Assembly (NCBI GenBank): GCA_947589115.1
Contig: CANPZP010000018.1
Coordinates: 1 to 32,701 of the forward strand
Direction: 5' to 3'
Origin: Candidatus Gastranaerophilales bacterium
Lineage (GTDB): Bacteria; Cyanobacteriota; Vampirovibrionia; Gastranaerophilales; Gastranaerophilaceae
Length of the DNA: 32,701 nucleotides
Shown: in pieces, positions 1 to 32,701 of the stretch
Layout: each line of letters begins with the position of its first letter
Numbering within the stretch: the first letter of the stretch is position 1
Made by a program: the position numbers and the translations under genes
Notes under the pieces: model-generated
What the model was told of the DNA's origin: nothing
Database searches by the model: none
The model's input: only the letters and a program-made list of their open reading frames with translations

Positions 1-596
1 CTGATATTTATGATGATATGGACTTAGCTGAGGAATTTATAGAATATATTGTTTCAGAAGTACTTAAACATAACAGAAAAGATTTGGAAACTTTAGAACG
101 TGATATTTCAAAATTAGAAAATATAAAACGTCCGTTCCCTCGTATAACATACGATGAAGCCATAGAAATATTACATAAAAAGGGTAATAATACTCCTTGG
201 GGCGAAGATTTCGGAGGGGATGAAGAAACTCTTATTTCGGAAGAATTTGATAAACCGGTTATGATTCATCATTATCCTATGGCGGTTAAAGCATTTTATA
301 TGAAACAAGAAGGTGATAAAGCGGCTTGCGTTGATGTGATAGCGCCTGAAGGCTACGGTGAAATGATTGGCGGCGGACAAAGAGAAGATAATCTTGACAA
401 ACTTAAAGCAAAGATTAAAGAAAACGGTTTGTCCGAAGAAATATTTGATTGGTATTTGGATTTAAGAAAATACGGTTCCGTTCCGCATGCAGGTTTCGGG
501 CTGGGAATAGAAAGAACAGTGGCATGGATTTGCGCTTTACCTCATGTTCGTGAAACTATTCCGTTCCCCAGACTTATGGACAGAATAAGACCTTAA
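1..596 (+). CDS. asnS: Asparaginyl-tRNA synthetase, C-terminal part (5' truncated by window edge)
   Basis: Class II aminoacyl-tRNA synthetase that charges tRNA-Asn with asparagine in the cytoplasm. The reading frame is already open at base 3 without a start, so the gene begins outside the window; about 198 codons are visible. Seen: a PWGEDFGG segment, a later [10 protein letters not shown] segment typical of the catalytic core, and the class II motif 3 region [10 protein letters not shown] followed by a terminal [12 protein letters not shown] stretch. Family knowledge: this ending (arginine of motif 3, then IPFPR near the C-terminus) is shared by AsnRS and the closely related AspRS. The PWGED and GGGQRE segments favour AsnRS, but an archaeal-type AspRS-like enzyme is not fully excluded without the N-terminal anticodon-binding domain. 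The next gene, ruvC, follows after 66 bp with no strong terminator between them. Confidence 0.85.
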
Positions 597-650
597 TTAG
601 TAAGATTTTTTCCTGCGGTTTTAAAACTTCCTTTTTTTATAATTATTATT

Positions 651-656
651 TATAAT
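651..656 (+). promoter_or_regulatory. -10 box directly upstream of ruvC
   Basis: A perfect TATAAT lies 6 nt before the ruvC ATG, so a transcript from it would start at or next to the start codon (leaderless). No Shine-Dalgarno sequence is visible before this ATG. The -35 position (about 628-633, TTCCTT) matches the consensus poorly, and the surroundings are AT-rich, so chance occurrence is possible. Confidence 0.35.
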
Positions 657-662
657 AATAGA

Positions 663-1154
663 ATGAGAGTTATAGGAATAGATCCGGGGCTTGCTATTGT
701 AGGTTACTCGATTATAGATAAAATTAACGGTGAAAATATTCTGTTTTCATCAGGTTCTATTCAGACTGATAAAAGTAAAACCGATGCTTCAAGGTTATAT
801 GAAATAGAGTCTGATATGCAAACCATAATTGATAAATATAAACCGAATGCGGCAAGTATTGAAAAACTTTTTTATTTTAAAAACCAAAAAACAGTTATTC
901 CCGTTGCGGAAGCAAGAGGGGTAATTTTGTCCGTCCTTGAAAAAAACAAAATACCTATATATGAATATACTCCCATTGAAGTTAAACAAATGATTACAGG
1001 CTACGGAAGAGCATCTAAAGACGAAGTTGCACAAATTGTTAAAATGTCTGTTAAATATAAAACTATGCCGAAACTTGATGATACGATTGATTCTATTGCT
1101 ATTGCGTTGTGTTTTTCCCGTAATGAAATTAATTTGGAGAAATTAAATGTTTGA
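663..1154 (+). CDS. ruvC: Crossover junction endodeoxyribonuclease RuvC
   Basis: Holliday-junction resolvase that nicks four-way junctions symmetrically during recombinational repair, normally working with RuvAB. The 163-residue length is typical. The N-terminus MRVIGIDPGLAIVGY is the RNase H-fold first strand with catalytic D7; E67 in SIEKLFY and the D140/D143 pair in LDDTIDSIAIALC complete the four acidic metal ligands. The conserved MRVIGIDPG opening fixes the start at this ATG although no ribosome binding site precedes it; a TATAAT sits 6 nt upstream. The 3' end overlaps the next gene by 8 bp, so the two are probably translationally coupled. RuvA and RuvB are not in this window. Confidence 0.97.
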   Translation: MRVIGIDPGLAIVGYSIIDKINGENILFSSGSIQTDKSKTDASRLYEIESDMQTIIDKYKPNAASIEKLFYFKNQKTVIPVAEARGVILSVLEKNKIPIYEYTPIEVKQMITGYGRASKDEVAQIVKMSVKYKTMPKLDDTIDSIAIALCFSRNEINLEKLNV

Positions 1155-1581
1155 TAAAACTTTTTTAAAAATTATTTGTATTTGTTCGTTTATTTTAGGT
1201 GCAATTTTAGGTTTAATTCCCGTTATACCCCCTTTAATGTGGATTGCGGTTTTACTTCAATTATTCTTTATTTCTCCGTTTTTGATAATATACTTAAAAA
1301 GACTCAATATTATTAAGAGTCTTGAAATAAATAATTGTATGGCAGTAGGTGCAATTTCGGGGTTTGTGTCTTTTGTCGGATTCGCCGTTATTTTCTTTCC
1401 TTTAGCATCTGTTTTAAATGTAATTTTTAAGGTGGATTCCTTTCTCGGTATAAAAGTTATTTTGACTAATTTCGGATTTTTTATACCCATGGTATTTTTT
1501 ACTGCACTTTTAAGTGCTTTGTTGAATGCTTTTTCCGGTTTTTTAACCGTTTATGTATATAATTTTTTTGGGAAAAAATAA
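1147..1581 (+). CDS. Small polytopic membrane protein of unknown function
   Basis: A 144-residue hydrophobic protein with about four predicted membrane spans (roughly residues 7-27, 29-50, 65-90 and 110-138) separated by short loops, and a short basic C-terminus (NFFGKK). I recognise no enzyme or transporter motif; function unknown. It starts inside the last codons of ruvC (8 bp overlap) with a GGAG motif suitably spaced upstream, and mtnA follows after 9 bp, so it sits in a ruvC-orf-mtnA transcription unit. The context says nothing specific about its job, because ruvC and mtnA are unrelated housekeeping genes. Confidence 0.8.
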   Translation: MFDKTFLKIICICSFILGAILGLIPVIPPLMWIAVLLQLFFISPFLIIYLKRLNIIKSLEINNCMAVGAISGFVSFVGFAVIFFPLASVLNVIFKVDSFLGIKVILTNFGFFIPMVFFTALLSALLNAFSGFLTVYVYNFFGKK

Positions 1582-1590
1582 GAGGATTTT

Positions 1591-2643
1591 ATGGAATTTC
1601 AATCAAATATAAAAACAATAGAATGGTCTGATGATTGTTCAAAGATGATAAATCAGACATTACTTCCGTATGAATTTAAGATAACCGAAGTAAGAACTGC
1701 CGAACAGATGTATTCCGCAATAAAGAATATGATAGTGAGAGGTGCCCCCGCAATAGGTATAGCAGGTGCTCACGGGGTTGCGCTTGCTGCTTGTGAGTTA
1801 TCAAAAAGTATTGATAATAAAGAAGTTTTTCTTAATGAACTTCAAAAAAAATCAGAATATATAAATTCCTCCCGACCTACAGCAGTTAATTTGACATGGG
1901 CTGTAAAAAAACAAATGGAAACGGCAAAAAGCATTACAGGTTCTATATCGGATATTGTGACGGCGTTAAAAAATAATGCCAAAAAACTTGAAAATGAAGA
2001 TATTGAAATAAATAAAAAAATAGGGGAATACGGTTCAACGCTAATTCCCAAAGGTGCTGGAATATTAACTCATTGCAATGCGGGCGCTCTGGCTACGGTA
2101 GGTTATGGTACCGCACTTGGAGTTATTCGAAGCGCTTTTGCAAAAGATTCGTCAATTAAAGTGTTTGCCGATGAAACACGTCCCAGACTCCAAGGCGCAA
2201 GATTGACTGCTTGGGAGCTTCTTCAGGATAATATACCTGTTACTCTTATTACTGACGGTATGTGTTCTTATTTTATGAAACAAGGCTTAATTAATTGTGT
2301 TGTAGTCGGTGCTGACAGAATTGCAGCTAACGGAGATACAGCTAATAAAATCGGTACATATACTGTTGCTGTTGCGGCAAAATATCATAATATTCCGTTC
2401 TACGTGGCTGCACCTACTTCCACAATAGATATATCTATTGATTCGGGAGATAAAATCCCTATTGAAGAACGCTCAGGTGAAGAAATTACACATGTTAATA
2501 ATAATTGGATTTGTCCTAAAAATGTTAATATTATTAATCCTGCCTTTGATGTTACCCCTCATGAATTGATTTCCGGAATTATCACCGAAAAAGGTATTCT
2601 TACGCCCGATTTTAAAGATTCCGTTAAAAAATTATTTACCTGA
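1591..2643 (+). CDS. mtnA: S-methyl-5-thioribose-1-phosphate isomerase
   Basis: Cytoplasmic aldose-ketose isomerase of the methionine salvage pathway that converts 5-methylthioribose-1-phosphate to the ribulose form. The 350-residue length is normal. Seen: VRGAPAIGIAGAHGVAL near residues 49-65 (substrate loop), catalytic C162 in THCNAGALATVGYGTALG, TRPRLQGARLTAWEL near 197-210, and the catalytic aspartate D242 in VGADRIAANGDTANKIGTY. These correspond to the Cys and Asp known from the Bacillus enzyme. The related eIF2B-like regulatory subunits lack this Cys/Asp pair, so the enzymatic assignment is firm. The start has a purine-rich AAGAGGA upstream. No other methionine-salvage genes are in the window, so it is separated from its pathway partners. 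Confidence 0.96.
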   Translation: MEFQSNIKTIEWSDDCSKMINQTLLPYEFKITEVRTAEQMYSAIKNMIVRGAPAIGIAGAHGVALAACELSKSIDNKEVFLNELQKKSEYINSSRPTAVNLTWAVKKQMETAKSITGSISDIVTALKNNAKKLENEDIEINKKIGEYGSTLIPKGAGILTHCNAGALATVGYGTALGVIRSAFAKDSSIKVFADETRPRLQGARLTAWELLQDNIPVTLITDGMCSYFMKQGLINCVVVGADRIAANGDTANKIGTYTVAVAAKYHNIPFYVAAPTSTIDISIDSGDKIPIEERSGEEITHVNNNWICPKNVNIINPAFDVTPHELISGIITEKGILTPDFKDSVKKLFT

Positions 2644-2652
2644 TTGGAGTGT

Positions 2653-2681
2653 TTGAAAATTATAAATAGAAGTGTTATAAT
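2653..2681 (+). promoter_or_regulatory. Sigma70-type promoter of the first skp-like gene
   Basis: TTGAAA (2653-2658), a 17-nt spacer and TATAAT (2676-2681) form a near-consensus housekeeping promoter just after mtnA. Predicted transcription start is about 2688, giving a very short leader that contains AAGGAG (2693-2698) 6 nt before the ATG at 2705. Confidence 0.7.
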
Positions 2682-2704
2682 TACTTTCAAAAAAGGAGTA
2701 TAAT

Positions 2705-3172
2705 ATGAAATATAACAAAAAACTTTTTACTTTATCAATAATGACTTTTGTTTTAGGTCTTACAATAGGAAATTATGCAATATCTGATGTTCCTTCTAAT
2801 TATAAAGTTGCCGTAGTTGATGTACAAAAGGTTATTTCTTCATCTTCTCAGGTAAAAGCGCTTAAAGAAGAACAAAAAAAGAAAAGTCAAGAATTGGCTA
2901 AGTTTGTAGAAACGGCTAAAACTACTTTGGATAAAGAAAAAGATCCCGGGAAAAAGAAAGTTTTAGAAACAAAATATAATAAAGAATTTCAGACTAAAAG
3001 AACTACTATTGCTAAAAATTATGAAACTAAATTATTGGCAATAGATAAAAGTATTTCTGCCGTTATCAACGAAGATGCAAAAGCTAAAGGATATGATTTG
3101 GTTTTGGCTAAAGGCGTTGTACTTTCGGGAGGTATTGATATAACTTCGGAAATTTCCGCAAAGGTTAAATAA
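2705..3172 (+). CDS. OmpH/Skp-family periplasmic chaperone-like protein (copy 1)
   Basis: Predicted periplasmic protein of the OmpH/Skp family, which in other Gram-negative bacteria holds unfolded outer-membrane proteins. Residues 1-26 form a signal peptide (MKYNKK, hydrophobic core, then YA). The mature part starts with the family's VAVVDVQKVI strand, then a long Lys/Glu-rich helical hairpin (about 45-110), and ends with the KGYDLVLAKGVVLSGGIDITSEI strand typical of Skp. Length (155) matches the family. It has its own promoter and a strong hairpin terminator, so it is probably monocistronic. A second, diverged copy (4340-4792) lies on the far side of aroF. The exact client proteins are not deducible. 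Confidence 0.88.
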   Translation: MKYNKKLFTLSIMTFVLGLTIGNYAISDVPSNYKVAVVDVQKVISSSSQVKALKEEQKKKSQELAKFVETAKTTLDKEKDPGKKKVLETKYNKEFQTKRTTIAKNYETKLLAIDKSISAVINEDAKAKGYDLVLAKGVVLSGGIDITSEISAKVK

Positions 3173-3174
3173 TT

Positions 3175-3206
3175 AAAAGGCGAATCTTTTTAGATTCGCC
3201 TTTTTT
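3175..3206. terminator. Bidirectional intrinsic terminator between skp-like copy 1 and aroF
   Basis: A 13-bp perfect stem (AAAAGGCGAATCT / AGATTCGCCTTTT) with a TTTT loop is followed by T-rich sequence on the + strand, and the A-run at the 5' arm gives a T-run on the minus strand. It sits between two convergent genes and can stop both. Confidence 0.92.
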
Positions 3207-3212
3207 ATAATT

Positions 3213-4223
3213 TTAAAAAGTTTTTTTGATAACTTTTGCAAGTTGTTTCAGTTCAATAAATAACTCTTCAAATTGTTCCGGATATAATGATTGAGCTCCG
3301 TCACAAAGTGCGGTATCAGGTGAATTATGGACTTCAATTATTAATCCGTCGCAGCCTGCAGCAACTGCAGCCTTTGACATCGGTGCCACTTTATCTCTTA
3401 ACCCGGTAGCATGACTTGGGTCGACAACTATGGGTAAATGACTTAATTTTTGAATTACGGGAATGGCTGATATGTCAAGTGTATTTCTTGTCATATGCTC
3501 AAAAGTTCTTATTCCTCTTTCGCAAAGTATTATTTCCCTGTTTCCTCCTGCCAATAAATATTCCGCAGACATTAATAATTCTTCTATTGTTGCGCTTAAT
3601 CCACGTTTTAATAACACCGGTTTTCTTATTTCTCCCAGACTTTTTAATAAATTAAAATTCTGCATATTTCTTGCACCGACTTGCAAAATATCCACGTATT
3701 TTAAAAACATTGGAATTTGAGATACTTCCATAACTTCTGAAGTAACAAGCATATCATATTTATTTGCAACTTCTCTTAAGATTTTTAAGCCTTCTTCTCC
3801 TAATCCCTGAAAAGCATATGGGGAGGTTCTTGGTTTAAAAGCACCCCCTCTTAAAATTTTAACTCCGTATCTTTTTAATTTCTCAGCCGTAGCATCCACT
3901 TGGTCGTATGACTCAACACTGCACGGCCCCGCTATCATACCTATATGCCCGCCGCCTATTTTTACATCCTTTATTTCTATTATTGTATCTTCATTTTTAA
4001 ATACACGGCTTGCTAATTTATAAGGCGATGTTATTCTTATTACTTCTTTTACACCGTTTAAAAGCTCTATATCCCTTTTGTCTATTACTTTCCTTCCGAC
4101 TGCTCCTATTACGGTATGGTCTTCTCCTTTTGATATGTGAGCATCAAATCCTCTTTGTTTTATATATTCTGTTACTTTTTCTATTTCATCATTTGTTGCA
4201 CTGCTTTGCATTACTATTAACAT
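3213..4223 (-). CDS. aroF: 3-deoxy-7-phosphoheptulonate (DAHP) synthase, type I-beta with N-terminal regulatory domain
   Basis: First enzyme of the shikimate pathway, condensing phosphoenolpyruvate and erythrose-4-phosphate in the cytoplasm. Residues 1-70 form the ferredoxin-like (ACT-like) regulatory domain found in Thermotoga-type enzymes; the TIM-barrel follows. Metal ligands can be placed: C101 in AGPCSVES, H271 in DPSHATG, E297 in IIEVHN and D308 in CDGAQSL, each one residue before the Thermotoga positions. The KPRTSPYAFQG segment (about 130-140) binds PEP. Family knowledge predicts feedback inhibition by tyrosine or phenylalanine through the N-terminal domain; the effector cannot be read here. 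The start has AAGGAG upstream and a TATAAT on the minus strand at 4244-4249. No other shikimate genes are adjacent. Confidence 0.95.
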   Translation of the reverse strand: MLIVMQSSATNDEIEKVTEYIKQRGFDAHISKGEDHTVIGAVGRKVIDKRDIELLNGVKEVIRITSPYKLASRVFKNEDTIIEIKDVKIGGGHIGMIAGPCSVESYDQVDATAEKLKRYGVKILRGGAFKPRTSPYAFQGLGEEGLKILREVANKYDMLVTSEVMEVSQIPMFLKYVDILQVGARNMQNFNLLKSLGEIRKPVLLKRGLSATIEELLMSAEYLLAGGNREIILCERGIRTFEHMTRNTLDISAIPVIQKLSHLPIVVDPSHATGLRDKVAPMSKAAVAAGCDGLIIEVHNSPDTALCDGAQSLYPEQFEELFIELKQLAKVIKKTF

Positions 4224-4265
4224 ATTCTTTTCTCCTTATGTCAATTATATAATAGACATAAAAAT

Positions 4266-4294
4266 TTGAAATCTTAAGAAATATAATTTATATT
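4266..4294 (+). promoter_or_regulatory. Probable promoter of the second skp-like gene
   Basis: TTGAAA (4266-4271), a 17-nt spacer and TATATT (4289-4294). A stronger TATAAT (4282-4287) lies within the spacer but has no -35 at good spacing. The intergenic region is shared with the divergent aroF promoter. Confidence 0.45.
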
Positions 4295-4339
4295 GTATTT
4301 ATGAGTGTCATTTGTTAAAATTATTTTTAGGAGGGAAAT

Positions 4340-4792
4340 ATGTCTAAATTCAAATTTATTTTAACGGCTTTATTAATTATGTTTGCTGCTAATCTATCAG
4401 CTAATGCCGCTACTATCGGTTATGCGGATTTTCAAAAAGTTATTGATGAATATTCTTTTGCCAGAAATGCTTATAAAGATATTGATAATAAACTTACGGA
4501 ACTTCAACAATATGTTATTGATAAAGAAAAACAATTTAAAGCTATAGAATCACCCATTCAAAAGAAAACTTTTGAAGAACAAATTCAAAAAGAATTTAAA
4601 ACTAAAGAAGAAAGAATATATAATTTAAAAACACAAAAAGAAAAAACAATAAGAGATAATGTATTAGCTGCATCTAAAGCTGTTGCTGCCGCTAAAAAAC
4701 TCGATGTTGTTCTTGATTACGGTGTGGTTTATGCCGGCGGTGTTGATGTTACCAATGACATTATCCAATATTTGAATACTCCAAAAAAATAA
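4340..4792 (+). CDS. OmpH/Skp-family periplasmic chaperone-like protein (copy 2)
   Basis: Second OmpH/Skp-like protein, 150 residues. The signal peptide covers residues 1-23 (basic start, hydrophobic core, ANA cleavage site), and the mature protein begins ATIGYADFQKVIDEY. The central part (about 45-110) is a charged helical region rich in Lys, Glu and Gln that would form the tentacle coiled coil; the C-terminal strand is DVVLDYGVVYAGGVDVTNDI, parallel to copy 1's VVLSGGIDITSEI. Copies 1 and 2 share architecture but differ at most positions, so this is an old duplication and not a recent one. A GGAGG ribosome binding site lies 6-7 nt before the ATG. Confidence 0.88.
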   Translation: MSKFKFILTALLIMFAANLSANAATIGYADFQKVIDEYSFARNAYKDIDNKLTELQQYVIDKEKQFKAIESPIQKKTFEEQIQKEFKTKEERIYNLKTQKEKTIRDNVLAASKAVAAAKKLDVVLDYGVVYAGGVDVTNDIIQYLNTPKK

Positions 4793-4814
4793 CTATTAAA
4801 AAATAATTTTATTT

Positions 4815-4847
4815 TTGCCTCCTTAATTTCAATAATTTAGGAGGCAA
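4815..4847. repeat. Inverted repeat with an SD-like AGGAGG in its right arm
   Basis: TTGCCTCCT (4815-4823) is the exact reverse complement of AGGAGGCAA (4839-4847), loop 15 nt. Neither strand continues into a clear T-tract in the exit direction, so it is not a standard terminator. It lies between skp-like copy 2 and the nucleoside phosphorylase; role unknown (possibly mRNA 3'-end protection or attenuation). Confidence 0.5.
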
Positions 4848-4894
4848 GGTGTAGTACTTAATCGGATTTTTGAATTTATAACGGAGAAATTTAT

Positions 4895-6199
4895 ATGAAA
4901 ATAGTTGATATTATTGAAAAAAAGAAAAAGGGTATTACACTTAATGAAGAAGAAATAAAATTTTTTATTAACTCTGTTATGAATAAATCCATTGAGGACT
5001 ATCAAATTACTGCGCTTCTTATGGCCGTTTATTTTAAAGGGATGGATATTGATGAAACAACTCTTTTAACTAAATATATGGTTGAATCAGGTGAAATACT
5101 TGATTTGAGTGATATATCAAATGATGTAATCGATAAACATTCAACAGGCGGAGTGGGAGATAAAATAACGTTAATGTTCCTTCCTATTATGGCGGCAGGC
5201 GGTCTTTATTGTGCAAAACTTTCGGGAAGAGGTTTAGGACATACCGGAGGAACTATAGATAAACTTGAATCAATTCCTGGGTTTAGAACTGATTTATCAG
5301 TGCAGGAATTTAAAATGCAAGTTAAAAAATCTAAAGCGGCTATTGCAGCACAAACTCTTTCGTTAGCACCTGCGGACGGCAGACTTTACGCATTAAGAGA
5401 TGTTACTTCCACGGTTGATATTATTCCTTTAATTGCTTCTTCGGTTGTTTCAAAGAAAATTGCTTCCGGAGCCAATCATATTGTATTGGATGTAAAATAT
5501 GGTTCGGGGGCTTTTATTAAATCACCTGAAGAAGCTCTTAAACTTTCTCAAATTATGGTTGAAGTTGCTAAACGTTTAAATCGGAATATTTCCGCCGTGA
5601 TTAGTTCTATGGAGCAGCCGCTTGGAAGAGCTGTCGGTAATTCTTTGGAAATTATTGAAGCTATTGAGTTTTTGAAAGGCAATATGGAAGATGATTTAAA
5701 AGAAATTACTTTTACTCTTGCTCAAACTGCTTTTCTCAAAGCCGGCAAATTTAAAGATAAGGATGAAGCACTTAAATATATTGAATCTTTAATTAAGAAC
5801 GGAACGGCTCTAAATAAATTCAGAGAAATAATTAAAGACCAGCATGGGCTTGATTCGGTTATTGATGATTACTCGAAATTGCCTCAGGCTTCTTATAGGT
5901 ATGAAGTTAAATCTTTTAATGAAGGTTATGTTTCAAATATAGATGCTTTAAATATCGCAAAAGCCTGTAAGAATCTCGGCGCAGGAAGAGAAAAGAAATC
6001 AGATTCAATTGATTACAGTGCGGGAATTTATCTTTCTAAAAAATCAGGTGAATTTGTTAATAAAAATGATGTTATAGCCGTAATCTATACAAATAACAAA
6101 AATTCCATACCTGATGCTCAAACACTTATACTTGATGCTTTTAAGTTTTCTCCTAATCAGCCTGAACAAAAATCATTAATCTATAAAATTCTGAATTAG
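4895..6199 (+). CDS. pdp: Pyrimidine-nucleoside (thymidine) phosphorylase
   Basis: Phosphorolyses uridine, deoxyuridine or thymidine to base and (deoxy)ribose-1-phosphate in nucleoside salvage. Length 434 matches Bacillus-type Pdp. Seen: the phosphate-binding KHSTGGVGDK (81-90), the family signature SGRGLGHTGGTIDKLE (110-125), LKYGSGAFIK near 200, and the C-terminal lid domain with DYSAGIYLSKKSGEFVNKNDV. Family knowledge separates Pdp (broad pyrimidine specificity) from DeoA (thymidine) by few residues, so deoA is an acceptable alternative name. GGAG precedes the ATG. The gene ends 9 bp from the convergent helicase; an imperfect palindrome (6195-6213) covers both stop codons. The presence of ThyX elsewhere in the window shows the cell also makes dTMP de novo. 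Confidence 0.93.
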   Translation: MKIVDIIEKKKKGITLNEEEIKFFINSVMNKSIEDYQITALLMAVYFKGMDIDETTLLTKYMVESGEILDLSDISNDVIDKHSTGGVGDKITLMFLPIMAAGGLYCAKLSGRGLGHTGGTIDKLESIPGFRTDLSVQEFKMQVKKSKAAIAAQTLSLAPADGRLYALRDVTSTVDIIPLIASSVVSKKIASGANHIVLDVKYGSGAFIKSPEEALKLSQIMVEVAKRLNRNISAVISSMEQPLGRAVGNSLEIIEAIEFLKGNMEDDLKEITFTLAQTAFLKAGKFKDKDEALKYIESLIKNGTALNKFREIIKDQHGLDSVIDDYSKLPQASYRYEVKSFNEGYVSNIDALNIAKACKNLGAGREKKSDSIDYSAGIYLSKKSGEFVNKNDVIAVIYTNNKNSIPDAQTLILDAFKFSPNQPEQKSLIYKILN

Positions 6200-6208
6200 A
6201 ATTAATTT

Positions 6209-9200
6209 CTAATCAATAGAGAAGATATCTTGTAAATCAGCATAAGTAAGTGTTTTACCTATATTTCTGTCAACGGAGATGACAGAGTCAACAAGATTTC
6301 TTTTATCTTGTTTTAATTTTTGAATTTTTTCTTCAACCGTGTTTTTCGTTATTAATCTGTATACAAAAACCTTTTTAGTCTGCCCGATACGGTATGCACG
6401 GTCAGTAGCCTGATCTTCAACGGCAGGATTCCACCACGGGTCGTAATGGATAACATAGTCCGCACCTGTTAAATTTAAACCAGTTCCTCCTGCTTTTAAG
6501 CTGACAAGAAAGATTGGAATTGATTCATCTTTATTAAATCTTTCAACAACTTCTTCTCTGTTTTTTGTTGAACCTGTTAAATATTCGTGTTTTATTCCTG
6601 TTTCATTAAGCCACTCTTTTATTATATCCAGCATATTTACAAACTGAGAAAATAAAAGTATTCTGTGTCCTTCGGATATGATTTCTTCAAGCATTGATTT
6701 TAATTGTTCAAATTTGCCCGACGTTTTAATCTCTTTTTTATTATCTTTATCATAAAGCAAAGGATGACAGCATATTTGTCTTAATCTTAAAAGTGCTGAG
6801 AATATACTCATTCTGCTCTTTTCAAGTCCGTTTTCAGCTATTGATTTGAATAATTCTTCTTTTGTAGAGTCAAGAACTTCTAAATAAAAATCTTTTTGTT
6901 CGGGTGTTAATTCGCAGTATGCAATATTCTCAACTTTATCCGGTAAATCTTTTGCTACATCCCGCTTCATACGTCTTAAAATGAACGGGTAAATCTGGCT
7001 CTTTAAACGTTTCTCAACTGTTTTATCACTCCTGTCCACTATCGGAGTTACATATCTGTAATTAAATTCGGATTGATTCAATAAAAATCCGGGCATGAGA
7101 AAATCAAATACAGACCAAAGTTCCTCCAGTTTGTTTTCAATGGGCGTACCTGAAAGTGCAAGTTTATGCTGTGAATTTAATGTTTTTATACATTTTGCCG
7201 TAATTGATTCGGGATTTTTAATATTTTGTGATTCATCCAGAATAATATATCGAAACTCAAATTTCTTTAATTTCTCAAAATCTCTTCTTATAAGCGCATA
7301 ACTTGTAATTACAATGTCATTCTTCGGTATTTCCTGAAAATGTTCTTTTCTCTCCGTTCCCGACAATTTTAAACATTTTAATGTGGGAATAAATTTTTGA
7401 ACTTCATTTTCCCAGTTAAATACAACCGATGTAGGGCAAATAACCAAATTCGGTGCTTTTTTATCTTTTTCTTTTGTTTTTTGGAGCAAAGTTAGTGCCT
7501 GAAGCGTTTTACCTAACCCCATATCATCCGCCAGAATTCCGTTTAGACCGTATTTATACAAAAACCATAACCAACTGAACCCTTTATATTGATACTCCCT
7601 TAATTCGGCATTAACTCCCTTTGGTAAAGGCGCATTATCCATTGTCGAAAAAGTGGATATTTGTTTCCAAAATGATGAAAATTTTCGGCTCATTTTTAAT
7701 TTAAATCCTAAATTCTGCATTTCGGATAACAAACCGGCTCTGAATGTTTTTACAATATATTTATTATCTTCATTTTTATAAACATCAAAAGTATTGAAGG
7801 ATTTTAAAAGCGAAAATATATCGGGGCCGGGAACTTCAACAAATCCGTAATTTTTAACCCTTAAGTATTTATCGCCTTCTACTATTAAATCGTATATCTC
7901 TTCAAAAGATATTTCTTCATCTCCTACTTTACCGTATAAAGATACTTCAAAACTGTCCGTAGTATCCGAGGCAAAATCAATATCCGCAATAAGTTCAAAC
8001 GGTTTCGGAGAAAGTTTAAAGAATGACATATCATCTTTTTCTATAAATAACCATCCTTCGCCCGCTTGTTTTAAATAGTAATTATAAAAATCAATTGCAT
8101 TTTCTTTTTCAATAGCAAGATTATTTGTCTGCATAGGGGCAAACTTACAGGCAAGCAGCATTTGATATGCTCTTTCTTCATGTGCAATATTTCGTCTTAC
8201 CCAGTATAATAAGTCCTCTTTCGGCTTCTTAATAGTTACATAAGGACTTTTAGATGCTGATTTTGAATATGCAACTCTTGTTCCGTCGTAATCAAACTCT
8301 AATTCAGCCTTTAATGCACCGTCATAATCAAGTCCCATTGAAACAACATTTATGGGCGGTTTTTGCTCAAGAGTTAATTTATCAATAATTTCCGATACTT
8401 CACAAGGAATTAATTCCCTTAATTTGGGTAGTTCTTCATATAAGAATTTTGCCCCTTCAGCATCTTTCACATCCGTAAATGTTGATTTTATAAGATTCTG
8501 CGGTAATGCCGACAGCGCTATATTAATAGGAAATATTTTATTTTTATATCTTCCCCATTTTAATTGTCTTGAAAAATACCTTACTTCTTCAAACGGTATA
8601 ATGTCATCTTTATCAGGTCTTTGCCAATATAATGACAATAAAACATTCCCAACCATTGAAAAATTAACGGATAACGATAATTTCCATTCTTGGGAGCAAA
8701 AAACAAGTTTATTCTTAGATTTTCCGTCAATAACGTCATCAGCTAAGGCAAGCAATTGAAAAAAACCGTCAAATTTTGCTATAGGGATATCATACCATCC
8801 TGCTTTTTTATCCAGTCTTGAATTTTTTAATAACTGTTGAAATATAGCTAATTCAACTTTTTGTGAATTATTTAATTCAAAATTCTCATCAGCTTTTTGA
8901 GCAGCAATTAATCCTTTTAATATTGCTTCTATATCCCTGATTACTTTACCGGTATTTCTGTCCATAACCAAAATGGAAAAGAAATTTTGACGTCTTTTAG
9001 CATTGAAATGGAATACATATCCGCCGTCAGGATGTTCATTCATTTGAGTTTGACTGTCGGAATAATCCGGTTTAATTTTAAATCTGCGTTCTAAAAAATC
9101 CTCGTATACATGATTATCAATAGCTTTTAAAGCAACCGCTATTGCGTGTTTACACCATTTCTCTTTTAACGGGCATGAACAAGACGGCTCAACTCCGTTC

Positions 9201-9385
9201 TTTTTAAACTTTAATTCAACATCATAAAATGATTTGAAATTCCCTTTAACTTTGGCTTTTATTTCTGATTTACCCGCTTCAAAAGAAGCTACCTGCTCTT
9301 TTTGGTGGTATTCATATCCTCTTCGCCAGCTCCCGGGTGTTGAATTGTCTTTTAAATACTTAAAATTAAAATTACAAACAGTCAT
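6209..9385 (-). CDS. SWIM zinc-finger SNF2-family DEAD/DEAH helicase
   Basis: A 1058-residue SF2 ATPase of the SNF2/RapA-like group, expected to translocate on double-stranded DNA and remodel protein-DNA complexes. The N-terminus has a SWIM zinc finger, C69-x-C71-x6-C78-x-H80. A long middle region (about 95-590) corresponds to the bacterial SNF2-associated domain with no catalytic motif I recognise. The motor has Walker A DDMGLGKTLQA (620-630), motif II DESQ (717-720), SGTPIENKLEELWSVFDFLMPGFL (motif III area, about 745-768), and the helicase C-terminal motifs GGTGLNL (966-972) and DQATDRAYRIGQ (991-1002). Motif II is DESQ where many SF2 helicases have DEAH, which is normal for SNF2. It is alone with its own promoter. 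Specific role (transcription recycling, repair or defence) is not shown by the sequence; no restriction or methylase gene is near. Confidence 0.93.
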   Translation of the reverse strand: MTVCNFNFKYLKDNSTPGSWRRGYEYHQKEQVASFEAGKSEIKAKVKGNFKSFYDVELKFKKNGVEPSCSCPLKEKWCKHAIAVALKAIDNHVYEDFLERRFKIKPDYSDSQTQMNEHPDGGYVFHFNAKRRQNFFSILVMDRNTGKVIRDIEAILKGLIAAQKADENFELNNSQKVELAIFQQLLKNSRLDKKAGWYDIPIAKFDGFFQLLALADDVIDGKSKNKLVFCSQEWKLSLSVNFSMVGNVLLSLYWQRPDKDDIIPFEEVRYFSRQLKWGRYKNKIFPINIALSALPQNLIKSTFTDVKDAEGAKFLYEELPKLRELIPCEVSEIIDKLTLEQKPPINVVSMGLDYDGALKAELEFDYDGTRVAYSKSASKSPYVTIKKPKEDLLYWVRRNIAHEERAYQMLLACKFAPMQTNNLAIEKENAIDFYNYYLKQAGEGWLFIEKDDMSFFKLSPKPFELIADIDFASDTTDSFEVSLYGKVGDEEISFEEIYDLIVEGDKYLRVKNYGFVEVPGPDIFSLLKSFNTFDVYKNEDNKYIVKTFRAGLLSEMQNLGFKLKMSRKFSSFWKQISTFSTMDNAPLPKGVNAELREYQYKGFSWLWFLYKYGLNGILADDMGLGKTLQALTLLQKTKEKDKKAPNLVICPTSVVFNWENEVQKFIPTLKCLKLSGTERKEHFQEIPKNDIVITSYALIRRDFEKLKKFEFRYIILDESQNIKNPESITAKCIKTLNSQHKLALSGTPIENKLEELWSVFDFLMPGFLLNQSEFNYRYVTPIVDRSDKTVEKRLKSQIYPFILRRMKRDVAKDLPDKVENIAYCELTPEQKDFYLEVLDSTKEELFKSIAENGLEKSRMSIFSALLRLRQICCHPLLYDKDNKKEIKTSGKFEQLKSMLEEIISEGHRILLFSQFVNMLDIIKEWLNETGIKHEYLTGSTKNREEVVERFNKDESIPIFLVSLKAGGTGLNLTGADYVIHYDPWWNPAVEDQATDRAYRIGQTKKVFVYRLITKNTVEEKIQKLKQDKRNLVDSVISVDRNIGKTLTYADLQDIFSID

Positions 9386-9474
9386 GAAATCTCTTGTAGT
9401 ATATCTGCAAAAAAATATATAAATACTTTATATATTGAGCAGTAACAACCTTAACTTTTATATCTACAATGACT

Positions 9475-9502
9475 ATTATACATAAAATGAAAAATTTTTC
9501 AA
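9475..9502 (-). promoter_or_regulatory. Promoter of the SNF2 helicase gene
   Basis: On the minus strand TTGAAA (9502-9497), a 16-nt spacer and TATAAT (9480-9475). Predicted start about 9468, leaving an A/T-rich leader of roughly 80 nt before the ATG at 9385; only a weak GAGA-type ribosome binding site is visible. Confidence 0.6.
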
Positions 9503-9508
9503 GTCATT

Positions 9509-9539
9509 AAAAAAGAGAGGGCAAAATCCTCTCTTTTTT
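9509..9539. terminator. Bidirectional hairpin terminator at the end of the min operon
   Basis: AAAAAAGAGAGG / CCTCTCTTTTTT, 12-bp perfect stem with a 7-nt loop (GCAAAAT), T-runs on both strands. It lies just downstream of minE on the minus strand and upstream of the helicase promoter, so it ends minCDE transcription and insulates the helicase gene. Confidence 0.92.
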
Positions 9540-9564
9540 ACGTGAGTTTTTAATTGTGTTTGTC

Positions 9565-10149
9565 TTATTCATCCTTATTATCTTTGGATTTTTCAGATGC
9601 TTCTTGCGTTTCTTCCTCTAAGGCTTTTTCTTCAATAACTTCTTCTGCTTCTTCTGAATCCGATTCTTTTATCTCATCTTCTGATTCTGAAGGAACTTCA
9701 TTTTTATCATTTTCAGTTTCTTCATCTTCATCTTCTTCATCATCTTTTTCATCTTCATTTTGAACAGAATCTTCTGTTTCATCATCTTCATCAGATTCAT
9801 CATCCGAGTCATCAACTTTTGTTTCTTCTTCTTGAAGCTTTTTCCTGATTTCTTCAAGTTCTTCTTCTGTTTTAGCTCTTACGATAGGTATATTAAGCAT
9901 TAATGCTGCGGCATTACCTTCATTTTTTAAACCGATTTCAAGCTCATCTTTATTTATAACCACATATTTTGAAAAAACTTCAATTAATTCTTCTCTCATT
10001 TTATTCATGATTAACGGGTCTAATTTTGTTCTGTCATGCATTAAAATAACTTGAAGCCTGTTAGATGCGCATTCACTTGAATTGTCAGATTTTTCTATCT
10101 GAAATAATTCTAATATTTTGTTATATAAATCAGTAAAAAGTGTTTTCAT
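9565..10149 (-). CDS. minE: Cell division topological specificity factor MinE with long acidic C-terminal tail
   Basis: MinE stimulates the ATPase of membrane-bound MinD and drives the Min pattern that keeps FtsZ rings off the poles. Residues 1-92 resemble the whole normal MinE (about 85-95 residues): an amphipathic N-terminus MKTLFTDLYNKILELF, the RLQVILMHDR strand that contacts MinD, then the dimerisation part MREELIEVFSKYVVINKDELEIGL. Residues 93-194 have no counterpart in standard MinE: a charged helix (EEELEEIRKKLQEEE) followed by about 80 residues that are mostly Asp, Glu, Ser and Lys, low complexity and presumably disordered. The gene starts at the base after the minD stop, so translation is coupled. 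Identity as MinE is supported by position after minC and minD. Confidence 0.9.
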   Translation of the reverse strand: MKTLFTDLYNKILELFQIEKSDNSSECASNRLQVILMHDRTKLDPLIMNKMREELIEVFSKYVVINKDELEIGLKNEGNAAALMLNIPIVRAKTEEELEEIRKKLQEEETKVDDSDDESDEDDETEDSVQNEDEKDDEEDEDEETENDKNEVPSESEDEIKESDSEEAEEVIEEKALEEETQEASEKSKDNKDE

Positions 10150-10971
10150 TTATTGCTCCTTCCCTTGTTTTTTTAAACCGGAAAGGAATTTTTTTATTTT
10201 TCCCACAATATCCTTAGGCCGGTCTATATCTAAGAAAGGAACATCTTCTCCGTTTATTCTTCTTGCCACATTTATATATGCTTTACCCGCAAGGGATTTT
10301 TCATTATTAACAATAGGTTCACCTTTGTTTGTTGATGTTATAATCCCTGAATCTTCGGGAATAACCCCTATTTTCTGGCATGACAGAATATTTTCAACAT
10401 CCTCAACGCTCATCATATCATTTGACTTAATCATGTTAGGTCTTACACGATTAATAAGCAATTTATAGCTTTCAATTCCTTCTGCCGCTTCTAAAAGACC
10501 TATAATTCTGTCCGCATCTCTTACTGCTGACATTTCGGGAGTCGTTACCACTATTGCTTCAGATGCTCCTGCTATTGCAGTTTGAAATCCCTGTTCTATA
10601 CCTGCAGGACAGTCTACCAATATAAAATCATAGTCTTTTTTGAGTTTATCAGTAATTTTTTTCAATTGTTCTGCATTTACTGATGATTTATCTCTTGTTT
10701 GCGCCGCTGCAAGTAAACATAAATTAGGATTCTTTTTATCTTTTACCAATGCTTGTTTTAATTTGCATCTTTCTTCCACAACGTCAACAAGTGTATAAAC
10801 AATTCTGTTTTCTAACCCTAACAGTAAATCTAAATTTCTGAGTCCTATATCGGTATCAATAAGAACAACACTGTGTCCGTTTTTTGCAAGTGCGCTTCCG
10901 ATATTGGCGCTTGTAGTGGTTTTCCCCACTCCGCCTTTTCCGGATGTTATTACTATCACTCTCCCTGTCAT
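10150..10971 (-). CDS. minD: Septum site-determining ATPase MinD
   Basis: ParA/MinD-family ATPase that binds the inner membrane in the ATP state, recruits MinC, and is released by MinE. The deviant Walker A is SGKGGVGKTTT with signature lysine K12 and K17; switch I is IDTDIGLRNLDLLLGLE (38-54) and Walker B is DFILVDCPAGIEQG (115-128). The last 20 residues (VGKIKKFLSGLKKQ) form a basic amphipathic helix that serves as the membrane-targeting sequence, which separates MinD from Soj/ParA. Length 273 is typical. It lies 12 bp after minC and directly abuts minE. Confidence 0.97.
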   Translation of the reverse strand: MTGRVIVITSGKGGVGKTTTSANIGSALAKNGHSVVLIDTDIGLRNLDLLLGLENRIVYTLVDVVEERCKLKQALVKDKKNPNLCLLAAAQTRDKSSVNAEQLKKITDKLKKDYDFILVDCPAGIEQGFQTAIAGASEAIVVTTPEMSAVRDADRIIGLLEAAEGIESYKLLINRVRPNMIKSNDMMSVEDVENILSCQKIGVIPEDSGIITSTNKGEPIVNNEKSLAGKAYINVARRINGEDVPFLDIDRPKDIVGKIKKFLSGLKKQGKEQ

Positions 10972-10983
10972 CTAAACCGCTCC

Positions 10984-12003
10984 TTAATCGTTTATTTTAA
11001 ATACTACTATTTCACCGTTTATTATTCTCGCTTCTTCAGGCGTGAAAGAATTTGTTTTTTCAGCATATACTGAATTTAGTGAATCCGGCCGCCTTGAATA
11101 ACAATTTGCAATCCTGAGTTGTATTGCATTCATTTTTAATGCTCTTACTCTTGCTTTTTGATTCCCGCCTGCTCCGGCATGCGCTATTCCGCTTAATACT
11201 CCCCATACGGTTATATCTCCGAATGCAGTTATTTCACATCCCGGATGACAATCACCTATTATTACCACATTTCCTTCATAATTTATTACTTGTCCTGAAC
11301 GAATTGTTTGTTTTATATATTTTGTCGGGAATCCTTCAAGTTCTATATCCTCTTTCGTATATTCCGATTCGGGTACTATAATGTCGGTTAATTCTTCTTT
11401 TTGTTCAGCTTCTCTTTGAGTTGATTCTATCTCTAAAAATGTATTTTGAGCATAGGATGAATTAAAAATAACATCAAGTTCATCTTGTACGGTTGTTTCC
11501 GGCTCACTTTTTATTTCGCCGTTTGATTCCTCTTTATTAGGTTCAATTTCCTCTTTTATCTCTTGCTCTTCTTTATCTTTAATTACTGATTCAACGGAAT
11601 TTTCTATAGGTTCTTCTTCAACTATAACTTCTTCTTCTTTTGTTTCTTCTTTTATTTCTTCTTTTATCTCTTCCGCTAACTTATAAGGCATTGCGGGTTG
11701 AGCTTCTGTCGTGTTTTCATTTGATACATTTGATACTATTAATCCTAAAGATAATGCAACTTTTTCGGTATCAAATGATTTTGTTTCCATAGATGAAAGA
11801 GTTGAATCTATCCCGTTTATAAGAGATTTTATGCTCAATAATTGAGCTTGATTAAGACTTACATCTCCTAATTTTAAACATATTCTTTTATTTCTTGCTT
11901 CTTCTTTATCTAAAACGGCACTTAATTCAAAAATTATTTCAGGTGCACTGTTTATTTCGCCTAAATCTATAACATACATATTGTCATTAAAAAATTGTTC
12001 CAT
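10984..12003 (-). CDS. minC: Septum site-determining protein MinC with an extended acidic linker
   Basis: FtsZ polymerisation inhibitor that works with MinD. The C-terminal beta-helix domain is clear: TIRSGQVINYEGNVVIIGD, then HPGCEITAFGDITVWGVLSGIAHAGAGG, then ARVRALKMNAIQLRIA. The N-terminal about 95 residues are a diverged MinC_N domain. Between them lies a linker of about 130 residues dominated by Glu, Lys, Ile and Val (for example KEEIKEETKEEEVIVEEE), much longer than in E. coli MinC (231 residues in total). I chose the ATG at 12003, preceded by AGAGAG; an in-frame TTG at 12024 would add seven residues (MRGIREI) but has no ribosome binding site. First gene of minC-minD-minE. Confidence 0.92.
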   Translation of the reverse strand: MEQFFNDNMYVIDLGEINSAPEIIFELSAVLDKEEARNKRICLKLGDVSLNQAQLLSIKSLINGIDSTLSSMETKSFDTEKVALSLGLIVSNVSNENTTEAQPAMPYKLAEEIKEEIKEETKEEEVIVEEEPIENSVESVIKDKEEQEIKEEIEPNKEESNGEIKSEPETTVQDELDVIFNSSYAQNTFLEIESTQREAEQKEELTDIIVPESEYTKEDIELEGFPTKYIKQTIRSGQVINYEGNVVIIGDCHPGCEITAFGDITVWGVLSGIAHAGAGGNQKARVRALKMNAIQLRIANCYSRRPDSLNSVYAEKTNSFTPEEARIINGEIVVFKIND

Positions 12004-12076
12004 AATCTCTCTTATCCCTCTCAAGGTAATTTAAGATTTTAATCGCCCATAATCCATAATCTGTATTACACTTTTT

Positions 12077-12105
12077 AGAATATCTTAAATCTTATAATAT
12101 TTCAA
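12077..12105 (-). promoter_or_regulatory. Promoter of the minCDE operon
   Basis: Minus strand TTGAAA (12105-12100), 17-nt spacer, TATTCT (12082-12077). Predicted start about 12070, giving a leader of about 67 nt before the ATG at 12003; the leader contains a short tandem ATTATGG repeat. Confidence 0.6.
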
Positions 12106-12228
12106 ATAAAAAAGACTTTAATGTATAGTTTTATAACTGAATGGTCTTAAACTAAATTTACATTTCGGCTCAAAGCCATACATATTAATATATACAGAAA
12201 AAATTTTTTTGCCTTGATTTAAAAAAAA

Positions 12229-12257
12229 TTGTCCTTAAATTTTAAATAAGGCATAAT
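12229..12257 (+). promoter_or_regulatory. Promoter of the exported HExxH protein gene
   Basis: TTGTCC (12229-12234), 17-nt spacer, CATAAT (12252-12257). Predicted start about 12264, some 20 nt before the ATG at 12285. The rest of the 12025-12284 region holds the divergent minC promoter and weak AT-rich inverted repeats; no gene seen. Confidence 0.5.
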
Positions 12258-12284
12258 AGAATTATAAGATTAGGTTAGGGATAT

Positions 12285-12998
12285 ATGAAAAAAGAAAAAC
12301 TAATATTAATAATTTCGGGATTATTGTTATTACAAGTAAATCAAGCAATGGCGAATAATATGCTGCCCGGACTTGATGAAAGTAAAATGATTTCACAACA
12401 GGAAGAAGAAGGCTTAAGCGTTAATAAGCCCGAGTTTGATACTGATGCATATGCCAAAAAATACAGAAGAGTTACAAAAGACGGCGCAGTTATGCAAGCT
12501 ATGGAGCTTATGCAAAGCGTTAATATTGCCAAATACTCTTATAATGCTTTAATGGGAAATAACTTAACGGAAAAGCCATTTAAAATTGAATTTAAAAATA
12601 TTTCGGAAATCCGAGAAGAATATGCATCATTTGATGCTTTAGGGTGGAAGAAAAAAGGTGTTTTATACATATATATTAACGAAAAACATAGAAATGCTCC
12701 GCCTGAAGCCATAGCTGCTCTTTTAGCACACGAAGCGATACATCAGGATGAGTTTGCTTCCTTGAATGAAGAAACCTATGCCTGGACATTGGAAGCCGCA
12801 ACGTGGATGAAGCTTGCCGAAAAAAATCCGAGCGTTTTAAAAAGCCCGTCATCTTTGGTTACAAGAGAAAATATGCTGAAAAAACTTTTTGAAAAAGGTG
12901 ATTATACGAATAAATATATAAAGAAGGCGGTATATACAAATCCCGGATATAAAAATCTGCCAACACGCTCGCCCGGCTTTGAAGATGAAGATATATAA
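12285..12998 (+). CDS. Secreted putative zinc metallopeptidase (HExxH)
   Basis: A 237-residue exported protein. Residues 1-23 are a signal peptide (KKEK, hydrophobic LILIISGLLLLQV, then AMA). Residues 140-170 read PPEAIAALLAHEAIHQDEFASLNEETYAW: H149-E150-x-x-H153 is a gluzincin-type zinc motif with helix-forming flanks, and E162 or E163 about 10 residues later is a plausible third ligand. Before it, KKGVLYIYINEKHR looks like the edge strand of such a peptidase fold. The family is not one I can name; catalytic activity is inferred from the motif only. It is transcribed alone from a reasonable promoter, divergent from minCDE. The tail (KNLPTRSPGFEDEDI) is polar and probably unstructured. Confidence 0.75.
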   Translation: MKKEKLILIISGLLLLQVNQAMANNMLPGLDESKMISQQEEEGLSVNKPEFDTDAYAKKYRRVTKDGAVMQAMELMQSVNIAKYSYNALMGNNLTEKPFKIEFKNISEIREEYASFDALGWKKKGVLYIYINEKHRNAPPEAIAALLAHEAIHQDEFASLNEETYAWTLEAATWMKLAEKNPSVLKSPSSLVTRENMLKKLFEKGDYTNKYIKKAVYTNPGYKNLPTRSPGFEDEDI

Positions 12999-13033
12999 TT
13001 ACTAAAAGTAGTACCAAACAAGCATAAACACGA

Positions 13034-13709
13034 TTAATTTAAAAGCCAAGATTTGTAATAACAAGGCGGATTTGGGCATGTCGGGCTTTCAACTGTCAAA
13101 TCAGAAAAGTAAAGAGGTGCCACTTTTGACGGAACGGAGGGATTCGGGCAGGTACCTCCTTCAGCTGCGCAAATTCTACTTCCTTTTTCATCAACAAATG
13201 TGAAAAAGAATATATCTTTACCCGCTCTATTGGGTTTTCTGTTTCCGTTTGTGTCTACAATAAATATATTTTCATATGCGCTGAATTGTGCCCACACTCT
13301 CCCTGATGAATCTATAAATAATTCTTTATTGCCGCTGCAATTTGGGAAACACCAATATTCTTCTTTACTTTTCCAACAGTCGGTAAAGTTTGAATTATCG
13401 CAGGTTTTAGTTATAATAAAGGACTTTTTTATCTGTTCCCACTCTTGTAAAGTGATTTTTGCATCAGCTTTATTTTCTCTCATCGGAAACTCACCAAACG
13501 CAATACTTTTTAAAAGAGCGTTAGTTAAATCGGTATGAGCTTTTTTGTATGAGGTTTTAAATTCTTGTTCTTGAGTATGGTTTAAAATCATGGGAACTGT
13601 TATAGCCGCAACAACTCCTATAACCGTAATAGCTATAAGAAGCTCAGATAAAGTAAATGAAAGCGTTTTTCCGCCACGGGGGGGGGTAGATTTGATGTTT
13701 ATTTCCCAT
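13034..13709 (-). CDS. Type IV pilin-like (pseudopilin) protein, leader out of frame because of a C9 tract
   Basis: The open frame contains a prepilin segment, GGKTLSFTLSELLIAITVIGV followed by VAAITVP, i.e. a peptidase site with the invariant Glu at +5, then a hydrophobic helix. The globular part is Cys-rich and has FIVDTNGNRKPNRAGKD, reminiscent of the calcium-site loop of GspG-like pseudopilins. As read, this frame has no ATG, GTG or TTG before the internal Met at 13591, which lies inside the pilin helix. The likely start, ATG at 13709, is one base out of frame, and a run of nine C (minus strand, 13686-13678) lies between them. With eight C the leader would read MGNKHQIYPPRGGKTLSFTLSE. A good promoter lies upstream. 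The cell may switch this gene by slippage, or the run may be a sequencing error. Function: probably a minor (pseudo)pilin of a type II secretion or type IV pilus machine. Confidence 0.8.
13678..13686 (-). repeat. Homopolymeric C9 tract in the pilin-like leader
   Basis: Nine consecutive G on the + strand (C on the coding strand), between the ATG at 13709 and the prepilin cleavage motif. This is a strikingly GC-pure run in very AT-rich DNA. Changing its length by -1 or +2 would join the ATG to the pilin frame. Confidence 0.95.
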
Positions 13710-13740
13710 ATTTTCTCTTAATTATCACTTAGTATAATTA

Positions 13741-13769
13741 ATAATATCACACAGAATTATTAATGACAA
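13741..13769 (-). promoter_or_regulatory. Promoter of the pilin-like gene
   Basis: Minus strand TTGTCA (13769-13764), 17-nt spacer, TATTAT (13746-13741). Predicted start about 13734, giving a leader of about 25 nt to the ATG at 13709. This supports the out-of-frame ATG as the intended start. Confidence 0.6.
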
Positions 13770-13847
13770 GAATTTTCAAGAAATAGAAAAATTCTTATAG
13801 CAAGAGTTTAAAAAATATGATAGTATATGAAAAAAAGGAAAAACATT

Positions 13848-15485
13848 ATGCAGACTACACCAAAAAAATTATCACATCTTTTAAGAGCAAGATTCCCATA
13901 TATTTATATATCTTCTTATGAAGAAGAAAGAGCCACAAAATTTATTAAAGATATAGTAACGGATATTGCACAGGTAAAATATCCGAGAGAAGTATTTATT
14001 TGGACTCAGGCAAACGGATTAAAAAATTATGAAAATAAGACAATGGCAAGTGCACAAGATGCCAATTCCGTTATATCTTATATTGAAAAATATAATAAAG
14101 ATGCAGTATTTATTCTATACGATTTTCACGTATTTTTCGGGCATAAACAAAGACCGGCTGACCCTGTTATTGTTCGTGCTTTAAGAGATTTAATCCCTGT
14201 TCTGAAAACAAGTCAGGTAAGAAAAAATATTATATTTATATCTCCTGATTTGGTTATTCCGGACACATTAAAAAAAGATATAGTAATATATGATTTTCCG
14301 TTACCTAAATTAGAAGAAATCAAAGAACGATTAGATAAAATGATTTTAGGTAATAAAGGAATAAATACAACAACTCTTGCCGAAGAAGATAAAGATAAAA
14401 TATGTAAAGCCGCATTAGGTTTAACAATGCAGGAGGCTGAAAATGCGTTTGCTCTTGCAATGGTTAATGACGGGAAACTTAATAAAAATGATATTTCCGT
14501 TATTTTAGAAGAAAAAATGCAGGTAATAAGAAAAACAGGAATGCTGGAATATGTCCAAAGTGATTTAGGCATTAATGATATAGGCGGATTAGACAACCTG
14601 AAAAAATGGTTATTGAAGCGTAACAATTCATGGTCTGAAAGGGCGAAAAAATACTGTTTGCCTGCGCCAAAAGGTGTTTTGGTAACAGGAATCCCCGGAT
14701 GCGGAAAAAGTTTAACCGCTAAAGCCATGAGTACTATCTGGCAATTACCCTTGTTAAGACTTGATTTAGGTAAAATATTCAGCGGAATAGTAGGAAGTTC
14801 CGAAGAAAATATGCGAAAAGCCATACAAACAGTAGAAGCTGTTGCCCCCGCAATATTATGGGTGGATGAAATTGAAAAAGGACTTAACGGAGTATCTTCT
14901 GCTAATGATAGCGGTGTTTCTTCGAGAATTTTCGGTACTTTCCTGACTTGGATGCAGGAAAAAACCGCACCTGTTTTCGTTATTGCAACGGCTAATAATA
15001 TCAGCCAACTGCCCTCCGAGTTGTTAAGAAAAGGTCGTTTTGATGAAATATTCTTTGTTGATTTACCTACATTAAAAGAACGTGAGGAAATTTTCAAAGT
15101 ACACTTGGCTAAACGTTTAAAAGATGAAGAAGTTTGCGCAAACATAAAACCTGATGATAACGAAATTATAAGCAAACTTGCACAAATGACGGAAGGATTT
15201 ATTGGTTCTGAAATTGAGCAGGTAGTTATTTCCGCATTATGCGATGCATTTTTTGAGAATAGAGCGCTTGAATTTTCCGATTTTGAAAAGGCGGTTAAAA
15301 ATACTGTTCCGTTATCTCAAACCCAAAAAGAACAAATACTTGCCATAAGAAGCTGGGCTAATGTAAGAGCAGTAAGCGCTTCTTCTAAAGAAAATATTGA
15401 TAATTATGTAGAAGTTCAATCTCAGGATAAGCCTGATGAACAAGATGTAACTTCTTCTCGTGGCGGAAGAAGGCTAGATGTATAG
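13848..15485 (+). CDS. Ycf46-like AAA+ ATPase
   Basis: AAA+ ATPase resembling the Ycf46 proteins of Cyanobacteria and plastids, whose role is not well understood (linked to inorganic carbon use in one cyanobacterium). Numbering from this ATG (545 residues): a degenerate N-terminal ATPase-like domain (about 10-160, with LLRARFPYIYISSYEEER), a helical segment, then the AAA module with Walker A GIPGCGKSLTAK (281-292), Walker B ILWVDEIEKG (336-345) and RKGRFDE with the arginine finger (394-400). The ATG at 13848 is preceded by AAGGAA at 7 nt; an in-frame ATG at 13827 adds seven residues (MKKRKNI) but would place this ribosome binding site inside the gene, and a TATGAT -10 box (13816-13821) implies transcription starts near 13828. 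First gene of a three-gene operon. Confidence 0.88.
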   Translation: MQTTPKKLSHLLRARFPYIYISSYEEERATKFIKDIVTDIAQVKYPREVFIWTQANGLKNYENKTMASAQDANSVISYIEKYNKDAVFILYDFHVFFGHKQRPADPVIVRALRDLIPVLKTSQVRKNIIFISPDLVIPDTLKKDIVIYDFPLPKLEEIKERLDKMILGNKGINTTTLAEEDKDKICKAALGLTMQEAENAFALAMVNDGKLNKNDISVILEEKMQVIRKTGMLEYVQSDLGINDIGGLDNLKKWLLKRNNSWSERAKKYCLPAPKGVLVTGIPGCGKSLTAKAMSTIWQLPLLRLDLGKIFSGIVGSSEENMRKAIQTVEAVAPAILWVDEIEKGLNGVSSANDSGVSSRIFGTFLTWMQEKTAPVFVIATANNISQLPSELLRKGRFDEIFFVDLPTLKEREEIFKVHLAKRLKDEEVCANIKPDDNEIISKLAQMTEGFIGSEIEQVVISALCDAFFENRALEFSDFEKAVKNTVPLSQTQKEQILAIRSWANVRAVSASSKENIDNYVEVQSQDKPDEQDVTSSRGGRRLDV

Positions 15486-15494
15486 GAGATTTTT

Positions 15495-16010
15495 ATGTCA
15501 GTAACAGTAACAGCAGTTCCTTTTTTGCTTTTTTCTACTATAGTACCTGCTTGTATTACTATGGTAGCAGGTGTTGTTGATGCCGTTCAAACAGGTAATA
15601 ATATTGACCAAAGTGAAAAACTGCATTTATCTGAAGAAGCTATTAAAAAAATATTTAACAGAAAATTTGAAACCGTAATAGTAGATAAAGATACACTAAT
15701 AAAAACCTTAGTTGAACACGGAGCAAATAATGTTTCCGAAACAGAAAATAGTGTTTCTTGTGATTTAGAGGCTTTTCATTTGAACTTTGTAAAAGATAAT
15801 CAAGAAGCACCTTATGGTCTGGTTATAAGTTATAATGAAGAAAAAGGTCTTGATGAACTCGTTGAAAATATAAGTTCGGAATACACAACCAATGCACAAG
15901 AAGCTTCTTATAATAAAATTAAAGAGCGTTTGGAAGCTCAAAAACTTACTATTGAATCTGAAGAAGTTCTTGATGATGATTCTATTGTTTTAACGGTTAA
16001 TTTGGAGTAA
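15495..16010 (+). CDS. DUF1257/Ycf35-like protein with hydrophobic N-terminus
   Basis: A 171-residue protein. Residues 1-30 are hydrophobic (AVPFLLFSTIVPACITMVAGVV), either a membrane anchor or a buried helix. The rest alternates strands and helices: DKDTLIKTLVEHGANNVSE, then a short strand region, LVISYNEEKGLDELVENIS, and a C-terminal SYNKIKERLEAQKLTIESEEV followed by a Val/Leu strand. This C-terminal pattern resembles DUF1257 (Ycf35), and in Cyanobacteria ycf35, ycf46-type and DUF2997 genes are associated; the context helped the call. Similarity is weak by eye and the N-terminal hydrophobic stretch is not typical. AGGAG in the ycf46 stop region precedes the ATG (9 bp between genes), so it is co-translated with the ATPase. 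Confidence 0.6.
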   Translation: MSVTVTAVPFLLFSTIVPACITMVAGVVDAVQTGNNIDQSEKLHLSEEAIKKIFNRKFETVIVDKDTLIKTLVEHGANNVSETENSVSCDLEAFHLNFVKDNQEAPYGLVISYNEEKGLDELVENISSEYTTNAQEASYNKIKERLEAQKLTIESEEVLDDDSIVLTVNLE

Positions 16011-16014
16011 TAAA

Positions 16015-16233
16015 ATGGCAAAAAAACAACTTAAAATAACTCTGCTTCCGAACGGAGAAGTAAAAATGCAAACTTTAGGCATTAAAGGTAAAAAATGTCT
16101 TAATTTTATTGAAATGTTTAAACTTCTGGCTGACGTAAGAATAAAAAAACAAGAATTTACTAATGAATATTACGAGCAGGAAGAAGAAAATTATATAGAA
16201 AATAAAAATATTCAAAATAATATAAGCTATTAA
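16015..16233 (+). CDS. DUF2997-like small protein
   Basis: A 72-residue protein. KKQLKITLLPNGEVKMQTLGIKGKKCLNFIEMF matches the DUF2997 layout (strand, NGEV turn, strand, G-x-x-C helix start), which in Cyanobacteria accompanies ycf35-like genes. The remaining residues (about 50-72) are polar, Glu/Asn-rich and probably disordered. GGAG lies just upstream and the gene begins 4 bp after the previous stop. Function unknown; the conserved Cys (C29) is notable. Last gene of the ycf46 operon. Confidence 0.65.
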   Translation: MAKKQLKITLLPNGEVKMQTLGIKGKKCLNFIEMFKLLADVRIKKQEFTNEYYEQEEENYIENKNIQNNISY

Positions 16234-16234
16234 A

Positions 16235-16420
16235 AGCCCTATATGAGCATGATTTTGTTACCTGTGAATGCTCCACAGGTGGGTAAGTGCCTTAACAAAT
16301 CCGTTTCCTGCTGCTTGGCAGGTTTACTGCATTGTTATGAGAGTCTGCTTTCCCTATTAATCAAGATGTAGGAACAAAATAAATACCCATACAGAGCTAT
16401 TTAATTATAGCACTTTTTTT
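16235..16420 (+). ncRNA. Candidate structured RNA (unassigned, 6S-like layout) ending in a terminator
   Basis: After the DUF2997 stop, about 185 nt without an open frame contain nested complementary segments: ATTTTGTT (16252-16259) with AACAAAAT (16373-16380); ACCTGTG (16260-16266) with CACAGGT (16274-16280); GGGTAAG (16281-16287) with CTTTCCC (16348-16354, one mismatch); TAACAA (16293-16298) with TTGTTA (16332-16337); CCTGC (16307-16311) with GCAGG (16318-16322). An imperfect closing helix joins 16235-16250 and 16383-16398. GAGCAT (16245-16250) is also complementary to ATGCTC in the first hairpin loop (16268-16273), an alternative fold. The region is more GC-rich than ordinary intergenic DNA here. 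A weak TATAAG (16221-16226) precedes it. It could be a 6S-type or other ncRNA, or a 3' UTR element; I do not recognise a known consensus. Confidence 0.5.
16396..16420 (+). terminator. Intrinsic terminator after the ycf46 operon / RNA candidate
   Basis: GCTAT / ATAGC stem (16396-16400 with 16407-16411), 6-nt loop, then AC and seven T. A short stem but with a clear T-tract; it separates this unit from the metallophosphoesterase promoter. Confidence 0.65.
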
Positions 16421-16459
16421 GTTAATTTTCATTACCTAAGTAATTATTTCTTTTATATC

Positions 16460-16468
16460 TGATATAAT
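16460..16468 (+). promoter_or_regulatory. Extended -10 promoter of the metallophosphoesterase operon
   Basis: TGATATAAT (TGn-TATAAT) ends 6 nt before the ATG at 16475, with no good -35. A transcript would start at or within 1-2 nt of the ATG and would lack a ribosome binding site. Confidence 0.5.
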
Positions 16469-16474
16469 TTTTTT

Positions 16475-17422
16475 ATGAAGAATGTATTTAAAGATTTCTT
16501 ATTAATGTTATTTGTTATGGTTGTTATGTTTTTCGTAACAGAGCAGCCATCATTTTCAAGAGCTTTAAAATTTGTTCATTTGTCTGATATACATTATTCT
16601 TTGGTAACGGATGATTCATCGGGTTATAAGCTTTTATCTAATACAAGGCCGTTATTACAAGATGCAATTTGTCAAATTAATAATCAAAAAAACGTTGACT
16701 TTGTTATGATAACGGGTGACGGCATTGACAGACCTCAAAAAGAAGCTTTAATTAAACTTACTCAAGAACTTAATACCCTTGATTATCCTTGGTATTTTGC
16801 TTTAGGCAATCACGATACCACAACAAGCGGATATCTTACTAAATCAAATTTCATAAAAATTTTAAAAGAAAATAATCCAAATTATAAATTTGATTCTTCT
16901 TATTATACTTTTAAACCCAAAAAGGGTTATAGAGTTATAGTTTTAGACGGCGCAAAAAATAAAGGAATATCCTCTAACGGAGTTATAACACAAGAAGAAC
17001 TTATATGGCTTGATAATATTCTTGATAAATCAAAAAATGATATTGTGCTTATATTTCTTCATTTTCCCGTATTACCTCCATATGAAGAGAAACGACATGA
17101 AATTATCAACGTTAAAGAAGTAAAAAATATATTAAATAAGTATAAAATGCCTATTGCGATATTTACGGGGCACTATCATGCCGCCAAAATAACAAAAAGA
17201 GGTAATATATTACACGTTTCTTCTTCAAGTCTTGCAGGATATCCTAACGCTTTCAGAATTATTCAAATTGAAAAAAAACATAATAAAATTATTTTTAAGT
17301 TTGAGTTTATAGAAACTAATTTAAAAGATTTACAAGCCAAAACAAAAATATTAACACTCGGAGGTGCAAAATTTAGAGGCAAACCTCAAGACAGAGATAA
17401 TGTAATAATTATGGAAAAGTAG
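16475..17422 (+). CDS. Exported or membrane-anchored calcineurin-like metallophosphoesterase
   Basis: Predicted phosphoesterase acting outside the cytoplasm. Residues 1-29 are a signal peptide or N-terminal anchor (hydrophobic FLLMLFVMVVMFFV, then SRA). The five metallophosphoesterase motifs are complete: D38-x-H40 (HLSDIHYS), GDGID around D82, GNHD (111-114), H196 in FLHFP, and GHYHA with H233 and H235. Length 315 fits the cyclic-nucleotide/acid phosphatase-like class, but the substrate cannot be inferred. The next gene, an MBL hydrolase, starts 16 bp downstream and the TPR gene overlaps that, so the three form an operon. The start codon has no Shine-Dalgarno but a TGATATAAT 6 nt upstream. 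Confidence 0.88.
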   Translation: MKNVFKDFLLMLFVMVVMFFVTEQPSFSRALKFVHLSDIHYSLVTDDSSGYKLLSNTRPLLQDAICQINNQKNVDFVMITGDGIDRPQKEALIKLTQELNTLDYPWYFALGNHDTTTSGYLTKSNFIKILKENNPNYKFDSSYYTFKPKKGYRVIVLDGAKNKGISSNGVITQEELIWLDNILDKSKNDIVLIFLHFPVLPPYEEKRHEIINVKEVKNILNKYKMPIAIFTGHYHAAKITKRGNILHVSSSSLAGYPNAFRIIQIEKKHNKIIFKFEFIETNLKDLQAKTKILTLGGAKFRGKPQDRDNVIIMEK

Positions 17423-17438
17423 ATAAGAAAAGAAGATT

Positions 17439-18383
17439 ATGATAAAGAAAAAAAGCGGATTAAAAGTAAAATTTTGGGGAACAAGAGGTTCTTACCCGAC
17501 ACCAAATAAAAAATTTCTTAAGTTTGGCGGAAATACTTCATGTGTTGAAATCACAGCAGGCAGTGTAAAAATTATTCTTGATGCCGGTACGGGTATTATT
17601 CCTCTGGGAGATAAAATATATCAGGAGCATATTTCTTCCGCCGATAATGTTTTTGACAGAATACCGGTTAATGTTAACATTTTGCTTTCTCATTTGCATC
17701 AAGACCATATACAAGGATTAAATTTCTTTAAACCTGCCAATATATTAACTACAAAAATCAATTTATTCGGTTATGCAGGCTATAATCAAAAACTGGACGG
17801 TGCACTCTCCGAATTGGTTTGGGGAAAATCTTTTCCGGTTAAGTTAAATGATATTACCGCAGACTATTCTATTCATGATATTTCCGAAACTGAAATTATT
17901 ATACTTAATCAAAATAATGAAGCTCCGATTATTAAAAGAATTATTGAAGTTAATGATATTAAACCAAAACAAGATGAGGTTATTATATCTGTAATGAAAT
18001 CCAATTCCCATCCTAATTTTGGGGTAATGTATTTTAAAATTTTATATAAAAATAAATCAATTGTATATGCAACTGATACGGAATGTTATTTCGGAGGTTC
18101 TAAAAAACTCGAATTATTTGCAAAAGATACCGATTTACTTATTCATGACTGCCAATATACAACGGAAGATTACTTATCTAATATAGCTCCAAAACAAGGT
18201 TTTGGTCATTCCACATTTGATATGGCGATTAACAGTGCTAATTTTTCGGGTGCTAAAAGATTAGCATGTTTCCATTTCGATCCGTCTTATGATGATGAAA
18301 AATTGACAAGTATGGAATTATTCTTAAAAAATAAACATAAAAATTGTTTTTTGGCTAAAGAAGGTATGGAAATTTGTTTATAA
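17439..18383 (+). CDS. MBL-fold metallo-hydrolase
   Basis: Cytoplasmic metallo-beta-lactamase-fold hydrolase of 314 residues. The start KVKFWGTRGSYPTP and FGGNTSCVEI are typical of the PhnP/cyclic phosphodiesterase-like subgroup; the metal motif is H85-L-H87-Q-D89-H90 (LLSHLHQDHIQG), later ligands are D in YATDTECY, then IHDCQYT and GHSTF. Homologues with the GTRGS start are often found near signalling genes or hydrolyse phosphodiester bonds; the substrate here is unknown. AAGAAG precedes the ATG. It follows an exported phosphoesterase and its last 10 bp overlap the TPR protein gene. Confidence 0.9.
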   Translation: MIKKKSGLKVKFWGTRGSYPTPNKKFLKFGGNTSCVEITAGSVKIILDAGTGIIPLGDKIYQEHISSADNVFDRIPVNVNILLSHLHQDHIQGLNFFKPANILTTKINLFGYAGYNQKLDGALSELVWGKSFPVKLNDITADYSIHDISETEIIILNQNNEAPIIKRIIEVNDIKPKQDEVIISVMKSNSHPNFGVMYFKILYKNKSIVYATDTECYFGGSKKLELFAKDTDLLIHDCQYTTEDYLSNIAPKQGFGHSTFDMAINSANFSGAKRLACFHFDPSYDDEKLTSMELFLKNKHKNCFLAKEGMEICL

Positions 18384-18931
18384 AAAAATTGGTTTTTCTT
18401 ATATTATTCTTCTTTTTAACCGTCAATTTCAGTTATGCGGATGAGGTTATAAAAGCACAAAATAATGCATACAGACATAATAATAAGGGGCTTTTATATC
18501 TTGAGGATAAATATTATTTTGGTGCAATAAAAGAATTTCAAATTGCAATAGATTTAAATCCCAATACACAAGCCAGTGCGGCATATTATGTAAATCTGGG
18601 GAAAACATATGAAACTATAGGATACAATAATCTTGCTCAACCTTGCTTTGAAAAAGCGGTTGAATTAAATCCTCTTTGCTTTGATTATTATTTAAAAATG
18701 GTTGAAAACTATAAAAAATCAGGAATTTTGGATATAAAACTCAAGGAATATCAATCAAATAAAAAATCTTCTTTAAATGAAATTGTTGTAGGTTTATTGT
18801 ATATACAAAAAGGAGCAGTAACGACAGGTATAACAATTTTAGACGACTTTTGCAATAAAGAACCTGATTTATTAATTACTCCCGGAGTAAAAAATTATAT
18901 AGACAATTTAGTTAAAGAAAAATTATCATAA
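18374..18931 (+). CDS. Secreted TPR-repeat protein
   Basis: A 185-residue protein with a signal peptide (residues 1-22: FIKKLVFLILFFFLTVNFSYA) followed by at least two tetratricopeptide-like repeats (about 24-57, NKGLLYLEDKYYFGAIKEFQIAIDLNPN-type, and about 62-95, with YVNLGKTYETIGYNNLAQPC then FEKAVELNPL). Such proteins act as scaffolds for partner proteins. The only workable start is TTG at 18374, inside the end of the MBL gene; no in-frame ATG precedes the signal peptide. The final 37 bp overlap the convergent PHP gene on the other strand. Confidence 0.8.
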   Translation: MFIKKLVFLILFFFLTVNFSYADEVIKAQNNAYRHNNKGLLYLEDKYYFGAIKEFQIAIDLNPNTQASAAYYVNLGKTYETIGYNNLAQPCFEKAVELNPLCFDYYLKMVENYKKSGILDIKLKEYQSNKKSSLNEIVVGLLYIQKGAVTTGITILDDFCNKEPDLLITPGVKNYIDNLVKEKLS

Positions 18932-19560
18932 TTTTTTGAATGGGTATCAGACCCGCCCGTTTTAATCAGATTATATTTTTCGGCAATTTTTAAAACTGTT
19001 TTTCTTTTATGGAATTTAAAAATACCTCTTAAGCGTTTATAAGGGTAATAAACCTCTAACCCTTCAAGTCCTGTATCAATAAGACTTTTAATATATTTAT
19101 CAAGATTTATAGCCCAATAACAAGCAGGATGAGCAAGAACAGGTACACCGCCGGATTTTTTTATTATCTCTATTACTTTTTTTGCATCTCTTAAATATAG
19201 TAATCTTATAATTTTATTTTTGCTCCCGCTCTTATTTTTTGCCAGCAATAACTTTATTTCATCGTTATTTATGTCTATTCCGTACCCTAAAATATGAATG
19301 AAAATACCTTTGTGTATGCAGTCAAATTCAACTCCTTCTATAATTTTATTATTATTTTCTGCACTTGAATAATATGCACCTAAACTGTTATGATCGGTAA
19401 TTGAAATATAGTGCATATTATATTTTTCGGCATAGCCGATTATATCCTGAACACTCATTTTTCCGTCAGATAAATCAGAATGAATATGTAAATCCACATT
19501 CTTATAATAATCTTCTTCTTTAAAAGATTTTAATAATTTTTTTAAATCTTCTCTAATCAT
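18895..19560 (-). CDS. PHP-domain metal-dependent phosphoesterase
   Basis: A 221-residue PHP-domain protein. Metal motifs: DLHIHSDLSDG with H25, H27 and D32; ITDHNS (D56, H57); E79 in GVEFDC; H144 in VLAHPACY; and the terminal GGSDTHS with D205 and H207. These match the nucleoside-phosphate phosphoesterase (YciV/RnaM-like) branch, but the helical insertion between the Glu and the LAHP motif is shorter than in those roughly 280-residue enzymes. Substrate not deducible. No strong ribosome binding site before the ATG. The 3' end overlaps the TPR gene (convergent), so both mRNAs are complementary over 37 nt. Confidence 0.85.
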   Translation of the reverse strand: MIREDLKKLLKSFKEEDYYKNVDLHIHSDLSDGKMSVQDIIGYAEKYNMHYISITDHNSLGAYYSSAENNNKIIEGVEFDCIHKGIFIHILGYGIDINNDEIKLLLAKNKSGSKNKIIRLLYLRDAKKVIEIIKKSGGVPVLAHPACYWAINLDKYIKSLIDTGLEGLEVYYPYKRLRGIFKFHKRKTVLKIAEKYNLIKTGGSDTHSKNYDNFSLTKLSI

Positions 19561-19621
19561 GCTACACTTAATTCAATCATAATAATATAATAATAATAAC
19601 TATATAAAAAAAGGATAAGGC

Positions 19622-20569
19622 ATGGCAAGACAAAAAAACAATAATTTTATAGAAGTTTTTAAACTATTTTTTACAAGTATAAAAACATATTTCTTATACC
19701 TTGACCAATGTGCAAAATACTTAGCATTTCCTATTTTCGGTCAGCTTATTAGTTTATTTATTCTGTTTGCAATTACTTATTATTTCAATACGAATATAGA
19801 AAATATAAGAAATTTTAATCCATTTTTTCAAAGTGATACAAATTTATTGACGGCATTTTTTATAATACTCACACCTTTTTTAATCGTGTTGATTTGTTCA
19901 ATTTATAAATATATTATTGCTTTTGAATCTTTAAATATATTGTTTTATACGGTTTCTCCCAATAAAAAAGTAAAAAATATAGATTTTAAAGCTAATGATA
20001 AGTGTATTGAAAGAAGGTTATTCGGATATATAGTTTTAATGTTTATAATAACAATACTATTAATTACTCCGCCGTTAATCTTTATATCTCCTATAATTTG
20101 GCTGTTCTTCTGTTTGGCATTCCAAGTTTACGCATTGGAAAATAATTCTTCGCCCTTCAGTGCTTTATCAAGAAGCTCTTCAATGGTTAAAAGTAATATT
20201 CTGCCTGTTATTCTAATGCTTGTCGGGTGTACGCTGATTACATATATTTTTCTGCCTAACCTTTTTATATGGGCTTTAGATAAGATTTCCGTTACACACT
20301 TTTTTATAAATATTTCTATTCCGTTTATAGACATTCTTCATTTGGAAAACTATTCAATTCAGGGTATTGGCAATATACTGCCCGACAGTGTTACTTTAGC
20401 AAAATGTCTGGTTGAAAGCTGTGTAAGTTTTATAATTATAGGATTTACTCTCCCTTTCAGATGTTGTTGTTTCACTCAAATGTATAAATTATTTGATTCG
20501 GAAAAAATTAAAGAATTTTCAAAAGAATCCGATGAAATAATTAAACGTGCAGCCGGTAAAAAAAGATAA
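19622..20569 (+). CDS. Polytopic membrane protein of unknown function
   Basis: A 315-residue protein with about six predicted membrane spans (roughly 36-55, 75-98, 132-150, 152-172, 193-215 and 262-282) and charged termini; the C-terminus (about 290-315) is cytoplasmic and Lys/Glu-rich. The segment ENNSSPFSALSRSSSMVKSN between spans resembles the amphipathic loop of glycerophosphoryl-diester-like or DUF975-type membrane proteins, but I cannot name the family. AAGGATAAGG gives a good ribosome binding site. It is followed after 9 bp by a zinc-ribbon mini-protein, probably co-transcribed. Confidence 0.8.
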   Translation: MARQKNNNFIEVFKLFFTSIKTYFLYLDQCAKYLAFPIFGQLISLFILFAITYYFNTNIENIRNFNPFFQSDTNLLTAFFIILTPFLIVLICSIYKYIIAFESLNILFYTVSPNKKVKNIDFKANDKCIERRLFGYIVLMFIITILLITPPLIFISPIIWLFFCLAFQVYALENNSSPFSALSRSSSMVKSNILPVILMLVGCTLITYIFLPNLFIWALDKISVTHFFINISIPFIDILHLENYSIQGIGNILPDSVTLAKCLVESCVSFIIIGFTLPFRCCCFTQMYKLFDSEKIKEFSKESDEIIKRAAGKKR

Positions 20570-20578
20570 TTAATTATT

Positions 20579-20794
20579 ATGTTTAAATGTAAAAAATGTA
20601 ATTCTATAGATAAATTTGAACTAATGTTTAATCCGGAATATAACGGGCCTAAAAATTTCAATATTCAATACACAAAAAATAATGATATACAAATAAGCGT
20701 GGACGGATATACATTTATACCGGATTTAACATTTATGAATAATCATGCCGTTTGCAGATACTGCGGGAATATTAATTGCTGGGATTACAATTAA
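20579..20794 (+). CDS. Small zinc-ribbon protein
   Basis: A 71-residue protein with two cysteine knuckles: C4-x-x-C7 at the N-terminus (FKCKKCNS) and CRYCGNINC near the end (C59, C62), with a beta-rich middle. This is the pattern of a single zinc ribbon whose two knuckles are separated by about 50 residues. Zinc binding is inferred. It starts 9 bp after the membrane protein with no own ribosome binding site, which suggests translational coupling. Downstream there is only a weak GTTGC/GCAAC hairpin. Confidence 0.72.
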   Translation: MFKCKKCNSIDKFELMFNPEYNGPKNFNIQYTKNNDIQISVDGYTFIPDLTFMNNHAVCRYCGNINCWDYN

Positions 20795-20864
20795 CGTTGC
20801 AAATGCAACATAACATTTAAAATAAATTTTTACTCCTAATGAAGGTTAAATAAAAAACACATTT

Positions 20865-20873
20865 TGATATAAT
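20865..20873 (+). promoter_or_regulatory. Extended -10 promoter of the BioD-like gene
   Basis: TGATATAAT, identical to the element before the metallophosphoesterase gene, again exactly 6 nt before the ATG (20880). No usable -35 or Shine-Dalgarno. Implies a leaderless transcript. Confidence 0.5.
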
Positions 20874-20879
20874 TCGAGT

Positions 20880-21593
20880 ATGAATATATTTATAACGAGC
20901 ATAGAAAAAGGTGACGGAAAAACATTTATAGCTGCGGGAATAGCAGCGGTAATGCAGTCTTTAGGATATAATGCGGGGGTGTATAAACCTATACAAACCG
21001 GCGCAATAGACAAGGGCAAGTATTTAGTTTCGCCCGATCTGGCATTTGTCAAAATGCTTGATCCTTATATAACAACGCATTCAACCTACATGTTTAAATC
21101 CAGAACAATCCCGATATTAGCTTCAAAAGATGAAAAAATTAATATAATAAAAGAGGAAATAGTAAGAGATTACACTATACTTACAAAAAAGACCGACACT
21201 TTAATAACGGAATCAACGGGCGGGCTTATGACTTTATTAAATGAAGATTTCTTGTCCGGACATATACCGAATATACTTAATATTCCCGTTCTTTTTGTTG
21301 TTACTCCAAAAATAAATGATATCAATAATTTTTTAAGTGAATTAAATACTGCAAAAACCTTCGGGCTTGATATATCAGGAGTAATTATAAATAAATTTTC
21401 AGCTCATAATAAAAATACGGAGGACAGAATTTTTCCGGAATTAATTGAAAAATATACGGATATTAAAATTTTAGGAATAGTAAGAAATTTTAAAGGTGAA
21501 AGTATAAAAGCCGCAGAGTTGATAAATGAAGTTATAAACGGAATAGACATTCAAGATGTTTTCAGAATGAAAATTCCTAAATTAAATGTATAA
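20880..21593 (+). CDS. bioD: BioD-like ATPase (dethiobiotin synthetase family, altered P-loop)
   Basis: Resembles dethiobiotin synthetase, which closes the ureido ring of 7,8-diaminopelargonate with ATP and CO2 in biotin synthesis. Seen: the N-terminal MNIFITSIEKGDGKTF, corresponding to F-x-T-G-T-D-T-x-V-G-K-T, and the substrate motif YKPIQTG (35-41). The Gly-Ala-Gly-Gly stretch is replaced by ESTGGL (111-116), and the nucleotide-base loop IINKF is present. The first P-loop glycine is Ser and the TDT is I-E-K, so catalytic competence is uncertain; a related family of BioD-fold regulators or other ligases is possible. The gene stands alone: no bioA, bioB or bioF is nearby. Ends 2 bp from the convergent PBP1A gene. 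Confidence 0.7.
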   Translation: MNIFITSIEKGDGKTFIAAGIAAVMQSLGYNAGVYKPIQTGAIDKGKYLVSPDLAFVKMLDPYITTHSTYMFKSRTIPILASKDEKINIIKEEIVRDYTILTKKTDTLITESTGGLMTLLNEDFLSGHIPNILNIPVLFVVTPKINDINNFLSELNTAKTFGLDISGVIINKFSAHNKNTEDRIFPELIEKYTDIKILGIVRNFKGESIKAAELINEVINGIDIQDVFRMKIPKLNV

Positions 21594-21595
21594 TT

Positions 21596-23731
21596 TTATT
21601 CTGTCACCGGTTCTATATGTACTTCTTCAATATTACTTTCGGTTTTATTTTTATTTTTTTCAATTTTTTTTGCGGGGATATTAACCTGAACGGGAATTGT
21701 ATTAAAATCCTTAGTATCTGAATTGGTATTATTACCTCTTGACGGAATGGGCGCCCCTTCCTGATTTTCTTCAGGCGGTGTTGATTCACCTTCAAGAGAG
21801 GTTTCTTCCTGATTACTTTCCGATTGTTCATCAGTTTCTTGATTTTTTTCTGTTTTATTCCCTTCAACATCCAATGTATAAGTAAAATCTATTTCGGGGT
21901 AATCGAAATCGGAATCATCATAATTCTTGGAAGCAACCGTCATCATATCTTTCCAAATTTTAGCGGGTGCGCTTCCGCCGGTAAGTCCTATACTTTTATT
22001 ATCATCTCTGCCTATAAATACACCCGTAACGAGATAAGGGGTAAATCCTATAAACCAGGCATCTCTGTTTTCGTTAGTAGTACCGGTTTTTCCGCCCATA
22101 GGCTTACCTATATCGGCACCTCTTCCGGTACCTTCTTTAATAACTTTCTTAAGCATTCCTGTCATAATTCCGGCTGTATCACGGTCAAGCGCTTTTGTTA
22201 TTTTTGTTCTTCTTGCTTGATATATTACTTTTCCTCTTGTTGTTTCTATTCGTTCAATAGAATACGGAGTAACTCTATATCCTCCGTTGGCAAAGTTGCC
22301 GTATGCAACAACCATATCATATAATTTTACACCGTTTGAACCAAGTGATATAGTATAGTCTTTTGTTAAACGGGTTGTAATACCGAGATTTTTAGCCATT
22401 TCAATAACAGAATCTACTCCGATATCACGAATTATTTTAACCGCAACAACATTTGATGATAATGCCAGTGCTTTATAAAGCGGCATTTTTCCTTTATATT
22501 TATTGCCGTAATTATGAGGGCTCCAATTTCCTATTGTAACGGGAGAATCATCCACAATTTTATTCGGCAGATATCCTTTTTGGACCGCAGCAGCATATAC
22601 AATAGGTTTAAAAGATGAACCCGGAGGTCTTATTGCTTGAGTAACTCTGTCATATTGACTTTCGGAATAATCTTTTCCTCCGCAATATGCAATTATTGCA
22701 CCTGTTTCGGGAGAAAAGCTGAATAATGCGGCCTGCTGTTTCGGGCCTGTTAATTTCCAAGCCTTCATTGTTTTATCAATAGCTTCATTTGCCGCAACTT
22801 GTGCATCGTAATTTAACGTTGTTATAATTTTATATCCGCCCTGTGAAATTTCAGTTTCATCATAGCCTAAATCTTCCAATTCTTTCAGCATATAATCAAT
22901 GAAATAAGGCGCTATATTTGTTTTAGATATACCTTTATTTTTACTTAGAGTAATTTTTTCTTTTAAAGCTGCTTCATACTGTTTTTTGTTAATGGTTTTC
23001 ATTATATACATTCTTTTAAGAACTTTATTTCTCCGTTTTTCGGCAAGCTTAATATTTTTATAAGGAGAATATACGGAAGGTGCTTGAGGTAATCCTGCAA
23101 TTAATGCACATTCTGCCAAGGTAAGTTCAGAGAGTTTTTTATTAAAGTATGTTGATGCCGCAGCGCCCACACCGTATGCTCCCGAGCCAAGATATACATT
23201 ATTCAGGTACATTTCCAATATTTTATCTTTTGATATTGTTTTTTCAATTCTTGCTGCAACTTGAATTTCTTTTATTTTTCTTGTTATGGTTTTTTCGTTG
23301 GATAAAAACAAGATTCTTGCTAACTGTTGTGTTATTGTACTTGCACCTTGTGTTGTTTTCTTATTTATTGCATTTACTATTAATGAACGGAATATCCCCC
23401 ATATGTCATATCCGTCGTGACTGTAAAAGTTTTTATCCTCTGTGGATATTATTGCATCTTTCAAATATTTAGGTATTTCATTAATTGACACTTCTTCGTA
23501 GTGAAAAGCTTGAAATGTTTTCAGTAAATGATTATCGGAGGAATACACCTGAGTAACAATATTTCTGTTATAGTTATTTAACTGAGGAATAGGCTCCAAG
23601 TCACTCAAATACATTTTTATTGCTGCATATCCCGCTAAGAGTACGGCACATATGCATATGAATATAACTTTTATAAAACTTATTACAGGATTAGTTTTTT
23701 TCTTGTTCTTTGGGGACATATCTTTCACCAT
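21596..23731 (-). CDS. mrcA: Penicillin-binding protein 1A (bifunctional glycosyltransferase/transpeptidase)
   Basis: Class A PBP that polymerises lipid II and cross-links peptidoglycan at the outer face of the inner membrane. One membrane anchor (about 17-40). The GT51 glycosyltransferase domain (about 60-235) has the catalytic E98 in STEDKNFYSHDG, the QGASTITQQLAR motif, and RKIKEIQVAARIE. The transpeptidase has SxxK at S372-K375 (RPPGSSFKP), SSN (425-427) and KTGT (548-551). Residues beyond about 615 form a polar, Glu/Gln/Pro-rich tail with no domain I recognise. A TTGATA-N16-TATTAT promoter puts the start of transcription at the ATG at 23731; a second in-frame ATG four codons on (23719) with GGTGA before it could be the real start. 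Confidence 0.95.
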   Translation of the reverse strand: MVKDMSPKNKKKTNPVISFIKVIFICICAVLLAGYAAIKMYLSDLEPIPQLNNYNRNIVTQVYSSDNHLLKTFQAFHYEEVSINEIPKYLKDAIISTEDKNFYSHDGYDIWGIFRSLIVNAINKKTTQGASTITQQLARILFLSNEKTITRKIKEIQVAARIEKTISKDKILEMYLNNVYLGSGAYGVGAAASTYFNKKLSELTLAECALIAGLPQAPSVYSPYKNIKLAEKRRNKVLKRMYIMKTINKKQYEAALKEKITLSKNKGISKTNIAPYFIDYMLKELEDLGYDETEISQGGYKIITTLNYDAQVAANEAIDKTMKAWKLTGPKQQAALFSFSPETGAIIAYCGGKDYSESQYDRVTQAIRPPGSSFKPIVYAAAVQKGYLPNKIVDDSPVTIGNWSPHNYGNKYKGKMPLYKALALSSNVVAVKIIRDIGVDSVIEMAKNLGITTRLTKDYTISLGSNGVKLYDMVVAYGNFANGGYRVTPYSIERIETTRGKVIYQARRTKITKALDRDTAGIMTGMLKKVIKEGTGRGADIGKPMGGKTGTTNENRDAWFIGFTPYLVTGVFIGRDDNKSIGLTGGSAPAKIWKDMMTVASKNYDDSDFDYPEIDFTYTLDVEGNKTEKNQETDEQSESNQEETSLEGESTPPEENQEGAPIPSRGNNTNSDTKDFNTIPVQVNIPAKKIEKNKNKTESNIEEVHIEPVTE

Positions 23732-23736
23732 TTGTT

Positions 23737-23764
23737 ATAATATTAATAATTTATATTTTATCAA
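23737..23764 (-). promoter_or_regulatory. Promoter of the PBP1A gene
   Basis: Minus strand TTGATA (23764-23759), 16-nt spacer, TATTAT (23742-23737), only 5 nt from the first ATG (23731). Transcription should begin at or beside that ATG, so translation is leaderless or starts at the ATG four codons later (GGTGA spaced before it). Confidence 0.55.
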
Positions 23765-23796
23765 ATAAATAAAAATAGAAACGAAATTGTAAACAA

Positions 23797-24195
23797 ATGT
23801 CTATAGATTTTATAAAATCAATATATTATGAAATAATGTCATATTTTGTACCTCAGAAAATAAAAAGAAGGATTGAAGGTAATTGTATAAAATGCGGCAG
23901 ATGCTGCGGGCAAATTCGTGCATACGGTATGAAAAGTGAAAAAGAATTTAATTTTATGAAAATATTTTTCCCGTTTTATAAATATTTTTACATAACAGGT
24001 TGTTTTGAAAACGGAGATTTAAAATTAGCCTGTAAGCATATAGGTGAAGATAACTTGTGCCGAATATATGATAAAAGACCGAATATGTGTAAGAATTACC
24101 CGTCAAAATATGTGTATGCAAATATAGAAATGATTGATGGGTGCGGTTATAAAGTAATTAAAAAATCATTTCAAAATTATTTGAATAAAGAATAG
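23797..24195 (+). CDS. YkgJ-family cysteine-cluster protein
   Basis: A 132-residue protein with the CxxCxxCC cluster C30-x2-C33-x2-C36-C37 (NCIKCGRCCGQI), and further cysteines C79, C88 (LCRIYDKRP) and C98 (MCKNYP), then C116. This matches the YkgJ family, annotated as a putative zinc- or iron-chelating domain and often near Fe-S or flagellar genes; exact function unknown. The start has no obvious ribosome binding site in an AT-rich leader. It ends 8 bp from the convergent gpsA gene. Confidence 0.85.
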   Translation: MSIDFIKSIYYEIMSYFVPQKIKRRIEGNCIKCGRCCGQIRAYGMKSEKEFNFMKIFFPFYKYFYITGCFENGDLKLACKHIGEDNLCRIYDKRPNMCKNYPSKYVYANIEMIDGCGYKVIKKSFQNYLNKE

Positions 24196-24203
24196 TTTTT
24201 ATA

Positions 24204-25202
24204 TTAATATTTTTCTTCCTGTTTTAATTTTCTGTTCATAAGTTTATTGAGTACTTCATCAGGGGTAATATCCGTATAAACAGCTTCATAAATGGCTGAA
24301 GAAACAGGAACTTCAATATTAAGTTTAGATGCCAATTCGCAAAGAGCTTTAGATGTTTTAACTCCTTCGGCAACAGAGCCAAGTTCGTTTAAAATATCAT
24401 CAATTTTTTTTCCTTTACCGAGCATGGAACCTACCGTAAAATTACGGCTGAAAGGACTTGAACAAGTGGCAATTAAATCTCCCATACCGGAAAGCCCGTA
24501 CAGAGTTGAAGGGTTAGCGCCCAGAGCAACGCTTATTCTTACTATTTCAGCCATTCCTCGGGTTAATAAAGAGCCTCTGCAATTATCACCAAGCTTCATT
24601 GCATCAGCGAATCCGGATGCAATTGCAATAACATTTTTTAAACTGCCTCCAAGTTCAACCCCTATTACATCAGAGTTTGTATATAATCTGAATTTAGAAG
24701 GAACACTAAGATGCTTTTGTACAAATTCCGCAGCTTTCATATCGTAAGAAGCGACTGAAGCTGCAGTCGGGCATCCGTTTAAAATTTCTTTAGCTAATGT
24801 GGGACCTGATAAAATTACTAATTTTGAATCGGGAAGTTCATCATTTATTACTTCGGACATGCGTTTTAAAGAGGGAAGCTCAAGCCCTTTTGACAAATTA
24901 ACCAAAATTTGATTATTTTTAAGTCCGGCTTCTTTAAGTTGTTTACAAACAGGTCTTATTCCTGACGTTGCAACAACAAGCAGGATAATATCACTGTTTT
25001 TTATTGCTTCTTCTAAGTTATCTGTTATTTGAACTTTATTATCCAATTGAACTTGTAAAGGTTTTTCGGTACGTTTATACTGTTTTAATTCATCTGACAA
25101 ATCCTGAGTTCTGCCCCAAACAGTAATTTCTTCAAAGTTATTATTTAATAACTTAGCGAGTGTCAATCCCCAGCAGCCTGGCCCCAAAACAGTTAATTTC
25201 AT
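24204..25202 (-). CDS. gpsA: NAD(P)-dependent glycerol-3-phosphate dehydrogenase
   Basis: Reduces dihydroxyacetone phosphate to sn-glycerol-3-phosphate for phospholipid synthesis. Length 332 is typical. The dinucleotide-binding motif is G7-P-G9-C-W-G12. SKGLELPS (104-111), SGPTLAKEI (132-140), and the catalytic lysine region GVELGGSLKNVIAIASG (K189) followed by GDNCRGSLLTRGMAE are family features. GPGCWG is a variant of the usual GAGSWG. AGGAGG precedes the ATG at 8 nt. Last gene of the murE operon side, 23 bp after murE; its connection to cell-wall genes is probably co-transcription rather than pathway. Confidence 0.96.
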   Translation of the reverse strand: MKLTVLGPGCWGLTLAKLLNNNFEEITVWGRTQDLSDELKQYKRTEKPLQVQLDNKVQITDNLEEAIKNSDIILLVVATSGIRPVCKQLKEAGLKNNQILVNLSKGLELPSLKRMSEVINDELPDSKLVILSGPTLAKEILNGCPTAASVASYDMKAAEFVQKHLSVPSKFRLYTNSDVIGVELGGSLKNVIAIASGFADAMKLGDNCRGSLLTRGMAEIVRISVALGANPSTLYGLSGMGDLIATCSSPFSRNFTVGSMLGKGKKIDDILNELGSVAEGVKTSKALCELASKLNIEVPVSSAIYEAVYTDITPDEVLNKLMNRKLKQEEKY

Positions 25203-25225
25203 ATTTTAAACCTCCTAACAATCCG

Positions 25226-26692
25226 CTAACTGTGCAGCAAAAAAACTTTTTTAGCTTCTTCTCTGTCATCAAAATGAATAGTTTCATTTTTAAGAATTTG
25301 ATAATCTTCGTGACCTTTACCGGCAATAACAATAACATCTTTCGGGCCGGAAATAGTTTTTAAAAATTTTATTGCGCTTCTTCTGTCAGGTTCCACGAAA
25401 ATTCTTTTTGTATCCACCGTTTTAATACCGGTCATAATATCGGAAATAATAAGCTGAGGGTCTTCACTTCTCGGATTATCAGAAGTGACTACAACTTTAT
25501 CGGACAATTCATCGGCAATTTTACCCATTTTCGGACGTTTTGTAGTATCTCTGTCCCCGCCGCATCCGAACAAACAAATTAAATCCGAATCTATAGGCGT
25601 TAATTCTCTTGCAGCCTTAAGAACATTTTCAAGTCCGTCAGGAGTGTGAGCATAATCAACAATTACCAAAGGCTCTTTGCTTACAATCTCAAATCTGCCC
25701 GCAACACTCTTTGTATTTTCCAATGCATATATTACGGTTTTATAATCTATATTCATTGCAAGACCTGCGCAAAAGGCGGCTAAAGCGTTATAAACACTAA
25801 ACATTCCGTTTAAATGCAGATTCATATTTACAATATTATTATTAAACTTTAATCTTAATTTTGCACCGTGGATTGAAAAATCAATATCTTCCGCTTTAAC
25901 GTCCGCATCCGATTTAACTCCGTAAGTAATAATTTTTACATCCTTCGGCACGGAATCAATAAACTTTTGTGCATAATCATCATCTTTATTAATGACCGCA
26001 AAAGAACCTGTTTTTAAATTTTCAAATAGTATTGCTTTTGCCTTAAAATAATTATTCATTGTGATGTGGTAATCAAGATGATCTTGAGTAAGGTTGGTAA
26101 ATACAGCACCGTCAAAATCACAACAGCCGACTCTGTTCTGCTCAAGTGAATGCGAGCTTACTTCCATAACTACATTGTTAATTCCTTTATCTGCCATGAT
26201 TTTAAAATCATGCTGAAGTTCAGGCGGTTGAGGTGTTGTATGTTTTGCTTCTTTATAATCATCGGAAGCCGAAAGTTTATAACCTAAAGTACCGATAAGT
26301 GCGCATTTTTTATTATCAGCCTCAATAATTTTTTGAATAAGATGAGTAACGGTAGTTTTGCCGTTAGTTCCCGTAACACCGATAAGATTTAATTTTTTTG
26401 AGGGTTCCGAATAAAATGCGGCAGCGATATATGCCATAGTACGTTTAGTATCATTGACAATGATTTGAGGAACATTTATATCAAGTTTTTCTTCGCAGAA
26501 TAAAGCTTTTGCGCCTTTTTCCACTGCCATTTTTGCATATTCATGCCCGTCTTTAGCTTCACCTCTAATACATATAAATATGTCACCCTCTTTAACAGTG
26601 AGTGAATTATAAGAAATTCCCGTTATATCAACATCCGTAAAATTTTCTGTTTTATATTCCGGAACTAATTTTAATAAATTACTTAAAATCAT
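25226..26692 (-). CDS. murE: UDP-N-acetylmuramoyl-tripeptide synthetase MurE (meso-DAP type)
   Basis: Adds meso-diaminopimelate to UDP-MurNAc-L-Ala-D-Glu in cytoplasmic peptidoglycan precursor synthesis. Numbering from the ATG at 26692: P-loop GVTGTNGKTT (about 105-114), HTTPQPPEL, the EVSSHSLEQNRV segment, DYAHTPD (about 346-352), and the DNPR motif (405-408) in TSDNPRSEDP, which by family knowledge marks DAP-adding rather than Lys-adding enzymes. I prefer this ATG, because AAGGTGG lies 5 nt before it and MurE usually begins M-x-LSxLLK; a GTG at 26701 would add three residues but overlaps the ribosome binding site. Starts 16 bp after the ftsI stop in the dcw-type operon. Confidence 0.96.
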   Translation of the reverse strand: MILSNLLKLVPEYKTENFTDVDITGISYNSLTVKEGDIFICIRGEAKDGHEYAKMAVEKGAKALFCEEKLDINVPQIIVNDTKRTMAYIAAAFYSEPSKKLNLIGVTGTNGKTTVTHLIQKIIEADNKKCALIGTLGYKLSASDDYKEAKHTTPQPPELQHDFKIMADKGINNVVMEVSSHSLEQNRVGCCDFDGAVFTNLTQDHLDYHITMNNYFKAKAILFENLKTGSFAVINKDDDYAQKFIDSVPKDVKIITYGVKSDADVKAEDIDFSIHGAKLRLKFNNNIVNMNLHLNGMFSVYNALAAFCAGLAMNIDYKTVIYALENTKSVAGRFEIVSKEPLVIVDYAHTPDGLENVLKAARELTPIDSDLICLFGCGGDRDTTKRPKMGKIADELSDKVVVTSDNPRSEDPQLIISDIMTGIKTVDTKRIFVEPDRRSAIKFLKTISGPKDVIVIAGKGHEDYQILKNETIHFDDREEAKKVFLLHS

Positions 26693-26708
26693 ACATACCA
26701 CCTTTAAA

Positions 26709-28424
26709 CTATTTTACACTATTTTTATCCGGAGGGATATTTAAAATTCTTGCACACTGATTAGCAACCGCATTAAATATAGGAGCGGCAACCGTATTAC
26801 CCCAAACGGGGCCTGAGGAAGCCGAATCCACAACTACATAAATGAGTATTTGAGGATTACCGGAGGGTAAATATCCTATTGCAGATGCATATAAATTGTC
26901 AGAATATCCTTTTGATTTTTCTTTAGGTTTTTTCGAAGTTCCCGTTTTAGCTGCAACCGTGTATTTCTCAAGATTTAGCGGAGTTTGTGATTCCGAAATG
27001 CTTTTTGCCAAAAGTTGAGTAACAATTTTAGCAGTTTGCGGACTTACGGCTTGAACTTTTTGAATTTTAAGCTGTTCTTCTTCGGGGGAGTATTTAATAA
27101 CATGCGGAGTGACTCTGACTCCGTTATTTGCAAGTGCGCTGACGGCGCTAACCATTTGAATGGCAGTTGTGGAAGCTCCATAGCCGTACCCCATGGTTGC
27201 TTGTCGTGACTTATCCCAATTAAAGGGTTTCGGAAGTATTCCTGTTGATTCACCCGCCAAATCAATACCGCTTTTCTTACCTATTCCGAAATTGGAAAGT
27301 ATATTATAATACTCTGACGGAGTCATTTTTAAAGCTATATTTGCACTGCCCACGTTACTTGAATGATGAAGTAAATAAACAAGACTAATCATGCCCGGAT
27401 TTGGATGCTTATGATAATCATAATTTTGTACAGTCCAATTCCCTAACTGCATTTTACCCGTATCAAGTATTTTTGAATCCGCAGTGATTTTACCGCTTTC
27501 TAAACCTGCCGCAACAGTTAATGTCTTAAAAGTTGACCCCGGAGGATAAACATCCGTAAGTGTCCAGTTCTTTAAATTTATTGCGGGAGTTTTTTTATAA
27601 TTATTCGGATTATATCTGGGATAAACCGCATAACCTAAAATCTCGCCGTTTTTAGGATTCATAACAATAACGGCACCCCTTGAAGCATTTTTTGAAGTAA
27701 CCATATTTAATAATTCACGCTCACAAACATGCTGAATTGCGGAATCTATGGTTAATGTAACGGTTTTACCCGTCTGCGGAGTAGCCGCTAATATAGGATC
27801 GGTCTGCGGCTCATAAATGATATCTCCTCTTGGAGTCCTTTCAAAAGTGACTTTTACGTCTACATCTTCCAGTTTTGATTTTGCAGTTAATTCAACACCT
27901 GAAGCTGTATCGGCATCAGGGTTATAGTAACCTATAATATGCGCTGCCAATTCGTCCTGAGGGTAAACTCTTTCATTTTTCTTATCCAGACTTATTTCTC
28001 TTAAACCTAATTTTTTTATTTTTTCAGCTATTGGTCTATCCACATCTTTTTTAAGTAAAATAACCGTAGCGCCTTTATTTATGGCATTAATTATATTTTT
28101 TTCGGACATTTCAAGGTAAGGAGATAATATTTTAGCCAATTCTTCAGGAGTATGGTCAAAGTATTCTCTGTGAGCATAAATGTTATAAGAGGTTTTATCG
28201 GTAGCCAGCCTTACACCGTTTCTGTCAACTATTTGACCTCTCATTATAAAATTTTTACTTAATCTTTGATTTATTGCCTTTGTTCTGTAATGCCTGAAAT
28301 CAACTATTTGAAGCATAAATAAATATATAACAAGGACAAGGAAAAAGCTTAGTAAGCATATATGAGCAATTTTTATACGTTTTTCAACATTTTTAATTTT
28401 ATCTTTTTCTTCTTGTTTATTCAT
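26709..28424 (-). CDS. ftsI: Penicillin-binding protein FtsI / PBP2-like septal transpeptidase
   Basis: Class B PBP (monofunctional transpeptidase) that cross-links septal peptidoglycan in the divisome. A single membrane anchor (about 20-40), the class B dimerisation domain starting RGQIVDRNGVRLATD, and a transpeptidase with SxxK in YPPGSTFKTLTVAAGLESG, SSN in HHSSNVGSANIALK, and KTGTS near residue 493 in AAKTGTSKKPKEK. Start: a GTG at 28436 is in frame, but the ATG at 28424 has AGGTGA 8 nt upstream and gives MNKQEEKDKIK; I chose the ATG (571 residues). Placed after an FtsL-like gene and before murE, as in classical dcw clusters. Confidence 0.94.
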   Translation of the reverse strand: MNKQEEKDKIKNVEKRIKIAHICLLSFFLVLVIYLFMLQIVDFRHYRTKAINQRLSKNFIMRGQIVDRNGVRLATDKTSYNIYAHREYFDHTPEELAKILSPYLEMSEKNIINAINKGATVILLKKDVDRPIAEKIKKLGLREISLDKKNERVYPQDELAAHIIGYYNPDADTASGVELTAKSKLEDVDVKVTFERTPRGDIIYEPQTDPILAATPQTGKTVTLTIDSAIQHVCERELLNMVTSKNASRGAVIVMNPKNGEILGYAVYPRYNPNNYKKTPAINLKNWTLTDVYPPGSTFKTLTVAAGLESGKITADSKILDTGKMQLGNWTVQNYDYHKHPNPGMISLVYLLHHSSNVGSANIALKMTPSEYYNILSNFGIGKKSGIDLAGESTGILPKPFNWDKSRQATMGYGYGASTTAIQMVSAVSALANNGVRVTPHVIKYSPEEEQLKIQKVQAVSPQTAKIVTQLLAKSISESQTPLNLEKYTVAAKTGTSKKPKEKSKGYSDNLYASAIGYLPSGNPQILIYVVVDSASSGPVWGNTVAAPIFNAVANQCARILNIPPDKNSVK

Positions 28425-28487
28425 TACAAAATTCACCTACAAACAGGTTAGCATAAGATTAAAAAACGATAAACAATTTAACTAAAG

Positions 28488-28934
28488 TTAATAACCGACA
28501 GACCAATTATAATTAACGGGAGCATAGAATACCTTAGGGGCAGAAGCCATAGTAACGGAGGGAATCTCCATGACTTTTCTTGCCGTATCTAATGCAGACG
28601 TACTGTTAATAACGGAATCCATTTTTTGGAAAGAATTTAAATTATCTAATTTATTTTGTAATTCTATATTTTCATTAGTTAAATTATTAATCTCTCTGCC
28701 GAGAATATTCATATTTTTTTCACTGTCGGAAACAAAATAATAACTTATAAATAAGAGAACAGACATAACAATTAAAGCCGTATTCAGAATTTTGTTAATA
28801 TTTTGAGCATGAGAAACTTTATGAATATGTTTAGGAAACGGAGCATATATTACAGGATTAGAAACAGGTTGTACTGCTGCCCTTTGTCCGTAAATATAAG
28901 TTGAATCAATATACTTTATTGAACTTCTGCTCAA
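28488..28934 (-). CDS. ftsL: FtsL-like single-pass division protein
   Basis: A 148-residue bitopic protein: cytoplasmic part about 1-47, one membrane span about 48-68 (LNTALIVMSVLLFISYYFV), then a heptad-rich periplasmic coiled coil about 70-105 (EINNLTNENIELQNKLDNL) and a Ser/Pro-rich tail. This architecture and the position between rsmH and ftsI are those of FtsL, which links FtsB/FtsQ and the septal synthase; sequence similarity itself is too weak to name with certainty. Start is TTG at 28934 with a strong AGGAGAGG 5-8 nt upstream; no in-frame ATG is nearby. Confidence 0.75.
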   Translation of the reverse strand: MSRSSIKYIDSTYIYGQRAAVQPVSNPVIYAPFPKHIHKVSHAQNINKILNTALIVMSVLLFISYYFVSDSEKNMNILGREINNLTNENIELQNKLDNLNSFQKMDSVINSTSALDTARKVMEIPSVTMASAPKVFYAPVNYNWSVGY

Positions 28935-28953
28935 CGATGCCTCTCCTGAAAGA

Positions 28954-29886
28954 TTATTTATTTATTCTCTTAGCAATTCTCAGCTTTGCTGATCTTGACG
29001 GCGGATTAATTTTAACCTCTTCTTCACTTGCCTTTATAGGTTTTTTATTAATTAACTCTAAACACGGCAGGTTATAATCAAACACGCTTTGTTCCCCAAC
29101 CCATTCCCGAGAATAGTGTTTAAAAAATTGTTTAACTATTCTGTCCTCCAAAGAATGGAATGTTACTATAGATAGTATAGCATTATTCGATAATAATGTA
29201 AGCACATCATTTAATGTATTTTTTATATTGTCAAGTTCATGATTAACTTCGATTCTAATTGCTTGAAAAACTCTTGTAGCCGGATGAATTTTTGATTTTA
29301 TCCTCGGTGTTGCCTCAAATATAATATCCACAAGTTCTTTCGTTGTATTTATTTTTTTCAGTTTTCTTGTTTCTATTATTTTTTTTGCAATACGTTTGGA
29401 AAATCTCTCTTCCCCGTATTCACTGAATATTCTTACCAATTCAGCTTCTTTATAATCATTAACTACATCATAAGCTGAAAAATCACCGAACTGATTAAAC
29501 CTCATGTCTAGTTTCGAATCACTCAGAAAGCTGAAACCCCTTTTAGGAGAAGTTAATTGAGGTGTTGATGCACCAAGGTCAAATACTACCCCTCCCGTTA
29601 TTTCTTTTATTCCGTTTTCTGCTAAATATTTCTTAATGTTTGTGTAAGAATCGTTAACAATTGTTAAATTTTCGTAATCTTTTAAATTTTCTTTTGAGTA
29701 ATTTACTGCATCTATATCCACATCAAAAGCAATAAGTTTTCCGTCGGGCTGGATTTTATCAAGAATAAGTTTACTGTATCCGCCCGCACCTAAAGTGGCA
29801 TCTATATATAATAAAGAATTTTTACAATCAAGAGCATCTACCGCTTCTTTTGCCATCACCGGATAATGAATAAATTCATCTGTCAA
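28954..29886 (-). CDS. rsmH: 16S rRNA (cytosine-1402 N4)-methyltransferase RsmH (MraW)
   Basis: S-adenosylmethionine-dependent methyltransferase that modifies C1402 in the decoding centre of 16S rRNA. The 310-residue protein has the class I motif YIDATLGAGGYSKLIL (about 27-42), FDLGASTPQLTSPKRGFSF, and the terminal RSAKLRIAKRINK. It begins HYPVMAKEAVDAL as usual for the family. Start is TTG at 29886 with AAAGGGG 6 nt upstream; no ATG in frame. 53 bp after prfA, with a small CTGTT/AACAG GAAA-loop hairpin (29917-29930) between. First canonical gene of the dcw cluster here; mraZ is absent. Confidence 0.95.
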   Translation of the reverse strand: MTDEFIHYPVMAKEAVDALDCKNSLLYIDATLGAGGYSKLILDKIQPDGKLIAFDVDIDAVNYSKENLKDYENLTIVNDSYTNIKKYLAENGIKEITGGVVFDLGASTPQLTSPKRGFSFLSDSKLDMRFNQFGDFSAYDVVNDYKEAELVRIFSEYGEERFSKRIAKKIIETRKLKKINTTKELVDIIFEATPRIKSKIHPATRVFQAIRIEVNHELDNIKNTLNDVLTLLSNNAILSIVTFHSLEDRIVKQFFKHYSREWVGEQSVFDYNLPCLELINKKPIKASEEEVKINPPSRSAKLRIAKRINK

Positions 29887-29939
29887 ATCAAATCCCCTTT
29901 AAAGTTTCCAAAATCCCTGTTTTTCAACAGCCCCTATAA

Positions 29940-31022
29940 TCAATTAATTTCGGCAAGTTTTTCTAATTTTAATTGTTGGTCATGCGCCATTAATAATTCG
30001 ATTAATTCGTCAAGTTCACCTTCAATGACTGTCCAAACATTAAGGTTTTTGCCTATTCTGTGGTCAGTTAATCTGCCTTGCGGGAAATTATAAGTTCTTA
30101 TTCTTTCTGACCTGTCGCCTGTTCCTACTTGTGAACGTCTTAAATCGGTAACTTCTTTCATTTGTTTTTGAACTTCCATATCATAAAGTTTAGCTTTTAA
30201 GATTTGCAAAGCTCTTTCTTTATTTTGAAGCTGAGAACGTTCCTCCGTACAGAAAATCATAATTCCCGTAGGTTTATGGAATACTCTGGCAGCAGTTTCA
30301 ACTTTGTTAACGTTTTGACCGCCCGCACCGCCTGAACGTGCCGTGGTTATTTCTATATCATTCATATTAAGTTCTACTTCAACATCATCTACTTCAGGCA
30401 TGACGGCAACGGTTGCGGTAGATGTATGCACTCTTCCTTGTGATTCGGTGGCAGGTACTCTTTGAACCCTGTGAACACCTGATTCGTACTTTAATTTAGA
30501 ATAAATACTATCACCTTTTATGGATATGATAACTTCGGAAACACCGCCTGCTTCACAATCCGTTTTGCTGAGGACTTGGGTCTGCCACCCTTGTTTATCT
30601 GCGTATCTTAAATACATTCTCATAAGGTCACCGGCAAAAATATTAGCTTCATCACCGCCCGCAGAGCCTCTTATTTCAAGCATAATATCTTTATCATCCA
30701 TAGGATCTCTGGGTAAGAGAAGCACTCTCATTTTATCTTCAAGCTCAGACATTTTAGTTTCATTTTCATTGATTTCATTATGCAGAAATTCACGCATTGT
30801 TTCATCGGTTTCACTTTTCAAAAGTTCTTGAGCCTCTCCGACAGCCTTTTCAGAATCTTTCCATTTATGATAAACTTCAACGGTTTCTTCCATTGCTTTT
30901 CTTTGTTTTGAAAGTGTTTTAAACCTGTTATAATCTTGAATTACTTCAGGGTCAGACAAGATTTGTCCGAGTTCAATATATTTACTCTCAATTTGGAGAA
31001 TTTTTTCTAACATGTCTTTCAT
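29940..31022 (-). CDS. prfA: Peptide chain release factor 1
   Basis: Class I release factor that reads UAG and UAA and triggers peptide release. Length 360 is normal. Motifs: the PAT tripeptide (190-192, in [14 protein letters not shown]), which marks RF1 and not RF2, and the catalytic GGQ (234-236, in [17 protein letters not shown]) with the RxSGGxGGQ context. AAAGGA precedes the ATG. It starts 2 bp after the thyX stop, indicating one operon thyX-prfA. An RF2 gene is not in the window. Confidence 0.97.
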
Positions 31023-31024
31023 AA

Positions 31025-31723
31025 TTAATTTCCTTTAACCGGCATTCTGCCGCACGATTTATCTTCATCACAGAATCCGAATCTTTCGCATTTCGGAACA
31101 AGATAGTCTTTAAGCCAAGGTTCTTCCGAAATAAGTGCATCACACATTCTTTTAACAAGTATTCTTATTTCTTTTTGAGCTCTTGTGCATAATCTTAAAT
31201 TTGCAAGATGTATAAGTTCTCTTAAATTTAAACTAGCAACCATGGAGGTGGAAGCTGCATTAGGTAAAACACTTCTTGCATCTTCTGCGGGGATGCCGTT
31301 TTGTGTAAGCTCAAGATAAAATTCGGAAACTTTTGACATAAATTCGTCAAATTTTGCCTTTAACTCAGGGTTAGCATCTATTGTATCAGGTGTTAAATAA
31401 TCAAATTGACCTTTTTCTTTAACATAACGCTGTGATTTTTGTGAAAAAGACATATGTCTGTGTCTTACAAGCTGATGTGAACAAGCTCTTGATATATTTG
31501 ATATTGCGAAACTTACCTGTATATGTTCAATAGTACTGTAATGTCCGGATGAAACAACTTTTGATATAAGTTTTAACATCTTTTCATTATCCTGTGCCGA
31601 ATCACATTCATATATATTTAAGGGAGAATCCGCACTATAACATGTCCTGCATGCCGTATAAATAGTTTTTAGCATGTTTTCAGGTTTGGAAATTAATTTA
31701 ACTTGTGCGTACTTATCTTGCAT
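31025..31723 (-). CDS. thyX: Flavin-dependent thymidylate synthase ThyX
   Basis: FAD- and NADPH-dependent synthesis of dTMP from dUMP with methylene-tetrahydrofolate. The 232-residue protein has the ThyX signature [13 protein letters not shown] (87-99, RHRxxSxxxxSxR), and the motif SxxxLRELxHLANLR near the C-terminus (about 170-185). Present instead of the classical ThyA. AGGAGG lies 5 nt before the ATG. A TATAAT on the minus strand (31745-31740) is just upstream, behind two hairpins, so transcription may restart here after rpmE. Confidence 0.96.
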
Positions 31724-31747
31724 TTAAACCTCCTAAAAAATTATAAA

Positions 31748-31769
31748 ACCCGCTGAATTATCTGCGGGT
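31748..31769 (-). terminator. Second terminator hairpin before thyX
   Basis: ACCCGC / GCGGGT (31748-31753 with 31764-31769), loop 10 nt, followed on the minus strand by a T-rich tract containing a TATAAT. It stands in tandem with the next hairpin. Confidence 0.6.
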
Positions 31770-31775
31770 AAAAAA

Positions 31776-31801
31776 TAGCTGTGCTTATTCCGGCACAGCT
31801 A
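31776..31801 (-). terminator. First terminator after rpmE
   Basis: TAGCTGTGC / GCACAGCTA 9-bp perfect stem (31776-31784 with 31793-31801), 8-nt loop, followed on the minus strand by TTTTTT. It ends the rpmE transcript; the hairpin at 31748-31769 is a second barrier. Confidence 0.85.
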
Positions 31802-31807
31802 AATAAG

Positions 31808-32014
31808 TTATTTTTGTTTTTGTTGATAACGTCTTTTGAATCTTTCAACTCTTCCTTCGGTGTCAACAATTTTTTGATTACCTGTATAGTAAGGATGACA
31901 ATTGTTGCAAATTTCAACCGTGATGTCATCTAATACAGAACCTGTTTCAATTTCATTTCCGCAAACACATTTTATAACTGTTTTTTTGTATTCCGGATGT
32001 ATTTCTTTTTTCAT
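31808..32014 (-). CDS. rpmE: 50S ribosomal protein L31 (zinc-binding type)
   Basis: Ribosomal protein L31, 68 residues, joining the central protuberance region of the large subunit. The C+ zinc form is shown by C16-x-C18 (IKCVCGN) and C36-x-x-C39 ([12 protein letters not shown]), then the [24 protein letters not shown] ending typical of the family. GAGGT lies upstream. It has its own promoter and terminators, so it is a monocistronic gene; zinc-free L31 paralogues are not in the window. Confidence 0.97.
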
Positions 32015-32044
32015 TTCCGTTACCTCTGTTTCATAATCTATAAA

Positions 32045-32073
32045 ATTATATTCACCTGAAAATTTTATATCAA
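32045..32073 (-). promoter_or_regulatory. Promoter of rpmE
   Basis: Minus strand TTGATA (32073-32068), 17-nt spacer, TATAAT (32050-32045). Predicted start about 32038, a 24-nt leader to the ATG. One of the best promoters in the window. Confidence 0.75.
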
Positions 32074-32105
32074 GTATTTATAAAAAAAATTTACTTTATT
32101 AATAA

Positions 32106-32132
32106 AAAAGAGAGGATATTTTCCTCTCTTTT
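32106..32132. terminator. Terminator after the right-edge pseudopilin-like gene
   Basis: AAAAGAGAGGA / TCCTCTCTTTT, 11-bp stem, 5-nt loop, T-run on the minus strand. It separates the pseudopilin-like gene from rpmE and closely resembles the hairpin after minE (shared GAGAGG arm). Confidence 0.88.
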
Positions 32133-32147
32133 GTTTTGTTATTAAAA

Positions 32148-32701
32148 CTAACGTTGTGCTTTTACATCAAATGACCTGTCTATTAACTCTCTTTCATAAG
32201 TATAACTATTACTACTATCATTTTCAGGAATAAAAACTTTACCGTCCCATCTGACGAGGGCTTTTAATCCTACGGGAGCATTGGGAGCACTTGAATATGA
32301 GCCGCACGCAGAAGAAATCGAATGGTTTGTTCTTACTGCCGAGAGAGTTTTTAACTCTTTATCAGTTAAAGTTCTGTCCATACATATAATATTATTACTA
32401 CCAGATAAATTTCCTATCGGAAGGTGCCAGAATCTTATACCGTCAGTAGTAATAATTTGGGGATTTATATACGAGCCTCCATTAGAAGCACTACAATTTT
32501 CCTTAGATGTGTTTAAATGGTCAGCAATTCTGGAGCAAAATCCATACTGTGCATAACCGCTACTTCCATGCATAACTATAGTGCCACCACCATCTGCAGA
32601 TGCGTTATCTTCCCATATTTTATCCGTTTGAGCACCTTCATTAATCAGTAATTCAGTAGCATTACCGACAGCGGATTGGAGGGAGTAAAGAGCTTTTTTG
32701 T
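32148..32701 (-). CDS. Pseudopilin-like protein, N-terminus outside window
   Basis: The frame stays open to the right window edge, so the start is missing; 184 codons are visible. The visible N-terminal part (KKALYSLQSAVGNATELLINEGA) looks like the helix-plus-loop start of the type IV pilin/pseudopilin globular domain. Later: Cys residues at several positions (FCSRIADHL, ENCSAS, IICMDR, SSACGS), a TTDGIRFWHLPIG strand pair and ALVRWDGKVFIPENDSS, typical of the pilin-like proteins in this lineage. Without the N-terminus the prepilin motif cannot be checked. A terminator follows. Function: probably a minor pilin or surface protein. Confidence 0.6.
   Translation of the reverse strand, partial: KKALYSLQSAVGNATELLINEGAQTDKIWEDNASADGGGTIVMHGSSGYAQYGFCSRIADHLNTSKENCSASNGGSYINPQIITTDGIRFWHLPIGNLSGSNNIICMDRTLTDKELKTLSAVRTNHSISSACGSYSSAPNAPVGLKALVRWDGKVFIPENDSSNSYTYERELIDRSFDVKAQR

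Follow-up and report, generated by a model that had tools for sequence, protein, structure and literature searches.

Which RNA do the nested complementary segments behind the ycf46 operon encode, and from which strand? The window (the whole 32,701-nucleotide stretch of DNA analysed here) holds ~165–173 nt of such segments between the DUF2997 stop codon (16231–16233) and position 16402. The original prediction described them correctly and was also right that they contain no reading frame: on neither strand is there an ORF of at least 60 amino acids over the structured stretch or in the wider interval that runs from the DUF2997 stop codon to the start of the phosphoesterase gene at 16475. It took the plus strand to be transcribed, implied a link to the ycf46 operon, ended the RNA at a T-tract terminator and knew of no consensus that fitted, while noting a 6S-type layout and proposing an Rfam search and a covariance analysis. 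On the sequence, the stretch is identified as an ordinary 6S RNA gene on the opposite strand. We are almost certain that it is a single-copy gene running on the minus strand from ~16400 to 16232, with its own predicted sigma70-type extended −10 promoter and a product that would adopt the 6S rod and mimic an open promoter. The gene, its strand, fold, conservation and promoter-like sequence are established by the analyses described below.

Identification of the 6S RNA gene

The Rfam scan of the window gave one match above the cut-off, to RF00013 (6S/SsrS), on the minus strand from 16402 to 16230, covering the full length of the model (1–187) with a score of 48.3 bits and an E value of 6.9e-07. 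Thus, a known consensus does fit, and the impression of a 6S-type layout was well founded, as supported by both the Rfam cut-off and order-wide covariation. The known family was found on the minus strand only; a permissive Rfam scan of 351 bases returned no 6S match on the plus strand even at an E value of 5. Rfam matches to SCARNA3 (16.7 bits) and AaHKsRNA20 (19.2 bits) were far under their cut-offs and were taken as chance. The gene (16230–16402, minus strand; ssrS/ssaA type, ~170 nt) was delimited with RF00013 and with R1, an order-specific covariance model built from 27 relatives within the Gastranaerophilales only, and its 5′ end is placed near 16402–16397.

The RF00013 score is barely over the gathering cut-off (48.3 versus 46.4 bits), as might be expected of a decayed, non-functional copy, but decay is highly improbable: the locus scores 172.4 bits with R1, comparable to same-genus copies, its invariant bubble motifs and promoter are intact, and it is the sole copy, since no second match to RF00013 was found in the genome. 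A weak R1 match at 10171–10261 on the plus strand (13 bits, E value 0.17) was taken as chance. The supposed orphan RNA is therefore replaced by a 6S RNA of a known family in non-photosynthetic gut cyanobacteria. In a search of the accessible literature, no paper turned up that mentions 6S RNA together with Melainabacteria.

Strand assignment

Any folded RNA contains complementary segments, and a complementary fold is expected on both strands. The minus strand folds with an energy of −54.5 kcal/mol (z = −5.0), which none of 200 shuffles equalled, and the plus strand with −44.7 kcal/mol (z = −2.35), equalled by three of 200. A plus-strand structured RNA, such as a 3′ UTR element or riboregulator ending the ycf46–DUF1257-like–DUF2997 operon, would agree with the position of the stretch directly after the DUF2997 stop codon and with a plus-strand fold somewhat better than its shuffles; the latter, however, is what the strand opposite any structured RNA should display. 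With the 27 relatives aligned, the consensus energy is −47.3 kcal/mol (47 pairs) on the minus strand and falls to −16.8 kcal/mol on the plus strand because G–U pairs turn into A–C. Tolerance of G–U pairs is a mark of the transcribed strand, and the cells at the 47 pairs include 156 G–U on the minus strand versus seven A–C (which would be G–U if the plus strand were transcribed); because the 47 pairs come from the minus-strand structure, this count is mildly biased in favor of that strand, a bias that does not touch the independently computed plus-strand consensus, which is far weaker nonetheless. Furthermore, Rfam yields no notable plus-strand match, the operon is absent beside the other 29 6S loci (flanks of up to 1.5 kb), and no covarying plus-strand fold was found to travel with it. 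We therefore assign the RNA to the minus strand on RF00013, fold energy and G–U asymmetry, contrary to the strand originally assumed, and regard a plus-strand RNA as having next to no probability.

Consensus structure and covariation

The covariance analysis shows that the helices of the minus-strand fold covary across the alignment of 27 relatives. In this alignment, 95.0% of cells are paired compared with 80.8 ± 0.7% in shuffles, two-sided changes occur at 25 of the 47 pairs and 186 cells are changed on both sides compared with 57.6 ± 7.2 in shuffles. None of the 500 shuffles attains the observed covariation values, and sliding the partners by one column lowers the pairing to 43–46%. The consensus is a rod of the 6S type (within ~160–200 nt) with a closing stem, a central bubble and an interrupted internal arm, and both arms of the rod covary. 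Support from covariation extends to the closing stem and the downstream helix as well as to the internal arm and the 3′-bubble hairpin.

All elements are given on the minus strand. The closing stem is formed by 16384–16397 (5′ arm) and 16236–16249 (3′ arm), with two-sided changes at nine of its 14 pairs (consensus columns 8–21 for the 5′ arm). The P2-like downstream helix pairs AUUUUGU (16374–16380) with 16252–16258 (helix 3, columns 168–174) through seven pairs, and 100% of its cells are paired. In the central bubble, the 5′ side (UCCUACAUCUUGAUUAAUA; 16355–16373) is unpaired in the consensus and contains a near-invariant UCC.ACA. The 3′ side holds a hairpin (ACCUGUG/CACAGGU; helix 9, 16260–16280) with 96% of cells paired and compensatory CG/UA/GC changes at its loop end. 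The internal (apical) arm (16281–16354) consists of interrupted helices (4–8) and is capped by an ACCUGC/GCAGG stem-loop.

A second fold had been proposed in which GAGCAT (16245–16250) pairs with ATGCTC (16268–16273). Both segments lie where they were reported, but the alternative pairing is not conserved in same-genus copies, and this switch was therefore rejected: the first segment reads GAATAT in locus L007, and locus L014 is changed on both sides without matching.

Putative promoter and transcript ends

A putative promoter (16404–16432, minus strand) lies immediately upstream of the gene and consists of a −35 element ATGAAA (16432–16427), a 17-nt spacer and an extended −10 element TGCTATAAT (16412–16404); it scored 10/12 with TG in the promoter scan, which alone gives a number of hits in the region not above shuffles. 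All eight aligned same-genus copies carry (A/G)TGAAA, a spacer of exactly 17 nt and TGNTATAAT upstream of 6S RNA, a pattern that on sequence suggests a dedicated promoter of the housekeeping type. A genome-wide search for TGNTATAAT was uninformative because it occurs no more often than the reversed motif used as a control.

The supposed T-tract terminator at ~16393–16420 is not upheld as the main reading since the conserved element here is the minus-strand promoter. What reads as a T-tract on the plus strand is this promoter's A-rich spacer, seen in reverse complement. On the plus strand, a GCTAT/ATAGC hairpin of −4.9 kcal/mol followed by T7 spans 16393–16417 and overlaps the 6S promoter; the hairpin is weak, and the terminator scan passed no candidate at plus-strand ~16393–16420. 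In three same-genus relatives, the hairpin of the equivalent stretch has an energy of −0.7, 0 and 0 kcal/mol.

These data also bear on whether both strands matter, with antisense read-through from the ycf46 operon, ended at 16393–16417, damping the minus-strand 6S RNA. The 3′ end of the 6S RNA abuts the DUF2997 stop codon, and transcription of the operon and of the 6S gene would consequently be convergent; GCTAT/ATAGC and TTTTTTT are both present in the window. The arrangement is nevertheless specific to this genome, since the operon is not beside 6S RNA in other loci; moreover, the hairpin is near zero in the same-genus relatives, the T-run belongs to the promoter spacer and the terminator scan was empty. 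We consider a role for both strands improbable, and it is slightly less probable still that convergent read-through tunes the 6S level as an antisense RNA in this lineage.

A point against the preferred reading, a 6S RNA gene on the minus strand, is that the other end of the stretch lacks a textbook terminator: only the closing stem and, directly after it, UUUU (TTTT, 16235–16232) are seen there. Runs of U after the closing stem are common at the 6S 3′ end in most relatives, and UUUU is likely to be the 3′ end here. As a separate matter, GCTAT/ATAGC with T7 on the plus strand may stop operon transcripts, solely in the genome of the window.

Genomic context

The divergent neighbor of the gene encodes a calcineurin-like phosphoesterase (PF00149; 16475–17422, plus strand) and is a conserved 6S neighbor in the genus: it adjoins the 6S gene or lies within ~1.3 kb of it in seven other same-genus loci. 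The distance is 73 nt in the window and in L007 and ~1.3 kb in six other loci; in L017 and L030 the intervening gene resembles, by eye, a C-terminal-processing protease.

The ycf46 operon, to which a link had been implied, proved to be an incidental neighbor because no ycf46, DUF1257-like or DUF2997 gene was found near any of the other 29 6S loci (flanks of up to 1.5 kb on each side), and because blastn detected no 6S RNA beside the ycf46 operon in the loci of the nearest Ycf46 relatives (L031–L033). The operon itself is common and conserved elsewhere, and the nearest relatives of its Ycf46-like ATPase (13827–15485), at 81–84% identity, are from Gastranaerophilales/Melainabacteria assemblies; on this one protein, the organism of the window presumably belongs to that non-photosynthetic gut order. 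A 185-residue ORF with no Pfam match (13034–13591, minus strand) lies upstream of ycf46 in the opposite orientation. The plus-strand gene between ycf46 and DUF2997 (15495–16010) also has no Pfam match; its relatives accompany ycf46 and DUF2997 in many bacterial groups, sometimes in a different gene order.

Distribution across the order and phylum

RF00013 matches were obtained in 152 of the 192 genomes of the order Gastranaerophilales, just 37 of them over the cut-off. The order-specific model R1 identifies one 6S copy in 186 of the 192, including genera with few or zero Rfam matches (for example, g18, g19 and g22). Most genomes of the order thus fall below the cut-off; the RNA is A+T-rich and a little short relative to the Rfam model. 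Comparison of the two counts (37 versus 186) indicates that standard annotation misses 6S RNA in most of the group; in practice, the public 6S model applied at its cut-off overlooks most 6S genes of Gastranaerophilales. R1 also recovers 6S RNA in all 12 loci tested from other families of the phylum (E values of 1e-6 to 1e-9), which had been chosen as strong RF00013 matches (103–115 bits), establishing homology to the accepted 6S RNAs of the phylum.

Comparison with known 6S RNAs and proposed function

The 6S RNA of the window is a new member of the 6S family, and the family itself is already known. Like ssaA of photosynthetic cyanobacteria (Synechocystis; PMC5721685), it is a rod with a central bubble. 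The 12 phylum loci were found by the model of the order in the right place, and the alignment reveals a common 3′-bubble hairpin (CCCACCUG...CAGGU) and a common apical core (AGUA-ACC...GGAAAC). The window RNA is shorter (~170 nt versus ~184 nt for cyanobacterial ssaA), and the neighbors differ: in L114 a purK-like gene (recognized by eye) precedes the 6S gene in the same orientation, whereas that of the window is divergent from the phosphoesterase gene. Bacillus subtilis 6S-1 differs in sequence and length, and the window genome has a single 6S RNA; 6S-1 does, however, share a central bubble with a 3′-side hairpin predicted in the free state, and its pRNA template extends from the 5′ bubble into the 5′ strand of P2, like the template predicted below (PMC8876501). 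Escherichia coli SsrS, also a member of RF00013, has a similar closing stem, bubble and internal arm, but its 3′-bubble hairpin arises on pRNA-induced refolding (PMC8876501), whereas that of the window RNA is predicted in the free RNA already.

In many bacteria, the small 6S RNA sequesters RNA polymerase. It binds the housekeeping holoenzyme by mimicking an open promoter and is set free once the polymerase has transcribed a pRNA, for which the 5′ side of the bubble and then the downstream helix serve as template (PMC8876501). By analogy, the most likely role of the RNA described here is that of an ordinary 6S RNA that would bind the σ70-type RNA polymerase and be released by pRNA synthesis; for this RNA, expression, polymerase binding, and pRNA synthesis and release are carried over from the family. 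The minus strand would be transcribed from the extended −10 promoter of the sigma70 type, and the product would fold into a rod of closing stem, central bubble and internal arm. Once growth stops, its resemblance to an open promoter would allow it to bind the housekeeping RNA polymerase holoenzyme, and synthesis of a short pRNA by the bound polymerase, templated by the 5′ side of the bubble, would then release it. The template is predicted at 16366–16380 (minus strand) from the Rfam alignment, the invariant columns and the published geometry (PMC8876501), with the start placed to within 1–2 nt. The pRNA would read near 5′-AUGUAGGAACAAAAU-3′ (plus-strand letters 16366–16380) and probably begin with (AU)GUAGGAACAAAAU. 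In the alignment of 27 relatives, a near-invariant UUUUG(U/A)UCCUACA occupies the position of this template in the 5′ side of the bubble.
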